Shown here: positions 1-64,000 of the stretch, one piece after another
Layout of the letters: every line of letters starts with the position of its first letter
How positions within the stretch are numbered: position 1 is the first letter of the stretch
Origin: Halogeometricum pallidum JCM 14848
GTDB lineage: Archaea; Halobacteriota; Halobacteria; Halobacteriales; Haloferacaceae
DNA: 64,000 nt
Direction: 5' to 3'
Assembly: GCF_000337095.1 (NCBI RefSeq)
Contig: NZ_AOIV01000024.1
Location: forward strand, 1,660 to 65,659
Notes under the pieces: model-generated
The model's input: only the letters and a program-made list of their open reading frames with translations
Told to the model about the DNA's origin: nothing
The model's database searches: none
Program-made: the position numbers and the translations under genes

Positions 1-744
1 GGTCCAGTCCTCGAGGACGCGCACGCCGTTCTCCTGCAGGTTCCCCCAGTAATCGAGGTAGCCGTCCTCGCCCTTCGCCTTGATAGTGTGGAGTAAGAAC
101 GCCTTCCCCGTCGCACTCGACACCGGGTTCTGCGTCAGCAGGTCTCCGGAATACTGCTCGCGCAGGAGGCCGTCGAACGTCTCCGGCGCGGCGAACCCGC
201 CGTCGCCGAACGTCTCGTCGTAGACGATGCAGATGTACCCTGTGTCGTACGGGACGGCCCGTCCCCGCGGGTCGAACTCCAGCGACTCCTTCACCGTGTC
301 GCGTCGGTCGAGGCCGTCGACGGGGGGGAATAGGCCCGACTCGAGGTTCTCGTCGATGCGGATGAGCATGTTCACGTCGAGGCCGACGTAGAGGTCCGTC
401 GGGATGTCGACGTTCCGCATCGCGCGTTCGATGTAGTAGTTCACCTCGCTGTCGGGCGTCTCGTACCGCACCGTTGCGTCGAACTCCGATTCGAACGCCC
501 GTTTCAGCCACGGCCCGGGACTCGTGCTCGGCGCGTCGACGAACGCGCCGTACGTGCCGATGACCAACTCCGGCACCTCGCCACCCGCGGTGCCCGTGGT
601 CGTTCCCTCCGCGGCGGCCGACCCGGTTCCGCTCCCCGTCTCCGCTCCGCCGCCGTCCGTCGCCGTCCCGTTGCCGCCGGCGCACCCTGCGAGCGCAGCG
701 ACGCCGCTCGCGCCCGCCGCCGCGAGGAAACTTCGTCGGTTCAT
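1..744 (-). CDS. ABC transporter substrate-binding lipoprotein, thiamine (ThiB)-like, 3' end outside window
   Basis: The first 248 codons are inside the window and the C-terminus runs off the left edge. The protein begins MNRRSFLAAAGASG and has a Tat twin-arginine signal ending in a lipobox (LAGC, Cys21), followed by a Gly/Thr/Ser/Glu-rich linker typical of haloarchaeal surface lipoproteins. The mature part opens with LVIGTYGAFVDAP and a GPWLKRAFE segment, which matches the start of ThiB-type periplasmic proteins that capture thiamine or related compounds for an ABC importer. A TATA-like box at 767-775 sits 27 bases before the ATG, so the transcript is probably leaderless. Permease and ATPase genes would be expected further left. 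Substrate is inferred from family resemblance only. Confidence 0.75.
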   Translation of the reverse strand, partial: MNRRSFLAAAGASGVAALAGCAGGNGTATDGGGAETGSGTGSAAAEGTTTGTAGGEVPELVIGTYGAFVDAPSTSPGPWLKRAFESEFDATVRYETPDSEVNYYIERAMRNVDIPTDLYVGLDVNMLIRIDENLESGLFPPVDGLDRRDTVKESLEFDPRGRAVPYDTGYICIVYDETFGDGGFAAPETFDGLLREQYSGDLLTQNPVSSATGKAFLLHTIKAKGEDGYLDYWGNLQENGVRVLEDWT

Positions 745-766
745 TACCCGGTAGTTTCACCTGGTG

Positions 767-775
767 TTACTTAAT
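767..775 (-). promoter_or_regulatory. TATA-like box for the substrate-binding lipoprotein
   Basis: ATTAAGTAA on the minus strand is centred about 27 bases upstream of the ATG at 744, the spacing expected for a leaderless haloarchaeal transcript. Confidence 0.45.
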
Positions 776-913
776 CCGTGCCATCGACGGTCGCGGGCCG
801 CCGCGGTCGCGCTTTCGTACCCGCTCCCGTTCCCGTTCGGGTCGCTCCCGTCGATTCCGCGTACCTGACTCTCAGTGAGGAACGACTTTGTACGTTCCCG
901 TGTATCTGCAGTC

Positions 914-1918
914 GTGACTCTCGAACGTCGGCACGTATTCGGCGGGTTGTTCATCGTCGCCGGCGTCGCCGCCGCGTTCCTCCTCCGCTCGGTGCTCGGG
1001 ACGGTGTTTTTCTCCGTCACCGTCGCGTACGTCCTCTGGCCCCTCCGGCAGGCGTTGGTGCACCGCGGCCGGTCGCTCCGCGTCGCCAGCGGACTCGCCA
1101 CTGCCGCCGCGTTCCTCGCGGCGTCGCTCGTGCTCCTCCCCCTCGCCGTCGTCGTCTACCTCCGGTACGACTCGCTCGTCGCACTCGTCCGCAGCCTCCC
1201 CGACGAAGTCGTCGTCGAACTGTTCGGCATGGTCTACCGCGTCACGCTCGCAGAACTGGTTCCGGTGGTCCTCGGCTTCCTCCGGACGCTGGCGGGTTTC
1301 GTGGCTGTCGCGACGCCCGTCCTCCTCGTCAAGGTGACGCTGTTCGTCTTCGTCGTCTACTCGCTGCTCGTCCACGGCGAGGACGCCCGCCGCGCCGTTC
1401 TCGCGCTCGTTCCCACCTCCTACCAGGGCGTCGCTGGGGCGATGAACCGACGCGTGCGCGAGACGCTGTTCGCCATCTACGTCCTCCAGGCGGCGACGGC
1501 CGCCGGAACCTTCGCCCTCGCGCTTCCGGTGTTTCTTCTCCTCGGGTACGAACCGTTCGTCACGCTCGCCACTGTCGCCGCCATCCTCCAGTTCATCCCC
1601 ATTCTCGGTCCGAGTTTCCTCCTCGCCGGACTGGCGGCGTACCACCTCCTCGTCGGGGAGGTGACGCAGGCGATTCTCGTCGTCGGCGGCGGCGGAGCGG
1701 TGGTAGCGTGGCTCCCGGACGTGCTCATCCGTCCGCGCTTGGCCCGTCAGACGGCCGACATTCCGGGCAGCCTCTACTTCGTCGGCTTCTTCGGCGGTGC
1801 GCTCACGCTCGGCGCCGTCGGCGTCGTCGCCGGCCCCCTCGTCGTCGGCCTGTTCGTGGAGACGGCGTCGCTGCTGTCGACGGAACTCCACCCGGAGTCC
1901 GTCGAGGACGGCGAGTAA
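914..1918 (+). CDS. AI-2E family transporter (membrane permease)
   Basis: A polytopic membrane protein of about 334 residues. It has the family plan: paired N-terminal helices, an extracytoplasmic middle region, and a C-terminal block with the EPFVTLATVAAILQFIPILG segment, where the P-x-x-G motif is characteristic of AI-2E/PerM (YdiK, YhhT) proteins. Bacterial members move autoinducer-2 or sodium/protons; the haloarchaeal substrate is unknown. The frame is open from a GTG at 875, but the GTG at 914 starting VTLERRHVFGG fits the family's N-terminus better. The gene stands alone between the divergent lipoprotein and the convergent rhodanese, with only 20 bases to the end of the rhodanese. Confidence 0.8.
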   Translation: MTLERRHVFGGLFIVAGVAAAFLLRSVLGTVFFSVTVAYVLWPLRQALVHRGRSLRVASGLATAAAFLAASLVLLPLAVVVYLRYDSLVALVRSLPDEVVVELFGMVYRVTLAELVPVVLGFLRTLAGFVAVATPVLLVKVTLFVFVVYSLLVHGEDARRAVLALVPTSYQGVAGAMNRRVRETLFAIYVLQAATAAGTFALALPVFLLLGYEPFVTLATVAAILQFIPILGPSFLLAGLAAYHLLVGEVTQAILVVGGGGAVVAWLPDVLIRPRLARQTADIPGSLYFVGFFGGALTLGAVGVVAGPLVVGLFVETASLLSTELHPESVEDGE

Positions 1919-1938
1919 CCGCCGACGACCGCACCCGG

Positions 1939-2820
1939 TCAGGCCGTCTCAGTCTCCGTTTCCGTTTCCGTCGGACCGCCGCGCTCCTCCCACTCGGTGA
2001 GGCTCCCCTCGTAGAACGCCACGTCCTCGTATCCAAGCGACCGCAGGACGACGTACGTGTGGCTGATGCGTCGCGCCGTGTTGCAGTAGAGGACCACGCG
2101 CTCGTCGGGCGTCACTCCGACACTCTCCAGCACCGCCTCCAGTTCCTCGGGGGATTTCAGTCCGCGCGTCTCGTCGTCGACGAGTTCGCGCCAATCGAGG
2201 TTCACCGCGCCCGGCAGGTGTCCCTCCTCGTACTCCCAGTCCTCGCGGGTGTCGACGACGACGGTGTCCCCGTCGTCCAGGCTGTCCAGCACGGCGTCGT
2301 AGCCGACCAGCGGCGAGCGCTCGGGTTCGCGCACCTCGTACGTCGTCTCCCCGTACGCCGCCGCCTCCGTCGTCGTTTCGCGCTCGCGGTTCCACGCGCT
2401 GTAGTCGCCGTCGAGCAGGTGGAGTCGGTCCGTCGGGTGGCCGTACAGTTCCGCGGTGACGAGGAAGCGCGCGGCGAACACGCCGTGGGTGTCGTCGTAG
2501 GCGACGAGGTGGTCGTCGGGTCCGATTCCGACGGCGGACAGCAGCGACTCCCACGCCTCCTCGCCCGGGAGCATCCCCTCGTCGCCCTCCGAGGACCGGA
2601 ACTCGTCGAACGGCACGCTGACCGCGCCGGGGAGGTGACCGATGCCGTCGAACTCCCAGGCGTCGCGCACGTCCACGAGGCGAACTGTTTCCGCGTCCGC
2701 TCCCTCGCTCGCGTCCTCCGCGTTCCCCTCACCGGCCGTTTCGTCGCCGACGCTCCCGTCGCCGCCCGCGCCGAGTCGTGCGGCGACCCAGTCGGGGGAG
2801 ACGACGATGTGCTCGTACAT
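1939..2820 (-). CDS. Thiosulfate sulfurtransferase (rhodanese), two-domain
   Basis: About 293 residues with tandem rhodanese domains. The N-terminal domain (roughly 1-140) is the inactive partner. The C-terminal domain carries the active-site loop CNTARR with the catalytic cysteine near residue 246. The enzyme moves a sulfane sulfur from thiosulfate to an acceptor such as cyanide or a thiol. The ATG at 2820 (MYEHIVVSPDWVA) matches the usual family N-terminus; ten more codons are open upstream. An acidic stretch follows residue 20, and the protein ends in a TETETETETA tail. It is transcribed away from a second rhodanese at 3063, leaving a 242-base shared upstream region. Confidence 0.88.
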   Translation of the reverse strand: MYEHIVVSPDWVAARLGAGGDGSVGDETAGEGNAEDASEGADAETVRLVDVRDAWEFDGIGHLPGAVSVPFDEFRSSEGDEGMLPGEEAWESLLSAVGIGPDDHLVAYDDTHGVFAARFLVTAELYGHPTDRLHLLDGDYSAWNRERETTTEAAAYGETTYEVREPERSPLVGYDAVLDSLDDGDTVVVDTREDWEYEEGHLPGAVNLDWRELVDDETRGLKSPEELEAVLESVGVTPDERVVLYCNTARRISHTYVVLRSLGYEDVAFYEGSLTEWEERGGPTETETETETA

Positions 2821-3026
2821 GCGACCACGTTGCCGCGGCGACGCCTTCAACCCGGCCGGTCGGGGTGTCGTTCGCCGGGCGTCAGAGAACGCGGACGATG
2901 TTGCCGACGCTCGTCGGGGCGAGTGACCACGTTCCTCTCCCGCGGACTGTCTCTCGCGGTTACCTCGAATATACCGGCAAAATCGCCCTCGTAATGTGAT
3001 GATGGGCAGTACGCGCCGTAGATACG

Positions 3027-3035
3027 AGAATTAAG
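3027..3035 (+). promoter_or_regulatory. TATA-like box for the plus-strand rhodanese
   Basis: AGAATTAAG lies about 32 bases before the ATG at 3063. This is the only well-placed AT-rich core in the 242-base divergent intergenic region on this strand. A second AT-rich patch (GAATATACC near 2968-2977) could serve the minus-strand gene, but only with a leader of over 100 bases. Confidence 0.4.
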
Positions 3036-3062
3036 CCGGAGGCGTGCGTAGGGGGGAACGTA

Positions 3063-3923
3063 ATGACATCCGACGGCTACGCGAAGGACGTGCTCGTCTC
3101 GGCGGACTGGGTGGAAGACCACCTCGACGAGTTCCAATCCGACGACTCGGAGTATCGACTCGTGGAAGTGGATGTGGACACGGAAGCCTACGACGAGGGC
3201 CACGCGCCCGGCGCCATCGGCTTCAACTGGGAGACGCAACTGCAGGACCAGACGACTCGCGACATCCTCGACAAGGAGGACTTCGAGGACCTCCTCGGGA
3301 GCCACGGCATCTCCGAGGACTCCACCGTCGTCCTGTACGGCGACAACTCCAACTGGTTCGCGGCGTACACCTACTGGCAGTTCAAGTACTACGGCCACGA
3401 CGACGTGCGCCTGATGAACGGCGGCCGCGACTACTGGTTGGACAACGACTACCCGCTGAGCGAGGACGCCCCCGACTTCGACGCCGTCGACTACGCCGCC
3501 AAGGGGCCGTACGAGTCCATCCGCGCGTACCGCGACGACGTGGATCACGCCATCGGCGAGGGGCTTCCGCTCGTCGACGTCCGCTCGCCCGAGGAGTTCT
3601 CCGGCGAGATTCTCGCGCCTCCGGGACTGCAGGAGACCGCCCAGCGCGGCGGCCACATCCCCGGCGCGGAGAACATCTCTTGGGCCGCGACGGTGAACGA
3701 CGACGGGACGTTCAAGTCGGCCGACGAACTCCGCGATCTGTACGCCGACCAGGGCATCGACGGCTCCGAGACCACCGTCGCCTACTGCCGCATCGGCGAG
3801 CGCTCCTCTATCGCGTGGTTCGCGCTCCACGAACTGCTCGGCTACGACGAAGTCGTCAACTACGACGGCTCGTGGACCGAATGGGGTAACCTCGTCGGCG
3901 CGCCCATCGAGAAGGGTAACTGA
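3063..3923 (+). CDS. Thiosulfate sulfurtransferase (rhodanese), two-domain
   Basis: 286 residues, starting MTSDGYAKDVLVSADWVEDH. Both rhodanese domains are intact: the first contains GHAPGAIGFNW, the second has VDVRSPEEFSGE, GHIPGAENI and the catalytic loop CRIGERS with Cys242. This loop type (CRIGERSS) is typical of archaeal and bacterial SseA/TST-like enzymes, and it differs from the CNTARR loop of the neighbour at 1939, which suggests different sulfur acceptors. It probably works in the cytoplasm on thiosulfate or persulfide sulfur, for cyanide detoxification or sulfur relay. Divergent from the other rhodanese, so the two may be co-regulated. Confidence 0.9.
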   Translation: MTSDGYAKDVLVSADWVEDHLDEFQSDDSEYRLVEVDVDTEAYDEGHAPGAIGFNWETQLQDQTTRDILDKEDFEDLLGSHGISEDSTVVLYGDNSNWFAAYTYWQFKYYGHDDVRLMNGGRDYWLDNDYPLSEDAPDFDAVDYAAKGPYESIRAYRDDVDHAIGEGLPLVDVRSPEEFSGEILAPPGLQETAQRGGHIPGAENISWAATVNDDGTFKSADELRDLYADQGIDGSETTVAYCRIGERSSIAWFALHELLGYDEVVNYDGSWTEWGNLVGAPIEKGN

Positions 3924-4105
3924 ACGGCGAGCAAACGTCACTTAGCCGCGCGGGCGTTCGGTCGCGCCCCCGGACGGCGGCCGAGCGCACCGACTTGACC
4001 TGACTCCGATTTTTCTCCGACCGTTCCGTCCGGAGTCCCGACTCCCGAAGCGTTTCTGCTCGCGAGGACGGCGCGCGGACGCGGAGGGGTGAGGCGGGTG
4101 TGCGG

Positions 4106-6520
4106 TCAGGCCGACTCCGCGCGCGGCAGCGATATCGAGAACACGGTCCCCTCGGGGTCGCGGTCCTCGACGCGAATCTCGCCGCCGTACGACTCGATTA
4201 TCTCCCGCGTGAGATAGAGTCCGAACCCAGTTCCGTTGCTCTTGAGGCCCTTCCGGCCCTTCTCGAACATCTGCGCTCTCACCTCGTCGTCGACGCCGGG
4301 ACCGTTGTCCGCGATGCGGACCGTCGTCTCTCTCTCGCTCGTCTCGACGTCGACCCAGACGCGGGGCGTCTCCTTGTCGTTGTGCTGGACGGCGTTGACG
4401 AGGAGGTTCTCGAACGCCTCCGTCAACAGGTCGTCGGCCAGCACCGTACCGGCCCCCGCGACGCTCTTGCCGACGTCGAACTCCGCGCAGTCGAACGCCC
4501 GTCGGGTTCGTTCGACCTCTGCGCCGAGCGCGGTTCCGAGGTCGGTCGGTTCCAGATCTCGCTCGTCGGTTTCGTCGACCGCTCTCATTAGCGTCCGAAC
4601 CTTCCCGACGAGGTCTATCATCTCGTCCGTCCGCGTCTCGACCGTCTCCAGGTGGGTCGCCGCCTCGGGGTCGACCGCGCCTTCGAGCATTTCGACGCGA
4701 GCCCTGACCACGTTGAGGCTGTTCAGCAGGTTGTGGCGGACCAGTCGATTGAAGAACTCCAATCGCTCGCGTTCGTGCGTCAGTTCCCGTTCGTGGTCGA
4801 TGACCGCGATGGCGAGGCCCACTATTTCGCCGAGTTGCGTGAGAATCTCTCGCTCCTTCTCGTCGAACGCGCGTTCTCTGGTGGTGTAGACGGTCAGCAC
4901 GCCGTACCGCTCGTCCTCGTACGCGACCGGAATCGACGCCACGCCGGTGATCCCCCGCCTTGCCAGCTCCTGCCACGGCTCCGTGTCGGGTCCGACCTCG
5001 GTGTCTCTCAGGACCTGCGTGTCGCCCGTGCGGGCGGCGCGGGCCGCGAGGCCGCCCGCTCCGAGTTCCAGTATCTCCTCGGCGTCGGGGTGGGTCGCGT
5101 CGGTCGACGGTACCACGTCGCTGCCTTCGACGGTGCCGAACCAGGCGAAGGCGTACGAGTCAGACTCGGTGAATCGGTCGCACACCACCTGTTCGACCTC
5201 CTCGCGAGTAGACTGCTCGGCCAGTTCCCGGTTGATGTCGCGGGCGGTCTGGTTGAGGTTGTCCAACGCGACGAACTGGTCGGTCCGACGCTGCTTTTCG
5301 AGTTCGTAGCGGACCCACTGGCCCATCAGGTGGTGGAACGCCTCGTCGGCCGCCGAAATCTCCTCGCGCGGCCGTCGGCTGACGAACCAGAACGTCCGGT
5401 CGTCGGCGTCGTCGAACTCGAGGTGCGTTCCGAGATACGTCCGGACGCCGAACTGCTCGTAACAGAGGTTCTCCTCGAACTCCTCGGTGTCGGTGATAGC
5501 ACGGGTCCCGCCGTCGGCGACGGCCACCCGACAGTACGTCTCCGAGAGCGGGTACTCGCTCCCCGGGACCAGGTCCTCGTGGTCGCCGTTCGTCACTTCG
5601 ACCTCGAATCGGTCGGTCTCGGAGTCGACCCGCGCGAGGCCGCCCATCTCCATGTCGAAGCGCTCACAGCCCAGATCCATGAGGGCCAAGAGCTTCTCCT
5701 CGAAGGTCCCGTCGACGTCCGCGACAACCTCGTAGAGGGCGTGCAAATCGCGTTCGTGGTCTCGAAGCGCCACCCTTGACTCCTCCTGTTCGCGGAGCGT
5801 CCGGAGTCGCCTGTCGACTCTGTCGCCCGGTCGGTCGGGACCCAGCACTTCCTCGGGCGGCGTGTAGTAGATGTTCTCCGAGACCGTCTCGCCCTGAGCG
5901 ATCAGCGGATGCGTCTCGATGACCTCGTCGATGACGCCGTCGGGGAACCGCGTCCGGTCGTACTGACAGAGGAGGGAGCACTGGTCGTCAGCGGCGAGGG
6001 AGTCGAGCATCGCCTCGTACTCGACCAGTCCCTCGGGAACCGACTCGCCGTCGAGCGCCAGCGTCATCTCCGCCGTCGCCCGGAATTCTCCGTAACCGCC
6101 AGATGCCACGTCCGCGAGCCTTTCGTGCCAGAATTCGAGCATCGCCTCTCGGTCGAACTCGCCGCCGGGGCGACGCGACTCCGGCGGCGCCACCACGGCC
6201 AGCGCGCCGGAGTCGAGTGCGGCGTCGACGTCGATACCCCGGTCCCGCAGTTCGGCGAGAATCGCGTCCGGAGAGCCGTCGTCCGCGACGTAGAGGCACT
6301 GCTCTCCCAGTTCGAGACCGCGGCGGAGGAACGATGCGACGGCGTCGAACTGCTCGTCGCGGTCCTCGTAGACGAGCGCTTGGTGCCCGCCGTCGTGGTC
6401 GTGACCGGCCGGTTCCGGCCCCGTCGGCCCTCGAATCGTCCGACTACCTCCGGCCTTCTCGTCAGTCTGCTCGGGGGTCCTTTCCTCCTCCCTGTCTCCG
6501 CTCCCCTGCAGCGTAGTCAT
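4106..6520 (-). CDS. Sensor histidine kinase with MEDS, two GAF and HisKA/HATPase domains
   Basis: 804 residues from the ATG at 6520 (MTTLQGSGDREEERTP). No membrane segment is visible, so this is a soluble sensor. Order: a MEDS (DcmR-type) domain at about 45-205, beginning HQALVYEDRDEQFDAV and ending HPLIAQGETV; GAF domain 1 at about 250-390; GAF domain 2 at about 410-560, like those of bacterio-opsin activator-type proteins; HisKA with FFNRLVRHNLLNSLN (phospho-acceptor His596); and HATPase with N-box ENLLVNAVQHND, G1 box DNGPG and G2 box NGTGFGLY. It should autophosphorylate and signal to a response regulator, but none is adjacent. A TTTTT-containing TATA-like patch near 6548-6556 fits the chosen start. 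The signal is unknown. Confidence 0.87.
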   Translation of the reverse strand: MTTLQGSGDREEERTPEQTDEKAGGSRTIRGPTGPEPAGHDHDGGHQALVYEDRDEQFDAVASFLRRGLELGEQCLYVADDGSPDAILAELRDRGIDVDAALDSGALAVVAPPESRRPGGEFDREAMLEFWHERLADVASGGYGEFRATAEMTLALDGESVPEGLVEYEAMLDSLAADDQCSLLCQYDRTRFPDGVIDEVIETHPLIAQGETVSENIYYTPPEEVLGPDRPGDRVDRRLRTLREQEESRVALRDHERDLHALYEVVADVDGTFEEKLLALMDLGCERFDMEMGGLARVDSETDRFEVEVTNGDHEDLVPGSEYPLSETYCRVAVADGGTRAITDTEEFEENLCYEQFGVRTYLGTHLEFDDADDRTFWFVSRRPREEISAADEAFHHLMGQWVRYELEKQRRTDQFVALDNLNQTARDINRELAEQSTREEVEQVVCDRFTESDSYAFAWFGTVEGSDVVPSTDATHPDAEEILELGAGGLAARAARTGDTQVLRDTEVGPDTEPWQELARRGITGVASIPVAYEDERYGVLTVYTTRERAFDEKEREILTQLGEIVGLAIAVIDHERELTHERERLEFFNRLVRHNLLNSLNVVRARVEMLEGAVDPEAATHLETVETRTDEMIDLVGKVRTLMRAVDETDERDLEPTDLGTALGAEVERTRRAFDCAEFDVGKSVAGAGTVLADDLLTEAFENLLVNAVQHNDKETPRVWVDVETSERETTVRIADNGPGVDDEVRAQMFEKGRKGLKSNGTGFGLYLTREIIESYGGEIRVEDRDPEGTVFSISLPRAESA

Positions 6521-6636
6521 TCGCCTTGTCGTGGGAGAGCGTCCCGAGCACAAAAACTCTTGTCGAAGAAATTCATCGAACGCGGTCACTCGCTCGGTTC
6601 GGCGCCGACCATCTCGCACGGGCGCCAGACCGGGTA

Positions 6637-8142
6637 CTATCCGACGATAATCGACGCGATTTGCGGCGTGAGGAACGCCTCGACGAACGCGGCGACGACG
6701 AACAGCGGAACGAGACCGAGGAGCACGCGGTAGGCGTGGCGAATCGCCGCCGCGAGGCCGTCGGCGCCCGTCCGACCGCGAGCGACGCGGAGGCCGACGC
6801 CGCCCAACCAGAGACCGATGCCGCCGCCGAGGACGAGCGCCGGTACCTCGATGACGCCGTGCGGGACGACGAGGGCGACGAACAGTTGGGAGTCGAACAC
6901 GCCGCCGAGTGCGCCGACGATGAGGCCGTTGAACGCGAGACTCGTGACCGAGGGAACGCCGAAGGCGACGCCGCTGTACGCCGCGTCCGCCGCGACCAGC
7001 CAGTTGTTCACCGCGAGGTTGACGAACGTCGCCAGCGGGAACGCGCCGAACACCGCGGATATCTCCCCCTCTATCGGGACCTCCACGGCGTACGGCGACG
7101 TGGCGGCCCACCCGCCCGCGAGGCCGCCGGCGAAACAGACGGCCGAGGCGACGTTCGCGAGCGGGTGGTCGCGGACGAACGCGCCCAGCGCCCGCAGGCC
7201 GCCGCCGTAGGCGTCTCGGAGCCGGTCGCCTATCGGCGGCGTCTCCCGCCGCGGCAGGTCGCGCTCGTCGTACAGCGCGGTCTTGAAACCGTCGAGCACC
7301 GGCGGGACGAGGACGGCGCCGACGAGCGAACTCACCCGCGCCGCGCCCCCGAGCGACGCGACGAACGCCACGCCGCCCGTCAGCAGGAGCGCCCCGAGGG
7401 CGACGGCGACGTACCCGACGAAGTCGGCGGGACGACGGAACGGGAACGCGGCGCTCCGACGGACCGCCGCGACCGCCCCCAGACCGTCGACGACGACGGC
7501 TTGCTCAGCGAAGGCGAACAGCAGGAGGACGGCCAGCGCCAGCAGAGCCGACAGCAGGGCACCGGCGAGCACCCCGAGGACGCCGGCGACGCCGGTACCG
7601 TGAGACAGTGCGACGCCCAGCAGGCCGAGGAGGACGAGCGGAACGGCGGACACCGCCAGCGCGGCGAGGAGCAGCAGGTGAATCCCGAGGAAGCTGAGCC
7701 AGTCGTCGCGGGCGCCGAGGAGTGCCGCGCGGACGCCGTCGTCGCCGCGGAGCAGTCCGAAGACGCCGTGGACGCTCGCGGCGTTCGCCACCGGCGAGAC
7801 GACGAACGACAGGAGGAGCGACCCCAGCAGACCGAGACCGAGCAGCGCCAGCACCTCCGGGGAGAGGAGGTTCATCACGGCGTCGCCGAGTCCCGGGGGA
7901 ATCGCGTCGGGATTCACCGACCCGTCTTCCACCGCGCCGACGTCCACCTCGCCGGCGATTTCGAGCACTCGACCGAGGCTGCCGTCGAGCGAGACGAGGG
8001 CGAAGGCGGCGAAGACGGCGAGCAGCATCGGGACGCGGGCGACGCCCGACAGACCGGTCGCGAGGAGGTACACCGGCAGGACCGACGAGGAGTACTCCGA
8101 GAGCATCCGACCGCCGGCGCGGAGAGCCGTGGAGACGTTCAC
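6637..8142 (-). CDS. SpoIIM-type (stage II sporulation M / DUF95) multi-pass membrane protein
   Basis: 501 residues, almost entirely hydrophobic, with perhaps a dozen or more membrane helices. The C-terminal half (about 320-500) has the SpoIIM/DUF95 signature: RDHPLANVASAVCFAGGL, FVNLAVNNWLVA, PHGVIEVPALVLGGGIGLW. The N-terminal half is an Ala/Leu/Val-rich membrane domain with no family I recognise. In bacteria SpoIIM belongs to the forespore engulfment machinery; archaeal relatives are common but of unknown function, often predicted to be permease-like. Start at MNVSTALRAGGRMLSEYS. The gene is single, 116 bases downstream of the kinase promoter region and transcribed in the same direction, toward it. 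Confidence 0.8.
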   Translation of the reverse strand: MNVSTALRAGGRMLSEYSSSVLPVYLLATGLSGVARVPMLLAVFAAFALVSLDGSLGRVLEIAGEVDVGAVEDGSVNPDAIPPGLGDAVMNLLSPEVLALLGLGLLGSLLLSFVVSPVANAASVHGVFGLLRGDDGVRAALLGARDDWLSFLGIHLLLLAALAVSAVPLVLLGLLGVALSHGTGVAGVLGVLAGALLSALLALAVLLLFAFAEQAVVVDGLGAVAAVRRSAAFPFRRPADFVGYVAVALGALLLTGGVAFVASLGGAARVSSLVGAVLVPPVLDGFKTALYDERDLPRRETPPIGDRLRDAYGGGLRALGAFVRDHPLANVASAVCFAGGLAGGWAATSPYAVEVPIEGEISAVFGAFPLATFVNLAVNNWLVAADAAYSGVAFGVPSVTSLAFNGLIVGALGGVFDSQLFVALVVPHGVIEVPALVLGGGIGLWLGGVGLRVARGRTGADGLAAAIRHAYRVLLGLVPLFVVAAFVEAFLTPQIASIIVG

Positions 8143-8236
8143 GGGCGTACATCTCAGAGAGTCGTCATAACGCTGTGGGATTCGACGGCCGCGTCGGTTC
8201 GATGGCTACAAGCGGCGAGGTACCCTATCGCGTCCC

Positions 8237-8854
8237 ATGAACGCAGACGACCTCGCAGACCGCATCCGCGACGACCACGAGACGGCGTTCTCCCGCCTCG
8301 GTTCCTCGAAGGCGCTGTACGCGTTGACCGGCGGCGAGATGGAGGCCGAGTCGGTCCGCGCCGCCGCGGCGACCGACCACCACGCCGTCGCGGACCTCCT
8401 CGACGACTGGGCGATGGCCGAACACGGCGACGCCGCGCCCGTGTTCGCGGACCTCGCCGAGGAGACGCGCGAACACGCCGAGTCGCTCGAACCCGACGGC
8501 TACGAACCCGCGGACGACCCCGACCTGTACGACCGCCTCGCGTTCGAGGACGAGACGCCGGGGCGCGTCGGCGCTCTGCTGGGACGGTACCTCGTCGTCT
8601 CCGAGTACGTCGGACAGATGGTCGGCTTCTTCATCGGCGACGCCGACCCGAAGGCGGCCGACGAGTTCCGCACGCTCCGCTCGGCCGTCGAGGACGAACG
8701 CGACCGGGTGCTCGACCTCTTGGACGACGTCTGCGGGGGCGACGACGACTGGGACGCCGCGGGTGAGGCGGCCGACGCCGTCGTCGAGGCGGCCTACGAC
8801 GACTACGTCGAGACGCTCGAATCGATGGGCGTGAAGCCGAAGAACGTCTGTTAA
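8237..8854 (+). CDS. Conserved haloarchaeal helical protein of unknown function
   Basis: 205 residues, strongly acidic (pattern rich in Asp, Glu, Ala) and predicted mostly helical with no membrane segment. It opens MNADDLADRIRDDHETAFSRLGSSKALYALTGGEME. I associate this opening with a widespread haloarchaeal family, but cannot assign a reaction; the E/H/D-rich helices are reminiscent of ferritin- or rubrerythrin-like bundles, which is only a guess. The TAA stop is followed with no gap by the structured repeat element at 8855, so the transcript's 3' end probably lies in that element. Confidence 0.75.
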   Translation: MNADDLADRIRDDHETAFSRLGSSKALYALTGGEMEAESVRAAAATDHHAVADLLDDWAMAEHGDAAPVFADLAEETREHAESLEPDGYEPADDPDLYDRLAFEDETPGRVGALLGRYLVVSEYVGQMVGFFIGDADPKAADEFRTLRSAVEDERDRVLDLLDDVCGGDDDWDAAGEAADAVVEAAYDDYVETLESMGVKPKNVC

Positions 8855-9014
8855 CCCACCTTTCTTTTCGGGGGTCCGAGCAGACGGCGAAGCCGTCTGC
8901 TCGAACCCCCGGAAGAAAGCTGGACCAAAGAATCGCCGCGAGGCTCACTTCGCTCGCCTCGCGGTACTACACGCTACTCTCCGCACCGCCTCCGCTTCCA
9001 CTGCACCGCTCTGA
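8855..9014 (+). repeat. Structured post-stop element, copy A
   Basis: Begins at the base after the TAA of the 8237 gene. Order: box CCCACCTTT (8855-8863); hairpin with outer arms 8869-8875/8905-8911 (CGGGGGT/ACCCCCG) and inner arms 8878-8888/8892-8902 (11 bp, loop GAA); box AAAGCTGGACCAAAG (8916-8930); second hairpin with arms 8936-8944/8956-8964 (9 bp) enclosing CTCACTTCGCTCG; then GCACCGCTCTGA (9003-9014). Copy B at 42514 has the same boxes in the same order with different stem sequences. It could be a 3' UTR, transcript terminator or processing signal, or a REP-like repeat. End point uncertain. Confidence 0.65.
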
Positions 9015-9131
9015 ACGCCCGGACCTCTCCCGACGACCGCGTTACTGAGGTCGTGTCACTCGGTTCCGTACACTTGATCGCGAGAACCGTCACCGTTTTC
9101 CACCCGAAACGAAGGGGTTTGGGAATCGGTC

Positions 9132-9401
9132 TCAGACACCTTCGACGCCCTTGCGGTACTCGAACACGTGGTCGCGGGCGGCCTGCGTGCGTTCGCTCAC
9201 CTCGCCGGACGTCTCGCGGGCTATCTCCGAGAGAATGTTCATGTGACGGTCCAACCGTCCGTGGTCGGGGTCGCGGTCCGACATCGCCAACTCGGCCAAC
9301 GCCTCGGCCTGTTCGGTGAGTCGGTCCTGCGTCTCGCCGTCGGCCGCCTCTGCGGCCGACCGGAGTTCCTCGCTCGCAGCCGTGAGTTCGTCTTGCGACA
9401 T
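9132..9401 (-). CDS. Small conserved haloarchaeal protein (DUF7553-like)
   Basis: 89 residues, acidic and helical: MSQDELTAASEELRSAAE at the start, HGRLDRHMNILSEI in the middle, FEYRKGVEGV at the end. I recognise the pattern of a small haloarchaeal-only family (I recall DUF7553; not checked). The heptad-like spacing of Leu and Ala suggests a coiled coil or helical hairpin. Function unknown. A TTTTTTA box on the minus strand at 9425-9431 is about 27 bases before the ATG, as for a leaderless transcript. It lies in the same direction as the small membrane protein upstream, 90 bases away. Confidence 0.8.
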   Translation of the reverse strand: MSQDELTAASEELRSAAEAADGETQDRLTEQAEALAELAMSDRDPDHGRLDRHMNILSEIARETSGEVSERTQAARDHVFEYRKGVEGV

Positions 9402-9491
9402 GCGTGGACAATCGGAGACGGCGGTAAAAAAGCGGTCGGTGGAACGGCGGTCAACGGTCGGTAACGCGGCGGCCGACGGTCGGAGCGCAGT

Positions 9492-9737
9492 TCAGTTGTT
9501 CTGACGACGCTGACGGAGGTACAGCGCCATCGCGAGTATCGTCTGGGGCCACTGGCCGACGAAGAGGGCTCGCTCGGTGTCGCCCTTGACGTAGTACTCG
9601 TACATCGAGAACGCGATGGACGCCAGCGACGCGAAGAGGAAGAGGTCCGTCCCCTTTGCCTCCTCTAGCTGGGCTTGGTTCGACTGCTGGTTCTGCTGCG
9701 ATGCGGCGTTCGACTGCGATGATTCAAACAGGCTCAT
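9492..9737 (-). CDS. Small membrane protein, unknown function
   Basis: 81 residues. A Gln/Ser/Asn-rich N-terminus (to about residue 28) is followed by a hydrophobic segment LFLFASLASIAFSMYEYYV, then a second, FVGQWPQTILAMALYL, and a basic tail RQRRQNN. The layout suggests a two-helix hairpin in the cytoplasmic membrane. I recognise no family. It is divergent from uvrB. An AT-rich patch on the minus strand (9761-9772) lies 24-35 bases before the ATG. Confidence 0.7.
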   Translation of the reverse strand: MSLFESSQSNAASQQNQQSNQAQLEEAKGTDLFLFASLASIAFSMYEYYVKGDTERALFVGQWPQTILAMALYLRQRRQNN

Positions 9738-9760
9738 GCATTAAATTCGTAGGGCTGGAT

Positions 9761-9772
9761 TTGATTAATTAT
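9761..9772 (-). promoter_or_regulatory. AT-rich core promoter for the small membrane protein
   Basis: ATATAATTAATC on the minus strand is centred about 29 bases from the ATG at 9737. It is one of the most AT-rich patches in the window. Confidence 0.5.
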
Positions 9773-9884
9773 ATCGGCAAGACACTTTTCCGTGTTCCTC
9801 CCTGCAACCCCTCTCACCGACGTTCACGGCAGTTTGAGTGTAACGACCGCGCGGCTAAAGTGCCTCCGTCTCCACATACTGACA

Positions 9885-11951
<2,067 letters not shown>

Positions 11952-11998
11952 TCCGGTCGCGGTGACGGCCCATCCGTCGCTCTTCGGCAGTGAAGCCC

Positions 11999-12022
11999 AA
12001 AAAACCGCAGCGTCCGCTGCGG
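11999..12022 (-). terminator. Hairpin plus T6 terminator of the 12049 lipoprotein gene
   Basis: Perfect 8-bp arms CCGCAGCG/CGCTGCGG (12005-12012, 12015-12022) around two bases. Read on the minus strand, the stem is followed at once by six T residues (12004-11999). It begins 27 bases after the stop of the minus-strand lipoprotein and 48 bases past the uvrB stop. The T run has the right side only for the minus-strand gene. Confidence 0.6.
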
Positions 12023-12048
12023 TCGTCGAACCGCGCGACGTGATACGG

Positions 12049-12636
12049 TTACGTGCTGGTGCTGGTGCTGGTGCCCGTGCCGGTGCTGTTGCCGCCCCAG
12101 TCCCACACGCCGTTGTCGATGTTGTTGTCGATGTCGATGCGGTAGCCGGCGGCGTTGCCGAGGTCGGCGCTCGGGAAGTCGATGGAGAACTGCCACTCGT
12201 CGCCGGAACCGAACGTCTGGATGTCCTCGCCTTCGGTGTTGTCGAACCACGCACCCAGCACGTCGTCCGTGTCGTCGAGCAGCGTCGCCTGCACTTCGAT
12301 CTGCTCGTAGGTCTGGCTACCGGTGTTTCGGACGGTACCGGTCAGGCGCGCGCCGGCGCCGTCACCGTCGAGTCGCGTCAGTTGCGTGTCGGTGACCTCG
12401 AGACCCTGCGGGATGTTCCCCGTGTTCTCCTCGAGGTCCAGAGCTCCAGACGAGGTGGTTCCCTGTGCAGTCTCTCCCTCGGTGCCGGTTCCCATCTCGG
12501 TACCGGTTTCGGTCTCCGTGCCGGTTCCGGTCCCGGTCTCGGTTTCGGTACCTCCGCCGGAATTACCGGAACATCCTGCCAGGAGACCGCCGACCATCGT
12601 CGCACCTGCCGCCTTAACGAAGTTTCTCCGGAACAT
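12049..12636 (-). CDS. Tat-exported lipoprotein with FxLYD-type domain
   Basis: 195 residues from the ATG at 12636 (MFRRNFVKAAGATM); seven more codons are open upstream to 12657. It has a Tat-like signal and lipobox LLAGCSG, then about 35 residues of alternating Thr/Glu/Gly, then a compact beta domain with LTRLDGDGAGARLTGTVRNTG and YEQIEVQATLLDDTDDVLG. This pattern matches FxLYD or DUF3426-like extracellular domains found in many archaeal lipoproteins. It ends in a Thr/Ser repeat (GTGTSTSTST). The protein is anchored on the outer face of the membrane; its role is unknown. A hairpin-T6 terminator follows the stop. Confidence 0.75.
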   Translation of the reverse strand: MFRRNFVKAAGATMVGGLLAGCSGNSGGGTETETGTGTGTETETGTEMGTGTEGETAQGTTSSGALDLEENTGNIPQGLEVTDTQLTRLDGDGAGARLTGTVRNTGSQTYEQIEVQATLLDDTDDVLGAWFDNTEGEDIQTFGSGDEWQFSIDFPSADLGNAAGYRIDIDNNIDNGVWDWGGNSTGTGTSTSTST

Positions 12637-12777
12637 GTTATCGCCGTGCCAGTACATTATGTCCTGACAGTGTTAAAATCGGTGGCCAATCATGTGATAA
12701 TAATCCTGACAGCGAACGGGTGCCGGCGCTCGGATATGGGGTTGGTACCAGGTCTCTAAGGACCGCTGGAACATCAA

Positions 12778-12788
12778 GACTTTTTACC
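12778..12788 (+). promoter_or_regulatory. TATA-like box ahead of the micro-ORF/tauE unit
   Basis: GACTTTTTACC is centred about 30 bases before the ATG at 12814. This predicts transcription starting within a few bases of that ATG, and 180 bases before the tauE start. Confidence 0.5.
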
Positions 12789-12813
12789 GAATCGTCGTTA
12801 CGGGCGGGTCACG

Positions 12814-12888
12814 ATGCTCTGCGACACGGCCGACGACCGCGCCGAACTCGACCGCCGCGTCCCACTCCCGACGGGAGGGTTCTCCTGA
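12814..12888 (+). CDS. Micro-ORF, 24 codons, leaderless candidate
   Basis: Encodes MLCDTADDRAELDRRVPLPT followed by four residues. The ATG lies at the transcription start predicted from the TATA-like box at 12778-12788, so a ribosome loading on a leaderless mRNA would translate it first. It stops one base short of the ATG of the next micro-ORF (TGA-ATG). The residue mix is acidic like real haloarchaeal proteins. I recognise no family. It could be a regulatory leader peptide for tauE or a real small protein. Confidence 0.4.
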   Translation: MLCDTADDRAELDRRVPLPTGGFS

Positions 12889-12984
12889 ATGAGCGACGGT
12901 GACGGCAGTCCGGCGAACAGCGACGACACTGTCCACTCCCGGCACCCCTCGGCGCGGACGGCCGCCGACGGCACCGACCACTGA
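12889..12984 (+). CDS. Micro-ORF, 31 codons, between first micro-ORF and tauE
   Basis: Encodes MSDGDGSPANSDDTVHSRHP plus eleven residues ending GTDH. It starts directly after the stop of the 24-codon ORF and ends nine bases before the tauE ATG, so the three could be translated in series. It is Asp/Ser-rich and would be unstructured. No recognisable homologue. An alternative view is that this is simply the 5' leader of tauE. Confidence 0.35.
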   Translation: MSDGDGSPANSDDTVHSRHPSARTAADGTDH

Positions 12985-12993
12985 CTCCTAACG

Positions 12994-14076
12994 ATGAGTT
13001 CTGACACCTCGGACCCCCTGCAGAAGACGTTCCTCAAGTATCAACACGTGTTCGTGCTCCTCGCGCCGGTGGTGTTCGTCACCACGGTCCTCCTCGCCGC
13101 GCCCACCCAGGGGAGCGTCGGCGTGGACTACTGGCTGGAGTTCTGGTGGCTGTTCCCGGCGTTCCTGCTCGGCGCCACCATCGTCAACACCGTCGGAATC
13201 AGCGGGTCGGCGCTGTTCGTGCCGTTCCTCATCTTCATCTTCCCCCTGTTCGCCGCCCCGTTGGCACCCGAGACCATCGTCAAGGTCGGTCTCATCAGCG
13301 AGGCGTTCGGCCTGTCGAGTTCGTCCATCGCGTTCATCCAGTACGGCCTCGTCGACCGCCGACTGGCGCTGACGCTCGTCGGCGGCGCCATCCCGTTCGT
13401 CATCGCGGGCGCTCTGCTGTCGTTCATCATCCCCGAAGTGGTGTTCCACTCGCTGCTCGGACTGGCGCTGCTGGCGGCGTCGTATCTGCTGTTCCGCGCG
13501 GACCTCGGCCACGACGAGTCGAGCAGTAGCGACGAGGCCGTCGCCGACGGCGGCCCCGTCGACCCGGACCTGCCGAACGACGCGGAGAAACTCGGCCCCG
13601 CCGGCGTCGACACCGACGCCGACGGCAACGTGACGCGCGTCGACCGCGACGGCGACGACTACAGTTACACGCGCGGCGGCTACACCCGTCGGTTCGCCAA
13701 CTACAGCATCGGCGGTCTGTTCCAGGGTCTCGCCGGGTTCGGCGTCGGCGAACTCGGCATCATCTCGCTACTGGGCACGAAGGTGCCCGTCCGCGTCGCT
13801 ATCGGCACGAACCACATCGTCGTCGCCCTCACCGCCATACTCGCCTCCCTCGTCCACGTCTTCGGCGGCGGACTCGTCGGCGGCCACTCGCTCAGTCTGG
13901 CGACGACGCCGTGGAACATGGTGGTCTTCACCGTCCCGGCCGCCACTCTCGGCGGGCAGATCGCCCCCTACGTGTCGAACGCCCTGGAGACGGACACCAT
14001 CAAGAACTTCGTCGGCGTCCTCTTCGCCATCATCTCGGTCGCGCTGTTCGTCATGGCCGCGGGCAACGTCCTCTGA
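12994..14076 (+). CDS. TauE/SafE family sulfite/organosulfonate exporter
   Basis: 360 residues with about eight membrane helices in two halves, as in the TauE/SafE (TSUP) family. The first half contains VNTVGISGSALFVPFLIFIFP, split by SALF, and the second contains GLFQGLAGFGVGELG, the repeated G-rich motif of the family. Between them (about 172-215) lies a long acidic cytoplasmic loop. Family members export sulfite, sulfonates or related anions. Its start follows two micro-ORFs by nine bases, and the shared promoter appears to be upstream of those. It could act with the sulfurtransferases near 2-4 kb, but that link is speculative. Confidence 0.88.
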   Translation: MSSDTSDPLQKTFLKYQHVFVLLAPVVFVTTVLLAAPTQGSVGVDYWLEFWWLFPAFLLGATIVNTVGISGSALFVPFLIFIFPLFAAPLAPETIVKVGLISEAFGLSSSSIAFIQYGLVDRRLALTLVGGAIPFVIAGALLSFIIPEVVFHSLLGLALLAASYLLFRADLGHDESSSSDEAVADGGPVDPDLPNDAEKLGPAGVDTDADGNVTRVDRDGDDYSYTRGGYTRRFANYSIGGLFQGLAGFGVGELGIISLLGTKVPVRVAIGTNHIVVALTAILASLVHVFGGGLVGGHSLSLATTPWNMVVFTVPAATLGGQIAPYVSNALETDTIKNFVGVLFAIISVALFVMAAGNVL

Positions 14077-14094
14077 GGCGCTCTCGCCGTTTCC

Positions 14095-14547
14095 CTACTG
14101 GCTTCCGGCGTCGTCTGCGTCGCCGTCTTTGTCCTTGTCCACCAATCCCTCGCCGTCGTTGAGGTCGCCGTCGCCGTCGAAGCCGTGGTCGCCCAGTTGC
14201 TCGGAGGGCGTTGACCCCTTGTCGTCGACGTACACGTCGGCGTGGCCCTTCTCCATCCGCAGGCCGTGCCAGTCGATACCCCACTCGGTGAGGCGGGCGA
14301 CCGTCTCCTGTGCGGCCTCCCACGGGCGCGCCGTCCAGACGATGATGGTGTGGCCCTGCCGGTACTGGTAGTTCACCCACTCGACCATCTCCTCGTCCGG
14401 TTCCTCGGCGCGCTTTGTGATGTAGGACTCCTCGCCCTTCGTCAGCGTCTTATCGAAGTCGACGGCGATTCGCTGGTGCTCGTCGGCGTCGAACGGTTCC
14501 TCGCCGTCGAGCATCACACCCTCGCCGTCGGTGTCACTGTCGCTCAT
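14095..14547 (-). CDS. HAD-superfamily hydrolase-like protein
   Basis: 150 residues. The HAD motif I is present as AVDFDKTLTKGEE (nucleophile Asp in DFDKT), motif II as IIVWTARP, and a later YVDDKGS that supplies acidic metal ligands. There is no cap domain, so it is a small C0-type phosphatase-like protein. The C-terminal 35 residues are Asp/Gly-rich and repetitive (DGDGDLNDGEGLVDKDKDGD), resembling a calcium- or salt-adapted tail. Substrate unknown; some short HAD proteins of this kind are predicted polynucleotide or sugar phosphatases. Its end is 18 bases from the tauE stop, convergent. Confidence 0.75.
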   Translation of the reverse strand: MSDSDTDGEGVMLDGEEPFDADEHQRIAVDFDKTLTKGEESYITKRAEEPDEEMVEWVNYQYRQGHTIIVWTARPWEAAQETVARLTEWGIDWHGLRMEKGHADVYVDDKGSTPSEQLGDHGFDGDGDLNDGEGLVDKDKDGDADDAGSQ

Positions 14548-14599
14548 CCCCTCTCTCGAGCGTCGCCAGCGACAAAATCGTGTGGGCCGCTCCCAGTCG

Positions 14600-14785
14600 C
14601 TATCGGTCGCCCGACTCCGCTCGACCCTCGGACGCGTTCCCGGCGACCGCCTGTACGCGCATCTCGACGTACCGTCCCGACCAGGTTCGGAGATGCCGCA
14701 GTACGCGGGCGACGACGCCGCCTTCGGCCGTCGGCCGCGGTACCGACGCCCCCTCCGGTCCGGTCGGACCGCGTTCGTGACTCAT
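14600..14785 (-). CDS. Possible small protein divergent from arsN2
   Basis: A 61-codon ORF, MSHERGPTGPEGASVPRPT at the start and VARVLRHLRTWSGRYVEM in the middle. It is more basic than genuine haloarchaeal proteins usually are and I know no homologue. What supports it is position: its ATG is about 27 bases from a TTAT core within the palindrome at 14795-14814, which could serve as a divergent promoter. It may equally be non-coding DNA between the HAD gene and arsN2. Confidence 0.25.
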   Translation of the reverse strand: MSHERGPTGPEGASVPRPTAEGGVVARVLRHLRTWSGRYVEMRVQAVAGNASEGRAESGDR

Positions 14786-14794
14786 GGCCCCATA

Positions 14795-14814
14795 TTATGA
14801 ACTATTGTTCATAA
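14795..14814. promoter_or_regulatory. Perfect inverted repeat, candidate operator over the arsN2 core promoter
   Basis: TTATGAAC and GTTCATAA form perfect 8-bp arms around TATT. The right arm is about 30 bases before the ATG at 14842, where the TATA box should be, so a dimeric repressor bound here would block transcription. Size and symmetry suit an ArsR-type winged-helix dimer, but no such regulator is encoded nearby. Confidence 0.55.
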
Positions 14815-14841
14815 GGTTTGTGCGACTCTCACGGGCGTCGA

Positions 14842-15321
14842 ATGCTACCAACTAACACCTTCACTCGCGTAAAACCCGACGTGACCGACGAGTTCGAACT
14901 CCGCGAGGCGACGGCGGCCGACCGCTCGTACGTGCGGACGCTCCTCGAACGCGAGGGTCTGCCGTCGAGCGACGTCGGAGAGTCGCCCGCCCGCTTCTAC
15001 GTGGCCGTCGAGGGCTCCGACGCCGTCGGCGTCGGCGGTATTGAGGCGTACGGCGACTGCGGCCTCCTCCGCTCCGTCGTCGTGGAGGCGGCCGCCCGGG
15101 GCGAGGGGACGGGGGCGGCGCTCTGCGACGCGTTGGAGGCCCGGGCGCGCGACGCGGGCGTCGAGACGCTGTATCTGCTCACGACCACCGCGGCGCCGTT
15201 CTTCGCCGACCGCGGATACGCCGAGACCCCTCGGACCGACGTGCCCGAGGCGGTGGCTCGGACGGCGGAGTTCGAGGACCTCTGCCCGGACGCCGCCACC
15301 TGCATGAAGAAGTCGCTGTGA
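14842..15321 (+). CDS. arsN2: ArsN2-type GNAT N-acetyltransferase (arsenic resistance)
   Basis: 159 residues from the ATG at 14842 (MLPTNTFTRVKPD). GNAT fold: the acetyl-CoA loop is in ARGEGTGAALCDALEARA, and the segment LYLLTTTAAPFFADRGY is the hallmark of ArsN2. The C-terminal region (AEFEDLCPDAATCMKKSL) keeps the two cysteines and the MKK/MRK ending of that family. ArsN proteins acetylate arsenic-containing or phosphinothricin-like compounds. No arsR, arsB or arsC is adjacent, so it acts alone here or with genes elsewhere. The palindrome immediately upstream suggests repressible expression. Confidence 0.8.
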   Translation: MLPTNTFTRVKPDVTDEFELREATAADRSYVRTLLEREGLPSSDVGESPARFYVAVEGSDAVGVGGIEAYGDCGLLRSVVVEAAARGEGTGAALCDALEARARDAGVETLYLLTTTAAPFFADRGYAETPRTDVPEAVARTAEFEDLCPDAATCMKKSL

Positions 15322-15339
15322 ACCCGGAACGCCGCGGTT

Positions 15340-16473
15340 CTACCGTTCCCGCGTCTCTTCGAGTTGAATCTCCCGCTCGCCGGTGTCGCCGTTCGCCAAC
15401 TTCTCCACCTCGCCCAGAATCTCCTCGATGTCGTCGAGGCCGATGAGTTCGCGCGTTTCCTCGTCGAAGTCTCTGCTCTCCAGTCCCGCCGACTCCTGCA
15501 CGTCGGAGTCGCTCAACTGCCGGCCGTAGCGGCCGAGGAGGCTGGTGAGTTCCTGCGGGAGGACGTACGTCGTCGACGGCGATTCGCCGATGCGTCGGAG
15601 CGACTCGAGTCCCCTGTCGATGATGGCGCGTTCACCCATCGACTCGGCGGATTTTGCTCGCAGTACCGTCGAGATGGCGTCACCCTGCGCTTCGAGTATC
15701 TGACTCTGCTTTTCACCCTGCGCGCGGATGATGTTCGACTGCTTTTCCCCTTCGGCCTGTTCGACGGCGGAGCGCCGCTTCCCCTGCGCTTCCAGAATCA
15801 TGGCGCGGCGGCGGCGTTCGGCGGACGTCTGCTGTTCCATGGCGTTCTCCACTCCGGGCGAGGGCCGCACTTCGCTCACCTCGACGGACTCGACTTCGAC
15901 GCCCCACTCGTTCGTCGGTTCGTTCAGTTGCTCGTGGATGCGGCGGTTTATCTCGTCGCGTCGCGACAGCGTCTCGTCCAGTTCCATGTCGCCGATGACG
16001 GCCCGCAGCGACGTCTGCGAGAGATACGACACCGCGTTCCGGTAGTCGTCGACTTCGAGGAACGCCTTCTTGGCGTCCTTCACGCGGATGTAGACGAAGG
16101 CGTCGGCCGTCACCGGGGAGTTGTCCTCGGTGATGGCCTCCTGCGAGGGGACGTTCAGCGTCTGCGTCCGCATATCGAACGGGTACGTCTTCGAGACGAA
16201 CGGCGGAACGAGGTTGAAGCCCGGTTCGAGCAGTCCGCGATACTCCCCGAACACCGTCAGCGCCGTCCGTTCGTAGGCGTTCACTAGCTCGACGGCGCTG
16301 AGCACCGTGGTGACGACGAGGACGAGGGCGAGGGCGCCGAGGAGGACTATCGGGTCGAACCCTACCACCCCGAGCACCACGAAGACGGCGAGGACGCCGG
16401 CGACGCCGGATACCAGCCAGTCCGGAGGGCCGTTCGCGGACAGGCGGCCGAGTTCGCGGAAGAGGTTGGCCAT
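15340..16473 (-). CDS. SPFH/Band 7 (stomatin-prohibitin) membrane protein
   Basis: 377 residues. One N-terminal hydrophobic region (about 18-65) of one or two helices anchors the protein. The SPFH domain follows, with YRGLLEPGFNLVPPFVSKTY and VPSQEAITEDNSPVTADAFVYI, then a charged coiled coil (about 230-290) containing the repeated QAEGEKQSNIIRAQGEKQSQ pattern of stomatins. Such proteins form large oligomeric rings or lipid-associated scaffolds, often with an NfeD protein or a membrane protease; no nfeD gene is adjacent. Bacterial and archaeal homologues are called HflK/slipin-like. Start MANLFRELGRLSANG. Single gene, convergent with arsN2, divergent from the 2H gene. Confidence 0.9.
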   Translation of the reverse strand: MANLFRELGRLSANGPPDWLVSGVAGVLAVFVVLGVVGFDPIVLLGALALVLVVTTVLSAVELVNAYERTALTVFGEYRGLLEPGFNLVPPFVSKTYPFDMRTQTLNVPSQEAITEDNSPVTADAFVYIRVKDAKKAFLEVDDYRNAVSYLSQTSLRAVIGDMELDETLSRRDEINRRIHEQLNEPTNEWGVEVESVEVSEVRPSPGVENAMEQQTSAERRRRAMILEAQGKRRSAVEQAEGEKQSNIIRAQGEKQSQILEAQGDAISTVLRAKSAESMGERAIIDRGLESLRRIGESPSTTYVLPQELTSLLGRYGRQLSDSDVQESAGLESRDFDEETRELIGLDDIEEILGEVEKLANGDTGEREIQLEETRER

Positions 16474-16571
16474 AGTCGTCCCTTAGTGTCGACGGCATTA
16501 AGGGTACGTCCGCTCTGACGCTCCGACCCGCGAATCCGACGACTTTTCTTCTCCGGCGCCGACGCTTGGAC

Positions 16572-17081
16572 GTGTTCAGCCTCAACGTGTCCGTTCCCGG
16601 CCGTGTCGAACGCCTCGCGTCCGAGCTCCACCCGGCGTTGACAGCGTTCGATTCGATCCGCGAACGGCACTCGCTGGTTATCAAACGGTTCGACACGACG
16701 CTCGACGACGACGCGAACTCGCTCCCGCGACTCCGCGAGCGACTCCGCGGGACGCTTCGCGGCGTCGAACCGTTCGAGGTGCGTATCGACGGTATCGACG
16801 CCTTCGAGATACCCACGCGCGGCGAGGGACCGGTCGTCTACCTCGGAGTCGAGAGTCCGGGGCTGTTCGACCTACACGACCGACTCTGCGAGGAGTTCGG
16901 CATCGTCCCCGAACTAGAGGGCGACGACTACACTCCGCACGTGACGCTCGCCCGCGGCGGGCGAATCGAGGACGCGCAGGCGCTTGCGGAACGCGACGTC
17001 GAGAGCGTTCGCTGGACGGTCGAAGAGGTCCACGTCTGGGACGGACGCTACCGCGAGGGCGCCGTGCGCATCCCGCTCTAA
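16572..17081 (+). CDS. 2H phosphoesterase family protein (2'-5' RNA ligase / ThpR-like)
   Basis: About 169 residues, probably from the GTG at 16572 (VFSLNVSVPG). The two family motifs are HSLVIK and HVTLAR, the H-x-T/S pairs that make the 2H catalytic centre. They hydrolyse 2',3'-cyclic phosphates or reversibly join RNA ends with 2'-5' linkage. The N-terminal and C-terminal halves (about 1-85 and 90-169) form the bilobal fold. The substrate in haloarchaea is unknown. Its stop overlaps by four bases the stop of the convergent P450 gene at 17078. Confidence 0.85.
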   Translation: MFSLNVSVPGRVERLASELHPALTAFDSIRERHSLVIKRFDTTLDDDANSLPRLRERLRGTLRGVEPFEVRIDGIDAFEIPTRGEGPVVYLGVESPGLFDLHDRLCEEFGIVPELEGDDYTPHVTLARGGRIEDAQALAERDVESVRWTVEEVHVWDGRYREGAVRIPL

Positions 17082-18463
17082 CTCTCCTCCCGGCGCTTCA
17101 ACTGCATCCCCATCGGCTCCTCGGGGTGCATCGTCAGCGACCCGCGGAGGTCGAACGGCTCATCTCGGACGTAATCGAGTTCGTACGCCTGCGTGACGGT
17201 TGCGAGGATGAGTTGCGCCTCCATCATCGAGAAGCGCTTGCCGATGCAGTGGCGCGGGCCGCCGCCGAACGGGAAGTACGAGAAGCGGGGCCGCTCGGCC
17301 CGGCGCGCCGGGAGCCACCGGTCGGGGTCGAACTCCTCGGGTCGGTCGTACCACCGCGGCGACCGGTGGACCACCCACTGCGGCAGCATGACGGCCGACC
17401 CCTCGGGGATGCGGTACCCGCCGAGGCGCACGTCGACCTGCGGTTCGCGGAAGATGACGTACACCGGCGGATACAGTCGCATCGCCTCTTGAATCACCCG
17501 CTCGACGTAGTCGAACTGTCGCACGTCGGCGGCGGTGGGCGTCTCGCCGCCGCACACCGCGTCGACTTCCTCCTGCACCTTCGTCTCCGCGTCGGGATGC
17601 TGTGAGAGCAGGTACCACGTGTACGTCAGCGTCAGCGCCGTCGTGTCGTGCCCGGCCAGCAGCATCGTCATCATCTCGTCGCGTATCTGCCGGTCGGTCT
17701 GTTCGCCGCGCCCCTGCGCGCGCAGGAGCACCGAGAGGAGGTCCATCGGCGGGCCGCCGTCGCCGTCCCCGCCCTCATCGCGGGTCACGGCGGCGCTCGG
17801 GTCGTTCTCGGTGCCGCGTCGTGCCGAGACGACGTCGTCGATGATGCCCTCCAGTACGGCGACGGACTCGGCGTACTCGCGGTTCTCCCGCGTCGGCGCC
17901 CAGTCGGGGACGAGAAAGCGCATCGGGTCCGGTTCGAACCGCTTGCCCAGCGGTTCGAGGTTCTCCTGTACCATCTTCACCCGTTCGTCGCCCAGCGACG
18001 ACCCGAACATCGCGTCGACGATTATCTTCACCGTCACGCGCGCCATCTCCAACTGGACGTCGCGCACCTCGCCGTCCGCCCACCCGTCGACCATCGACTC
18101 GGCGTGGTCGGTCATCGTCTCGCCGAGCGACGAGATGCGCCCCGGGCCGAACGCCGGTTGCGCCAGTTGGCGCTGTTTCCGCCACGTCTCGCCCTCGCTC
18201 AGGAGGAGTCCGTCTCCGAGAAGCGTCCCGATGGCGTCGTCCTGGAAGTCGGGTTTCCGGTAGCGCGCGTCGTCGCTCACCAGCACCCGCTCGATATCGG
18301 CGGGGTTCGTCAGCATGTAGGTGTCCAGCGGTCCGAGTCCGAAGCGGACCACGTCGCCGTACGTCTCCGACACCTGCGTCAGGAACGTGAACGGGTCCTT
18401 CGCGTACTGCCGTCCGCTCCCGAACAGCGGTACGCCGTTCGGACCCGGCGGTCGGATACTCAT
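17078..18463 (-). CDS. Cytochrome P450
   Basis: 461 residues from the ATG at 18463 (MSIRPPGPNGVPLFGSG). All P450 landmarks are present: I-helix oxygen-binding AGHDTTALT, K-helix EAMRLYPP (E-x-x-R), PERF-like DPDRWLP, and the heme loop FPFGGGPRHCIGKRF with the thiolate ligand near Cys406. The sequence resembles CYP102 heme domains and class II enzymes, but there is no fused reductase. It would need separate ferredoxin and reductase. The substrate is unknown; fatty acids, terpenes or carotenoids are possible. Seven extra codons are open upstream to 18484. Confidence 0.95.
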   Translation of the reverse strand: MSIRPPGPNGVPLFGSGRQYAKDPFTFLTQVSETYGDVVRFGLGPLDTYMLTNPADIERVLVSDDARYRKPDFQDDAIGTLLGDGLLLSEGETWRKQRQLAQPAFGPGRISSLGETMTDHAESMVDGWADGEVRDVQLEMARVTVKIIVDAMFGSSLGDERVKMVQENLEPLGKRFEPDPMRFLVPDWAPTRENREYAESVAVLEGIIDDVVSARRGTENDPSAAVTRDEGGDGDGGPPMDLLSVLLRAQGRGEQTDRQIRDEMMTMLLAGHDTTALTLTYTWYLLSQHPDAETKVQEEVDAVCGGETPTAADVRQFDYVERVIQEAMRLYPPVYVIFREPQVDVRLGGYRIPEGSAVMLPQWVVHRSPRWYDRPEEFDPDRWLPARRAERPRFSYFPFGGGPRHCIGKRFSMMEAQLILATVTQAYELDYVRDEPFDLRGSLTMHPEEPMGMQLKRREES

Positions 18464-18533
18464 GCGGGCGCTTAGCTTGCACACGTATGAGTGTCTCGGA
18501 TGGTCGGGAAAGTGACAGCTATCGCCCCGTTCG

Positions 18534-20690
18534 CTACGGCCGCGGCGGTTCGCCCGCGTAGGCGTCGTGGTCGCCGTAGAAGTTCAGCATCGCGAACTTC
18601 AGCTTCTGCGCGGAGACGTCGACGAGTTCGGCGCGCTCCTCGGACGGGAACGACGAACGGACGCCGTACTTGCCCATCTCCGAACTCATCCGCGTGTAGC
18701 GCTTGTCGGCGAGGACGCGCACGCCGAAATCCTCGGGCGAGCGGATGACCCGCCCGAGGGCCTGTCTGGTCTTGCGGATGGTCGGAATCTCGACGGCGTA
18801 GCGCCACCCCGCCTCGCGGCGGCCGCTGTACGCTCGGTCGTAGGCGTCCTGAATTGCCTCCAGCCGCTCGGAGAGATGCGGGTACGGCACGCCGACGACG
18901 ACGACGGTCCGCGCGTCGTTGCCGTCGAAGCTCACGCCCTCCGCGAGCGTCCCCCACAGCGAGGTGAGCATCACCGCGCCGTCGCTGCCGACGAACTTCG
19001 CGCGAATCTCCTCGGTGGGCGTCCCCGCCTCGTCGAGGAACAGGCGGTCTGTCACCTCCGGTCTCGACTCGAGACGCTCGTGGTAGCGCTCCGCCTCGGC
19101 GTAAGAGGGGAAGAACACGAGCGTGTTGCCGGGGGTGAAGCGCGAGGCGTCGGTTATCACCTGGGTCAGCTTCTCTTGCGTCGCCGGCTCTTCGCGCTCG
19201 GAACTGAACAGCGCGGGCGTCTCGACGGCCAGCGTTCGCCGGTTCTCCTCGGGGTATTCGAGCCCGTACGCCATCGTCACCGGGTCCGAGAGGCCGAGGA
19301 CGTCCTCCATCACGTCGAACGGCCGAAGCGTCGCGGACATAAGGACGCTCGCGTGCACCTCCTCGAACAGCGCTTCGGTCACCTCTCTCGGGATGCAGGT
19401 GTACAGTTCGGCGCGGCCGTACACCTCCTCGGTGCCGCCGTCGCGGCGCACGGAGCACATCGGGTGCTGGCCCAACTTCGCGCCGTCGGCCATCCACGCG
19501 CCGACGAACTCGGCGGCCTGCAGGGTCTGACACTCCTTGCGCGTCGTCGTCTCGCCGTTCTTGTAGGCGTCCTCGTACTCGCCGTCGAGGCGCTTGCCCA
19601 ACTGGAGGGCCAACTCCACCTCCGCGTCGATGCCGCGGCCCTCGTACTGGTCGAGGAACGTCAGCGTCAGGTCGTCGCGTCGGTCCCGGTTGGCGATGGG
19701 CAGGTCGTGCCAGTTCTCGCCGACCTGTTCGCGCTCGCCGAAGCCGAACGCCTCGTCGTACGTCTCCCGCAGGGCGTCGAGGAACGCCGAGAGGACGTTC
19801 TCAGCGGCGTCGGCGCGCGAGTCGTCGGTGTCCTCCAGTTCGTCCAACGCCTGCCGGAGCGTGTTCTCCGTCAGCGTCCGACTCGCGTGGTCGCGGGCGG
19901 CCGACTCGATGTTGTGCGCCTCGTCGAAGACGGTGATGACGTCGTCGGGGTCGCGGTCCAACCACCGGAAGAACTGCTCGCGGATGTTCGGGTCCAGGAG
20001 GTGGTGGTAGTTGCACACCACGAGGTCCACCCCCTCCATTCCCTCTTTCAGCAGTTCGTAGCCGCACAGTTTCCGCTCGTCGGCGTACTCGTAGATGTTC
20101 TCGGGCGTCCGCACGTCGTCGAACAACCACGAGAAGAACTCGTCAGTGTCCTCGGTGAGGTTGTTGTAGTAGTACTCGCAGACGTTGCCCTCCCGGAGGT
20201 CCTCCAGTTCCTCGTCGATATCTTCGAGTTCGTCGGTGACGGCCGTCCGCGCCTCCGCGGCGCCGTCTTCGCCCGCGCGCATCCGGTCGACGAGGGCGTC
20301 GGCCTGTTCGGAGAGTTCCTCTTTGTCCTCCTCTCTCTCCACGAGACTCCGCGTCGTGTCGCGGAGCGTCTGACACTCCTGGTAGTCGACGCCGATGTGA
20401 CACATCGACGACTTGCCCTTGAACACGACGGCGCGAATCGACTCCGTCCGGGTGATGGCGCGCGCGTCCTCGACGAACTGGCGCATCTGCTGGTGGACGT
20501 TCGTCGTGATGACCACCGTCTTGTCCTCGCGGCGGGCGTACTCCAGGGCGGGGACTAACGCCGATAGCGTCTTGCCCGTCCCCGGCGCGCCCTCGATGAG
20601 CACGTCTCGCCCTCCGTCGAGGGCCTCGGCGATGCCGTCCATCGCCGCCTCCTGGTTCGGGTACGGGCGGTCGTACGGGAAGAACCGCAT
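18534..20690 (-). CDS. XPD/Rad3-type (DinG-like) superfamily 2 DNA helicase with Fe-S cluster
   Basis: 718 residues from the ATG at 20690 (MRFFPYDRPYPNQEAAM). Walker A EGAPGTGKT (about 37-45), Walker B FDEAHNIE (DEAH box), motif VI-like RKTRQALGRVIRSPED. Between motifs I and II, cysteines in CHIGVDYQEC, CEYYYNN and KLCGYE could form the 4Fe-4S domain of XPD, with an expanded acidic insert between the second and third. It unwinds DNA 5' to 3', and the archaeal enzyme is thought to act in repair or replication restart; archaea lack the TFIIH complex it belongs to in eukaryotes. Divergent from mscS with 169 bases between. Confidence 0.92.
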   Translation of the reverse strand: MRFFPYDRPYPNQEAAMDGIAEALDGGRDVLIEGAPGTGKTLSALVPALEYARREDKTVVITTNVHQQMRQFVEDARAITRTESIRAVVFKGKSSMCHIGVDYQECQTLRDTTRSLVEREEDKEELSEQADALVDRMRAGEDGAAEARTAVTDELEDIDEELEDLREGNVCEYYYNNLTEDTDEFFSWLFDDVRTPENIYEYADERKLCGYELLKEGMEGVDLVVCNYHHLLDPNIREQFFRWLDRDPDDVITVFDEAHNIESAARDHASRTLTENTLRQALDELEDTDDSRADAAENVLSAFLDALRETYDEAFGFGEREQVGENWHDLPIANRDRRDDLTLTFLDQYEGRGIDAEVELALQLGKRLDGEYEDAYKNGETTTRKECQTLQAAEFVGAWMADGAKLGQHPMCSVRRDGGTEEVYGRAELYTCIPREVTEALFEEVHASVLMSATLRPFDVMEDVLGLSDPVTMAYGLEYPEENRRTLAVETPALFSSEREEPATQEKLTQVITDASRFTPGNTLVFFPSYAEAERYHERLESRPEVTDRLFLDEAGTPTEEIRAKFVGSDGAVMLTSLWGTLAEGVSFDGNDARTVVVVGVPYPHLSERLEAIQDAYDRAYSGRREAGWRYAVEIPTIRKTRQALGRVIRSPEDFGVRVLADKRYTRMSSEMGKYGVRSSFPSEERAELVDVSAQKLKFAMLNFYGDHDAYAGEPPRP

Positions 20691-20826
20691 GTGTCCGCTC
20701 GTCTCAGCCACACGCGTTCTTGCGCGCCATCGGTTATAACATCCCGGTTGGCGATATCCGCGACTCCGGTTACGACGGCTCGAAAACATTCTCGGCGTAA
20801 CTGTCGACTCTGACTACCAAAACCGG

Positions 20827-20835
20827 TTTTATTAA
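20827..20835 (+). promoter_or_regulatory. TATA box for mscS
   Basis: TTTTATTAA is centred 29 bases before the ATG at 20860, in the 169-base divergent region with the helicase. Confidence 0.55.
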
Positions 20836-20859
20836 CGGGTCCTTCTCTGCGTCCGAAAC

Positions 20860-21789
20860 ATGTCCGTTCTCAGTAGCGTGGCGGTCGCGCCGTTACAGAC
20901 GACGCCGAATCCGGACCCGTGGCCGGACTCGGTGAACGAACTCCTCGCCCAGTACGGTGGACTCGTGGGTAAGGCCATCGCCTTCGTCGTCGCCTTCTTC
21001 GTGGTCTGGACGCTCGCGCGCCTCGTTCTCGTCCCAATCGCCAAACGCCTGCTGAAGGGGGCGGGCTACGACGAGACGGTGTTGAGCCTCGCGGACAGTC
21101 TCCTCGGCGCGTTGGCCGTCGTTCTCGCCATCGCCATCGCGTTCACTGTCGCCGGCTTCGGGCAGGTCATCGCGGCGTTCGCCACGCTGGCCGGCGCGTT
21201 GGCGCTGGCGCTCGGATTCGCCGCGCAGGATCTCCTCTCGAACTTCGTCGCCGGCGTGTTCATCCTGAAGGACAAGCCGTTCGAGGTGGGCGATTGGATC
21301 GAGTGGAACGATATGTCCGGACGCGTCGAGGACATCGACCTGCGCGTCAGTCGGGTGAAGACGTTCGACAACGAACGCATCACGGTGCCGAACTCCGAAC
21401 TCGCGAACAACGCGGTGAAAAACCCCGTCGCGTACGACAAACTCCGGCAGAAGTTCGTCTTCGGTATCGGCTACGACGACGACATCGAACACGCTCGGTC
21501 GGTCATCGTCGACGAGGCGGAGACGAACCCCGGCATCCTCGACGACCCCGCGCCCGACGTGCGCGTGACCGAACTCGCGGACTCCTACGTCGGCCTCCAG
21601 TCGCGCTTTTGGATCGCGAACCCCTCGCGCTCGGACTTCACGCGCATCCGCTCGGACTTCGTGCAGTCGGTCAAAGAGCGTCTCGACGCCGAGACCATCG
21701 ACATGCCGTACCCGTACCGCCAACTCACCGGGGCGGTGGAGACGACGGTCACCGACTCGGAGTCGCGGTCGACGGCGACCGACGACTGA
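20860..21789 (+). CDS. Small-conductance mechanosensitive channel (MscS family)
   Basis: 309 residues. Two hydrophobic segments (about 35-60 and 75-100) lead into the pore helix, which has the Gly/Ala-rich packing pattern ATLAGALALALGFAAQDLLSNF. The MscS beta domain follows, with PFEVGDWIEWNDMSGRVEDIDLR and ITVPNSELANNAVKNP, then the alpha/beta C-terminal cage domain. The channel opens with membrane tension and releases solutes upon osmotic down-shock. N-terminal residues 1-30 precede the first helix and lack a signal cleavage site. Start at the ATG with TATA 29 bases away. Confidence 0.93.
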   Translation: MSVLSSVAVAPLQTTPNPDPWPDSVNELLAQYGGLVGKAIAFVVAFFVVWTLARLVLVPIAKRLLKGAGYDETVLSLADSLLGALAVVLAIAIAFTVAGFGQVIAAFATLAGALALALGFAAQDLLSNFVAGVFILKDKPFEVGDWIEWNDMSGRVEDIDLRVSRVKTFDNERITVPNSELANNAVKNPVAYDKLRQKFVFGIGYDDDIEHARSVIVDEAETNPGILDDPAPDVRVTELADSYVGLQSRFWIANPSRSDFTRIRSDFVQSVKERLDAETIDMPYPYRQLTGAVETTVTDSESRSTATDD

Positions 21790-21980
21790 CGCTTCGGTCG
21801 GACGATTTCCCGCGACTGTTCCGCGTCGTCTCCGGTGCCGCCCTCGGCGAACCGCCTCGCACTCACTCCCTCGACGAACCGGTAATATTCTCCCTCTCTC
21901 GACCTAAACCTATCCCCTTCGTGCGACTCGCACACCCGCCCGGAGCGGCGTTATGTTCCTCTCTCACGCTACTGATTAGC

Positions 21981-22445
21981 ATGTCAACCGAAACAGCCAC
22001 GCAGACGGTCGAATCGACGTCGAACGACGACTGGCAGAGCGGCGTCGCCGCCGGACTCCTCGGCGGCGTTGCGATGGGGGCGCTGATGGCGGTGCAGATG
22101 CCCGGCGTCCTCGAGGTGGCCATTCCGTCGATGTACTTCCTCGCCGGTGTCCTCGCCGGCTTCACCGTTCACCTCGCGCACGCCGCGGTACTCGGAATCG
22201 GCTTCGCGGCCGTCGCGGCGACGCGGCCCGAACTCTCGACGGGCCGAAGCATCGCTCTCGGCGTGGCCTACGGCGTCGTCCTGTGGGCCGTTCTCGCCGT
22301 CCTCCTGATGCCCGTCTGGCTCTCGGCCGTCGGGTCCCCCGCTCATCCGTCGCTTCCGAACATCAACCCGGCAAGCCTCGTCGCTCACGTCGTCTACGGC
22401 GCCGTCCTCGGCGCGACCTACCCCGCCGTCCGGCGTCGACGCTGA
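21981..22445 (+). CDS. Conserved haloarchaeal four-helix membrane protein
   Basis: 154 residues from the ATG at 21981 (MSTETATQTVESTSNDDWQ). After a polar 20-residue lead it has four hydrophobic stretches: AAGLLGGVAMGALMAVQMPG, YFLAGVLAGFTVHLAHAAVLG, LGVAYGVVLWAVLAVLLMPV and HVVYGAVLGATYPA. Conserved-looking polar residues include His in the second helix and near the C-terminus (PASLVAHVVYG). Homologues are common in haloarchaea, some mislabelled as histidine kinases. No enzymatic motif is seen. Function unknown. Confidence 0.7.
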   Translation: MSTETATQTVESTSNDDWQSGVAAGLLGGVAMGALMAVQMPGVLEVAIPSMYFLAGVLAGFTVHLAHAAVLGIGFAAVAATRPELSTGRSIALGVAYGVVLWAVLAVLLMPVWLSAVGSPAHPSLPNINPASLVAHVVYGAVLGATYPAVRRRR

Positions 22446-22547
22446 GCGATTCCACGTCCGCGTCGCCGCCGAGAAACCGTCGGCGGCGCGGACAGTCGAC
22501 CTCGGGACGCAAACAGCCTCTTCAGTCTCACGCCGCTACTCAGTGTT

Positions 22548-23060
22548 ATGTTCGGTGCATACACTGTCGGAAAGAAGGCGGCGAAGTTCGGATACAAACG
22601 GCTCGGCATCCCGGGAGCGGTGGCCTCGGGCGGTCTCGCCCTCGTCGGCTACGTCGCCGTGCGACGGGCGCTGAAGTCCGCGGTGAAATCCGAGAACGTC
22701 TCCTCGGCCATCGACGCCGAGGAAATAAAGACCGCCGTCGACGAGGACGGTCTCTCTGCGGTGACGAACGAGGAGACGCTGGATAACGCGATAGACGAGG
22801 ACGAACTGGAAGGCGTCGTCGACTTCGAGGAAGTCGGCTCGTCCGTCGAGACGGAGTCCGAGGAGTTGACCGACGGAGACGACGGCGTCGACGTCGTCGG
22901 TTCCGACGAGGACGTCGACGTGGTCGACCCGTCCGACGAGACGGACGTCTCGGGGTCGGTCGACGTCGTGGACGCGACGGACGAAGCGGCCGACGGCGAG
23001 GACGTGAGCGAGAACGAACCCGAGGACGCGAGCGACGACGAGAGCGAGAGCGACGAGTAA
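22548..23060 (+). CDS. Hypothetical membrane-anchored protein with acidic tail
   Basis: 170 residues. MFGAYTVGKKAAKFGYKRLG is a basic start, followed by one hydrophobic segment (about 21-40, PGAVASGGLALVGYVAVRRA). The remainder is an increasingly acidic, low-complexity region rich in Asp/Glu/Val/Ser (DGVDVVGSDEDVDVV and similar), probably disordered. The protein seems to be an integral membrane anchor with an acidic cytoplasmic tail. I do not recognise a family. It is convergent with argF, 13 bases between stops. Confidence 0.65.
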   Translation: MFGAYTVGKKAAKFGYKRLGIPGAVASGGLALVGYVAVRRALKSAVKSENVSSAIDAEEIKTAVDEDGLSAVTNEETLDNAIDEDELEGVVDFEEVGSSVETESEELTDGDDGVDVVGSDEDVDVVDPSDETDVSGSVDVVDATDEAADGEDVSENEPEDASDDESESDE

Positions 23061-23073
23061 GTACGCGTTATCG

Positions 23074-23985
23074 CTACTCGCTCCGCCCGTCGTCCAGCAA
23101 CTCCACCAGTAGCCCCTTCTGGGCGTGCAGGCGGTTCTCGGCCTGATCCCACACTAACGCGCGGTCGGATTCGAGCACGTCGTGGCTTATCTCCTCGCCC
23201 CGGTGGGCGGGCAGACAGTGCATCACCTTCGCGTCCGTTCCCGCGAGGAGGCCCTCGTTCACCTGGTAGCCCTCGAAGGCGGCCAGTTTCTCGTGGCGTT
23301 CGCTCTCCTGTCCCATCGATATCCAGACGTCGGTGTACACCACGTCGGCGTCGGCGACGGCCTCCTCGGGCGTCTCCGCGATGGTCGGTTCCCCGCCGTA
23401 CTCGGCGGCGTGGGCCACCACGTCGTCGTCGATGCCGTAGTCGGCCGGCGTGGCGACGGTGACGTCGAGTCCCGCCATCGCCGCGCCGACGACGAACGAC
23501 TGACCGACGTTGTTGCCGTCGCCGACCCAGGCGGCCTGCACGCCGTCGAAGCCGCCGAACTCCTCTCTGATGGTCAGGAGGTCCGCGAGCGTCTGGCAGG
23601 GGTGGGCGTCGTCGGTCAGACCGTTGACGACGGGCACGTCGGCGTACTTCGCTATCTCCTCTAAGTCCGAGTGGTCGAACAGGCGCGTCATCACCGCGTC
23701 GACGTAGCGCGAGAGGACCCGCGAGGTGTCCGACAGCGGTTCGCCGCGCCCGAGGTGGATGTCGTCGGGTCCGAGGAAGATGGCGTGCCCGCCCAACTGC
23801 GTCATCCCCGTCTCGAAGGAGATTCGCGTGCGGGTGCTGGGCTTTTCGAACACCATACCGAGCGTCTGGTCTTCGAGGCGGGCGTCGTCCGCGCCCGACT
23901 TGATGGCCGCGGCGCGGTCCAGTACCGTGACGAGTTCGTTCGTGCTGAGGTCGTCGATGTCGAGAAAGTGTGTGGTTTCGAGCAT
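23074..23985 (-). CDS. argF: Ornithine carbamoyltransferase
   Basis: 303 residues from the ATG at 23985 (MLETTHFLDIDDLST). Carbamoyl phosphate-binding loop KPSTRTRISFE, ornithine-side motifs DDAHPCQTLADLLT and MHCLPAHRGEEI with the catalytic cysteine. Converts ornithine plus carbamoyl phosphate to citrulline in arginine synthesis. It is the last gene of the argW-X-C-B-D-E-F unit and starts five bases after the argE stop. The usual length of the family. Haloarchaea can also have catabolic OTC (arcB) for arginine fermentation, but this operon context shows an anabolic role. Confidence 0.95.
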   Translation of the reverse strand: MLETTHFLDIDDLSTNELVTVLDRAAAIKSGADDARLEDQTLGMVFEKPSTRTRISFETGMTQLGGHAIFLGPDDIHLGRGEPLSDTSRVLSRYVDAVMTRLFDHSDLEEIAKYADVPVVNGLTDDAHPCQTLADLLTIREEFGGFDGVQAAWVGDGNNVGQSFVVGAAMAGLDVTVATPADYGIDDDVVAHAAEYGGEPTIAETPEEAVADADVVYTDVWISMGQESERHEKLAAFEGYQVNEGLLAGTDAKVMHCLPAHRGEEISHDVLESDRALVWDQAENRLHAQKGLLVELLDDGRSE

Positions 23986-23990
23986 CCCTA

Positions 23991-25193
23991 TCACTCCGTG
24001 AGCGTCTCGCAGACGCCGGTCAACACCTCGACGGCGGCGTCGTACTCCGCGAGGTCGAGGTGTTCGTTCGGCGCGTGGTCGAGATCCGAGTTGCCGGGGC
24101 CGTACGTGGCCATGGGACAGTCCCACTCGCCGGCGTAGATGTTCATGTCGCTGGTGCCGGTCTTCCGCAGGAGGCGGGGGTCGCCGTCGGCCTCCCGGAT
24201 GGCGACGCGGAACGCCCGCGCCACCTCCGTCCGCGGGTTCGTCATCACGGGCGGGATGGGGCGGTTCCAGTGGACGCTTCCCTCCGTGAGTTCGCCCTCC
24301 GCGACCTCGCGCACGTCCTCGATGCCGAACCGCGGCGGGACGCGGAACTGCACGTCCACCTCCGCCTCGACGGCCAGTCCGTCATCCGTGGGGCCGCCGT
24401 GGAACGAGACGGGTTTCGTCGTCACGGTGTCGAAGACGCCCTCCTCCTCGTCGGCCTCGAAGAAGTCGGCGGTGCGCGACCACCAGTCGACGGCCGACTG
24501 GATGGCGTTGTTCTCCGGCCGCGAGGAGTGCCCGAGTTCGCTCGTCCCCACGTACGTCCCCGAGAGGATGCCGCGGTAGCCCAGCGTGATTCCGTCCCAC
24601 CCCGAGGGTTCGCCGTTGATGACGGCGTCGGGGGCGTCCCTGTTCTCGACGAGGTGCCACGCCCCCTTCGAGGTGGTCTCCTCCTCGACGACGCCGACGA
24701 AGGAGACGCCCGTCTCGACGGCGGCGACGGCCATCGACGCGAGGGGGCCGGTGGCGTCGACGCTGCCGCGTCCCCAGAGCACGTCGTCCTCTATCTTCAC
24801 GGGGACGTTGCCGGGGACGGTGTCGATGTGCGAGGTGAGAAGCACCGAGTCGTCGGCGGGCGCGCGCACGTTGCCCACCTCGTCTATCCACACCTCGCGG
24901 TCGTGCGCCTCGAAGAACGCCTTCAGGCGCTCGGCCGCCTCCGACTCGTTTCCGGAGACGGCCGGGGTGGCGACGAGGTCCGCCAGCAGCGTCTGCGCCT
25001 CGTTCAACCCGTCCGTCAGACCCGCCTGCACGTCGAACTGCATCGGTTCGTCGCCGGATCCGTCGGCCGCGTGCGCCGACCCCTCGGCGTCCGCGGCGGT
25101 GCCGTTCGCTCTCGTGCTCGCAGTCCCGTCCGCGGCCTCGTCGGCGACTCGCTCCTCCTCGCTTCGCTTCTCGTCGGTCAGTCGGGCGCTCAT
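23991..25193 (-). CDS. argE: ArgW-ornithine hydrolase (LysK-type, M20 metallopeptidase)
   Basis: 400 residues. Metal-binding and catalytic motifs of the M20 family: SHIDTVPG, LWGRGSVDATGP, VVEEETTSKGA. It releases ornithine from the carrier protein ArgW (LysW type), the step done by acetylornithine deacetylase in other organisms. The first 50 residues are an unusual acidic, alanine-rich leader (DEAADGTASTRANG and on); an alternative start is the ATG of MQFDVQAGLTDG about 51 codons in, where family homology begins. The annotated start overlaps argD's stop by four bases (ATGA), which favours coupling. Also called LysK. Confidence 0.9.
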   Translation of the reverse strand: MSARLTDEKRSEEERVADEAADGTASTRANGTAADAEGSAHAADGSGDEPMQFDVQAGLTDGLNEAQTLLADLVATPAVSGNESEAAERLKAFFEAHDREVWIDEVGNVRAPADDSVLLTSHIDTVPGNVPVKIEDDVLWGRGSVDATGPLASMAVAAVETGVSFVGVVEEETTSKGAWHLVENRDAPDAVINGEPSGWDGITLGYRGILSGTYVGTSELGHSSRPENNAIQSAVDWWSRTADFFEADEEEGVFDTVTTKPVSFHGGPTDDGLAVEAEVDVQFRVPPRFGIEDVREVAEGELTEGSVHWNRPIPPVMTNPRTEVARAFRVAIREADGDPRLLRKTGTSDMNIYAGEWDCPMATYGPGNSDLDHAPNEHLDLAEYDAAVEVLTGVCETLTE

Positions 25194-26326
25194 TTCAGCA
25201 CCTCCGTGAACGCGGCGACGAACTCGTCGGCGTGGTCCTCCGTGACGACAAGCGGCGGCAGCAGGCGCACCACGGACCGACCGGCGGGTAGCGCCAACAC
25301 CCCCTCGCTGATGGCGAGGTTCTTCAGGATGCGGTTCGCGCCGCGCTTCACCTGGATTCCGAGCATGAGACCCTGTCCGCGCACTTCGCGCACGGGCAGG
25401 TCGTGCTCCTCCGCGGCCGCCTCTAGCTCCGATTTCAGGTACTCGCCGACGGCGGCGGCGTGGCCGGGAACGTCCTCCTCGACGATGGTTTCCAGCGTGG
25501 CGTTCGCCGCCGCGCAGACGACGGGGCCGCCGCTGAACGTCGACCCGTGGTTGCCGGGTTCCTCGGCTATCCAGTCGGCGACGAGCGTCGCGCCCAACGG
25601 GAGGCCGTTGGCGATGCCCTTCGCGGAGGTGAGGATGTCAGGTTCGACGCCGGCGGCCTCGCAGGCCCACAGCGTCCCCGTCCGGCCGAGACCGGTCTGA
25701 ATCTCGTCGAAGACCAGCGCCGCCCCGGCCTCCGCCGTGGCCTCGCGCGCCGTCTTCAGATACTCCGTCGCGGCGGGGTGGATGCCGCCTTCACCTTGGA
25801 CGGGTTCGAGGAAGACGGCCGCCGTCTCCTCGTCCACCGCCTCGGCTAACTCCTCGGCGTCGCCGTAGGAGACGAACTCCACGTCGCCGGCGAGCGGTTC
25901 GAACGGCTCTTTGTACTTGTCCTTCCACGTCATCGCAAGCGACCCCATCGTCCGGCCGTGGAAGCCGCGCTTGGTGGCGATTATCTTCGAGCGACCGGTC
26001 GCCGAGCGCGCGAACTTCATCGCCGCCTCGTTGGCCTCCGTCCCGGAGTTACAGAGCCAGACGTTCTCCAGTCCGTCGGGCGCGACGGCGGCCAGCCTGT
26101 CGTACAGTTCGGTGCGGACGTCCACGGGGTAGGAAGCCTGCACGTACGTCAGCTTCTCCGCCTGCTTTTGCACCGCCTCGGTGACCGCCGGGTGGTCGTG
26201 TCCGAGGGAGGCGACGGCGTAGGAGGCGCCGAAGTCCAGATACTCGGTGCCGTCCTCGCCGTACAGGTACGCGCCCTCCCCGGACTCGATTTCGATGGGC
26301 TTCTCAGAGAAGACGAATCCGCTCAT
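25190..26326 (-). CDS. argD: ArgW-glutamate-semialdehyde aminotransferase (ArgD/LysJ), PLP class III
   Basis: 378 residues. Class III aminotransferase pattern: NSGTEANEAAMKFAR, VFDEIQTGLGRTG, and SAKGIANGLPLGA with the PLP-lysine. Transfers an amino group from glutamate to the carrier-bound semialdehyde to give carrier-bound ornithine. It overlaps by four bases with argB upstream and argE downstream, showing strict translational coupling. N-terminus MSGFVFSEKPIEIES fits the family. Length is normal for ArgD/LysJ. Specificity for the ArgW-bound substrate is inferred from the operon. Confidence 0.94.
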   Translation of the reverse strand: MSGFVFSEKPIEIESGEGAYLYGEDGTEYLDFGASYAVASLGHDHPAVTEAVQKQAEKLTYVQASYPVDVRTELYDRLAAVAPDGLENVWLCNSGTEANEAAMKFARSATGRSKIIATKRGFHGRTMGSLAMTWKDKYKEPFEPLAGDVEFVSYGDAEELAEAVDEETAAVFLEPVQGEGGIHPAATEYLKTAREATAEAGAALVFDEIQTGLGRTGTLWACEAAGVEPDILTSAKGIANGLPLGATLVADWIAEEPGNHGSTFSGGPVVCAAANATLETIVEEDVPGHAAAVGEYLKSELEAAAEEHDLPVREVRGQGLMLGIQVKRGANRILKNLAISEGVLALPAGRSVVRLLPPLVVTEDHADEFVAAFTEVLK

Positions 26327-27261
26327 GCGTCCACCTCCGCCGCGACGGCGGCGGCGTCGACGTGCGTCCCGCCCCCGCCAAGCGCCTCCACGATGGGGTC
26401 GTTCGCGTTCGCGTCCGCGACGATGACCTTCGCGGCGCCGCCGGTCAGCGCCTCCTTCGCCGCCATGACCTTCTTCGTCATGAACCCTTCCGCGGCCGAT
26501 TCGAGCGCCTCGAACTCCGCGGGCGTCCGGACCGACTCGATGAGCGTCGACTCGTCGTCGGGGTCCTCGTAGACGCCCGTCACGTCCGTGAGCACGACGA
26601 GTTCCGCGCCGAGGGCGCCCGCGACGGCCGCCGCCGCGCGGTCCGCGTCGGCGTTGACCGCCACGCCGTCGTCCGCCAGCATGGGGACGGTGACCACGGG
26701 CACGTAGTCGTCGCCGAGCAGCGTCTCCAGCAGGTCGGCGTTCACGCCGGTTATCTTCCCGGAGTGGTCGCCGCGCTTGATCATCTTCTTCCCGTCCTCG
26801 ACGACCCGCACGGCCGACTTCCGAGGGCCGGTGAGCAGGGCGCCGTCGACGCCCGAGAGGCCGAGGGCGTTCACGCCCGCCCCCTGAAGCGTCGTCACGA
26901 GGTCGGTGTTGAGTTTGCCGGGCATCACCATCGAGAACACCTCCATGGTGCGCTCGTCGGTGAACCGACCGACGACGCCCGAGGGCGTCTCGACGTAGGT
27001 GGGTTCCTCGCCGAGTTCTTCGAGGGTGTCGTCCACCGCCGTCGACCCGCCGTGGACGACGACCACGTCGCGGCCGTTGGCCACGAGGTGCGCGACGTCC
27101 TGCACGGCGCCGGCCGGGTCAACCGCTCGCGCGCCGCCGACTTTGACGACCACCGGCGGTTCGTCCGCCGGAACGGTGCCGCCGTCGGCGCGGAGCGCGG
27201 CGTCGTTGTCGGCCAGTTCGTCGTGCATCGCGCACAGTTCGTCGCGTGTGTAGTGGGTCAT
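26323..27261 (-). CDS. argB: ArgW-glutamate kinase (ArgB/LysZ)
   Basis: 312 residues from the ATG at 27261 (MTHYTRDELCAMHDEL). Amino acid kinase fold: nucleotide loop VVKVGGARAVDP, VVVHGGSTAVD, ALGLSGVDGALLTG, and the C-terminal lysine segment TKKVMAAKEAL. It phosphorylates the carrier-bound glutamate. About 50 more residues than some ArgB proteins, due to an acidic N-terminal lead ending PADEPPV. It starts 68 bases after the argC stop, the largest gap in this operon, and overlaps argD by four bases. Confidence 0.93.
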   Translation of the reverse strand: MTHYTRDELCAMHDELADNDAALRADGGTVPADEPPVVVKVGGARAVDPAGAVQDVAHLVANGRDVVVVHGGSTAVDDTLEELGEEPTYVETPSGVVGRFTDERTMEVFSMVMPGKLNTDLVTTLQGAGVNALGLSGVDGALLTGPRKSAVRVVEDGKKMIKRGDHSGKITGVNADLLETLLGDDYVPVVTVPMLADDGVAVNADADRAAAAVAGALGAELVVLTDVTGVYEDPDDESTLIESVRTPAEFEALESAAEGFMTKKVMAAKEALTGGAAKVIVADANANDPIVEALGGGGTHVDAAAVAAEVDA

Positions 27262-27329
27262 CGGTGTGGGGTTGGAAGTCGTTCGTGTGGTGGTGAGGTG
27301 CTGCGTGGTCAGTCGTGGCCGGACGGCGC

Positions 27330-28400
27330 TCAGGGCGACCCGACCGGGTGCAGGCCCGTGAACTCCAGACCGGCCGTCTCCTCCAGTCCGAGGGCGACGT
27401 TCGCGGCGTGGACCGCCTGCCCGGCGGAGCCTTTCATCATGTTGTCGATGGCCGAGAAGACGACCACCCGGCGGTTCGAGGGGTCGAGTTCGAAGCCGAC
27501 CTCCGCCATGTTGGTCCCGGCTACCGACTTCGGTTCGGGGTAGCGGTAGACGCCGCCGCCGCCCGCGACGGTGCGGACGAACGGTTCGTCGGCGTAGCTT
27601 CCCCGGTAGGCCTTCCACAGGTCGCCCTTCGAGACGGGCGACTCCGGGAAGACGTGACAGGTCGCGCTGGCGCCGCGAACCATGTCCACGGCGTGGACGG
27701 TAAAGGAGACCGAGAGGCCGAGGAACTGCTCTATTTCGGCCTCGTGGCGGTGGCCGATGGGCGCGTACGGACGGACGATGCCCGAGCGCTCGGGGTGGCT
27801 GGAGGCGTCGCCGCCGCCGGCGCCGCCCTCCGAGGAGCCGACTTTCACGTCGACGACCACCTGCTCGTCGCCCGCCAGGATTCCGGCGTCGAACATCGGC
27901 TTGAGACCGAGAATCGTCGCCGTCGCGTTGCACCCGCCCGAGGCGATGAGGTCGGCGCCGGGGAGGTTCTCGCGGTTTATCTCGGGGAGAGCGTACTCCG
28001 CCTTCTCCAGGTACTCGGGGCAGACGTGCCCGCCGTACCACTCGTCGTACTGTTCTTCGGTGTTCAACCGGAAGTCCGCCGAGAGGTCGACCACCGTGTC
28101 GGCGGCCTCCTGGAACTCGTCTATCTGCTCCATCGAGACGCCGTGCGGCGTCGCGGCGAACAGCGCGTCCACGGATTCGAGGTCTTCGGGGGAGGTGAAC
28201 CGCAGGTCCATCTCGCGCAGGTTCGGATGGACGTGGCCGACGGTCTTGCGCTCCTTCGAGCGACTCGTCGCCTGCGCAACCTCGAAGTCGGGGTGCTGGT
28301 AGAGGAGGCGGAGCAGTTCGCCCCCGGTGAAGCCGCTGCCGCCGACGACGCTTGCGGTGTACTCGGCCTCGGTCGTATCCGCCGCGTGCTCCCCGCTCAT
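27330..28400 (-). CDS. argC: ArgW-glutamyl-phosphate reductase (ArgC/LysY)
   Basis: 356 residues from the ATG at 28400 (MSGEHAADTTEAEYTAS). Nucleotide-binding GGSGFTGGELLRLL, and the active cysteine in ASGGCNATATIL. Uses NADPH to reduce the carrier-bound glutamyl phosphate to the semialdehyde. The start overlaps the argX stop by four bases (ATGA). A short acidic lead of about 16 residues precedes the Rossmann fold. Family length and motif order are standard for LysY/ArgC type. Confidence 0.95.
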   Translation of the reverse strand: MSGEHAADTTEAEYTASVVGGSGFTGGELLRLLYQHPDFEVAQATSRSKERKTVGHVHPNLREMDLRFTSPEDLESVDALFAATPHGVSMEQIDEFQEAADTVVDLSADFRLNTEEQYDEWYGGHVCPEYLEKAEYALPEINRENLPGADLIASGGCNATATILGLKPMFDAGILAGDEQVVVDVKVGSSEGGAGGGDASSHPERSGIVRPYAPIGHRHEAEIEQFLGLSVSFTVHAVDMVRGASATCHVFPESPVSKGDLWKAYRGSYADEPFVRTVAGGGGVYRYPEPKSVAGTNMAEVGFELDPSNRRVVVFSAIDNMMKGSAGQAVHAANVALGLEETAGLEFTGLHPVGSP

Positions 28401-29272
28401 GCGGTCGCCTCTGCGAAGCCGGCTTCGTTCTGTACCTTCGCCTCCAACCAATCGACGACGAGGGCGGGCACGTCCGCGTCGACGGCGTCGTTCAGCGCCT
28501 TGAACTCGACGGTGTGGTTGACCTCGTGGACGGTGTAGTCATCGCCGGTCTCCATGAGGTCGACGCCGAGCAGTCCGCCGCCGACGGCGTCGGAGGCCTT
28601 CTCTACGAGTTCGCGGACGCGGTCGTCCACCTCGAACGCCTCGACTTCGCCGCCCTTTGCGGCGTTCGTGAGCCAGTGGTCCGACGAACGCGTCATCGCC
28701 GCGATGGGTTCGCCGTCGACGGCGAGCACGCGGATGTCGCGGCCGGGTTTCTCGACGAACTCCTGCACGTAGAACACCTTGTGCTCGTAGTTGCCGAGCG
28801 TCGATTTGTGTTCGAGGATGGCCTCGGCGGCCGATTCGGAGTCGATTTTCGCCATCAGCCGACCCCACGACCCGACGACGGGCTTCAGCACGCAGGGGTA
28901 GCCGAACCGCTCGATGGTCTCCATCGCGCCGTCGGTGGTGAACGACACCTCCGTGTTCGGGGTGGGGACGCCCGCCTTCTCGAGGGCGAGGCTGTTTTTC
29001 ACCTTGTCGGCGCAGACGTCCGCCGTCTCCGCCGAGTTCACGACGGGGACGTCGTAGTTCTCGAGGAACTTCGTGACGTACAGGCTGCGGCTCGTCGCCA
29101 GACAGCGGTCGAGGACCACGTCCACGTCGTCGAGTACCGCCGGCGGTTCCGCGATGTCGAACTGCTCTTTCCGGACGTCTATCTTCGTCACTTCGTGCCC
29201 GCGCTCGCGAAGCTCCGAGAGGAGGAGCTTCTCGTCTCTGCGTATCCGGGAGTAGAGCAGTCCAACGTTCAT
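28397..29272 (-). CDS. argX: Glutamate-ArgW ligase (ArgX, RimK-type ATP-grasp)
   Basis: 291 residues (MNVGLLYSRIRRDEKLLL). An ATP-grasp ligase: KPVVGSWGRLM phosphate loop, FYVQEFVEKPGRDIR, and a C-terminal metal site VHEVNHTVEFKAL. It joins the alpha-amino group of glutamate to the C-terminal glutamate of the ArgW carrier, the first committed step in this branch of arginine synthesis. In related species LysX does the same for alpha-aminoadipate in lysine synthesis. No homocitrate or aminoadipate genes are present here and argF/G/H complete the locus, so glutamate is the expected substrate. One base separates it from argW. Confidence 0.93.
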   Translation of the reverse strand: MNVGLLYSRIRRDEKLLLSELRERGHEVTKIDVRKEQFDIAEPPAVLDDVDVVLDRCLATSRSLYVTKFLENYDVPVVNSAETADVCADKVKNSLALEKAGVPTPNTEVSFTTDGAMETIERFGYPCVLKPVVGSWGRLMAKIDSESAAEAILEHKSTLGNYEHKVFYVQEFVEKPGRDIRVLAVDGEPIAAMTRSSDHWLTNAAKGGEVEAFEVDDRVRELVEKASDAVGGGLLGVDLMETGDDYTVHEVNHTVEFKALNDAVDADVPALVVDWLEAKVQNEAGFAEATA

Positions 29273-29273
29273 C

Positions 29274-29453
29274 TTACTCGCCCCAGTCCTCTTCGAGTTC
29301 GGGCGCCTCCTCCAGTGTCACGGGGTCGACGGAGACGACCTCCAGTTCCGCGCCGGTCGCGGGACTGTCCACGATTTCGCCGACTTCGACGTCGGCGGGA
29401 ATCTCTATCTCTTCGCCCGTCACCGGGTCTTCGGCGGTAATGGTGTCTGCCAT
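29274..29453 (-). CDS. argW: ArgW/LysW amino-group carrier protein, cysteine-free
   Basis: A 59-residue acidic protein beginning MADTITAEDPVTGEEIEIP and ending in PELEEDWGE, with the conserved EDWGE tail whose final glutamate carries the growing substrate. The core is VEVGEIVDSPATGAELEVV, an obvious LysW. Typical LysW folds around zinc held by two CxxCG motifs; here the first is replaced by DPVTG and the second by SPATG, so no cysteine is left in the protein. Fold and position in the operon, one base before argX, leave little doubt about identity. The ATG at 29453 lies about 31 bases from a TTTAAG box. Confidence 0.9.
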   Translation of the reverse strand: MADTITAEDPVTGEEIEIPADVEVGEIVDSPATGAELEVVSVDPVTLEEAPELEEDWGE

Positions 29454-29688
29454 TGTACTCCTCGCTCGGCTGTGAGGAGACTTAAACCCATCGAACTTAT
29501 TGGAGAATTGAAATGAACGGAGACGGCTCTATCGGGGTCAGAAGGTCGAACAGGCCGGCCGTGCGAAATCGATGTCTGATTTCATATGTTAGTTGTCCCC
29601 GGGCGGGGACGGTCGTCGCGGCGGTCGCGGGACCGGTCGAAGCGGCTTCGCGTCGATGCAGCGCGTGGCGGTCTGCACGGTGTTCGAA
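29454..29688. other. Intergenic region between argH and argW
   Basis: 235 bases, no credible ORF. It holds the argW promoter and, about 80 bases after the argH stop, a hairpin with 7-bp arms (29595-29610, GTCCCCG/CGGGGAC, two-base loop) that may help end the argGH transcript. There is no T run after it. Confidence 0.45.
29481..29487 (-). promoter_or_regulatory. TATA-like box for the argWXCBDEF operon
   Basis: GTTTAAG on the minus strand is centred 31 bases from the argW ATG at 29453, so the mRNA leader would be only a few bases. This separates argWXCBDEF from argGH. Confidence 0.5.
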
Positions 29689-31161
29689 TCAGTCACGGGA
29701 CATCACCTCTACGTCCGCCGCGAGCCTCTCGGACGCCGAGTCGAGCGCCTCCCGACGCTCGGCGAGCGCTTCCCGGTGAGAATCGAGGTCCGTCGACGCC
29801 TCGTCGAGTTGGGCCGCGACGGCAGCGGGGGCGGGCCCGCCGGCGGAGTCGCGGCTCTCGACGGAGGCGACCGGGTCGAGCGCTTGCTCCACGTCACTAC
29901 GGCTCACATACTCGAAGAGGGACGCATCTAATACGTCCTCCGCGGATGCGTCAAGTGTTGCGAGGTCCGGCGTTCCGTCCCCGCCGCGTTCGGCGGCGGC
30001 GGCGACGACTTCGTGCGCCGTGCGGAACGGGAGGCCGGCCATCGCGAGGGCGTCCGCGACGCCCGTCGCCGTCGAGAACCCCTCGCCTGCGGCCGATTCG
30101 AGCGTCTCCGCGGGCCACGTCGCCGACGACACCGCGCCGGCGGCGACGGCCGTCGCCTCGGAGACGATATCGACCGTCTCCCAGGCGTGCGGCGTCGCGC
30201 GTTGCAGGTCGCGGTTGTACGCCCGCGGGAGCCCCTTCAGCGTCGTCAGGAGGCCGGACACGCCGGATGCCGCGTCGCCCGCGACGGCGCGGACGAGTTC
30301 GAGCGTATCGGGGTTGACCTTCTGCGGCATTATCGAAGAGGTCGAGGAGTAGTCGTCGGACAGTTCCACGAACCCCTTGTTCGAGAAGAGGACGAGGTCC
30401 TCCGCGAGTCCGGACAGCGTCGTCGCGTGCGTCGCCAGCGCCGACGCGGATTCGAGGAGGAAATCGCGCGCCGAGGAGGCGTCCATCGAGTTCCGCAGGA
30501 CGCCGTCGAAGCCGAGCAGGTCGGCCGTTTTCTCCCTGTCGACGTCGAACGGCGTCCCCGCGAACGCGGCGGCGCCGAGGGGCGACCGGTTCGTCCGGTC
30601 GTAGGCGTCCACGAGGCGCGCGGTGTCGCGGGCGAACGCCGCCTCGTAGGAGAGGAGGTAGTGCGCGACGGTCGTCGGCTGTGCGGGCTGTAAGTGCGTG
30701 TAGCCCGGCATCACCGTCTCCGCCTCCGCTTCGGCGGCTTCGACCAGCGATTCGCGGAGCGCGAGAGTGGCCTCGACGGCCGAGAGGAGGTCCTCGCGCA
30801 GACGGTAGCGGATGCACGTCGCCACCTCGTCGTTGCGGCTGCGGGCGGTGTGCATCTTCCCGCCGTCGGGGCCGATTCGCTCGATGACGGCCGTCTCGAT
30901 GGCCTCGTGGACGTCCTCGCCGTCGGGGAGGGCGGCGTGCCCCTCCGCTTCGACGGCGTCGAGAGCGGACAGAATCTCGCCCGCCGTCGCCTCGTCGACG
31001 ATACCCTGTTCGGCGAGCATCACGACGTGCGCGCGGTCCACCGCGAGGTCCGCGGCGAAGATGCGCTCGTCGGCCGCGAGGCTCGACATGAACCCGCGGG
31101 CGGGGCCACCGCTGAAGCGGTCCCGACGGACGACGCCCTCGTCGTCGTGATTCTCGCTCAT
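29689..31161 (-). CDS. argH: Argininosuccinate lyase
   Basis: 490 residues (MSENHDDEGVVRRDRFSGG). Fumarase/aspartase superfamily: signature SSSIMPQKVNPD with the catalytic serine loop, PGYTHLQPAQPTT, and HTARSRNDEVATC. It cleaves argininosuccinate to arginine and fumarate, the last step of the pathway. It starts four bases after the argG stop, so argG-argH is one unit. C-terminal helical extension (RREALDSASERLAADVEV) is slightly longer than usual. Confidence 0.96.
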   Translation of the reverse strand: MSENHDDEGVVRRDRFSGGPARGFMSSLAADERIFAADLAVDRAHVVMLAEQGIVDEATAGEILSALDAVEAEGHAALPDGEDVHEAIETAVIERIGPDGGKMHTARSRNDEVATCIRYRLREDLLSAVEATLALRESLVEAAEAEAETVMPGYTHLQPAQPTTVAHYLLSYEAAFARDTARLVDAYDRTNRSPLGAAAFAGTPFDVDREKTADLLGFDGVLRNSMDASSARDFLLESASALATHATTLSGLAEDLVLFSNKGFVELSDDYSSTSSIMPQKVNPDTLELVRAVAGDAASGVSGLLTTLKGLPRAYNRDLQRATPHAWETVDIVSEATAVAAGAVSSATWPAETLESAAGEGFSTATGVADALAMAGLPFRTAHEVVAAAAERGGDGTPDLATLDASAEDVLDASLFEYVSRSDVEQALDPVASVESRDSAGGPAPAAVAAQLDEASTDLDSHREALAERREALDSASERLAADVEVMSRD

Positions 31162-31165
31162 CGGT

Positions 31166-32410
31166 CTACTCGTCTTCGTTCGCGTCCGCGTCCGAACCGC
31201 CGTCGCTGGCGAGTTCGGGCTTGTCCTTCGAGGCGTTCTCGATCGCGGCGTTGGCGAGGCGCGACTGGAAGCCGTGGTACTTCGCGACGCCGGTGGCGTC
31301 CTCCTGCGTGATGCCGCCGACCGTCTTCGTGTTGAACGAGGCGGCCTCCTCGGAGTAGACGGCGAACTCGGACTCGCGGGCGACGGGGCGGGTGCGGCCG
31401 CCGTCGAACTTGATGGTCACGGTGCCCGTCACGCGCGTCTGCGTCTCCGCGATGAACCCCTCCAGCGCCTTCACGAACGGCGCGTCGATGAGGCCCTGAT
31501 AGCCCTTGTTGGCCCACTGCTGGTCTATCTGCGCTTTGAAGTCGCGCTCCTCCTTCGTGAGCACGAGCTGTTCGAGACCCTCGTGGGCGGTGAGAAGCGT
31601 CGTCGCCGCCGGGTGCTCGTAGTTCTCGCGCACCTTCAGCCCGAGCATGCGGTCCTCCATCATATCGGTGCGGCCGACGCCGTACTGCCCGGCGAGTTCG
31701 TTCAGATGCTCGATGAGGTCGGCGGGATCCATCTCCTCGCCGTCGACGGCGACGGGGTAGCCGTTCTCGAACTCGATTTCGACCGTTCCGGTCTCGCCCG
31801 ACGGCGCCTCGGTCCACTCGTAGATGTCCTCCGGCGGAATGTAGCTCGGATCCTCCAGTTGGCCGCCCTCGATGGAACGGCTCCAGAGGTTCGTGTCGAT
31901 GGACCAAACACCGTCGTTGCCGGCCTGCACCGGCAGGTCGTGCTCGTCGGCGTACTGCTTCTCCCACTCGCGGGTCAGACCCATCTCGCGGACGGGCGCG
32001 ACGACCTCGAGATCCGAGGAGCGCCAGATTGCCTCGAAGCGGAGTTGGTCGTTACCCTTCCCGGTGCAACCGTGCGCGAGGGCGTCGCAGCCCTCCTCCT
32101 GGGCGACTTCGAGGATGGCCTGGGCGATGACCGGACGCGCCAGCGCCGTCCCGAGGGGGTAGCCTTGGTACGTCGCGTTCGCGCGAACGGAGTCGAAACA
32201 GAGGTCGGCGAACTCGTCTTTCGCGTCGACGACGTGGATGTCCAGGCCGTGCGCGTCCGCCGTCTGCTTGGCCTCCTCGAACTCCGATTCGGGCTGGCCG
32301 ACGTCGACGGTGACGCCGACGACTTCGTCGTATCCGTACTCTTCCTGCAGCAGTGAGACGCAAACCGTCGTGTCCAGTCCGCCGCTGAACGCGAGTGCCA
32401 CGCTTGTCAT
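31166..32410 (-). CDS. argG: Argininosuccinate synthase
   Basis: 414 residues from the ATG at 32410 (MTSVALAFSGGLDTTVC). The N-terminal pyrophosphatase loop AFSGGLDT and the second motif GCTGKGNDQLRFE are the ATP site. It condenses citrulline and aspartate to argininosuccinate using ATP. The frame is open three more codons. A TGATAAATTA box at 32436-32445 is about 30 bases before the start. The C-terminal 20 residues are an acidic tail (KPELASDGGSDADANEDE). Confidence 0.96.
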   Translation of the reverse strand: MTSVALAFSGGLDTTVCVSLLQEEYGYDEVVGVTVDVGQPESEFEEAKQTADAHGLDIHVVDAKDEFADLCFDSVRANATYQGYPLGTALARPVIAQAILEVAQEEGCDALAHGCTGKGNDQLRFEAIWRSSDLEVVAPVREMGLTREWEKQYADEHDLPVQAGNDGVWSIDTNLWSRSIEGGQLEDPSYIPPEDIYEWTEAPSGETGTVEIEFENGYPVAVDGEEMDPADLIEHLNELAGQYGVGRTDMMEDRMLGLKVRENYEHPAATTLLTAHEGLEQLVLTKEERDFKAQIDQQWANKGYQGLIDAPFVKALEGFIAETQTRVTGTVTIKFDGGRTRPVARESEFAVYSEEAASFNTKTVGGITQEDATGVAKYHGFQSRLANAAIENASKDKPELASDGGSDADANEDE

Positions 32411-32435
32411 GTATCTCACTGTGGCCGTTCGGGGT

Positions 32436-32445
32436 TGATAAATTA
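32436..32445 (-). promoter_or_regulatory. TATA-like box for argGH
   Basis: TAATTTATCA on the minus strand, centred about 30 bases from the argG ATG at 32410. Confidence 0.5.
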
Positions 32446-32769
32446 CACGGTGTTAAGTTACGAAATCAAGGGGTAGAGATGCCTATACGGGAGCTGAGCG
32501 CTTGAGAGTGTTCCAACGAACCGCCGAAGTGTAGTGTGTAGTAGGCCCTAAAGGGCCGGTCGTCGCGGTCGTCGGGCGCCGACGGGCCGCGTCGGGGGAG
32601 AAATCGCCGTCTCGGACGCCGAGCCGCCCGAACGCGCGGCTCTCGGTGTGCCACGAACGGCGACCGCCGAGACCCGCGTCATTGCGATACCTCTCCGAGT
32701 ACGTCCTATTAAATCCTTTCGAGAGTGCAACGGTTGCCGCCCGGAGCGGCGGCCGACACGGGGGTCGAT
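32446..32769. other. Intergenic region between antiporter and argG
   Basis: About 320 bases without a convincing gene. AT-rich patches occur at 32450-32470 and 32708-32718. The small ORFs here are strongly basic (for example a 44-codon one from 32682 on the minus strand), unlike haloarchaeal proteins, so I do not call them. No repeat or palindrome beyond short ones. Confidence 0.5.
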
Positions 32770-33981
32770 TCACCCCCCCGCCGGCTCGGTTCGTTCCTCG
32801 CCGTCGCGGAAGACGAGTCGTTCGACGACCGAGGACTGACCCATCAGGATCGTTCCGAGCATGCTCATCACGAGGACGTAGCCGACGGCGAACGCGGGGA
32901 TGATCTCCCGCATGATCGGTGTCGACCCGCCGGCGGCGAGCGCTGCGATGACGAGCGAGAACTCCCCGCGGGGGACCATTCCGAGGCCGGCCCGGAGCGA
33001 CCGGCGCTTCGAGAGGTCGTAGACGCGGCCGCCGAGATAGCCCGACAGCATCTTCGCGGGCGTCGTCAGCACCACCGCGACGACGAGGGGGACGGCCGCC
33101 GCGGCGAGCAGCGTCGGGTCGGTGCCGACGCCGATCCAGAAGAAGAACACCGCGCCGAACACGTCGCGGACCGGGGTCAGCCGACGCTCTATCTTCTCGC
33201 GGTGCCCGCTCGTGGCGAAGCCCATCCCGACGAAGAACGCCGCGACGGCCTCGCTCACGCCCAGCGCCAGCGCCGCCCCCGCGACAGGGACGACGACGGC
33301 TAGCGTCCGCAGGACGAACGCCTCCTGCTCAGAGACGTCGAGGACGCGCGAGAAGAACGCCGTCCCGTACTGGACGGCGACGAGGAGCAGTCCCAGAAAG
33401 CCGAACGCGACGGCCAACGACTGAACGATGCTCCCCATCCCGTCGCCGCCCCCGCCGAGCACCAAGGAAGTGACGACGGCGAGGTAGACGGCGATGAACA
33501 GGTCCTCGAAGACGAGCGTCCCCAACAGCGGTTCGGCTTCCGGGTTGGCGATCCACCCGAGGTCGATGAGCGACTTCGTGATGATGGCGCTGGAGGAGAT
33601 GTAGACGATTCCTCCCAGCAGCAGCGACTCCACGAGCGACCACCCGAGGACGAGGCCGATGGCGATGCCCACCGGGAGGTTCACCGCGATGTCGACGACG
33701 CCCGAGCGGGTTATCTTCGTGCGCGACTCCAGCAGTCGGTCGAGGCTGAACTCCAGACCGAGAAAGAACAACAGGAGGACGATACCCACCTCCGCGAAGA
33801 GCGTCACTATCTCGCCGTTCTCGACGTACGGCAGGCCGAGGCGTCCGGCGACGAACGGGCCCGAGAGGACGCCGCCGACGACGTACAGGGGGATGACCGA
33901 CAGACCGAGGCGGAGGGCGACGGCGCCGGCGACGGCGACGACGACGAACAGTTGACCGAGTTCGAGGAGGTCCGCCGCCAT
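32770..33981 (-). CDS. Cation:proton antiporter, CPA2 (KefB/KhtU-like)
   Basis: 403 residues from the ATG at 33981 (MAADLLELGQLFVVVA). About 12 hydrophobic segments; the sequence LFFLGLEFSLDRLL and IYISSSAIITKSLID (near the discontinuous helix with the ion-binding site) mark the CPA2 group. It exchanges K+ or Na+ for H+ across the cytoplasmic membrane. It lacks the TrkA-N domain of KefB/C; instead the upstream gene encodes a separate TrkA-C-type regulatory subunit whose stop overlaps this start by one base. That pair looks like KhtT-KhtU. It ends in an acidic tail (FRDGEERTEPAGG). Confidence 0.88.
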   Translation of the reverse strand: MAADLLELGQLFVVVAVAGAVALRLGLSVIPLYVVGGVLSGPFVAGRLGLPYVENGEIVTLFAEVGIVLLLFFLGLEFSLDRLLESRTKITRSGVVDIAVNLPVGIAIGLVLGWSLVESLLLGGIVYISSSAIITKSLIDLGWIANPEAEPLLGTLVFEDLFIAVYLAVVTSLVLGGGGDGMGSIVQSLAVAFGFLGLLLVAVQYGTAFFSRVLDVSEQEAFVLRTLAVVVPVAGAALALGVSEAVAAFFVGMGFATSGHREKIERRLTPVRDVFGAVFFFWIGVGTDPTLLAAAAVPLVVAVVLTTPAKMLSGYLGGRVYDLSKRRSLRAGLGMVPRGEFSLVIAALAAGGSTPIMREIIPAFAVGYVLVMSMLGTILMGQSSVVERLVFRDGEERTEPAGG

Positions 33982-34469
33982 CAGTCGCCGCGCACCGTCG
34001 AGAGCACGTCGCGGCACGCGTCGGTCTGGCCGATGACGACGAGCGTGTCCCCCGCTTCGACGACGGCGTCGCCGCCGGGGGAGACGATGACGTCCTCGTT
34101 CTCCCGTTCGATGGCGATGACCGAGGCCCCCGTCGCCTGCCGGAGGTCCGACTCGGCGAGCGTCTTCCCCGCGACGGGCGAGTCGGGGCCGACCTCGACC
34201 CACTCCAACAGCGTGTCCTCGCCCAGGAGCGTCTCTATCCGGTCGGTCTGGACGGGCTGAAAGTACGCCCCTTCGAGGAGGGTTCCGACCTGCCTGGCGA
34301 GTTGGTCGGAGAGTTCGAACAGCTTCTCCGAGTCGCTGTCGGCGTCCGCCCGGCGGAACACCTCGCGCTTCCCGCTGTTGTGCGTCACGATGACGAGGCG
34401 GGCGCCGTCGCCCAGTTCGACCTCGTGCTTCTTTCCGACGCCCGGAAGGTCGCTCTCGTAGACAGTCAC
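33981..34469 (-). CDS. KhtT-like regulatory subunit with TrkA-C domain
   Basis: 162 residues (MTVYESDLPGVGKKHEVEL). The N-terminal domain (1-75) resembles KhtT/antiporter regulatory subunits; the C-terminal RCK_C/TrkA-C domain (about 85-160) has VGPDSPVAGKTLAESDLRQATGASVIAIERE and GDTLVVIGQ. Such subunits gate K+/H+ antiporters in response to cyclic di-AMP, pH or nucleotides. It precedes the antiporter with a one-base stop/start overlap, so the two proteins are made together. Confidence 0.88.
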   Translation of the reverse strand: MTVYESDLPGVGKKHEVELGDGARLVIVTHNSGKREVFRRADADSDSEKLFELSDQLARQVGTLLEGAYFQPVQTDRIETLLGEDTLLEWVEVGPDSPVAGKTLAESDLRQATGASVIAIERENEDVIVSPGGDAVVEAGDTLVVIGQTDACRDVLSTVRGD

Positions 34470-34536
34470 GGGCGAACTTCGGCGCCGGACGACAAAAGCG
34501 CTCCCCGACGCGACGGCTCCGTCCTCCCTCCTCGCC

Positions 34537-35157
34537 TCACACCGCCGGGACGTCCACGACCCACAGCACGGCGGCTATCGCCAGACACGCCGCGGGCGGG
34601 ATGGAGGCGTTGTCGTCGATGACGTAACCGCGGACGACCGGTTTCATCCCGTCGGCGGCCGTCGCGCCCGCCGACCCCGCGACGGCGGCCAGGAGGCCGA
34701 CGCTCCCCGCGAGGGGATACAGGATGGGCGCGCTGACGGCCAGACAGACGAGGAACATCGCGGCCAGCGTCCGGAGGCGCTTGGACTCGCCCGCCTCTCG
34801 CGTCCGCCCGAGTAGCCCGCTCACCGGGTCGCCGACGGCGAGCATCAACATCCCCGGCACCGCGACGTACGGCTCGAAGACGAGGGCGACGGCGGTCATG
34901 CTGTACATGTAGAGCGCGTAGCCCGCGAGGTTCGTCTGCTCGTACGACCGGGTGAGTTCGTCGTATATCGCCCAGTCGAGACCGACGCGGAGGCGCAGGA
35001 ACTCCAGGACGGTGACGACGGCCGAGAACAGGAGCATCATGAGGGTGAGCCGTCGCCACGAGATGACGTCGAGGAGGTAGCCGAGCGGAACGGCAGCGCC
35101 GCTGACGTGGACGAGACGGCGTTTGACCTCGCTCTTCGAGAGGAAGGAGAGGCTCAC
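34537..35157 (-). CDS. Dolichol kinase / CTP-dependent lipid kinase-like membrane protein
   Basis: 206 residues with about six to seven hydrophobic segments. The start EVKRRLVHVSGAAVPLGYL (conserved R and H in the first segment) and the MLAVGDPVSGLLGR and SAGATAADGMKP loops match the dolichol/phytol kinase (SEC59, CDP-alcohol-like) family. The DP and D residues probably bind CTP and Mg2+. In archaea this enzyme may phosphorylate dolichol for protein glycosylation. Position seven bases after glyS (stop 35165 and start 35157, same direction) suggests it is part of the glyS unit. Confidence 0.78.
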   Translation of the reverse strand: MSLSFLSKSEVKRRLVHVSGAAVPLGYLLDVISWRRLTLMMLLFSAVVTVLEFLRLRVGLDWAIYDELTRSYEQTNLAGYALYMYSMTAVALVFEPYVAVPGMLMLAVGDPVSGLLGRTREAGESKRLRTLAAMFLVCLAVSAPILYPLAGSVGLLAAVAGSAGATAADGMKPVVRGYVIDDNASIPPAACLAIAAVLWVVDVPAV

Positions 35158-35164
35158 CGTCGCC

Positions 35165-36955
35165 TCAGGCGTCCGCTAGCTCGCCGTAGTTCTCGGCCAG
35201 TTCGTCGAACGTCCGGTCGCCGCGCCGCACCGCGCCGAGTTCGTCGGCGAGGGCGCCGACGGGCGCGCGGACCTGTCGGCCGGAGTCGCGTTCCCGGATG
35301 GTGACGGTGGTCTCGCCGGCGCCCTCCAGACCGTCGCGGTCGACGGTGACACAGAACGGCGTGCCGACCTCGTCCTGCCGGCGGTAGCGGCGGCCGATGC
35401 TGCCGGAGTCGTCGTAGACGACGGAGAAGCCGGCGGTCCGCAGGTCCGCGACGATGTCGTCTGCGAGGTCGACCAGTTCGTCGACGTTGCTCACGAGGGG
35501 GAACACGCCAACGTCGCGGGGGGCGACGCCGGGCGACAGCGAGAGATACGTCCGCTCCTCGCCGTCCACTTCGTCCTCCTCGTAGGCGTGCGCGAGGAGC
35601 GTGTACACCGTCCGGTCGACGCCGAAGGAGGGTTCGACGACGTGCGGCGTGATGTGTTCGCCGCTGATGGTCTGCTCCTCGACGGCGAAGTTCGCCACGT
35701 CCGTCGGGACGGCGTACTCCTCGCCGTCCGCCTCGACGGTCACCTCCTCGTCGTCGAAGGCGTCCGGGTCGCGTTCGGCCAACGCTTCGAGCGCCTCCTT
35801 CACGTCGCCCGCGGCGCCGCCGAACTCGGGACCGAGGACGGACATATCGGGGTCGACGACGGCGCGTTCGACCGTCTTCGGTTCGTCGTACTGCCGGAAG
35901 ACGGTGAAGTCGTCGTCGGCGTGTTCGCCGTGCTTCGAGAGGTCGTAGTCGGAGCGATAGGAGAAGCCCGCTATCTCTATCCAGTCGCCGTCCACCTCGC
36001 TCTCGGCGTCCCAGCAGTCGCTGGAGTAGTGGGCGCGTTCGCCCGCGAGATGCTGGCGGAACCGGAATCGGTCCATGTCGACGCCGATGCGCTCGTACCA
36101 ACCCTGCGCGATACCGAGGAAGTAGCCCAGCCACGCGTTGCCGATGATTCCCTCCTCGACGGCGTCGCCGACGGTGGTCTCGATATACTCGCCGTCGTCG
36201 GCCTCCTGTTCGGTCGCCGGGTAGAGCAGCAGTTCGGTGTCCTCGACGGCCGACAGGTCCGGTTCGTCCCGCTCGGGGTCGATGAACTGCTCTAACTCCG
36301 CCTGCGTGAACTCCCGCGTGCGGACGATGCTCTTGCGCGGCGAAATCTCGTTGCGGTAGGCCCGACCCACCTGCGTCACGCCGAACGGGAGGCGGTTGCG
36401 GGCGTACTCCTTGATGCGCGGGAACTCGACGAAGATGCCCTGCGCCGTCTCCGGGCGGAGGTAGCCGGGCGTGGAGGACCCGGGGCCGATGTTCGTCTCG
36501 AACATGAGGTTGAAGTTCGTCACCGACTGGCCCGCCAGGTCGGCGCCGCAGTTCGGACAGACGAGTTCGAGGCTGGCTATCTCTTCGGCCGCCGCTTCGA
36601 GAGAGAGCGTCTCGGCGTCCTCCAACTCGGAGTTGTCCTCGATGAGGTGGTCCGCGCGGTGGGACTCGCCGCACTCGGGGCACTCGACGAGCATGTCGTC
36701 GAAGCCGTCGAGGTGACCCGACGCCTCGAAGACGGGTTCGGGCATGATGGTCGGAGCGTCTATCTCCATGTTGCCCTCCTGCGTCGCGAAGCGGTCGCGC
36801 CACGCGTCCTCGACGTTGGACTTCAGCGCGGCGCCCTGCGGGCCGTAGGTGTAGAAGCCGGAGGCGCCGCCGTAGGCGTCGCTGGACCCGAAGTAGTAGC
36901 CGCGGCGCTTCGCCAGTTCGGTGAGGCGTTCGCCCTCAGTTCGGTCCTCCGCCAT
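35165..36955 (-). CDS. glyS: Glycine--tRNA ligase, alpha2 type
   Basis: 596 residues (MAEDRTEGERLTELAKRRG), the dimeric archaeal/eukaryal class II form. Seen: GASGFYTYGPQGAAL at the start, the Cys-rich segments CPECGESHRADH and CPNCGADLAG, class II motif 2 region FRNEISPRKS-like (YRNEISPRKSIVRTREF), and the C-terminal anticodon-binding domain (GVAPRDVGVFPLV onward). Charges tRNA-Gly in the cytoplasm. Its ATG overlaps the TAA of the four-CBS gene upstream (TAATG), so the CBS gene is first in this unit. Confidence 0.96.
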   Translation of the reverse strand: MAEDRTEGERLTELAKRRGYYFGSSDAYGGASGFYTYGPQGAALKSNVEDAWRDRFATQEGNMEIDAPTIMPEPVFEASGHLDGFDDMLVECPECGESHRADHLIEDNSELEDAETLSLEAAAEEIASLELVCPNCGADLAGQSVTNFNLMFETNIGPGSSTPGYLRPETAQGIFVEFPRIKEYARNRLPFGVTQVGRAYRNEISPRKSIVRTREFTQAELEQFIDPERDEPDLSAVEDTELLLYPATEQEADDGEYIETTVGDAVEEGIIGNAWLGYFLGIAQGWYERIGVDMDRFRFRQHLAGERAHYSSDCWDAESEVDGDWIEIAGFSYRSDYDLSKHGEHADDDFTVFRQYDEPKTVERAVVDPDMSVLGPEFGGAAGDVKEALEALAERDPDAFDDEEVTVEADGEEYAVPTDVANFAVEEQTISGEHITPHVVEPSFGVDRTVYTLLAHAYEEDEVDGEERTYLSLSPGVAPRDVGVFPLVSNVDELVDLADDIVADLRTAGFSVVYDDSGSIGRRYRRQDEVGTPFCVTVDRDGLEGAGETTVTIRERDSGRQVRAPVGALADELGAVRRGDRTFDELAENYGELADA

Positions 36956-37800
36956 TACAGCGCCTCCAGCAGGTCCACGTCGCGGACGATGCCGACGAGT
37001 TGGTCGCCGCTGACCAGCGGAATCTGCTCGATATCCTCCGTAATCATCGCCTGCGCCGCCTCCACGGCGGAGGTGCGCTTCGAGACGGTCACCATCTCCG
37101 TGCTCATGAACTTCGAGACGGGTTCGGCCGGAATCTCGACGTTACGGGTGGGGATGTACCGACTGCCGACGGCTTTGATCCCCTCCCACATCCAGTCGTT
37201 GTCCTGGGTCGCCACCGACTCGCCCGTCTCCTCTTCGCCCTCGACGACGCGCGCCACGTCGATGATGTCGACTTCGGTGAGGATGCCGGACATGGTGCCG
37301 TCGTCGTCGAGGGCGACGGCGTAGGGGACGTTGGCGTAGAATATCTCCCGCTCGGCGACGGTCAGGGGGGTGCTCTCGTACGTCGTGTTCACGTCGCGGG
37401 AGGCGACGTCCGCGGCGGCGACGTCGAGTCCGACCTCCTCGCGCGCGATGGCCCGAATCACGTCGGTGACCGTGATGATACCTTCGAGTTCGCCGTCGAC
37501 GACGGGGACGCGGCGGGTGTCCTCCTCGACCATGAGGCGGGCCACCTCCTCGACGCTGGCGCCGACGCTCGTCGTCGGCACCTCGTGCATCAGGACGGCG
37601 AGTTGGTCCTCGTCGGGGTGTTCGATGAGGTCCTCGCGGGTGACGATGCCGCGAAACGCCTCCCCGTCGTCGGTCGGTTTGACGACCGGCACGGAGGAGA
37701 AGCCGCGCTCTTGGAGGTACTCCAACACGTCGTCGCGGGTGCCGGGAAGTTCCACGGTCACCACGTCCTCTCGCGGCGTCATCGCGTCGGCTACGTTCAT
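36955..37800 (-). CDS. Protein with four CBS domains (adenine-nucleotide sensor)
   Basis: 281 residues from the ATG at 37800 (MNVADAMTPREDVVTVE). Four CBS repeats in two Bateman modules: MTPREDVVTV..GIVTREDLIEHP; VPTTSVGASVEEVARLM..GIITVTDVIRAI; then DVNTTYESTPL..GILTEVDIIDVARVV; and KFMSTEMVTVSKRTSAVEAAQ..GIVRDVDLLEAL. CBS pairs bind AMP, ATP or S-adenosylmethionine. There is no catalytic domain. It overlaps glyS by one base, and this adjacency may mean that it regulates translation or senses energy charge. Function otherwise unknown. Confidence 0.88.
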   Translation of the reverse strand: MNVADAMTPREDVVTVELPGTRDDVLEYLQERGFSSVPVVKPTDDGEAFRGIVTREDLIEHPDEDQLAVLMHEVPTTSVGASVEEVARLMVEEDTRRVPVVDGELEGIITVTDVIRAIAREEVGLDVAAADVASRDVNTTYESTPLTVAEREIFYANVPYAVALDDDGTMSGILTEVDIIDVARVVEGEEETGESVATQDNDWMWEGIKAVGSRYIPTRNVEIPAEPVSKFMSTEMVTVSKRTSAVEAAQAMITEDIEQIPLVSGDQLVGIVRDVDLLEAL

Positions 37801-38040
37801 ACCCCGTCGTACTTGCCGCCTCCTCTTGTAGTCTGCGAAGGTCTGCGACGCGCTCTCGCGGTCACGTCTCGGGGTTACCCGCCGCGCTTCGACCGGCGCC
37901 CGCCCGAACGACCCGAACGCCTCCTCGCCGCCGCCCTCCGCGGACGGACCACGAAGACGCGCGTCTCGTTCTCCCGTCGCTTCCCCGGTCTCGGTGCCGA
38001 GGCAACCGCCACGCCGCGGGAATGGAGCCGTTCCGACGAG

Positions 38041-38047
38041 TTTATGT
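38041..38047 (+). promoter_or_regulatory. TATA box for the 55-residue haloarchaeal protein
   Basis: TTTATGT lies 27 bases before the ATG at 38071, the leaderless spacing. Confidence 0.5.
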
Positions 38048-38070
38048 ACGGTTGTCACACAGTATCATAC

Positions 38071-38238
38071 ATGACGCCGAATGCGACGGCTGCGTCCGAC
38101 GCGTCGCGCGCCGAGGTGATGGCCTCGGTAGACTCTACCCCCTCCTGCCCGGAGTTCGTTATCGCGGACATCTCCTGCGACGACGCGTGGCTCTCGATGT
38201 GCGAAACCGAGGCGCCGTCGCTTCGAGACTGGGCCTGA
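38071..38238 (+). CDS. Small conserved haloarchaeal protein (DUF7556-like)
   Basis: 55 residues: MTPNATAASDASRAEVMASV, then CPEFVIADISCDDAWLSM and APSLRDWA at the end. The IADIS-DDAWLSM and APSL-W motifs are recurrent in tiny haloarchaeal proteins I associate with DUF7556. A leaderless TATA at 38041 supports it. Function unknown; three cysteines (PSCPEF, DISCDD, MCETE) could bind metal. Confidence 0.75.
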   Translation: MTPNATAASDASRAEVMASVDSTPSCPEFVIADISCDDAWLSMCETEAPSLRDWA

Positions 38239-38450
38239 CGCGCCCCGCGAACCCGCGGGCGCGGCACGTCCGCGGTTCGACCCGTTTCCGCCGAGCGTCT
38301 CCGGTTCCGACGACGCTCGACGCTTTTTCGGCCGATTTCGCCGCCGAGCGGCGTCTCCGCCAATGTACCGCGGGAGACGGGTCGCCCGCGTCCGGACCTG
38401 CCGGCCGCGAACACTGAACACTTTTGACGGTCCCACGCAAGTTCTCGGCT

Positions 38451-38870
38451 ATGAACTATCGGTCAGTCGAGTCCAGTCGCGAGTTCCTCGTCTCTCTGGA
38501 CCACGGGGCGGACTGGCGCGAGGAGATAGAGGAGTTCGCCGAACTGGAGGACATCGAGTCGGCGTGGTTCAACGCCATGGGGGCAGTGCAGGACGCCGAG
38601 GTGTGGTTCTACGACCAGACCGAACAGGACTACCGCTCGGTGACGTTCGACGAACCGCTCGAAGTCGCCGCCTGCGTCGGCAACGTCGCCCTCCTCGACG
38701 GCGACCCGTTCGCGCACACGCACGCCGTCCTCTCCCGTCGGAGCGGACAGTCGCTCGCGGGTCACCTCAACGCCGCCACCGTGTTCGCGGGTGAGGTGTA
38801 CATCCGCGCGTTCGAGGAACCCCTCGAACGCGAACACGACGACGTGACCGACCTCGACCTCTGGTTGTAA
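38451..38870 (+). CDS. PPC (DUF296) domain protein, putative DNA-binding
   Basis: 139 residues from the ATG at 38451 (MNYRSVESSREFLVSLDHG). The core of the PPC/DUF296 fold is seen: WFNAMGAVQDAEVWFYDQ, the metal-site motif HTHAVLSRRSG, and the trimerising GHLNAATVFAGEVYIRAFE. In plants the domain occurs in AT-hook DNA-binding proteins; archaeal single-domain members bind zinc and are of unknown role. It is three bases before polC, in the same direction, so the two are coexpressed and it may relate to replication. Confidence 0.88.
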   Translation: MNYRSVESSREFLVSLDHGADWREEIEEFAELEDIESAWFNAMGAVQDAEVWFYDQTEQDYRSVTFDEPLEVAACVGNVALLDGDPFAHTHAVLSRRSGQSLAGHLNAATVFAGEVYIRAFEEPLEREHDDVTDLDLWL

Positions 38871-38873
38871 GCC

Positions 38874-41800
38874 GTGCACGAGGACGACGAACGGTACTTC
38901 GCGCGCATCGAGGACCGTCTCGACGAGGCGTTCGACCTCGCGCGCGCGGCGAAAGAGCAGGGACGCGACCCGCGACCCGAGGTGGAGATTCCGGTCGCCA
39001 AGGACATGGCAGACCGCGTGGAGAACATCCTCGAAATCCCGGGCGTCGCCGAACGCGTCCGCGAACTGGAGGGGGAGATGTCGCGCGAGGAGGCCGCCCT
39101 CGAACTCGTCAACGACTTCGTGGAGGGCAGCGTCGGCGACTACGACTCCCGCGCCGGGAAGGTCGAAGGGGCGGTCCGAACGGCCGTCGCCCTCCTCACC
39201 GAGGGGGTCGTCGCCGCGCCCATCGAGGGCATCGACCGCGTCGAGATTCTGGAGAACGACGACGGCACCGAGTTCGTCAACGTCTACTACGCCGGCCCGA
39301 TTCGCTCCGCCGGCGGGACGGCGCAGGCGCTCTCGGTTCTCGTCGCCGACTTCGCCCGGTCGCTCCTCGGCATCGACGAGTACAAGGCCAGAGACATCGA
39401 GACCGAACGCTACGCCGAGGAGGTCGCCCTCTACGACAAGGAGACGGGCCTGCAGTACTCCCCGAAGGACAAGGAGACGAAGTTCATCGCGGAGCACATG
39501 CCCATCATGCTCGACGGCGAGGCGACGGGCGACGAAGAGGTGTCCGGGTTCCGCGATTTGGAACGCGTCGACACCAACTCCGCCCGCGGCGGGATGTGTC
39601 TCGTCCTCGCCGAGGGCATCGCCCTCAAGGCGCCGAAGATTCAGCGGTACACGCGGCAACTCGACGAGGTCGATTGGCCGTGGCTACAGGACCTCATCGA
39701 CGGCACCTACTACGACGACGGCGGCGAAGGCGAGGGTGAGAGCGACGGTGCCGACGCCGACGACGCGGACGCCGACGGCGGAGGCGCGGACGATGCGGAC
39801 GACGCGGACGACGACTCGCCCGAACCGCCCGGCCCCGCCCGCGTCGAACCCGCGGCGAAGTACCTCCGCGACCTCATCGCCGGTCGGCCCGTCTTCGGCC
39901 ACCCGAGCGAGTCGGGCGGCTTCCGCCTCCGATACGGTCGCTCCCGCAACCACGGGTTCGCCACCGCGGGCGTCCACCCGGCGACGATGCATCTCGTCGA
40001 CGACTTCCTCGCCACCGGGACGCAGATAAAGACCGAACGCCCGGGGAAGGCCGGCGGCGTCATCCCCGTCGACTCCATCGAGGGGCCGACGGTCCGCCTC
40101 GCCAACGGCGACGTGCGCCGCATCGACGACCCCGCGGAGGCGCTCGAAATCCGCAACGGCGTCGAGGAGATTCTCGACCTCGGGGAGTATCTCGTCAACT
40201 TCGGCGAGTTCGTCGAGAACAACCACCCTCTCGCGCCCGCCTCGTACGTCTACGAGTGGTGGGTGCAGGAGTTCGAGTCCGCCGGCGGGCCCGTGCAGGC
40301 CCTCGAAGACGACCCGGGCGTCGACCTCGAACACCCGAACCCCGAGAAGGCGTTCGAGTGGGCCACCGAGTACGACTGCCACCTCCATCCCGACTACACC
40401 TACGTCTGGCACGACATCTCGGTGGCGGAGTTCGAGACGCTCGCGGACGCCGCCGCGTCGGGACGAATCGCCGGCGTCGACGAGGGACGTTCGTCAGGCC
40501 CCCGGACGCAGTCCGACGAAGTCGAGTCCGACGGCGGGATGGTCGTCCGCCCGGACGCCCCCGACGCCGCCGACGGCGTCCTCGAACTGGACCGGACGCC
40601 GGACCTCTCTCGGATACTCGAACGCCTCCTCGTCGAACACACGCGGACAGAGGAAACGCTCCGCGTGCCGAACTGGCGACTCCTCGTTCGCTCGCTGGGT
40701 CTCTCCGAGTTGCTGGAACGGGAGTGGACCGACCTCTCTCCCGAGGCGCGCGAGTGGGAGGGCGGCGACAACGCCGTGAAGGCCGTCAACGAAGTCGCCC
40801 CCTTCGACGTGCGCGAACGCGCCCCGACCCGCATCGGCAACCGGATGGGCCGCCCCGAGAAATCGGAGTCCCGCGACCTCTCGCCGGCGGTCCACACGCT
40901 CTTTCCCATCACCGAGATGGGCGGCAACCAACGCGACGTGGGCGAGGCGGCCCGCGCCCGCAACGACCGCGGTCAGCGCGGCAAACTGGACGTCCTCGTC
41001 GGCGATCGGGCCTGCCCGGACTGCGGACAACACACGTACAAGAACCGCTGTCCCGACTGCGAGGTGCACACCGAACCGCACTTCGAGTGCGAGGACTGCG
41101 GCACCGTCATCGAACCCGACGAGTCCGGCCGCGTCTACTGCGAGCGCTGCGAACGCGAGGTCGAGAGCGTCGACTGGTTCACCGTCGACCTCGCGACGGA
41201 ACTTCGCTCCGCGTTAGAGAGCGTCGGCGAACGCGAGTCCTCGTACCCCATTCTGAAGGGCGTGAAGGGGCTCACCTCCGCGAACAAGACGCCCGAACCC
41301 ATCGAGAAGGGCGTCTTGCGGGCCAAACACGGCGTTTCCTCGTTCAAGGACGGCACGGTCCGCTACGACATGACCGACCTGCCGGTCACCTCCGTCAGAC
41401 CCGCCGAACTGGACGTCACCGTCGACCACTTCCGCGAACTCGGCTACGAGACGGACATCGACGGCGAACCGCTCCGGTTCGACGACCAACTGGTCGAACT
41501 GAAGGTGCAGGACGTCGTCCTCTCGGACGGCGCAGCCGAGCACATGCTGAAGACGGCCGACTTCGTGGACGACCTCCTGACGAAATTCTACGGGTTGGAA
41601 CCGTTCTACCAGGTCGAAGAGCGAGACGAACTCATCGGCGAACTCGTGTTCGGGATGGCGCCGCACACCTCCGCCGCCGTCGTGGGACGAGTGGTCGGTT
41701 TCACCTCGGCAGCCGTCGGCTACGCGCATCCGTACTTTCACGCGGCCAAGCGCCGGAACTGCGACGGCGACGAGGACTGCGTCATGCTCCTCATGGACGG

Positions 41801-42512
41801 CCTCCTGAACTTCTCGAAGGAGTACCTCCCGGACAAGCGCGGCGGACAGATGGACGCGCCCCTCGTGATGTCCTCGCGCATCGACCCCTCCGAGATAGAC
41901 GACGAGGCGCACAACATGGACATCGTGCGGCGCTACCCCGAATCGTTCTACGAGGCGTCCCTTCGGATGGCCGACCCCGGAGAGGTCGAAGACGACATCA
42001 AACTCGGCGAGGACACCCTCGGTACCGACGAGGAGTACCGCGGGTTCGAGCACACTCACGACACCTCGGACATCGCCCTCGGCCCCGACCTCTCGGCGTA
42101 CAAGACGCTCGGGTCGATGATGGACAAGATGGACGCGCAACTCGAACTCGCTCGGAAACTCCGCGCCGTCGACGAGACGGACGTGGCCGAACGCGTCATC
42201 GAGTACCACTTCCTCCCGGACCTCATCGGTAACCTCCGCGCCTTCTCCAGACAGCAGACGCGGTGTCTCGACTGCGGGGAGAAGTACCGGCGGATGCCAC
42301 TGACGGGCGACTGCCGGGAGTGCGGCGGCCGCGTCAACCTCACCGTCCACCGCGGGTCCGTGAACAAGTACATGGACACCGCGATTCAGGTCGCCGAGGA
42401 GTTCGGCTGTCGCGACTACACGAAACAGCGCCTCGAAGTCCTCGAAAAGAGCCTCGAATCCGTCTTCGAGAACGACAAGAACAAGGCGTCGAAGTTGGGC
42501 GACTTCATGTGA
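38874..42512 (+). CDS. polC: DNA polymerase D large subunit DP2
   Basis: 1212 residues from a GTG at 38874 (VHEDDERYFARIEDRLDEAF). The catalytic subunit of archaeal PolD, which with DP1 replicates the chromosome. The NCDGDEDCVMLLMDG segment (N962-D968) contains the invariant catalytic aspartates. Zinc motifs: CPDCGQ..CPDCEVH..CEDCG..CERC from Cys714, and a C-terminal CLDCG..CRECG from Cys1131. An Asp/Glu/Gly/Ala-rich insert (about 280-315) is unlike the rest. No intein is present, even at the NCDGDED site used by inteins in several archaea. The DP1 gene is not in the window. Its TGA is one base before repeat element copy B. Confidence 0.97.
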   Translation: MHEDDERYFARIEDRLDEAFDLARAAKEQGRDPRPEVEIPVAKDMADRVENILEIPGVAERVRELEGEMSREEAALELVNDFVEGSVGDYDSRAGKVEGAVRTAVALLTEGVVAAPIEGIDRVEILENDDGTEFVNVYYAGPIRSAGGTAQALSVLVADFARSLLGIDEYKARDIETERYAEEVALYDKETGLQYSPKDKETKFIAEHMPIMLDGEATGDEEVSGFRDLERVDTNSARGGMCLVLAEGIALKAPKIQRYTRQLDEVDWPWLQDLIDGTYYDDGGEGEGESDGADADDADADGGGADDADDADDDSPEPPGPARVEPAAKYLRDLIAGRPVFGHPSESGGFRLRYGRSRNHGFATAGVHPATMHLVDDFLATGTQIKTERPGKAGGVIPVDSIEGPTVRLANGDVRRIDDPAEALEIRNGVEEILDLGEYLVNFGEFVENNHPLAPASYVYEWWVQEFESAGGPVQALEDDPGVDLEHPNPEKAFEWATEYDCHLHPDYTYVWHDISVAEFETLADAAASGRIAGVDEGRSSGPRTQSDEVESDGGMVVRPDAPDAADGVLELDRTPDLSRILERLLVEHTRTEETLRVPNWRLLVRSLGLSELLEREWTDLSPEAREWEGGDNAVKAVNEVAPFDVRERAPTRIGNRMGRPEKSESRDLSPAVHTLFPITEMGGNQRDVGEAARARNDRGQRGKLDVLVGDRACPDCGQHTYKNRCPDCEVHTEPHFECEDCGTVIEPDESGRVYCERCEREVESVDWFTVDLATELRSALESVGERESSYPILKGVKGLTSANKTPEPIEKGVLRAKHGVSSFKDGTVRYDMTDLPVTSVRPAELDVTVDHFRELGYETDIDGEPLRFDDQLVELKVQDVVLSDGAAEHMLKTADFVDDLLTKFYGLEPFYQVEERDELIGELVFGMAPHTSAAVVGRVVGFTSAAVGYAHPYFHAAKRRNCDGDEDCVMLLMDGLLNFSKEYLPDKRGGQMDAPLVMSSRIDPSEIDDEAHNMDIVRRYPESFYEASLRMADPGEVEDDIKLGEDTLGTDEEYRGFEHTHDTSDIALGPDLSAYKTLGSMMDKMDAQLELARKLRAVDETDVAERVIEYHFLPDLIGNLRAFSRQQTRCLDCGEKYRRMPLTGDCRECGGRVNLTVHRGSVNKYMDTAIQVAEEFGCRDYTKQRLEVLEKSLESVFENDKNKASKLGDFM

Positions 42513-42513
42513 G

Positions 42514-42660
42514 CCCACCTTTTTACTTCGTCGGGTCGCGCTCCGCGCGACCGCTCCTCGCAAAAAGCTGGATCAAAAAGATTCCGCGGACTCGCTCACT
42601 TCGTTCGCTCGCCGCGGCCTCCGTCCTCGTGTTCCCCGCGCCGCACAGCACCGCTCTCTG
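42514..42660 (+). repeat. Structured post-stop element, copy B
   Basis: Starts two bases after the polC TGA. Same architecture as copy A at 8855: box CCCACCTTTTT; hairpin arms 42534-42541/42545-42552 (GGTCGCGC/GCGCGACC, loop TCC); box AAAAAGCTGGATCAAAAAG (42562-42580); hairpin arms CCGCGG at 42584-42589 and 42612-42617 enclosing CTCACTTCGTTCG; and GCACCGCTCT at 42648-42657. Stem sequences differ from copy A but pairing is kept. Downstream is the stop of the convergent propeller gene. Confidence 0.65.
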
Positions 42661-42674
42661 ATGTCGCCCGTTCC

Positions 42675-43994
42675 TCACCCCGCTGGCCCGATACCGTGCA
42701 GGCCGTCGGCGGCGTCGACGTACACCGCGCTACCCACCGGCGTGACGCCGTAGACGCCCTGCATAATCTGGTCCGATACCTGTACCTCGGGCGTCCGGTA
42801 CGACCACAGACCTTCGCCCGTCGTCGCGTCGTAAGCGTAGAGCCACCCATCCTGCCGAGCGTAGAGGACGTCTCCCGCGCGACAGATCGGTTCGGCACGG
42901 CGACCGAATTCCCTCACCTGCGCGCCGTCTTCGGCGTCGAGTGCAAGCATCGCGTCGCCTGCGCCGCCGACGTAGACGGTTCCGCCGGCGACGACGGGCG
43001 GGCCGGGGCGGTTCCGGAACGGGCCCGTCCGCCACTCGACGCTCCCGTCACTCGCGTTCAGAGCGTACACTCGGTCGTCTTCGTTGCCGACGTGCCCCGC
43101 GACGTACGCCGTCCCGTCGGAGACGACGACGTTCGCCCACCGGTCGTGAACCGTGTCGGTCACGAATCGCTCCTCGCCGGTGGCGAGTTCGACGGCGCGG
43201 ATGTCCGCTTCGGTGGAGACGAAAACGGCACCGTCGCCGACGGCGGGCGTGGAGTTCGAGTCAAACCCTGACTCGTACGTCCAGCGCTCGGTGCCGTCGA
43301 AGTCGAACGCCGAAAGTTGCGGCTCCGTCTCGGTGAATCCGCCGCAGTTGACGAGGAGTGCGTCGTCTACGACGGTCGGCGCGCCCTGTATCCCTCTCGT
43401 CCGGGGGCCGCGCCACAGCACTTCGTCGCGGTCGGTGGCGAGACAGAACACTTCGGCGAACGTCGTGACGAACGCCCGGTCGTCGGCGACGGCGGGTGGA
43501 CTGTTCGTGCCGTAATCGACGAGTTCGGTCCGTGAACGAACAGTAGCCGTCGCAGGGTCGCGCCGGGTAAAGTCCGTCGTCTCGTCGCCCACGTGGAGGT
43601 TGTAGAGCGCCCCGTCAGCGACGCTCGGAACGTGCCCGCCGTTGAGCGACCAGTAGCCCACGCCGTCGCGGAGACCCTCGGCCTCGGACGCGTACCCGGT
43701 GTTCCCCGCGTCGAAACGGTACTGCGGCCACGACCCGTCGGGGTTCAGGGGCGGGTCGCCGGGCGGCGTCCGCGTGAGGCGTTCGTCCGGTCCGTCGGTC
43801 GGTCCGTACGTCTCGGTAGCGGGCGGCGACTCCGTCGGCGTCGCCGTCGACGGGCGAGGTGGTGCGTCGGTCGGCGAGGACGCGTCGTCTCCCCGCGAAG
43901 CGCACCCCGCGGCGGCCGCGAGGGCGAGACCGGATAGTTGGAGGAATGATCGGCGGGTCGAACGTCGGTCCGAACGGCGCGGTGGAGGGCGCAT
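42675..43994 (-). CDS. PQQ-like beta-propeller lipoprotein, Tat-exported
   Basis: 439 residues. N-terminal twin-arginine signal (RRSTRRSFLQLSGLA) and lipobox AAAAGCAS anchor it outside the cell. After a Pro/Thr/Ser-rich linker are seven or so WD/PQQ-like repeats (YASEAEGLRDGVGYWSLNG, VDYGTNSPPAVADDRAFVT, GEERFVTDTVHDRW, VYALNASDGSVEWRTG, AYDATTGEGLWSY), as in BamB-like and pyrrolo-quinoline quinone-binding domains. It may be a scaffold or enzyme on the surface; cofactor use is not shown. Convergent with the polC tail element. Confidence 0.82.
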   Translation of the reverse strand: MRPPPRRSDRRSTRRSFLQLSGLALAAAAGCASRGDDASSPTDAPPRPSTATPTESPPATETYGPTDGPDERLTRTPPGDPPLNPDGSWPQYRFDAGNTGYASEAEGLRDGVGYWSLNGGHVPSVADGALYNLHVGDETTDFTRRDPATATVRSRTELVDYGTNSPPAVADDRAFVTTFAEVFCLATDRDEVLWRGPRTRGIQGAPTVVDDALLVNCGGFTETEPQLSAFDFDGTERWTYESGFDSNSTPAVGDGAVFVSTEADIRAVELATGEERFVTDTVHDRWANVVVSDGTAYVAGHVGNEDDRVYALNASDGSVEWRTGPFRNRPGPPVVAGGTVYVGGAGDAMLALDAEDGAQVREFGRRAEPICRAGDVLYARQDGWLYAYDATTGEGLWSYRTPEVQVSDQIMQGVYGVTPVGSAVYVDAADGLHGIGPAG

Positions 43995-44045
43995 ATGCGC
44001 CGTTCGAAAAATCGGTACGAGTACTTTGTGGAGAATCGCCGACGT

Positions 44046-44054
44046 GATTTATTT
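44046..44054 (+). promoter_or_regulatory. TATA box for the zinc-ribbon protein
   Basis: GATTTATTT, centred 28 bases before the ATG at 44078. Confidence 0.5.
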
Positions 44055-44077
44055 CCTCGGCCGTCGAACCATCTCAT

Positions 44078-44368
44078 ATGGCCGACGAAAAACCGCGTGT
44101 CAGCGTGGGGAGTACCGTATACACCGAAGACGGCGAGGAACTCGGCACCGTTCGCGGGTTCGACGACGACGGCTTCTACGTGTCGACCCGGGAGGGTATC
44201 GTTAGTCTCTCGGTCGAACACGAGCGCTCGGGCCACGAGTTCGGCGAGGCGGAACTCATGTGGCGCTGTGCCGAGTGCGGCGAGATGGGTGACGTGGAGG
44301 AGATGCCCGACGCCTGTCCGAACTGCGACGCGCCCAAGGAAGAACTGTACTACTGGACCGAGGACTGA
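44078..44368 (+). CDS. Rubredoxin-like zinc-ribbon protein with PRC-barrel-like N-terminus
   Basis: 96 residues. The first half (MADEKPRVSVGSTVYTEDGE.. DDDGFYVSTREG) resembles a small PRC-barrel; the second half has a zinc knuckle CAECGEMGDVEEMPDACPNC, two CxxC pairs 14 residues apart (between second and third Cys). This is the rubredoxin-like arrangement of a haloarchaeal family I associate with DUF7130. It could carry electrons or zinc; no partner is adjacent. Leaderless promoter at 44046. It is 52 bases before panE. Confidence 0.78.
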   Translation: MADEKPRVSVGSTVYTEDGEELGTVRGFDDDGFYVSTREGIVSLSVEHERSGHEFGEAELMWRCAECGEMGDVEEMPDACPNCDAPKEELYYWTED

Positions 44369-44419
44369 CCCGGACCGCCGGACCCGACCGCTTTTTTGGA
44401 CCGCCGTCAACCGATCGGC

Positions 44420-45322
44420 ATGGATGTACTCGTCTTCGGCGCCGGTAGCCTCGGGACGCTTGCCGGTGCGCTTCTCGCGCGCGCACACCACGTGACGCTC
44501 GTCGGCCGCGACCCGCACGTCTCGCGCGTCCGCGAGGAGGGCGTCCGCGTCTCCGGGGCCGTCGAGGCTCGCACGACGCCCGCCGCGACGACGGAGTACG
44601 ACGGCTCCGACGCCGATTTGGTCGTCGTGACGGTGAAGTCGTTCGACACGTCCGCGGCCGCGGACGCCCTCGCGACGGGGGCGTTCGACGCCGCTCTCTC
44701 CCTCCAGAACGGCCTCGTGGAGGACGAACTCGCGGCGCGACTCGACGCACCAGTTCTGGCAGGGACCGCCACCTACGGCGCGCGCCTCGTCGAACCCGGT
44801 CACGTCGAGTGCACCGGCGTCGGGCGCGTCGTCCTCGGCGCGAGGGGCGGCGGCACCGACCCGCGCGCCGAACGGGTCGGCAAGACGTTCCGCGACGCCG
44901 GTATCGAGACGCTCGTCGCGGCGGACATGCCCCGCCGCCGGTGGGAGAAACTCGCGGTCAACGCGGGTATCAACGCCGTCACCGCCCTCGCCCGTGTCGA
45001 GAACGGCGCGCTGGCCGACGACCCCGGGCGCACCCTCGCCCGCCGGGCGGCCCGCGAGACGGCCCGCGTCGCCCGCGCCGAGGGTATCCCGTTGTCGAAT
45101 CGCCGCGCCCTCACGTCGCTGGCGGAGGTGGTCGACGCGACGGCCGCCAACCGCTCTTCGACGCTGCAGGACGTGGACGCGGGGACGCGGACCGAAGTTG
45201 ACGCTATCAACGGCGCCGTGGTCGAACGCGGCGAGAAACACCGCCTCGACGTTCCGACGAACCGGACGCTGGCGGACCTGCTCCGGACGTGGGAGGCCGG
45301 ACGGGGCGTCCGGGAGATGTAA
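44420..45322 (+). CDS. panE: 2-dehydropantoate 2-reductase (ketopantoate reductase)
   Basis: 300 residues from the ATG at 44420 (MDVLVFGAGSLGTLAGALLAR). NADPH-binding GAGSLG, SLQNGLVEDELAARLDAPVLAGTATYGA (the NG motif), and the C-terminal KLAVNAGINAVTALARV with the catalytic lysine. It reduces ketopantoate to pantoate for CoA synthesis. Archaea often use an ApbA/PanE-type enzyme, and some members act on other 2-keto acids. Stands between a zinc-ribbon protein and an SMR transporter in the same direction. Confidence 0.9.
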   Translation: MDVLVFGAGSLGTLAGALLARAHHVTLVGRDPHVSRVREEGVRVSGAVEARTTPAATTEYDGSDADLVVVTVKSFDTSAAADALATGAFDAALSLQNGLVEDELAARLDAPVLAGTATYGARLVEPGHVECTGVGRVVLGARGGGTDPRAERVGKTFRDAGIETLVAADMPRRRWEKLAVNAGINAVTALARVENGALADDPGRTLARRAARETARVARAEGIPLSNRRALTSLAEVVDATAANRSSTLQDVDAGTRTEVDAINGAVVERGEKHRLDVPTNRTLADLLRTWEAGRGVREM

Positions 45323-45383
45323 TCGGACCGCGCTCTGCCTCCGGAGTCGCGCCAGTGAAGGGCGTCCGCGCCGAACGGCCCGC

Positions 45384-45710
45384 GTGAACCAACAGACCGC
45401 GTGGTTGGTCCTCGTCTGCGCGGCGTTCTTCGAGACGGCGTGGGCCGTCGGGTTGGAGTACGCCGACGGCTTCTCGGACCTCCGCGCGACGGTGTTCGTC
45501 GCCGTCGCTCTCGTCGTGAGCATGGCCGGTCTCGCGAAGGCCGTCGAAGTGCTGCCGGTCGGCACCGCCTACGCCGTGTGGACCGGCATCGGCGCGGTGG
45601 GTACCGTCCTCGTCGGTATCGCCCTCTTCGACGAGTCCACCTCGCCGGTCCGACTCGCCTGCCTCGCCGTCATCGTCGCGGGCGTCGCCGGACTTCGTCT
45701 GGCGGGTTGA
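45384..45710 (+). CDS. Small multidrug resistance (SMR) transporter
   Basis: 108 residues from a GTG at 45384 (VNQQTAWLVLVCAAFFETAWA). Four membrane helices; the essential glutamate is Glu16 in FFETAWAVGLEYADGF, and the later KAVEVLPVGTAYAVWTGIGAVGTVLVG matches the EmrE/SugE core. Probable guanidinium or quaternary ammonium efflux, with the Gdx/SugE subgroup preferring guanidinium. SMR proteins function as antiparallel dimers; only one gene is present here. Follows panE by 61 bases, convergent with the sulfatase at 45720. Confidence 0.87.
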   Translation: MNQQTAWLVLVCAAFFETAWAVGLEYADGFSDLRATVFVAVALVVSMAGLAKAVEVLPVGTAYAVWTGIGAVGTVLVGIALFDESTSPVRLACLAVIVAGVAGLRLAG

Positions 45711-45719
45711 ACCGTTCTT

Positions 45720-47267
45720 CTACTCCAGATAACCGAGGTCGCGGAGGCGTTCCTGCGTCTCGTCGTCCATCTCCTCGACGGAATCGTCCGACACGTCGGC
45801 GTCGAGGGCGTCCGTCCACGCGCCGCCGACGTTCGACTCGAACTCCGAGAGCGCGGATTCGGTCTCCGTCACCGCCTCGTCGTCGCTCTCGGCGAGGTTC
45901 TCCGTCTCGCCGGGGTCCTCGTCCAGTCGGTAGGCCTCGTCGGGGATGCGGTCGATGCGGACGTACTTCGCGTCGGTGCGCCGCGCCGCGCGCATCCGCG
46001 AGTAGAACCGCGAATCCTCCGGGAGCGTGATACCCGCGTCGGAGGCCTTCTCCTCCAACTGCTTGAGTTCGACCACGGGCCGGGAGTACTCCACGAAGGC
46101 GTACTCGCCGTCGCGGATCCGTCCGGGGTCGTCGTTGGTCGTCTCCCCCTCCGCGAACTCGCGGTAGGACTGCGAGAGCAGCGACCGGGTGCGGTCGAGG
46201 GCGACGGCGTCGTCGCCCGGCGAGGCGGGCGTGCCGCCCTCGACGTCGAGGGCGTCGAGAACGGTGTGATAGAGGTCGACCAGTTCGATCTGGTCCTCGC
46301 GGCGTTCTTCCTCCAGGGCGGGGTGTTTCACCATCAGGGGGACGTTCACGAGGGGGTCGTACAGGCAGAACTCGTGGCCGTACAGGTCGTGTTCGCCGTG
46401 GAGTTCGCCGTGGTCGGCGCAGACGACGACCATCGTGTCGTCCCAGCGTCCGGTCTCCTTCAGCCAGTCGAACAGGCGGCCGAGTTGGTCGTCGATGTGG
46501 GCGATCTCGGCGTCGTAGAGGCCGCGGATGGCCTCCCACTCGTCGTCGCCGATGTCGCGCGCGCCCGCGTTGTACTCCTTGGAGTTCTGGCACACCTCCG
46601 TGGAGTCGACGCCGGGGGCGAACCGCTCGGCGAACTCCTCGGGCGGGTGGTACGGCAGGTGCGCGTCCATGAGATTGATGAACGCGAATGACTCCTCGGA
46701 GGAGTCGATGAACTCCTTCGTCTGGTCGATGACGGCGGGCGTCTTCGAGTCGGCGCCGCCGCCGCCGGCGAAGTACTCGTGGGCGGTGTTGCCGAGGCTG
46801 ACGAGTTTGTCCGCGACGGCGCGGAGGGCCTCGTTGTCGTTCATCGTCTTCCAGGCCTTCGCCAGCGGTCCGGAGAGGAACTCGCCGGGCATCACCTCGA
46901 AGAAGTTGTCCTGGCTGTCGAAGCCGTCTGTCAGGTGGGTGTACGGCGTTATCCACGCGTTCGAGGAGTAGCAGGCGGTGTCGTATCCCGCTGCGGACAG
47001 CGTCTCCGCGAGCGTCGTCGCGCCCTCCAAGTAGGGGTTCTCCTGGTCGGCGCCGTGGTGTGAGGGGTACATCCCGGTGAACAGCGACGCGTGGACGGGG
47101 AGTGTCCACGGTGCCGGGGCGACCGCCTGCTCGAAGACGGTCGCTTCCTCGGCGAACGCTTCGAGGTTCGGCGTCGTCTGTCGGCCGTAGCCGTACGGCG
47201 TGAGACGGTCCTTCCGCACCGTGTCCATCACGACGAAGAGAACGTTATCGGGTGTCTCGGTGCTCAT
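45720..47267 (-). CDS. Sulfatase/alkaline-phosphatase superfamily hydrolase with Thr nucleophile
   Basis: 515 residues (MSTETPDNVLFVVMDTVRKD). N-terminal metal site MDTVRKD (Asp15), and CADHGELHGEHDLYGHE for the second half of the metal centre. The nucleophile motif reads TLPVHASLFTG (Thr55), where classic sulfatases have C/S-x-P-S-R; no formylglycine cysteine or serine is present. This form, found in halophile sulfatase-like proteins and in phospho-transferases, suggests a phosphatase, phosphotransferase or transferase on surface glycans. No signal peptide: cytoplasmic or exported by another route. A C-terminal acidic tail precedes the stop. Confidence 0.85.
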   Translation of the reverse strand: MSTETPDNVLFVVMDTVRKDRLTPYGYGRQTTPNLEAFAEEATVFEQAVAPAPWTLPVHASLFTGMYPSHHGADQENPYLEGATTLAETLSAAGYDTACYSSNAWITPYTHLTDGFDSQDNFFEVMPGEFLSGPLAKAWKTMNDNEALRAVADKLVSLGNTAHEYFAGGGGADSKTPAVIDQTKEFIDSSEESFAFINLMDAHLPYHPPEEFAERFAPGVDSTEVCQNSKEYNAGARDIGDDEWEAIRGLYDAEIAHIDDQLGRLFDWLKETGRWDDTMVVVCADHGELHGEHDLYGHEFCLYDPLVNVPLMVKHPALEEERREDQIELVDLYHTVLDALDVEGGTPASPGDDAVALDRTRSLLSQSYREFAEGETTNDDPGRIRDGEYAFVEYSRPVVELKQLEEKASDAGITLPEDSRFYSRMRAARRTDAKYVRIDRIPDEAYRLDEDPGETENLAESDDEAVTETESALSEFESNVGGAWTDALDADVSDDSVEEMDDETQERLRDLGYLE

Positions 47268-47350
47268 ACTCGCCTCTCGACGGGCGGGGACGAAAGAGTC
47301 ACGGGTTTACATTCGCCGCACGAGACGGCGAGAAAACGGCTGTCGCCCGA

Positions 47351-47713
47351 TTAGAAGGGGGCTTGCGGGCCTTCGTCGCTCCCGCCGTCGTCGGAACTCG
47401 ACTCGCCGGGGAACGAGGGGGACATGCCGCCGTCGTGGCCGCCGTCGCCGCCCATCCCGGTGTCGGCGTTGACCTTCTCGATTTCGGGAATCTCTTTGAC
47501 CATCCGGCTCTTGATGGCCTGAATCGTCATCGGGGAGATACCGCACCCCGAGCAGGCGCCGCCGAGCATGATGGTGACCTCGCCGGTCTCGCGGTCGAGG
47601 TGCTGGATGGCGGCCGATCCGCCGTGCATCTGGATCTGCGGGAAGTTGCGCCGCAGGAAGTTGGTCACGCGTTCTTTCAGGTCCTCGTCGGCGTTGGTCG
47701 CGTCCGTGCTCAT
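47351..47713 (-). CDS. NifU C-terminal domain Fe-S scaffold protein
   Basis: 120 residues. The NifU/NfuA domain is seen with FPQIQMHGGSAAIQHLD and GGACSGCGISPMTIQ, whose CxxC pair holds a transient 4Fe-4S cluster for transfer to apoproteins. The last 40 residues (GMGGDGGHDGGMSPSF and on) are a Gly/Asp/Ser-rich tail unusual for the family, likely disordered. Start MSTDATNADEDLKERVT. Stands alone between the sulfatase and the DUF5783-like gene, in the same direction. Confidence 0.93.
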   Translation of the reverse strand: MSTDATNADEDLKERVTNFLRRNFPQIQMHGGSAAIQHLDRETGEVTIMLGGACSGCGISPMTIQAIKSRMVKEIPEIEKVNADTGMGGDGGHDGGMSPSFPGESSSDDGGSDEGPQAPF

Positions 47714-47765
47714 GTCTCGCGATTCGGGACGGACCGGCTTAGGCCTTTGGTTCCCCGCGGTCCAC

Positions 47766-48083
47766 TCACCCGCTCAGACCGAACACACGGCGGTGTTCGG
47801 CCCTCAACTCCTCGACGTAGTGCTCCAGCACGGCGTCCAGTTTCTCGTCGTCGACGACGACGCCCGTCAGTCGTTCCTCGGGGTTCTCGGGGAGTCGAAT
47901 GTGGAACTCGCCGTCCTCGTAGACCGGTTCAGACTCGTTCAGAATCTGCTGGTCGATGGCGTGGATGAGGTTTGAGTCGTACTCGTCGTTCATCGTGCTG
48001 AAGGCGTTCTTGTAGGCGCGCTGGAGTTCCGGAAAGTAGTGGACGTACTTATCCTCGAACTTCTCGGGGTCGAACTCGGTCAT
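47766..48083 (-). CDS. Conserved haloarchaeal protein (DUF5783-like)
   Basis: 105 residues, acidic and soluble. MTEFDPEKFEDKYVHYFPEL, then YDSNLIHAIDQQILNESEPVY, and VVDDEKLDAVLEHYVEELR near the end. I recognise the sequence pattern of a small family restricted to haloarchaea (DUF5783, from memory). No catalytic motif. It is 52 bases before the NifU-type gene in the same direction, which may hint at coexpression. Confidence 0.82.
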   Translation of the reverse strand: MTEFDPEKFEDKYVHYFPELQRAYKNAFSTMNDEYDSNLIHAIDQQILNESEPVYEDGEFHIRLPENPEERLTGVVVDDEKLDAVLEHYVEELRAEHRRVFGLSG

Positions 48084-48806
48084 ACTCGTCTGTTCCCGTT
48101 CGAGAAGAAAAGTCGGACGGTCGGCGGCGCGGCCGTCGTCCTCGCCTCCGTCTATTCTTATTTCGTATCGCGCTATCCGATTTATCGTCCGCTCTATCCG
48201 CCGACCGCATATTCCGACGAATCAACATCTGACCGGGGTGAGAGCGTCGTCCGTAGCGTTTCTCTCTCGGTGAGTAAGTCGTCCCCGTCGCATCTCCTCC
48301 GTCACAGTGAGTCGATACTCTCGGCACGGCGATTCTCCGTCGGTTTCGCTTGCCCGCCGCTATCTTCCAAGCCCACGTGTTCGCGGACGCCTGACTCCCG
48401 CGCGTCAATCGTGGCGTCGAAAACGCCGGGACGGCCCGTGCGTTCGGTCGCGAAGCGACGTGGACGCCGTCCGATCCCACTGAATCCCAAGCGTCGTGCT
48501 CCTCGCAACATTTTCCCGTCGACACCGACCGGAACGACAAATGGCTCATCGTCCGTCGCTCCGGCCTCCGCTCCCGACTTCGACTCGGACTGTCCGGTTC
48601 CCGTCATCTGTCTCGGTTCTGACTCCACGTCTCGGACGAGAGTGCCTTCTCGACGCCTCTTCTCGATGATCCCGGGTTCCGCCTCTTCGCCACCGCCACG
48701 GAGTAGTAAATCACATAATGCTATACAAAATGTGGGTGACGCCCATCACAGACGGACGGAGCCCTCGCTAGCGAACCGAAATCGACCGTTCCGGAACACC
48801 GCAGAA
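48084..48806. other. 723-base region without a recognisable gene
   Basis: Base composition is visibly lower in GC than its surroundings. The only ORF of interest is 48302-48628 on the minus strand (best start 48607, MTGTGQSESKSG), with basic residues and no homologue that I recognise. AT-rich patches at 48155-48185 and 48704-48730 look like promoters or boundary sequence. It could be a decayed gene or an insertion remnant. No inverted or direct repeat marks its ends. Confidence 0.4.
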
Positions 48807-49214
48807 TCAGGGAATCGAAGACCCGCTCAGCGTCACCGACACCGAATCGACGAACGCGTCGTTGTGGTCGGAGGCGGCGAGGGTGGCCGTCTGGCCGACG
48901 GGAAAACGGGCGCCGCTCACGCTGGTCTGACCGGGGTCCACCGTGTCGCTCCAGACGCTGGAGCCCTTCGCGTCGATGATGGCCACCTTTCGGACGTTCT
49001 GCTGCGTCGTCGCGGTGTCGGTGAGCGTCACCTTCACGACGGCTTTGTTCGCCGTCCAGGACTCCGACAGCGAGAGGGAGTCGAATACCTCCGACTCGTC
49101 GACGCCGTCGGCACTCAGCGAGAGACCTGTCGTCACGCAGCCGCCGAGCGCGGCGACGCCGACGGCCGAGAGGCCGGCGAGCAGCCGCCTGCGCGTATGC
49201 GAGGAACCTTCCAT
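48807..49214 (-). CDS. Small Tat-exported lipoprotein
   Basis: 135 residues from the ATG at 49214 (MEGSSHTRRRLLAGLSAVG). Tat-like RRR signal and lipobox ALGGCVT give a lipid-anchored surface protein. The mature domain (about 27-135) is beta-rich: DSLSLSESWTANKAVVKVTL, VRKVAIIDAKGSSVW, and VDSVSVTLSGSS. A similar fold may occur in other haloarchaeal lipoproteins with FxLYD-like domains. Function unknown. A second possible start 13 codons upstream (49253) is less likely as it places the signal internally. Confidence 0.7.
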   Translation of the reverse strand: MEGSSHTRRRLLAGLSAVGVAALGGCVTTGLSLSADGVDESEVFDSLSLSESWTANKAVVKVTLTDTATTQQNVRKVAIIDAKGSSVWSDTVDPGQTSVSGARFPVGQTATLAASDHNDAFVDSVSVTLSGSSIP

Positions 49215-49283
49215 AGCTGTGAACACGGTCGACCGACCGTACCGACAGTCCACCCGCGGCGTGCTTAGGCGGTTCGGCCGTCG

Positions 49284-50720
49284 CTACCCCAACTGCTCGC
49301 CGACGATGCGGTCGGCTTCCCGGAGGAACGCCTCGCGCGTACCCGCTGGGATAGTCGCGCCGGCGGCGACGTCGTGCCCGCCGCCGCCGCCGCCGACGGC
49401 GCGCGACGCCTCCCGCATCACCGCCGAGAGGTCGAGTCCGTTCCGGACGAGGGCGTGCGTCCCCCGCGCGGACACCTTCACCTCCTCGGTCGACTTCTCG
49501 GCGAACGCGAGGATGGGCACGTCGCCGCGAATACCCGCCGCGCCGACGGCCATCCCGGCGACGATGCCGACGATGGTCTCGCGGATGCGTGTCCCGGCGT
49601 CGAACCACTGGACGTGCTCTTCGACGGTGACGCCCTCGTTTTTCACCCACTGGAGCCCCTCCGAGAGGTTCCGTCGGTGGTTCCTCAGGAGCTTCCGCGC
49701 CCGTTCGAGGGCCTCGCCCCTGTCGCCGAGACAGACCGCCAGTCCCACGTCCGCGCGTTCGTACCGCGCGGTGGCGTTCAGCAGCGTGGAGAACTCGCTC
49801 ACGTCGCGGAGTTCGGTGCCCTCCTCCTCGTCCAAGAGCGAGTACGTCGTCCCGACCAGTTCGTCGATGCGCTTTGCGGGCACGCCCGAGGCGATGGCGC
49901 GGCGCATCAGCGCGCTTACCACCGTCTTTCGCTCGGCCATCGAGAGGTCGACCCACCGACGCCACTCGCCGTCGGCCTTCAGTTCGAGGTCGAGGTCGGA
50001 GAGAAAATCGATGGCGCCGTTCTGATTATTCGAGATGCCGGGGATGCGCACGTCGCTCGCGTATTCCAGGAACTTCGGGAGCGGGCGCGTCTGCCGGCCG
50101 TAGATAGCGAGGTCCGTCGCCTCCTCGAGGACGCCCGCCGCCACGCCGTCGGCGACGATACCGGCGTTCGCGCCGTGCAACCCCCCCTGCGAGTTCTGCA
50201 TGTCGCCGACGGCGCCGACGACGGCGAGGGCGGCCAAGTCCCGGTTCGCGCCCGGTTCGGACTCCAGCGCCCGCGCGAGGACGTAACTCGCGCCCGCGCC
50301 GGACAGTTCCGAGGCGCCGTTGATGCCGAATCGGAGCGGGTTGAGGTGGAACTCGGTGTCGGCGTCGGCCGGTTGGTGGTGGTCCGCGACGACCGGCGTG
50401 AACTCGCCCGCCGTCTCGTGCTCGGAAATGAGGTCCAACTGCCCGCTGCCGAAGTCGGTGAACAGGACGGTGTCGTAGTCGGCGGCGGCGATTCGCGCTA
50501 TCTCCGCTTCGTCCAGTTGCTTCGAGAAGACGGTCTCGAAGGGGATTTCGGCCCGTTCGAGCGCCGAGGCGGCGACGGCGGCGCTGGTCAGACCGTCGGC
50601 GTCGATGTGGGAGGCTAAAAGCACCTCGTCGGCCGCGCGCAACCGCGCCGCGCAGTCGGCGGCGTGGTCGCTCATCTCCGGCACCGGTCCCTCAGACTCG
50701 GTCACGCCGTCCGCGCTCAT
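49284..50720 (-). CDS. DHH-family phosphoesterase, RecJ-like
   Basis: 478 residues (MSADGVTESEGPVPEMSDHA). Catalytic DHH domain: HIDADGLTSAAVA, FTDFGSGQLD, VVADHHQPAD (DHH), then LSGAGASYVLARA; C-terminal DHHA1 domain ends GGGGGHDVAAGATIPAGT. Archaeal RecJ-like proteins are single-strand exonucleases; in several archaea one partners GINS and the replicative helicase like Cdc45. Which of these applies is not shown here. A TTTAAA box at 50746-50751 is 28 bases before the start. Also possible: a bifunctional oligoribonuclease. Confidence 0.88.
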   Translation of the reverse strand: MSADGVTESEGPVPEMSDHAADCAARLRAADEVLLASHIDADGLTSAAVAASALERAEIPFETVFSKQLDEAEIARIAAADYDTVLFTDFGSGQLDLISEHETAGEFTPVVADHHQPADADTEFHLNPLRFGINGASELSGAGASYVLARALESEPGANRDLAALAVVGAVGDMQNSQGGLHGANAGIVADGVAAGVLEEATDLAIYGRQTRPLPKFLEYASDVRIPGISNNQNGAIDFLSDLDLELKADGEWRRWVDLSMAERKTVVSALMRRAIASGVPAKRIDELVGTTYSLLDEEEGTELRDVSEFSTLLNATARYERADVGLAVCLGDRGEALERARKLLRNHRRNLSEGLQWVKNEGVTVEEHVQWFDAGTRIRETIVGIVAGMAVGAAGIRGDVPILAFAEKSTEEVKVSARGTHALVRNGLDLSAVMREASRAVGGGGGGHDVAAGATIPAGTREAFLREADRIVGEQLG

Positions 50721-50745
50721 ACCCGGGAGTTTTCGCGTTCTCGGG

Positions 50746-50751
50746 TTTAAA
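50746..50751 (-). promoter_or_regulatory. TATA-like box for the RecJ-like gene
   Basis: TTTAAA, centred 28 bases from the ATG at 50720. Confidence 0.5.
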
Positions 50752-50821
50752 CCTGCGTTCCGTCGGTTCCGCCGGACGGGTTGTAGAGTCGTAGCGATCC
50801 GACTGTCTGGTGGGGACGACG

Positions 50822-51517
50822 CTACGTATCGAGCGTCTCGGCGGAGCGAACGACGAGCACGGGGCCGACGGACGCCGACGCCACCCGGTCGGACTCCTCG
50901 CCGAAGACGAGCGACCTGAACGACGGCGCTTTTTCCCCCATGATAACCGCGTCGTGACCCGGGACCTCGTCGATCAACGCCTCGAACGGGGAGTCGCTGG
51001 CTACGACCGTCGTCTGCACGCTGATGCCGTCGCGACGGAGTCGCTCTGCCGCCGATTCGAGTCGCTGCGTGGTCGCCTCCTCTTCGGTGACGAGAAACAG
51101 CGTCACGCCGATGTCGCGGTCGCCGACGAGTTCCGCCACGAACGACAGTATGCGTTCGACGGCGACGTCGCCCGACAGCGACACCAGAACCCGTTCGACG
51201 TCGCCGGTCGGCCCCGAAATCGCGAGGGCGTTCGCGCCGATTTCGTCGGCGACCCGCTCGACGGTCTGTTCTCGGTCGTGCGTGAACACGAGCCGGGAGT
51301 CGGCGGCGCCGCCGGCGGTCCGGAACTCGTCGGTCAGATCTTCGAGCGCGTCCGTGGCGTGGTCCTCGTACTGGAGTCTGGCCTGATCGGGCGGCGTCTG
51401 CTCGGGTAGCACGTGATATCCGAGCACGGTTACGTCGACGGTCCCGAGCAGGTTCATCAACCCGGGCGAGACTGTCCCTCCTTCGAGAATCGCGACGGGA
51501 ACGAGTACGTGTGTCAT
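50822..51517 (-). CDS. Universal stress protein (UspA domain)
   Basis: 231 residues, two tandem Usp-like units, the second clearer: the C-terminal end GEKAPSFRSLVFGEESDRVASASVGPVLVVR matches the nucleotide loop G-x2-G-x9-G-S/T in reduced form. The N-terminus MTHVLVPVAILEGGTVSPG is typical of a haloarchaeal Usp fused or linked to transporters. It overlaps the amino-acid permease by one base (TGATG) and follows it, so it probably modulates that transporter. Cytoplasmic. Confidence 0.82.
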   Translation of the reverse strand: MTHVLVPVAILEGGTVSPGLMNLLGTVDVTVLGYHVLPEQTPPDQARLQYEDHATDALEDLTDEFRTAGGAADSRLVFTHDREQTVERVADEIGANALAISGPTGDVERVLVSLSGDVAVERILSFVAELVGDRDIGVTLFLVTEEEATTQRLESAAERLRRDGISVQTTVVASDSPFEALIDEVPGHDAVIMGEKAPSFRSLVFGEESDRVASASVGPVLVVRSAETLDT

Positions 51518-52941
51518 CAGAGGACCCCTCTAAGTTTCACGTCCCGGGCGTAATAGAGGTACCACCCGGCGGTCGCGAGGATGACGACCGCGCCGACGGC
51601 GATCGAACGGGGGTCCATGAACGCGATGAGCCCGAAACTCGAGACTGCGCCCACGACGGGAATCGCCGGCCCGCCCGGGACGCGGAACGCCGGATCGTAC
51701 CACTCGGGTTCGTCCCGACGGATCGCCACCAGCGCAACGCAGATCAGCCCGTACATGATCAAGTGGAGAAACGAAGCCACCTCCGCGAGCAACTGGACCT
51801 CTCGGGTCGCCGCCAGAACGATAATCGGACCGCCCGCCATCCCCAGCGCCACGTGCGGCGTCCCGTACCGCAGGTTGATTCGGCTGGCCCACCGCGGCAG
51901 GAGCGCGTCCTTCGAGACGCCGTAAATGGCACGGGAGGTGCTGAGAATCGACGCGTTCGCAGAGGACATCGTCGCGAGCAGGCCGCCGCCGACGATGACG
52001 AACGCGCCGCCGACGCCCAGCAGTTCGCGGCCGATTTCGACCATCGCCGTCTCGCCGAACTGGCCGAGTTGGTTTCGGTCGAAGACGCTCGTCGCGACGA
52101 AAATCGTCAACACGTACATGACCGTGACGATAACGACGGAGCCGATCATCGCCACGGGGAGGTTTCGACCGGGGCGTTTCATCTCGCCGGCGACGGTCGC
52201 GACCTGCGCGAAGCCGAGATAGGAGGTGAAGACGAGCGCGGCCGTCGAGAGGATAGGGAGCGCCGCCCACTGGTCGGCCTCGGTCCCGCCCGACGGTTTG
52301 GTACCGATGACGCCGAGCACGTCGAACATCCCGAACGCCAAGAACGCCACGAGCATCGACAGCAGCAGCGCGACGATACCGTTCTGGAGTTTCGCGGCGT
52401 TCTCCGTCCCGGTGACGTTCAGCACGGTGAACCCGATACCGAACAGCACGGCGAGCGCGGAGACGATGACGCCCGGAGACGCGCCGACGCTGACCCCGAC
52501 CAAGGCAAGCGCGTCCAGCGCGTAAAAACCCAGTCCGACTAAGTAGAAGGCCGTCGCGAACACGAGGCCGAGCCACAGGGAGAGTCCGACGACAGTTCCG
52601 GCGAGCGTCCCGAGGCCGCGGGAGATGAAGTAGTAGCCGCCGCCGCTCTTCGGCATCGCGGTGGCCAACTCGGAGGTGGGTAACGCGACGAGCAGCGCCA
52701 CGACGCCGCTGACCGCGAAGGACACCGTCGCGGCCGTTCCGACTTCGGCGCCCGCGAGCCCCGGGAAGACGAAGATGCCCGCCCCGATCATCGTCCCGAT
52801 GCCGATAGCGAGGCCGCCGATAAGGCCGAGCGTCCGTTCGAGTTCGGCGTCGTCGGTGACGGTCGCCTCGTCGGTCTCGACGACCGTCTCGACGACCGGC
52901 GCGTCCCCCTCGATGTTGGTCCCGGTCGGCTGGTCGCTCAT
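51517..52941 (-). CDS. APC-superfamily amino acid permease
   Basis: 474 residues with 12 predicted helices. The N-terminal GLAIGIGTMIGAGIFVFPGLAG is the APC substrate-binding motif of helix 1; later TSELATAMPKSGGGYYFISRGLG and GFAQVATVAGEMKRPGRNLPVA match helices 3-6. It imports or exchanges amino acids or cations. An acidic 35-residue N-terminus precedes helix 1. It is the first gene of a pair with the Usp (51517 overlap). Substrate not predictable. Confidence 0.9.
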   Translation of the reverse strand: MSDQPTGTNIEGDAPVVETVVETDEATVTDDAELERTLGLIGGLAIGIGTMIGAGIFVFPGLAGAEVGTAATVSFAVSGVVALLVALPTSELATAMPKSGGGYYFISRGLGTLAGTVVGLSLWLGLVFATAFYLVGLGFYALDALALVGVSVGASPGVIVSALAVLFGIGFTVLNVTGTENAAKLQNGIVALLLSMLVAFLAFGMFDVLGVIGTKPSGGTEADQWAALPILSTAALVFTSYLGFAQVATVAGEMKRPGRNLPVAMIGSVVIVTVMYVLTIFVATSVFDRNQLGQFGETAMVEIGRELLGVGGAFVIVGGGLLATMSSANASILSTSRAIYGVSKDALLPRWASRINLRYGTPHVALGMAGGPIIVLAATREVQLLAEVASFLHLIMYGLICVALVAIRRDEPEWYDPAFRVPGGPAIPVVGAVSSFGLIAFMDPRSIAVGAVVILATAGWYLYYARDVKLRGVL

Positions 52942-53045
52942 ACGGACAATTTTTCCACGGCTGAACAGTTAACGATATGGGGCGTGAACCACCGCCGAAA
53001 AGTCGGCGGGCGCGTACCGCGGATTCGACCGGTTCCAGAAATAGC

Positions 53046-54233
53046 TCACACCCGCCGCCTGACGACGAACAGGAGCGTCGCGCCCACGAGTGCCAGGGCG
53101 GTCACGAACGCCCACGCCGCGTCGTAGCCCCACGTCGACTCGACGATGAGGCCGAACGCCGGCGGCGCGAGCAGTCCGCCCGTGTTCAGCCCCGTCTGTC
53201 CGCCCGCCGTCGCCGCGCCGATGTCGTCGTCGTCGACCACGTTGCTCAGACAAGAGTAGAACACGCCCGTCGAGCCGTGGATGGTGACGCCGAGACCGAC
53301 GAACACCGCCGCGGTGACGAAGAGGGAGCCGCCGCCGTTCACGAGGACGGCGAACAGTCCGGCGCCCGCGGCCAGTTGCGCGAGGGCGACGGTGGCGGCG
53401 CCGCGCGCGCCGCCGAGTCTGTCCGCGAGCGTCCCCGCGCCGATGCGGCCGACGCTCCCCGTCACCTGCGTCGCCGCGAGCACCGCGCCCGCGACGGCGG
53501 CGCCGGTGCCCACCACGTCCTGCACGTAGAGGACGGTGTACCCGAGCATCGAGAAGATTGATGCGCCGAGAAAGAAGCCCGCGGCGACCAGCGCCACGTA
53601 GGCGCGGTTCGACGCGAGGCCGCCCATCTCGGGCCACGTCACCTCGCCGGTTCCTCCCTTTCCGCGGTAGACGACGGCGAAGCCGGCGGCGTAGACGCCC
53701 GCGAGGACGGCGACGGCCCAGAAACCCACCTGCCACGCCGCCACCGCCGCGATACCCGTGATGAGAAGCGAGGAGACGCCGCTCCCGGCGGTGACGCCGA
53801 CCTGTTTCAGCCCCATGGCGAGGTTCGCTCGGCCGGGCGGCGCGCCGGCGACGATGCCGCGGTTCGTCCCCGGCATCGCCGTCGAGTACGCCGCGCCGAG
53901 AAGCGCGCCCGCGAGGAGCAACAGCGCGTACGTCGGCGCGAGCGTCACGCCCACCGCGGCGACGCCGAGGGCGACGAGTCCGGCCGTCATCACCCGCTTC
54001 TCGCCGTAACCGTCGACGGCCGCGCCGCTCGGAAACAGCGACACCGTGTAGCCGAGGAGCGCGGCGGTGAGAAAGAGCCCCACCCGCGACTCCGAGACGC
54101 CGAACGTCTCGCGGACGAACCCCGTCGCGGCGAAGATGCTGTAGTAACAGAGGCTGGCGGCCGTCTGCCAGCCGGCGACGACGGCGACGCTGCGCCACGA
54201 CCCGCCGGATTCGGTTTCCGTCGACTCGCTCAC
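53046..54233 (-). CDS. Major facilitator superfamily transporter
   Basis: 395 residues with about 12 hydrophobic segments in two halves. The loop YGEKRVMTAGLVALGVAAVGV and GRANLAMGLKQVGVTAGSG are MFS sugar/organic-anion-type features (motif A: G-x3-D/E-R/K). The N-terminal 12 residues (MSESTETESGGS) are acidic. It starts 37 bases after the hemD stop in the same direction, so it may be cotranscribed with hemC-cobA-hemD. No signal links it to tetrapyrroles; substrate unknown. Confidence 0.87.
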   Translation of the reverse strand: MSESTETESGGSWRSVAVVAGWQTAASLCYYSIFAATGFVRETFGVSESRVGLFLTAALLGYTVSLFPSGAAVDGYGEKRVMTAGLVALGVAAVGVTLAPTYALLLLAGALLGAAYSTAMPGTNRGIVAGAPPGRANLAMGLKQVGVTAGSGVSSLLITGIAAVAAWQVGFWAVAVLAGVYAAGFAVVYRGKGGTGEVTWPEMGGLASNRAYVALVAAGFFLGASIFSMLGYTVLYVQDVVGTGAAVAGAVLAATQVTGSVGRIGAGTLADRLGGARGAATVALAQLAAGAGLFAVLVNGGGSLFVTAAVFVGLGVTIHGSTGVFYSCLSNVVDDDDIGAATAGGQTGLNTGGLLAPPAFGLIVESTWGYDAAWAFVTALALVGATLLFVVRRRV

Positions 54234-54270
54234 CGATATCCGCTCCGGGCCGTCCCGGCGGTGGTCCGGG

Positions 54271-55014
54271 TCACTCGCGGTACGTCGGCGCCGCCGCTTC
54301 CACCACGGCGCACGCCAGTTCCTCGAAGTCGGCGTTCTCGGGGACCACGTCGACCTCGATACCGTGCGACTCCGCCGTCTCGCGCGTCGGCGGGCCGATG
54401 ACGCCGACGACGGCGCCGTTCAGGCCCTCGATGGCTTCTTCGCGCACGCCTCGCTCTTCGGCCGCGGCGAGGAAGTTCTCTACGGTCAACGAAGAACTGA
54501 AACAGACACCTTCGAGCTCTCCGCCCGCGGCCATCACCGTCGACTGCCCGGCGCCCTCGGGACTGACGAGGCGGTACAGCACGGTCTCGTGTACCTCGGC
54601 GCCGGCCTCCCGCAGACCGTCCAAGAGCACGTCGCTGCCGTGGTCGCTCCGGGCGACTTCCACCGCCGCGCCCGTCACCTCCTCCCGGAGGCGTTCGACC
54701 AGTCCCGCGGAGGTGTACTCCTCGGGAACGATATCGACGGTCCAACCCGCCTCGCGGGCGCTCCCGGCCGTCGACGGCCCGATGCAGACCAGCGTCGCGT
54801 CGCCGGGCGACCACCCCGCCTCGGCGAGGAGTTCCACGCCCGTCTTGCTCGTCAGGACGGCGTAGTCGCCCGTTTCGGGCGTCGCGCCCGTCGGTTCGAC
54901 GGCGAGCATCGGGTCCGGAATCGGCGTCGCGCCGAGGGAATCGAGCAGTTCCACGGCGTCGCGCATCCGGTCGTCGTCCGGGCGGAAGACGGCCACGCGG
55001 ACCTGCCGGCTCAC
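54271..55014 (-). CDS. hemD: Uroporphyrinogen-III synthase
   Basis: 247 residues from a GTG at 55014 (VSRQVRVAVFRPDDDRM). Two-domain HemD fold: the start RVAVFRPDDD, the linker DYAVLTSKTGVELLAEAGW, and the second domain end VVGVIGPPTRETAESHGIEVD. Closes hydroxymethylbilane to the asymmetric uroporphyrinogen III. Its start overlaps the cobA stop by four bases (GTGA). Low sequence conservation is normal in HemD; operon position makes the call firm. Confidence 0.9.
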   Translation of the reverse strand: MSRQVRVAVFRPDDDRMRDAVELLDSLGATPIPDPMLAVEPTGATPETGDYAVLTSKTGVELLAEAGWSPGDATLVCIGPSTAGSAREAGWTVDIVPEEYTSAGLVERLREEVTGAAVEVARSDHGSDVLLDGLREAGAEVHETVLYRLVSPEGAGQSTVMAAGGELEGVCFSSSLTVENFLAAAEERGVREEAIEGLNGAVVGVIGPPTRETAESHGIEVDVVPENADFEELACAVVEAAAPTYRE

Positions 55015-55832
55015 TCGTCGACCTCCCCCGAGTCGGGGTCGTCGGACTCCGCGTCCGCCGTTGCGTTCGCCTCGACCTCGCCGGTTCGGTTCCCCAGGAA
55101 CTCCGCCACTCGCTCGCGCGTCCCGGCAACGTCGCCGACGACCGTGATGGCGGGCGGTTCTATCTCCGACTCGTCGCGCACGGCGACGATGTTCTCTAGG
55201 GTTCCAGTGGCGACGCGCATCTCGGGTCGCGTCGCTCGCTCGACGAGGGCGACGGGCGTTTCGGGTTCCATCCCGGCGTCGAGGAGGGCCCCCGTGTAGT
55301 CGGGGAGGCCGCCGACGCCCATCAGGACGACGATGGTTCCCCCGGTGGCCGCCAGCGCGTCCCAGTCGATGGCCGACTCCTCTTTCGTCGGGTCCTCGTG
55401 GCCCGTGACGAACGAGACGGAGGAGGCGTGGTCGCGGTGCGTCACGGGAATGCCGGCGACGCTCGGTCCGGCGATGGCAGAGGTGATGCCGGGCACCACC
55501 TCGAACGGGATTTCCTCCGCGGCCAGATGCTCCATCTCCTCGCCGCCGCGGCCGAACACGAACGGGTCGCCGCCCTTCAGGCGTACGACGGTCTTGCCCT
55601 CGCGGGCGAGTTCGACCATCCGGCGGTTCGTGTACTCCTGCGGCGTCCACTCGCCGCCCGCGCGCTTGCCCACGTCCTCGCGCTTTCCCTCGGGAATCGC
55701 CCCGAGTATCTCCGGGCCCGGGAGTTTGTCGTGCAGCACCACGTCGGCGGTTTCGAGCAGTCGCTTGGCCTTCACGGTCAAAAGTTCCGGGTCTCCCGGA
55801 CCGCTGCCGACGAGATAGACGCGCCCGACCAT
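55011..55832 (-). CDS. cobA: Uroporphyrinogen-III C-methyltransferase (SUMT)
   Basis: 273 residues (MVGRVYLVGSGPGDPELLT). SAM methyltransferase motifs GSGPGDPELLTVKA, VVRLKGGDPFVFGRG, and VPGITSAIAGPSVAGIPVTHR. Methylates uroporphyrinogen III at C2 and C7 to precorrin-2, entry to siroheme, heme d1 and cobalamin branches. No CysG-type fusion with dehydrogenase/ferrochelatase is present. One base separates it from hemC, and hemD overlaps it. A C-terminal acidic 35-residue tail is an extension to the family. Confidence 0.95.
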   Translation of the reverse strand: MVGRVYLVGSGPGDPELLTVKAKRLLETADVVLHDKLPGPEILGAIPEGKREDVGKRAGGEWTPQEYTNRRMVELAREGKTVVRLKGGDPFVFGRGGEEMEHLAAEEIPFEVVPGITSAIAGPSVAGIPVTHRDHASSVSFVTGHEDPTKEESAIDWDALAATGGTIVVLMGVGGLPDYTGALLDAGMEPETPVALVERATRPEMRVATGTLENIVAVRDESEIEPPAITVVGDVAGTRERVAEFLGNRTGEVEANATADAESDDPDSGEVDE

Positions 55833-55833
55833 C

Positions 55834-57048
55834 TCAGGCCCCGTCAGCGCCGGCCGTCTCCCCGGCGTCGCCGTCGACGTCGTCGAGTTCGCTCCGGGTG
55901 TCGTCGGTCTCCTCGCGCGCGCCGCCCCCGACGTCGTCGGCGTCCGCCTCCTCGCGCGCGGCGGCGATGAGGTCGTCCGCCCCGCGGGCGGCGAGGTCGG
56001 CGGCGAACTCCGCGGCCGCGTTCGCGTGGTCCCCCACCGGCAGGTCGCTGTTCGCCCGCACCTCCTCCTCGCCGTCCTCCGAGAGGACGCGCGCGGTGAC
56101 GTGGACGTACTCGCCCTGCAGTTTCGCGTGGACGCCGATGGGCGCGATGCACCCGCCGCCGAGTTCCGCGAGCACGGTCCGCTCGACGGTCGTCGTCACG
56201 CGCGTCCGCGGGTCGTCGATGGCGTCGCGTATCTGGTCGAGGTCCTCGTGGTCGCGCCGGGCCGTGACGGCGATGGCGCCCTGACCGGGCGAGGGGACGA
56301 ACTCGCTCGTCGGGAGCCGCTGGTAGTCGACGCGGTGGAGCAGCCCCGACCGCTGGAGGCCGGCCTCCGCGAGGACGATGGCGTCGTACTCGGTCTCTAC
56401 GTCGCGTTCCAGCGCGCGGCGCTCTATCTCGTCTAAGCCGTTGAACCACTCGTCGATGGAGCGGTCGAACTCCGTCTCGTACTCCTCGCCGGACGCCTTC
56501 GCCTCGGCGGCGTTGCCCTTCTTCTCCCTGTCGTCGTCGACGCGGGCCTCGTGTTCGCGCTGGAGCGTCGGCGCGAGCAGTTTCTCGACGCGCGTGTCGA
56601 CGTTGCCGCGGAGGGGTTCGACCTCCAGGTCAGGGCGGGCGGCGAGTATCTGCGCCTTCCGTCGGAGCGAGGAGGTGCCGACGACGGACCCGGCGGGCAG
56701 GTCCTCTAACTCCGTGCCGTCGACCGTGAGGAGCAGGTCGCCGGCCGCGGCCCGTCCGGGGACGCCGGCGACGACGAGGTCCCTGGGCTGTTCGGTCGGC
56801 ATGTCCTTCATCGAGTGCACGGCGGCGTCCAACTCGCCGTCGAGCACCTCCTCGTCGAGGGCGCGGACGAACGCACCGGTCTTGCCGAGTCGGTGGATGA
56901 GTTCGTCGCGTATCTGGTCGCCGCGCGTGTCCACCTCCACGAGTTCCACGTCGAACCGGTGGTCGGCGAGTGCGTCGCGCACACTCGCCGCCTGCCGGAG
57001 CGCGAGGTCTGAACCCCGTGTCGCCAATCGGAGCGTCCCGCGTTTCAT
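55834..57048 (-). CDS. hemC: Porphobilinogen deaminase (hydroxymethylbilane synthase)
   Basis: 404 residues from the ATG at 57048 (MKRGTLRLATRGSDLALRQ). Catalytic loop and cofactor site: LRRKAQILAARPDL and the dipyrromethane cysteine in GGGCIAPIGVHA (Cys300). It polymerises four porphobilinogens to hydroxymethylbilane. An insert of about 58 residues (161-218) splits RGNVDTRVEKLLAP from EYDAIVLAEAG, where other HemC have nearly none. The C-terminal 35 residues are acidic. Longer than the usual ~310. The frame is open 13 more codons upstream. Confidence 0.94.
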   Translation of the reverse strand: MKRGTLRLATRGSDLALRQAASVRDALADHRFDVELVEVDTRGDQIRDELIHRLGKTGAFVRALDEEVLDGELDAAVHSMKDMPTEQPRDLVVAGVPGRAAAGDLLLTVDGTELEDLPAGSVVGTSSLRRKAQILAARPDLEVEPLRGNVDTRVEKLLAPTLQREHEARVDDDREKKGNAAEAKASGEEYETEFDRSIDEWFNGLDEIERRALERDVETEYDAIVLAEAGLQRSGLLHRVDYQRLPTSEFVPSPGQGAIAVTARRDHEDLDQIRDAIDDPRTRVTTTVERTVLAELGGGCIAPIGVHAKLQGEYVHVTARVLSEDGEEEVRANSDLPVGDHANAAAEFAADLAARGADDLIAAAREEADADDVGGGAREETDDTRSELDDVDGDAGETAGADGA

Positions 57049-57333
57049 ATCTACTCGAACGTGGACGCTGGTGCGTGAAAAGCCCACCAGTTCGCGTCCG
57101 GAGGCGCGGGGCGATGGCGGACGCGAGAACCCGTCTCTCCGCCGAACGGTTGCGTCCCACCGGAGCCGCTAAGTGTCGCTCGACCGCCGAGTCCGGTCCC
57201 GACACTTCTTCGTCGCCGCATCCTCCGATCGCTCTCTGTGATCGGGTCGCTGGCACTCCCGACCGAACTGCCGTGGCGATGGCTGCTCAACGACGGAAAA
57301 TTGGATGGCGACGACCCGGCGTAGCGATCCGAC
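57049..57333. other. Intergenic region between hemC and the 57334 gene
   Basis: 285 bases with no supported gene. The short ORFs here (57051-57290, minus) are rich in Ser/Arg and look spurious. Confidence 0.5.
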
Positions 57334-57798
57334 TCAGGGCGTGCCGACCGCCTCGTGCCGCCGGTAGAGGTAGTAGATGCCGAACGGGACGCTCACCGTG
57401 AACGCCGTCACGACGACGCCCGCGAGGGCGACCAATCCGTACAGCACGGGGTCGGGCGACCACGGCGAGGCGGGGTCGTCCGAGAGCGCCCGCGCGTCCA
57501 CGTAGACGGCGACGGGGAACATCACCGAGAGGACGAGGCCGACGAGGGCGGCGAGGCCGCCGAAGACGACCATCGCCCCGGCCGTCAGCAGTCCGCCCGT
57601 GAGGAAGACGTCGAACAGGAAGCCGACGAAGAACAGGCCGCCGGCAACCACCGAAAGGACGAACAGCGGAATCGGCGCGGCGATCCAGTACCACCAGTTC
57701 GAGTCGACCGACGCGTACGGAAGCAGGTCGCCTATCGGGTCGTCGTAATCCCCGCCGGCGCCCGCGCCGGTGTTCCGTGTGGAGGGTGGGCCGTCCAT
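57334..57798 (-). CDS. Haloarchaeal membrane protein of unknown function
   Basis: 154 residues from the ATG at 57798 (MDGPPSTRNTGAGAGGD). After a polar lead of about 30 residues: hydrophobic segments WYWIAAPIPLFVLSVVAGG, FLTGGLLTAGAMVVFGGLAALVGLV, and LYGLVALAGVVVTAFTVSVPFGIYYLYRRHE. The C-terminal IYYLYRRHE motif is common in small haloarchaeal membrane proteins. No enzyme motif. Divergent from the YihY-type protein at 57938, with 139 bases between. Confidence 0.7.
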   Translation of the reverse strand: MDGPPSTRNTGAGAGGDYDDPIGDLLPYASVDSNWWYWIAAPIPLFVLSVVAGGLFFVGFLFDVFLTGGLLTAGAMVVFGGLAALVGLVLSVMFPVAVYVDARALSDDPASPWSPDPVLYGLVALAGVVVTAFTVSVPFGIYYLYRRHEAVGTP

Positions 57799-57937
57799 AC
57801 CGGAGAGAGGTGCCGGCGGCACAAAAGCGCTCCCGAGCGGAACGGGGGCGCTCGGCCGCCGAACCCGCAATATCCGTTCGGCGCGCCGGCGAGACGGTGC
57901 GAACAGACATTTCTACGCTCGCGCCGTATCCGTTCTC

Positions 57938-58708
57938 ATGTCGCGCCTCGCCGAGGCGTTTCGTGTCGTACTCGCCGTCGCCAGAGGGATGCGCGAACAC
58001 GAGGTCGAGTACCCGGCGGCGTCGCTGGCGTACTACGGGTTCATCTCGCTGTTCCCGCTTCTCGTGTTGGTGCTGGCGGTGCTGAGCCAACCGGCCGCCG
58101 AGGCGATTCGGACGGCGACGCCGTCGTTTCTCACCCCGAGCACGCGGCAGTTGGTATACGAGGCGATGGCCGACCAGACCGGACGGACCGGAGCCATCCT
58201 GTTGGCCGGCGTCGTCCTCCTGTGGAGCGGAACGCACCTCACCCTCGGCTTCCGTTCGGTCGTCGAACGCGCCGAGGGGGCGGTCGAGGGGTCGCTCTTG
58301 ACGCTCCTCCGTGACGGCGTCTGCGTCGTCGGGTCGCTGGGGCTCGCGGTGGTGTCAATCGGCCTCGCCAGCGCCTTCTTCTCGACGTTTCTGGCGCCGT
58401 CGGGAATCGTGGGCGTGGGCCTGTTCGCCGTCCTCACCGTCCTGTTCCTCCCGCTGTACTACGTGCCGTCCAGACTCGTCACCTCCTTTCGGGCGGCGGT
58501 TCCGGGGGCGGTGCTCGCCGCCGCGGGGTGGGCCGCCCTGCTCGGCATCGTACACGTCTACTCGGTCAACGCGGACCAGTACGCCGTCTTTGGCGCCATC
58601 AGCGGCATCATCATCGTCCTGACGAGCGTCTACGTCGGGGCGATGCTCCTCCTCGTCGGCGTCGTCCTCAACGCGACGATCGCCTCGCGGCGCCGGAGCG
58701 CCGCCTGA
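57938..58708 (+). CDS. YihY/UPF0761 family membrane protein
   Basis: 256 residues from the ATG at 57938 (MSRLAEAFRVVLAVARGMRE). Family features: EVEYPAASLAYYGFISLFPLLVLVLA near the first helix and the later FLPLYYVPSRLVTSFRAAVPGAVLAAAGW. Once annotated ribonuclease BN or BrkB; the RNase assignment is known to be wrong. About six membrane helices. Function in archaea is unknown, with suggested transport or envelope roles. Convergent with hemL, 18 bases between stops. Confidence 0.87.
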   Translation: MSRLAEAFRVVLAVARGMREHEVEYPAASLAYYGFISLFPLLVLVLAVLSQPAAEAIRTATPSFLTPSTRQLVYEAMADQTGRTGAILLAGVVLLWSGTHLTLGFRSVVERAEGAVEGSLLTLLRDGVCVVGSLGLAVVSIGLASAFFSTFLAPSGIVGVGLFAVLTVLFLPLYYVPSRLVTSFRAAVPGAVLAAAGWAALLGIVHVYSVNADQYAVFGAISGIIIVLTSVYVGAMLLLVGVVLNATIASRRRSAA

Positions 58709-58726
58709 AACCCGCCTCGCCTCCCT

Positions 58727-60064
58727 TCAGAGCACTTCTTTGTACGCCTCCAGCGTCTCCTCGATGTCCTCGTCGGTGTGCGCGTAGGAGACGAACTGCG
58801 ACTCGAACTGATTCGCGGTGAGGAATATTCCTCGCTCCTTCATCTCCTGCCAGAAGATGCGTTCCCATCGCTCCGTCTCGGCGTCGGCGATGTCGGAGGC
58901 GTCCTTCGGGCAGTGCTCGTAGCGCGGGCAGTCGGGACGCTGCTCGCACCCGGCCTCGCAGGCGCCGTCGAGGTCCGGCGGCCCCCCGCGCGTGAATATC
59001 GTCTTGAACATCGAGTCCGTTCCGACGACGGTGTAGGAGGGCGCTTGGTCCTCGACGATGTCCGTGATTCCGCGCCGGAGTTTCTCTCCGAGGCGGTTCA
59101 CGTGCTCGTACACGTCGTTCTCGGCGGCGAACTTCAGATACTCGTAGCCCGCGGCCATCGTCACCGGATGCCCCGAGAACGTCCCCGACTGGAAGACGGG
59201 CCCGGACGGCGAGAACTGCTCGAGTATCTCGGATTTCCCGCCGACGGCGCCGACGGGGAAGCCCCCGCCGATTATCTTCCCGAACGTCGTCACGTCCGGC
59301 GTGACGCCGAACTTTCCCTGCGCGCACTGGAGGCCGCCGACGCGGAACCCGGTGATGACTTCGTCGAATACCAACAGCGAGCCGTGCTCTTCGGTGACGT
59401 CGCGCAGGTGTTCGAGATAGCCGTCGACGGGCAGGACGATGCCGTTGTTGCCGAGGATGGGTTCGGTGAGGACGGCGGCGATGTCCTCGCCGTGCGCCTC
59501 GAACACCTGGTTTATCGTCTCGAAGTCGTTGAACGGCACCGGAATCGTCTGTTCGGCGAACGACTCGGGGATGCCGCTGGTGCTGGGGTGCACGTCGCCG
59601 GGTTCCCCCTCGACGAGCGTCGACTCCTGCGCGCCGTGGTAGCCGCCCTGCATGACGACGATCTTGTCGCGGCCGGTGTAGCCGCGGGCGAGGCGGACGG
59701 CCGAGACGGTGGCCTCGGTGCCGGAGTTGACGAAGCGTATCATCTCCACGGAGGGGACGTGCCGCGCGACGAACTCCGCGTGCTCGACTTCCACCTCCGT
59801 GGGCGCGCCGTACATCGGCCCCTCGGAGGCGTGCGACTGGACGGCCGAGCGGACGGGGTCCGGCATGTCGTGGCCGTACAGCAGGGGGCCGTACCCCATC
59901 GCGTAGTCGAGATAGCGGTTGCCGTCGGCGTCGACGACGTGCGCGCCGTCGCCGCGTTCGACGAAGAAGGGGTATGGTCGCGTCGCCCGCACCGAGGAGT
60001 TTACGCCGCCCGGAATGACCGACAGCGCCCGGTCGTACAGCGAACGGGACTCGTCGTGGTTCAT
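58727..60064 (-). CDS. hemL: Glutamate-1-semialdehyde 2,1-aminomutase
   Basis: 445 residues from the ATG at 60064 ([20 protein letters not shown]). Class III PLP fold: [30 protein letters not shown], and [18 protein letters not shown] with the PLP lysine. Moves the amino group to make 5-aminolevulinate in the C5 route of tetrapyrrole synthesis. A segment with [17 protein letters not shown] (about 368-385) carries four cysteines and is unusual in the family. hemA is not in the window. A single gene, same direction as hemC. Confidence 0.95.
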
Positions 60065-60224
60065 GCGCGGGCGTTGGGTCGGTACCAAAAAGAACTACTG
60101 GGTTCGGCAGTCGACGGCGGACGCGGAGCGCAGCCTTCGTTCCCGAACCGACGCCACCCACCTCCCGGTTCGGTACCGAACTGTCGGGTCAATACCGCTC
60201 TATCGCCGTCAGATCTGTCAGTAT

Positions 60225-60237
60225 CAATATTATAAAC
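60225..60237 (+). promoter_or_regulatory. AT-rich core promoter for phoD
   Basis: CAATATTATAAAC ends 37 bases before the ATG at 60274, so a leader of about 15 bases is likely; a clear candidate TATA box in a 209-base upstream region. Confidence 0.5.
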
Positions 60238-60273
60238 GGCTACTACGTCGTCGGGTGCGTTTTCGAACGCCTC

Positions 60274-62076
60274 ATGGCAGACAATCAGGCGGACGAGACC
60301 GTGACGAGTCGACGAAACGTGCTGCGGTCGGTGGGGGCCGCGACGGTGGGCGGCGTCTCGGCGTCCCTCCTCGACGCCGACATCGTGCGAGGGGCGGAGA
60401 CGGAGACGGTGCAGGAGGGAAGCGCCGACTGGTCGACCGACCCGGACGAGGGGGCCTTCCCCCTCGCGGTGGCCAGCGGCGGTCCGACGCAGTCGGGGGC
60501 CATCCTCTGGACGAAGCTCTCGGCCGACGCCCGCGCCGACTCCGAGGACGTGTACGTCCGCGTCGGCACGGACGAACCGTTCTCCGAGACGGTGTACGAG
60601 GGCCGCGTCGCCGCCGAGTCGGTGACGGCGGACCACGACCACGTCGTCAAGGTGGACCTCGACGGCGAACTCCCCGGCGACAGCCACCTGTACTATCAGT
60701 TCCACCACGCGGGCGCGAACAGTCAAATCGGTCGCTGCCGGACGCTCCCCGCGCCCGACGCCAGCCCCGAACGCGTCCGGTTGGCCGTCGTCACCTGCCA
60801 GTCCTATCAGAGCGGCTACTACCCCGCCTACCACCACATCGCCGAGGAGGAGGTGGACTACCTCGTCCACCTCGGCGACCAGATATACGAGTACGCCGGC
60901 GACTCCGAACTGGAGGGTCGCTCCGTCGAACTCCCCAGCGGACGCGACGTGGTGTGGGGCCTCGACGACTACCGCCACCTCTGGGACACCTACCGCGGCG
61001 ACGAGTTCTTCCAGGAGGCGTTGGGTCGTCACACGATGATTCCGACGTGGGACGACCACGAGATAATCAACAACCGCTACTGGGACTACGAGAACGACAA
61101 CCCCTGGACCGCGGACCACCCGAAGGCGGACGACCCCGAGTTCCTCACGCGATTGTTCGCCGAGGGGATTCAGGCGTGGTGGGAGTACAATCCCGCGCGC
61201 GTCGAGTACAATCCGGACGCCGAGTCGCTTCTGGACCAGTTCCACCTCTGGCACAGCGTGCGGTTCGGTGACCTGCTCGAACTCCCCGTCACCGACGAGC
61301 GACTGTTCAGTTCGCTCCCGCCGGGCGGCGACGCCGCCGGCCAGCGTCAGTGGGGCGTCCCTCCGAACGCGCCCGAGGCGGACGACGCCGACCGGACGCG
61401 ACTCGGCTTCGAGCAGCGAAAGTGGCTGCTCGACACGCTCGAATCGACGGACGCGACGTGGAAGGCGTGGACGAACGAAGTCGCGCTGTCTCCGCTGTGG
61501 CTCGCGTTCGGCGACGACGACCAGTTCGGCCGCAACTACGACGCGTGGGACGGCTACCAGCACGAACGGAAGGAGATCCTCGGGCGACTGAACCACTTCG
61601 GCGTCGACAACTTCGTCGCGTTCACGGGCGACATGCACACCTCCCTCGTCTCGACGCTGCTGAACGACTGGGAGTCCGTCGAGAACCGCACGGCCGTCGT
61701 CTCCGACGAGGAGAAAGTCGGCGTCGAACTGATGACGCCCGCCATCTCCAGTAACTCCGGCACCTCCGACTTCTGGAAGGCGGGCGAACGCATCGCCGAG
61801 GAGTCCGAGTCCGATTCGCTCACGAACGAGCGGATGACCGAAGTCGTTCTCGAGGAGAACCCCCACGTGGAGTTCTTCGACGCGAAGTACAACGGTTACT
61901 CCGTCGCGGAGTTCACGTCCGAGCACTGCACGTGGACGACGTACGCCGTCGACGACTTGGTGGACGACGCCGACGCCGCCCGCGGGGTCCTCCGGAAGTA
62001 CCGCGTCCCCGAGGGGTCGGTCGAACTGGAGGAACTGGAGGCGACCGACTCGCCCGAGGGGTTCGAGGAGAACTGA
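60274..62076 (+). CDS. PhoD-type alkaline phosphatase/phosphodiesterase, Tat-exported
   Basis: 600 residues (MADNQADETVTSRRNVLRSV). Twin-arginine signal SRRNVLRSVG; the protein is exported folded, probably to the cell surface. PhoD metal motifs: HLGDQIYEYAGD, WDDHEIINNRYW, and FTGDMHTSLVS in the metallophosphatase domain. Uses Ca2+ and Fe3+ in characterised bacterial PhoD. Hydrolyses phosphate monoesters and diesters; role in phosphate scavenging or DNA/phospholipid use. An N-terminal PhoD_N beta domain (about 45-165). Acidic, single gene. Confidence 0.92.
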   Translation: MADNQADETVTSRRNVLRSVGAATVGGVSASLLDADIVRGAETETVQEGSADWSTDPDEGAFPLAVASGGPTQSGAILWTKLSADARADSEDVYVRVGTDEPFSETVYEGRVAAESVTADHDHVVKVDLDGELPGDSHLYYQFHHAGANSQIGRCRTLPAPDASPERVRLAVVTCQSYQSGYYPAYHHIAEEEVDYLVHLGDQIYEYAGDSELEGRSVELPSGRDVVWGLDDYRHLWDTYRGDEFFQEALGRHTMIPTWDDHEIINNRYWDYENDNPWTADHPKADDPEFLTRLFAEGIQAWWEYNPARVEYNPDAESLLDQFHLWHSVRFGDLLELPVTDERLFSSLPPGGDAAGQRQWGVPPNAPEADDADRTRLGFEQRKWLLDTLESTDATWKAWTNEVALSPLWLAFGDDDQFGRNYDAWDGYQHERKEILGRLNHFGVDNFVAFTGDMHTSLVSTLLNDWESVENRTAVVSDEEKVGVELMTPAISSNSGTSDFWKAGERIAEESESDSLTNERMTEVVLEENPHVEFFDAKYNGYSVAEFTSEHCTWTTYAVDDLVDDADAARGVLRKYRVPEGSVELEELEATDSPEGFEEN

Positions 62077-62174
62077 TCGACCCGCTCCGCTCGAATTCCC
62101 GCGTTCTCCCTTTTCCCCGCGTCGCTCGACGCTTCTCGCGTTCGAGAACCGCCCAGTTCGTCACGCCGCGACCG

Positions 62175-62876
62175 CTACTCAAGCCACCGGACGACCGACG
62201 GCGTCTCCTCCTCCTCGTCGGGGTCGGGCGCGTAGCGGTCGGCGACGAGCAGTCCGACGGCGTCGTTCAGCGCGTGGATGGCGATGAGCGCCGGCAGCGA
62301 CCGGAACCAGAGGTACAAGAGGGTCGTGACCAGCGCCGGTTGCGCGATGCGGAGGACGGCCTGTCGGTCCCACGTGTCGCCGAGGTGACCGAGCGTGAAC
62401 GCAAAGAAGGCGACGACGCCCGCGAACGGGACGCTCCCGGTCAGGGCGGCGAGTCGTTCGACGGCGTAGCCGTGGTACGGAATCTCCTCGGTGACGCCCG
62501 CCGTCGCCGCGACGAACAGGCGTTCGGGCACCGACAGCGCCGCGAACGAGCCGATTCCCTCGGCGAGGCTCTCGCCGCCGTCCCCGACGCGGGCCCACAG
62601 GGGCGCGAGGAGGAGGTTCGTCCCGAGCATCGCCGCGAGGCCGACGCCGACCCGCCAGACGAGAAGCGCCGTCGACTCGACGCGCCACCCGATGGACGCC
62701 GGCGTCGCGCCCTCGGCGGCGACGACGAGGAGGATTATCGCGGGGACGACCCACTTCCAGGCGTGGTCCGAGAGGGTGCCACCGGCCCACCCGAACCGGT
62801 CGCGTAGCCGGTGCAGCGACTCGAAGCCGACGAGGGCGACGACGAGTCCGAACGCTGTGACCGGCGTGAGTTCCAC
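62175..62876 (-). CDS. CPBP-family intramembrane metalloprotease
   Basis: 233 residues with six to eight hydrophobic segments (start MELTPVTAFGLVVALVGFE). Motif 1 is ATAGVTEEIPYHGYAVERL, where CPBP proteases usually have EExxxR; here the sixth position is His. Motif 2 FTLGHLGDTW (H with F-x3-H) and motif 3 IHALNDAVGLLV are present. The family includes CAAX prenyl proteases (Rce1) and bacteriocin-immunity proteins. Activity with the variant residue is uncertain. Single gene; acidic C-terminal tail (PDPDEEEETPSVV). Confidence 0.82.
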   Translation of the reverse strand: MELTPVTAFGLVVALVGFESLHRLRDRFGWAGGTLSDHAWKWVVPAIILLVVAAEGATPASIGWRVESTALLVWRVGVGLAAMLGTNLLLAPLWARVGDGGESLAEGIGSFAALSVPERLFVAATAGVTEEIPYHGYAVERLAALTGSVPFAGVVAFFAFTLGHLGDTWDRQAVLRIAQPALVTTLLYLWFRSLPALIAIHALNDAVGLLVADRYAPDPDEEEETPSVVRWLE

Positions 62877-62985
62877 GTTCTCCGTCGGGGTGTCGGACCG
62901 CTTGGCTCTTTTCGTCTCCGGTGGGACGCGCGGCGCGTCGCCGGCTTCAACGCCGGTCGGTGCCGGTCGGCGGCGGAGCGCGCGC

Positions 62986-63354
62986 CTAGACGGCGTCGCG
63001 GCCGGTCTTTCCGGTCCGAATCTGCAGGGCGCTGTCGACGGACGTCACGAACACCTTGCCGTCGCCGGGTTCGCCGGTGTGCGCCCCGTCGGCTATCGCT
63101 TCGACGACGTCTTCGGCCGGAATATCGGAGACGACGCACTCTATTTTCACCTTCTGGTGGAGGTCGACCGTGTACTCCTCGCCGCGCCACTGTCCCTTCT
63201 TCGCCGGCTGAGAGCCGCGACCGGAGACGTTCGTCACCGTCAGCGACGGCGCGCCGGCCTCCGCCAGCGAGCGTTTCACGTCCGAAAGCTTGTCCGGTCG
63301 GACGATAGCTATCACCATCTTGATTCCTCCATCGTTCGGCAGTTCTTCGCTCAT
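62986..63354 (-). CDS. glnK: Nitrogen regulatory protein P-II
   Basis: 122 residues ([20 protein letters not shown]). P-II features: [14 protein letters not shown]-loop [21 protein letters not shown], and B-loop [11 protein letters not shown]. It binds ATP/ADP and 2-oxoglutarate and blocks the ammonium channel when nitrogen is ample. The gene is three bases after amt in the same direction, the standard amtB-glnK pair. The T-loop Tyr in [11 protein letters not shown] is the position modified by uridylylation in bacteria; archaeal use is not established. Confidence 0.95.
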
Positions 63355-63357
63355 GAT

Positions 63358-64000
63358 TCAGTTCTCTCCATCTTCCGTGGTAGTCTTTTCCACGCCACTG
63401 ACCCGCCCGCCGTCGGCCGTTCGGTCCGACGGGGGACGCGACCCGCGAGTTCGTTTTCCGCCGTCAATCCGGACGCCGCCGTCCACGCGGACGGCCTCGT
63501 CCCGGCCGCCGAACTCGGGGTAGGTGTCGACGCCGTGCTCGGAGGAGTCGAGCCCTTCGAGTTCGTGTTCGCGGCTGACGCGCGCCTCGCCCGCGGCGCG
63601 GAACGCGCCGAAGACGGCGGCGGTGGCCGCAAGCGTCCAGGCGGCGATGACGACGACGCCGACGACCTGCGGGACGAGCAGTTCGACGAACGAGGCGTTC
63701 CCGGCCCAGAGGTCGACGGCGAAGACGGGGTACAACAGCGCCCCGAGGACGCCCGCGGAGCCGTGGACGGGGAAGACGGCGCAGACGTCGTCTATCTTCA
63801 GGCGCTTCTCGATGAACCCGAAGACGACGGGCAGTTGCGCGCCGGCGAGGAGGCCGACGACGATGGCGCCCGGCCAGACGATGGCGTCCGCGACGGACGT
63901 GATGCCGACCAGACCGGCGAGGACGCCGTTGGCGACGTACAGCGTGTCGACCTTCCCCGTCTTCACCAGCGAGAGGCCGCCCGCCCCCATGGCGCCCGCG
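63358..64000 (-). CDS. amt: Ammonium transporter Amt, 5' end outside window
   Basis: The C-terminal 213 or so residues only; the gene enters from the right edge and its start is outside. Amt features: YVANGVLAGLVGITSVADAIVWPGAI, DDVCAVFPVHGSAGVLGALLYPVF with a pore histidine in VHG, and the last helix (VPQVVGVVVIAAWTLA). The cytoplasmic tail (about 75 residues) is acidic with an EHGVDTYPEFGG motif, then a Gly/Arg/Ser end. Channels ammonium across the membrane under GlnK control; glnK follows three bases later. Confidence 0.95.
   Translation of the reverse strand, partial: AGAMGAGGLSLVKTGKVDTLYVANGVLAGLVGITSVADAIVWPGAIVVGLLAGAQLPVVFGFIEKRLKIDDVCAVFPVHGSAGVLGALLYPVFAVDLWAGNASFVELLVPQVVGVVVIAAWTLAATAAVFGAFRAAGEARVSREHELEGLDSSEHGVDTYPEFGGRDEAVRVDGGVRIDGGKRTRGSRPPSDRTADGGRVSGVEKTTTEDGEN

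What the first reader, a model, noticed from the sequence alone, without database searches (positions are those of the whole stretch)
8855..9014. Structured post-stop element with co-varying stems, copy A (paired with 42514)
The two copies share boxes in the same order (CCCACCTTT, AAAGCTGGA-CAAA, CTCACTTCG-TCG, GCACCGCTCT). Between boxes are two hairpins whose stem sequences differ (GAGCAGACGGC against GGTCGCGC; CCGCGAGGC against CCGCGG) while keeping pairing. Both begin 0-1 bases after a stop codon. Such a pattern points to selection on RNA structure: a 3' UTR, terminator or processing signal. I half-remember similar strings in other haloarchaeal genomes, but I know no described function.
Basis: partly seen in the sequence, partly recalled or inferred. 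Interest (0 to 1): 0.62.

Follow-up and report, generated by a model that had tools for sequence, protein, structure and literature searches.

The report
Haloarchaeal gene-end hairpin module family
The two copies belong to a large, apparently undescribed family of folded ~70-120-base modules that salt-loving archaea place exactly at the ends of genes, most probably to stop transcription from both sides, and that can be recognised by simple pairing rules.

Summary
The window (genus near Halogeometricum) holds 2 of about 20 copies in its genome; relatives occur across class Halobacteria but patchily. Architecture: stop codon, NN-ACC-U(n), long hairpin, A(n)-KCU-N'N', ACC-A(n), GC-rich second hairpin. 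NN and N'N' are complementary in 134 of 137 elements (shuffle expectation under half). 79 of 91 elements behind a same-strand CDS start -2..+5 nt from its stop codon; none lie at 6-59. In 862 kb of the own genome, scanned without using stops or pairing, 11 of 13 do. Others sit at tRNA 3' ends or abut promoters. In 13 orthologous gene groups the element persists across genomes while its stems turn over with compensation. A third tract, outside the hairpin, has a length that tracks the U:A helix. Rfam has no such family, and I found no description in the papers searched. Best reading: a transcription-unit-boundary module, probably a two-sided terminator/insulator built on archaeal U-tracts. No RNA data were available, so function is inferred. 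The near absence of G-U pairs means RNA-level against DNA-level action is unresolved.

The parts
8237..8854 (+). Upstream CDS of copy A (205 aa, C-terminus KNVC, no Pfam or NCBIfam match); stop TAA 8852-8854
   Evidence: orthologues in G003, G004, G010, G026 carry an element at the same stop
8856..8866 (+). Copy A 5' arm base: NN=CC (8856-8857), ACC (8858-8860), T tract TTTCTT (8861-8866)
8856..8923 (+). Copy A hp1: long hairpin, N'N'=GG at 8922-8923, C.C mismatch 8859/8920
   Evidence: fold z -7.2; R1 match 59.7 bits at 8854-8934
8924..8929 (+). Copy A third tract: ACC + AAA, unpaired in hp1; on the minus strand TTTGGT
8936..8964 (+). Copy A hp2: CCGCGAGGC..GCCTCGCGG, then trailing box near 8963-8970
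9132..9401 (-). Convergent downstream CDS beyond copy A (89 aa, no NCBIfam match)
41901..42512 (+). 3' part of the DP2 (PolC, DNA polymerase II large subunit) gene upstream of copy B; stop TGA 42510-42512
   Evidence: Pfam PF24846; H. limi orthologue 93% identical
42515..42524 (+). Copy B 5' arm base: NN=CC (42515-42516), ACC, T5 (42520-42524)
42515..42571 (+). Copy B hp1, with A5 (42562-42566), GCT and N'N'=GG (42570-42571)
   Evidence: R1 match 82.2 bits at 42513-42582
42572..42579 (+). Copy B third tract: ATC + AAAAA; on the minus strand TTTTTGATCCAGCTTTTT
42584..42617 (+). Copy B hp2: CCGCGG..CCGCGG around ACTCGCTCACTTCGTTCGCTCG
42675..43661 (-). Convergent downstream CDS beyond copy B
   Evidence: gene caller

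Best explanation
It is a transcription-unit-boundary module of Halobacteria, most likely a two-sided transcription terminator/insulator. Shown: it lies directly behind the stop codon (or tRNA 3' end) of its gene and puts a U(n) tract 3-10 nt after that end on the sense strand. On the opposite strand it offers hairpin 2 followed by U(n)-GGU-NN-AGM-U(n). It folds into one long imperfect hairpin (hp1) whose stems, including the two base pairs touching the stop, covary. Inferred: archaeal RNA polymerase leaving the gene is destabilised at the U tract, helped by aCPSF1/FttA and/or hp1 in RNA that reads through; polymerase arriving from the far side stops at the hairpin plus double U tract, so neither transcript invades the other gene or promoter.
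For: Placement: 79/91 at -2..+5 nt from a same-strand stop, 127/137 at a defined gene boundary; own-genome scan that used neither stops nor pairing 11/13. It is not a by-product of generic T runs: T5 starts within 10 nt of the stop in only 2 of 764 element-free genes. tRNA 3' ends carry it too, so translation is not the common factor. A fold is conserved: NN/N'N' complementary in 134/137, shuffle mean 51 of 117 against 114 observed; x-stem and T:A positions covary; 13 orthologous groups with at least 14 compensated NN changes. In the 15 reverse-oriented members that carry a copied 3' end, the convergent gene's stop lies within 62 nt of the A3 side in most, again putting U tracts behind a gene end. 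Established: T-stretch termination in H. volcanii was confirmed in vivo (95% in a control) and one hairpin terminated at 59% (PMC7237163).
Against: No RNA 3'-end data were available. Downstream genes of stop-adjacent members are convergent no more often than background (39:40 against 354:395). About 7 members lie between divergent genes, where no gene needs a terminator. If transcripts stop at the first U tract, hp1 is never transcribed, yet it is conserved. Whole genera (g14, g12, several others) have no or hardly any copies. Stems have very few G-U pairs (5/875 against 10/224 in tRNA acceptor stems), unexpected for a purely RNA constraint.
Confidence: 0.5

Rival explanations
1. RNA 3' stabiliser or processing signal: transcription runs on, hp1 forms directly behind the stop or tRNA end, and it blocks 3'-5' decay or marks a cleavage site. 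Termination happens elsewhere.
For: hp1 is very stable (mean z -4.5); apical loops favour the forward strand (Y-rich UUC(G) type 78 against R-rich 31, p 8e-6); H. volcanii 3' UTRs have a median of 97 nt (PMC7237163), long enough to contain hp1.
Against: Does not explain the third tract whose length tracks the U:A helix, nor members abutting promoters, nor the lack of G-U pairs.
Confidence: 0.2
2. A dispersing palindromic DNA repeat (REP or MITE-like) that targets gene 3' ends; function is secondary.
For: Within-genome look-alike subfamilies (e.g. G051, G006/G033); whole-module replacement at the same stop; 23/137 flanked by a direct copy of a gene or tRNA 3' end, control 0/135; patchy presence.
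Against: Position kept at core genes across genera; nothing on phages and one weak plasmid hit; the two Y1 transposase matches lie on contigs without detected elements; duplication lengths vary (about 14-45 nt); random insertion plus purifying selection would not give an empty 6-59 nt gap.
Confidence: 0.15
3. DNA-level element: a cruciform or a protein-bound site that isolates supercoiling domains or blocks polymerase at gene borders; the hairpin acts in DNA.
For: Pairing is almost purely Watson-Crick (NN: 270 of 274 cells; apical GU 5/875); constant mismatches (C.C, UC/UC) sit inside otherwise near-perfect stems; border placement in both orientations.
Against: Forward-strand loop bias; quasi-palindrome correction by template switching could also remove G-U pairs.
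Confidence: 0.15

Closest known systems
Archaeal U-tract terminators (H. volcanii T-stretch; aCPSF1/FttA-dependent ends)
   Same: T(4-6) run on the sense strand just after the gene, and T runs on the other strand of the module too
   Different: The U tract is the 5' arm of a conserved hairpin, at a fixed 3-10 nt from the stop, with a matched A tract inside and a further A tract outside the hairpin
Bacterial intrinsic (rho-independent) terminators, bidirectional type
   Same: Minus strand reads hairpin 2 then U(n)
   Different: On the sense strand U(n) precedes the hairpin; conserved internal loops, C.C mismatch and sequence boxes; covarying NN pair at the stop codon
REP/BIME palindromes with RAYT transposases
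   Same: Repeated imperfect palindromes in intergenic DNA, often 3' of genes
   Different: Longer, with exact abutment to stop codons, no GTAG/CGTC-type end tag seen, no linked RAYT gene found
Tandem T5-CCTCC-AGG-T4-hairpin-A5-GTGG units behind DP2 in Haloferax
   Same: Two T tracts 8 nt apart, hairpin, A tract, next to a gene end
   Different: Resembles the module in reverse orientation; repeated with copies of the DP2 3' end; seen by eye only, homology not tested

Membership tests
Any Rfam 15 family | Match at or above the family's gathering score | tested here: not met
   0 matches in the whole window; sub-threshold hits are unrelated miRNA/lncRNA hairpins far below cut-off
Archaeal intrinsic/U-tract terminator | U-rich tract on the sense strand shortly after the gene | tested here: met
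   U(n) begins 3-10 nt after the stop in 79/91
Archaeal intrinsic/U-tract terminator | Transcripts end there in vivo | not testable with these tools
Bacterial-type intrinsic terminator (sense strand) | GC-rich hairpin immediately followed by a U run | tested here: not met
   On the sense strand the U run precedes the hairpin and A runs follow it
Bacterial-type intrinsic terminator (antisense strand) | Hairpin followed within a few nt by a U run | tested here: inconclusive
   Spacing A3 to hp2 is 0-5 nt in most, but hp2 is only moderately stable (mean z -1.0) and the simple scan did not list copy A
REP/RAYT system | Stand-alone Y1 transposase (RAYT) associated with the repeats | tested here: not met
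   Two PF01797 matches in the genome, on contigs C19 and C21 without detected elements
Transposon-derived MITE | Fixed-length target-site duplication and terminal inverted repeats of a transposase in the genome | tested here: inconclusive
   Direct copies of gene 3' ends in 23/137, lengths variable about 14-45 nt; transposase ends not compared

The most novel reading that the evidence does not exclude
The module is a new kind of gene-border element with a recognition rule of its own: n(U) = n(A inside) = n(A outside), a covarying NN pair touching the stop codon and constant C.C and UC/UC mismatches. This implies a dedicated binding factor or a three-strand or switching structure that reads the same module on both strands.
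Probability: 0.2. Interest if true: 0.82.

Novelty: new variant of a known kind. Interest (0 to 1): 0.64.

Why it matters
Transcription ends in archaea are thought to need little more than a U tract. A widespread, precisely placed, covarying gene-end structure in a whole class would be a defined substrate for asking how archaeal polymerase, aCPSF1/FttA or an unknown factor set gene borders. The U-tract length, NN pair and third-tract length give single-variable mutants. It also gives annotators a sequence mark for transcription-unit ends in many Halobacteria genomes.

Tried and rejected
Rfam membership: none. REP/RAYT link: no adjacency. Phage or plasmid origin: no phage match, one weak plasmid match in Halomicrobium. 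Convergent-gene-specific terminator: rejected, stop-adjacent members show no convergent excess. Non-coding RNA genes upstream of the non-stop members: only tRNAs found. k-turn motif in hp1: no tandem G.A on both strands, dropped. Purine triplex suggested by copy A (TTTCTT/AAGAAA/AAAGAA): the tail is explained equally by the run-length rule (3,3,3), so not claimed. Strand test by wobble type: inconclusive, since apical stems show GU 5 against AC 1, while the first x-stem pair shows A.C 25 against G.T 1. An apparent T.G excess in hp1 was a register artefact. Paper searches found no description of this element; subscription literature is not covered.

Full report
OBSERVATION. Both copies are present as described, with shared boxes, differing stems and start positions 0 and 1 nt after TAA and TGA. 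The central box is specific: 2 occurrences in the window against 0.04 expected. Copy A folds strongly (z -7.2) and copy B alone does not (z 0.0), so two copies could not have settled the matter. The own genome (4.38 Mb, nearest named relative Halogeometricum limi) holds about 20 copies.

ARCHITECTURE. From own-genome copies and 120 hit regions in relatives the module reads: NN-ACC-T(n)-x-UC-GG..apical hairpin..CC-(N)-C-UC-x'-A(n)-KCT-N'N'-ACC-A(n)-hp2-GGTRCRAC. The T tract, the inner A tract and NN/N'N' are the two strands of one long hairpin (hp1). Constant irregularities sit in it: a C.C mismatch next to NN (or G-C in the AGC variant), a UC/UC internal loop closed by covarying pairs (C-G 41, G-C 32, T-A 11) and an optional bulged base. 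A covariance model R1 was built from 15 own-genome copies.

COVARIATION. Elements were collected by a regular expression that imposes neither NN pairing nor a stop codon (the loci themselves came largely from the R1 search). NN and N'N' are fully complementary in 134 of 137 (CC/GG 78, CG/CG 39, GG/CC 8, GC/GC 7, GA/TC 2). In the 117-element subset 114 pair, against a shuffle mean of 51 and a maximum of 67 in 2000 shuffles. These are cells, not independent events. The stronger test is orthology: 13 groups of orthologous upstream genes carry the element at the same stop in 2 to 8 genomes. Within groups NN changes among CC, CG, GG, GC and GA, always with its partner; by parsimony on distinct states this gives at least 14 double changes (my count from the listing). 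DP2 alone shows four NN states and three different stop codons. Whole modules are also swapped at one stop, which suggests gene conversion or re-copying between sites within a genome.

PLACEMENT. With a simple codon-usage gene caller, 79 of 91 elements behind a same-strand CDS begin at -2..+5 nt from its stop and none at 6-59 nt. Over all 137: 79 stop-adjacent, 13 at tRNA 3' ends or a copy of one, 15 reverse-oriented with a copy of the neighbouring 3' end at the NN side, 3 with a convergent stop within 100 nt, 17 with NN 20-62 nt upstream of a divergent start (abutting BRE/TATA-like sequence), 10 other. The scan of 862 kb of own genome found 13 paired elements: 11 at -1..+4 nt of a stop, 1 at a tRNA 3'-end copy, 1 unassigned. 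A 14th regex hit overlaps an element abutting a divergent promoter. Only 2 of 764 other genes have T5 starting within 10 nt of the stop. Stop-adjacent members are followed by convergent and codirectional genes 39:40, as background, so the module belongs to the gene it follows. Own upstream genes include DP2 and others that look like chromosomal housekeeping genes by eye from their sequences.

THIRD TRACT. Pattern searches over 116 genomes of the class with the U and inner A tract both fixed at 4, 5 or 6 show that the outer A tract follows. Counted by hand from the listed matches, n=4 gives 3/4/5/6+ = 2/128/15/2; n=5 gives 0/5/68/38; n=6 gives 0/1/2/24. Tails of the form AAAAAG were excluded by the pattern in all three searches, so the 5 column is low but comparable. 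The reversed control pattern gave 0 everywhere. Within genomes n1=n3 in 105 of 137 against a shuffle mean of 86, maximum 99 in 5000. Hairpin pairing explains n1=n2 but not n3. The easiest reading is that n2 and n3 are the two U tracts of a minus-strand terminator; a switch or third-strand contact is not excluded. Members of one subfamily are not independent.

RNA OR DNA. hp1 is much more stable than shuffles (mean z -4.5), hp2 moderately (z -1.0; control region 0.0). Apical loops favour pyrimidines on the forward strand (78:31), hinting at forward RNA. Yet G-U pairs are 5/875 in apical stems against 10/224 in tRNA acceptor stems from the same loci (p 1e-4), and the first x-stem pair has A.C 25 times and G.T once. 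I leave this open.

DISTRIBUTION. R1 finds it in 44 of 60 relatives. Strong hits are confined to class Halobacteria; hits elsewhere in the phylum are 39-55 nt weak hairpins. Whole genera have none or hardly any (g14, g12). No phage match and one weak plasmid match.

MECHANISM. Shown: position, fold, compensation, tract rules. Inferred: sense-strand U(n) ends transcription directly behind the gene; the opposite strand stops incoming polymerase at hp2 plus double U tract. Published work on H. volcanii supports T stretches as the main intergenic terminator and a hairpin as a weaker one (PMC7237163). The passages I read there do not describe this module, and the Haloferax DP2 loci examined lack it in this form. 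Confidence 0.5, because no transcript ends were available.

NOVELTY. No Rfam family and no description in the open papers searched. Function-wise it resembles known terminators, so I file it as a new variant of a known kind, with an unusual rule set.

Noticed in passing
L063:1318-1502, L171 (minus) 1775-1580, L204 (minus) 1734-1560; also L058, L060, L066, L177, L203: tRNA 3' ends (15-27 nt) are repeated directly about 120-270 nt upstream-to-copy distance, the copy lying just before the element; in the three read in full an inverted T-arm copy lies in between.
   Followed up: partly
L039, L042, L057, L062, L067, L070-L072, L216, L218, L227, L229, L243, L246, L247: 15 of 137 elements have, at their NN side, a direct copy (about 14-45 nt) of sequence from beyond their far end, mostly the 3' end of the convergent gene; 0 of 135 controls. 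L247 holds a second copy of the gene end followed by the start of another element.
   Followed up: partly
L088, L090, L091, L092, L105, L108, L140 (Haloferax), after the DP2 stop: DP2 3' end (last ~12 codons plus stop) repeated in tandem, each repeat preceded by T5-CCTCC-AGG-T4-hairpin-A5-GTGG, resembling the module in reverse.
   Followed up: no
L119, L143 (Natronomonas), after the DP2 stop: CGACCTTTTTG directly behind the stop without the rest of the module: possibly a minimal form.
   Followed up: no
L155/L021 and L168/L169, hp2: hp2 loop sequence inverted between orthologous positions, as expected of palindrome inversion or template switching.
   Followed up: no
window 8237-8854: 205-aa gene ending KNVC with no Pfam or NCBIfam family, retained with an element at its stop in at least five genomes.
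   Followed up: no
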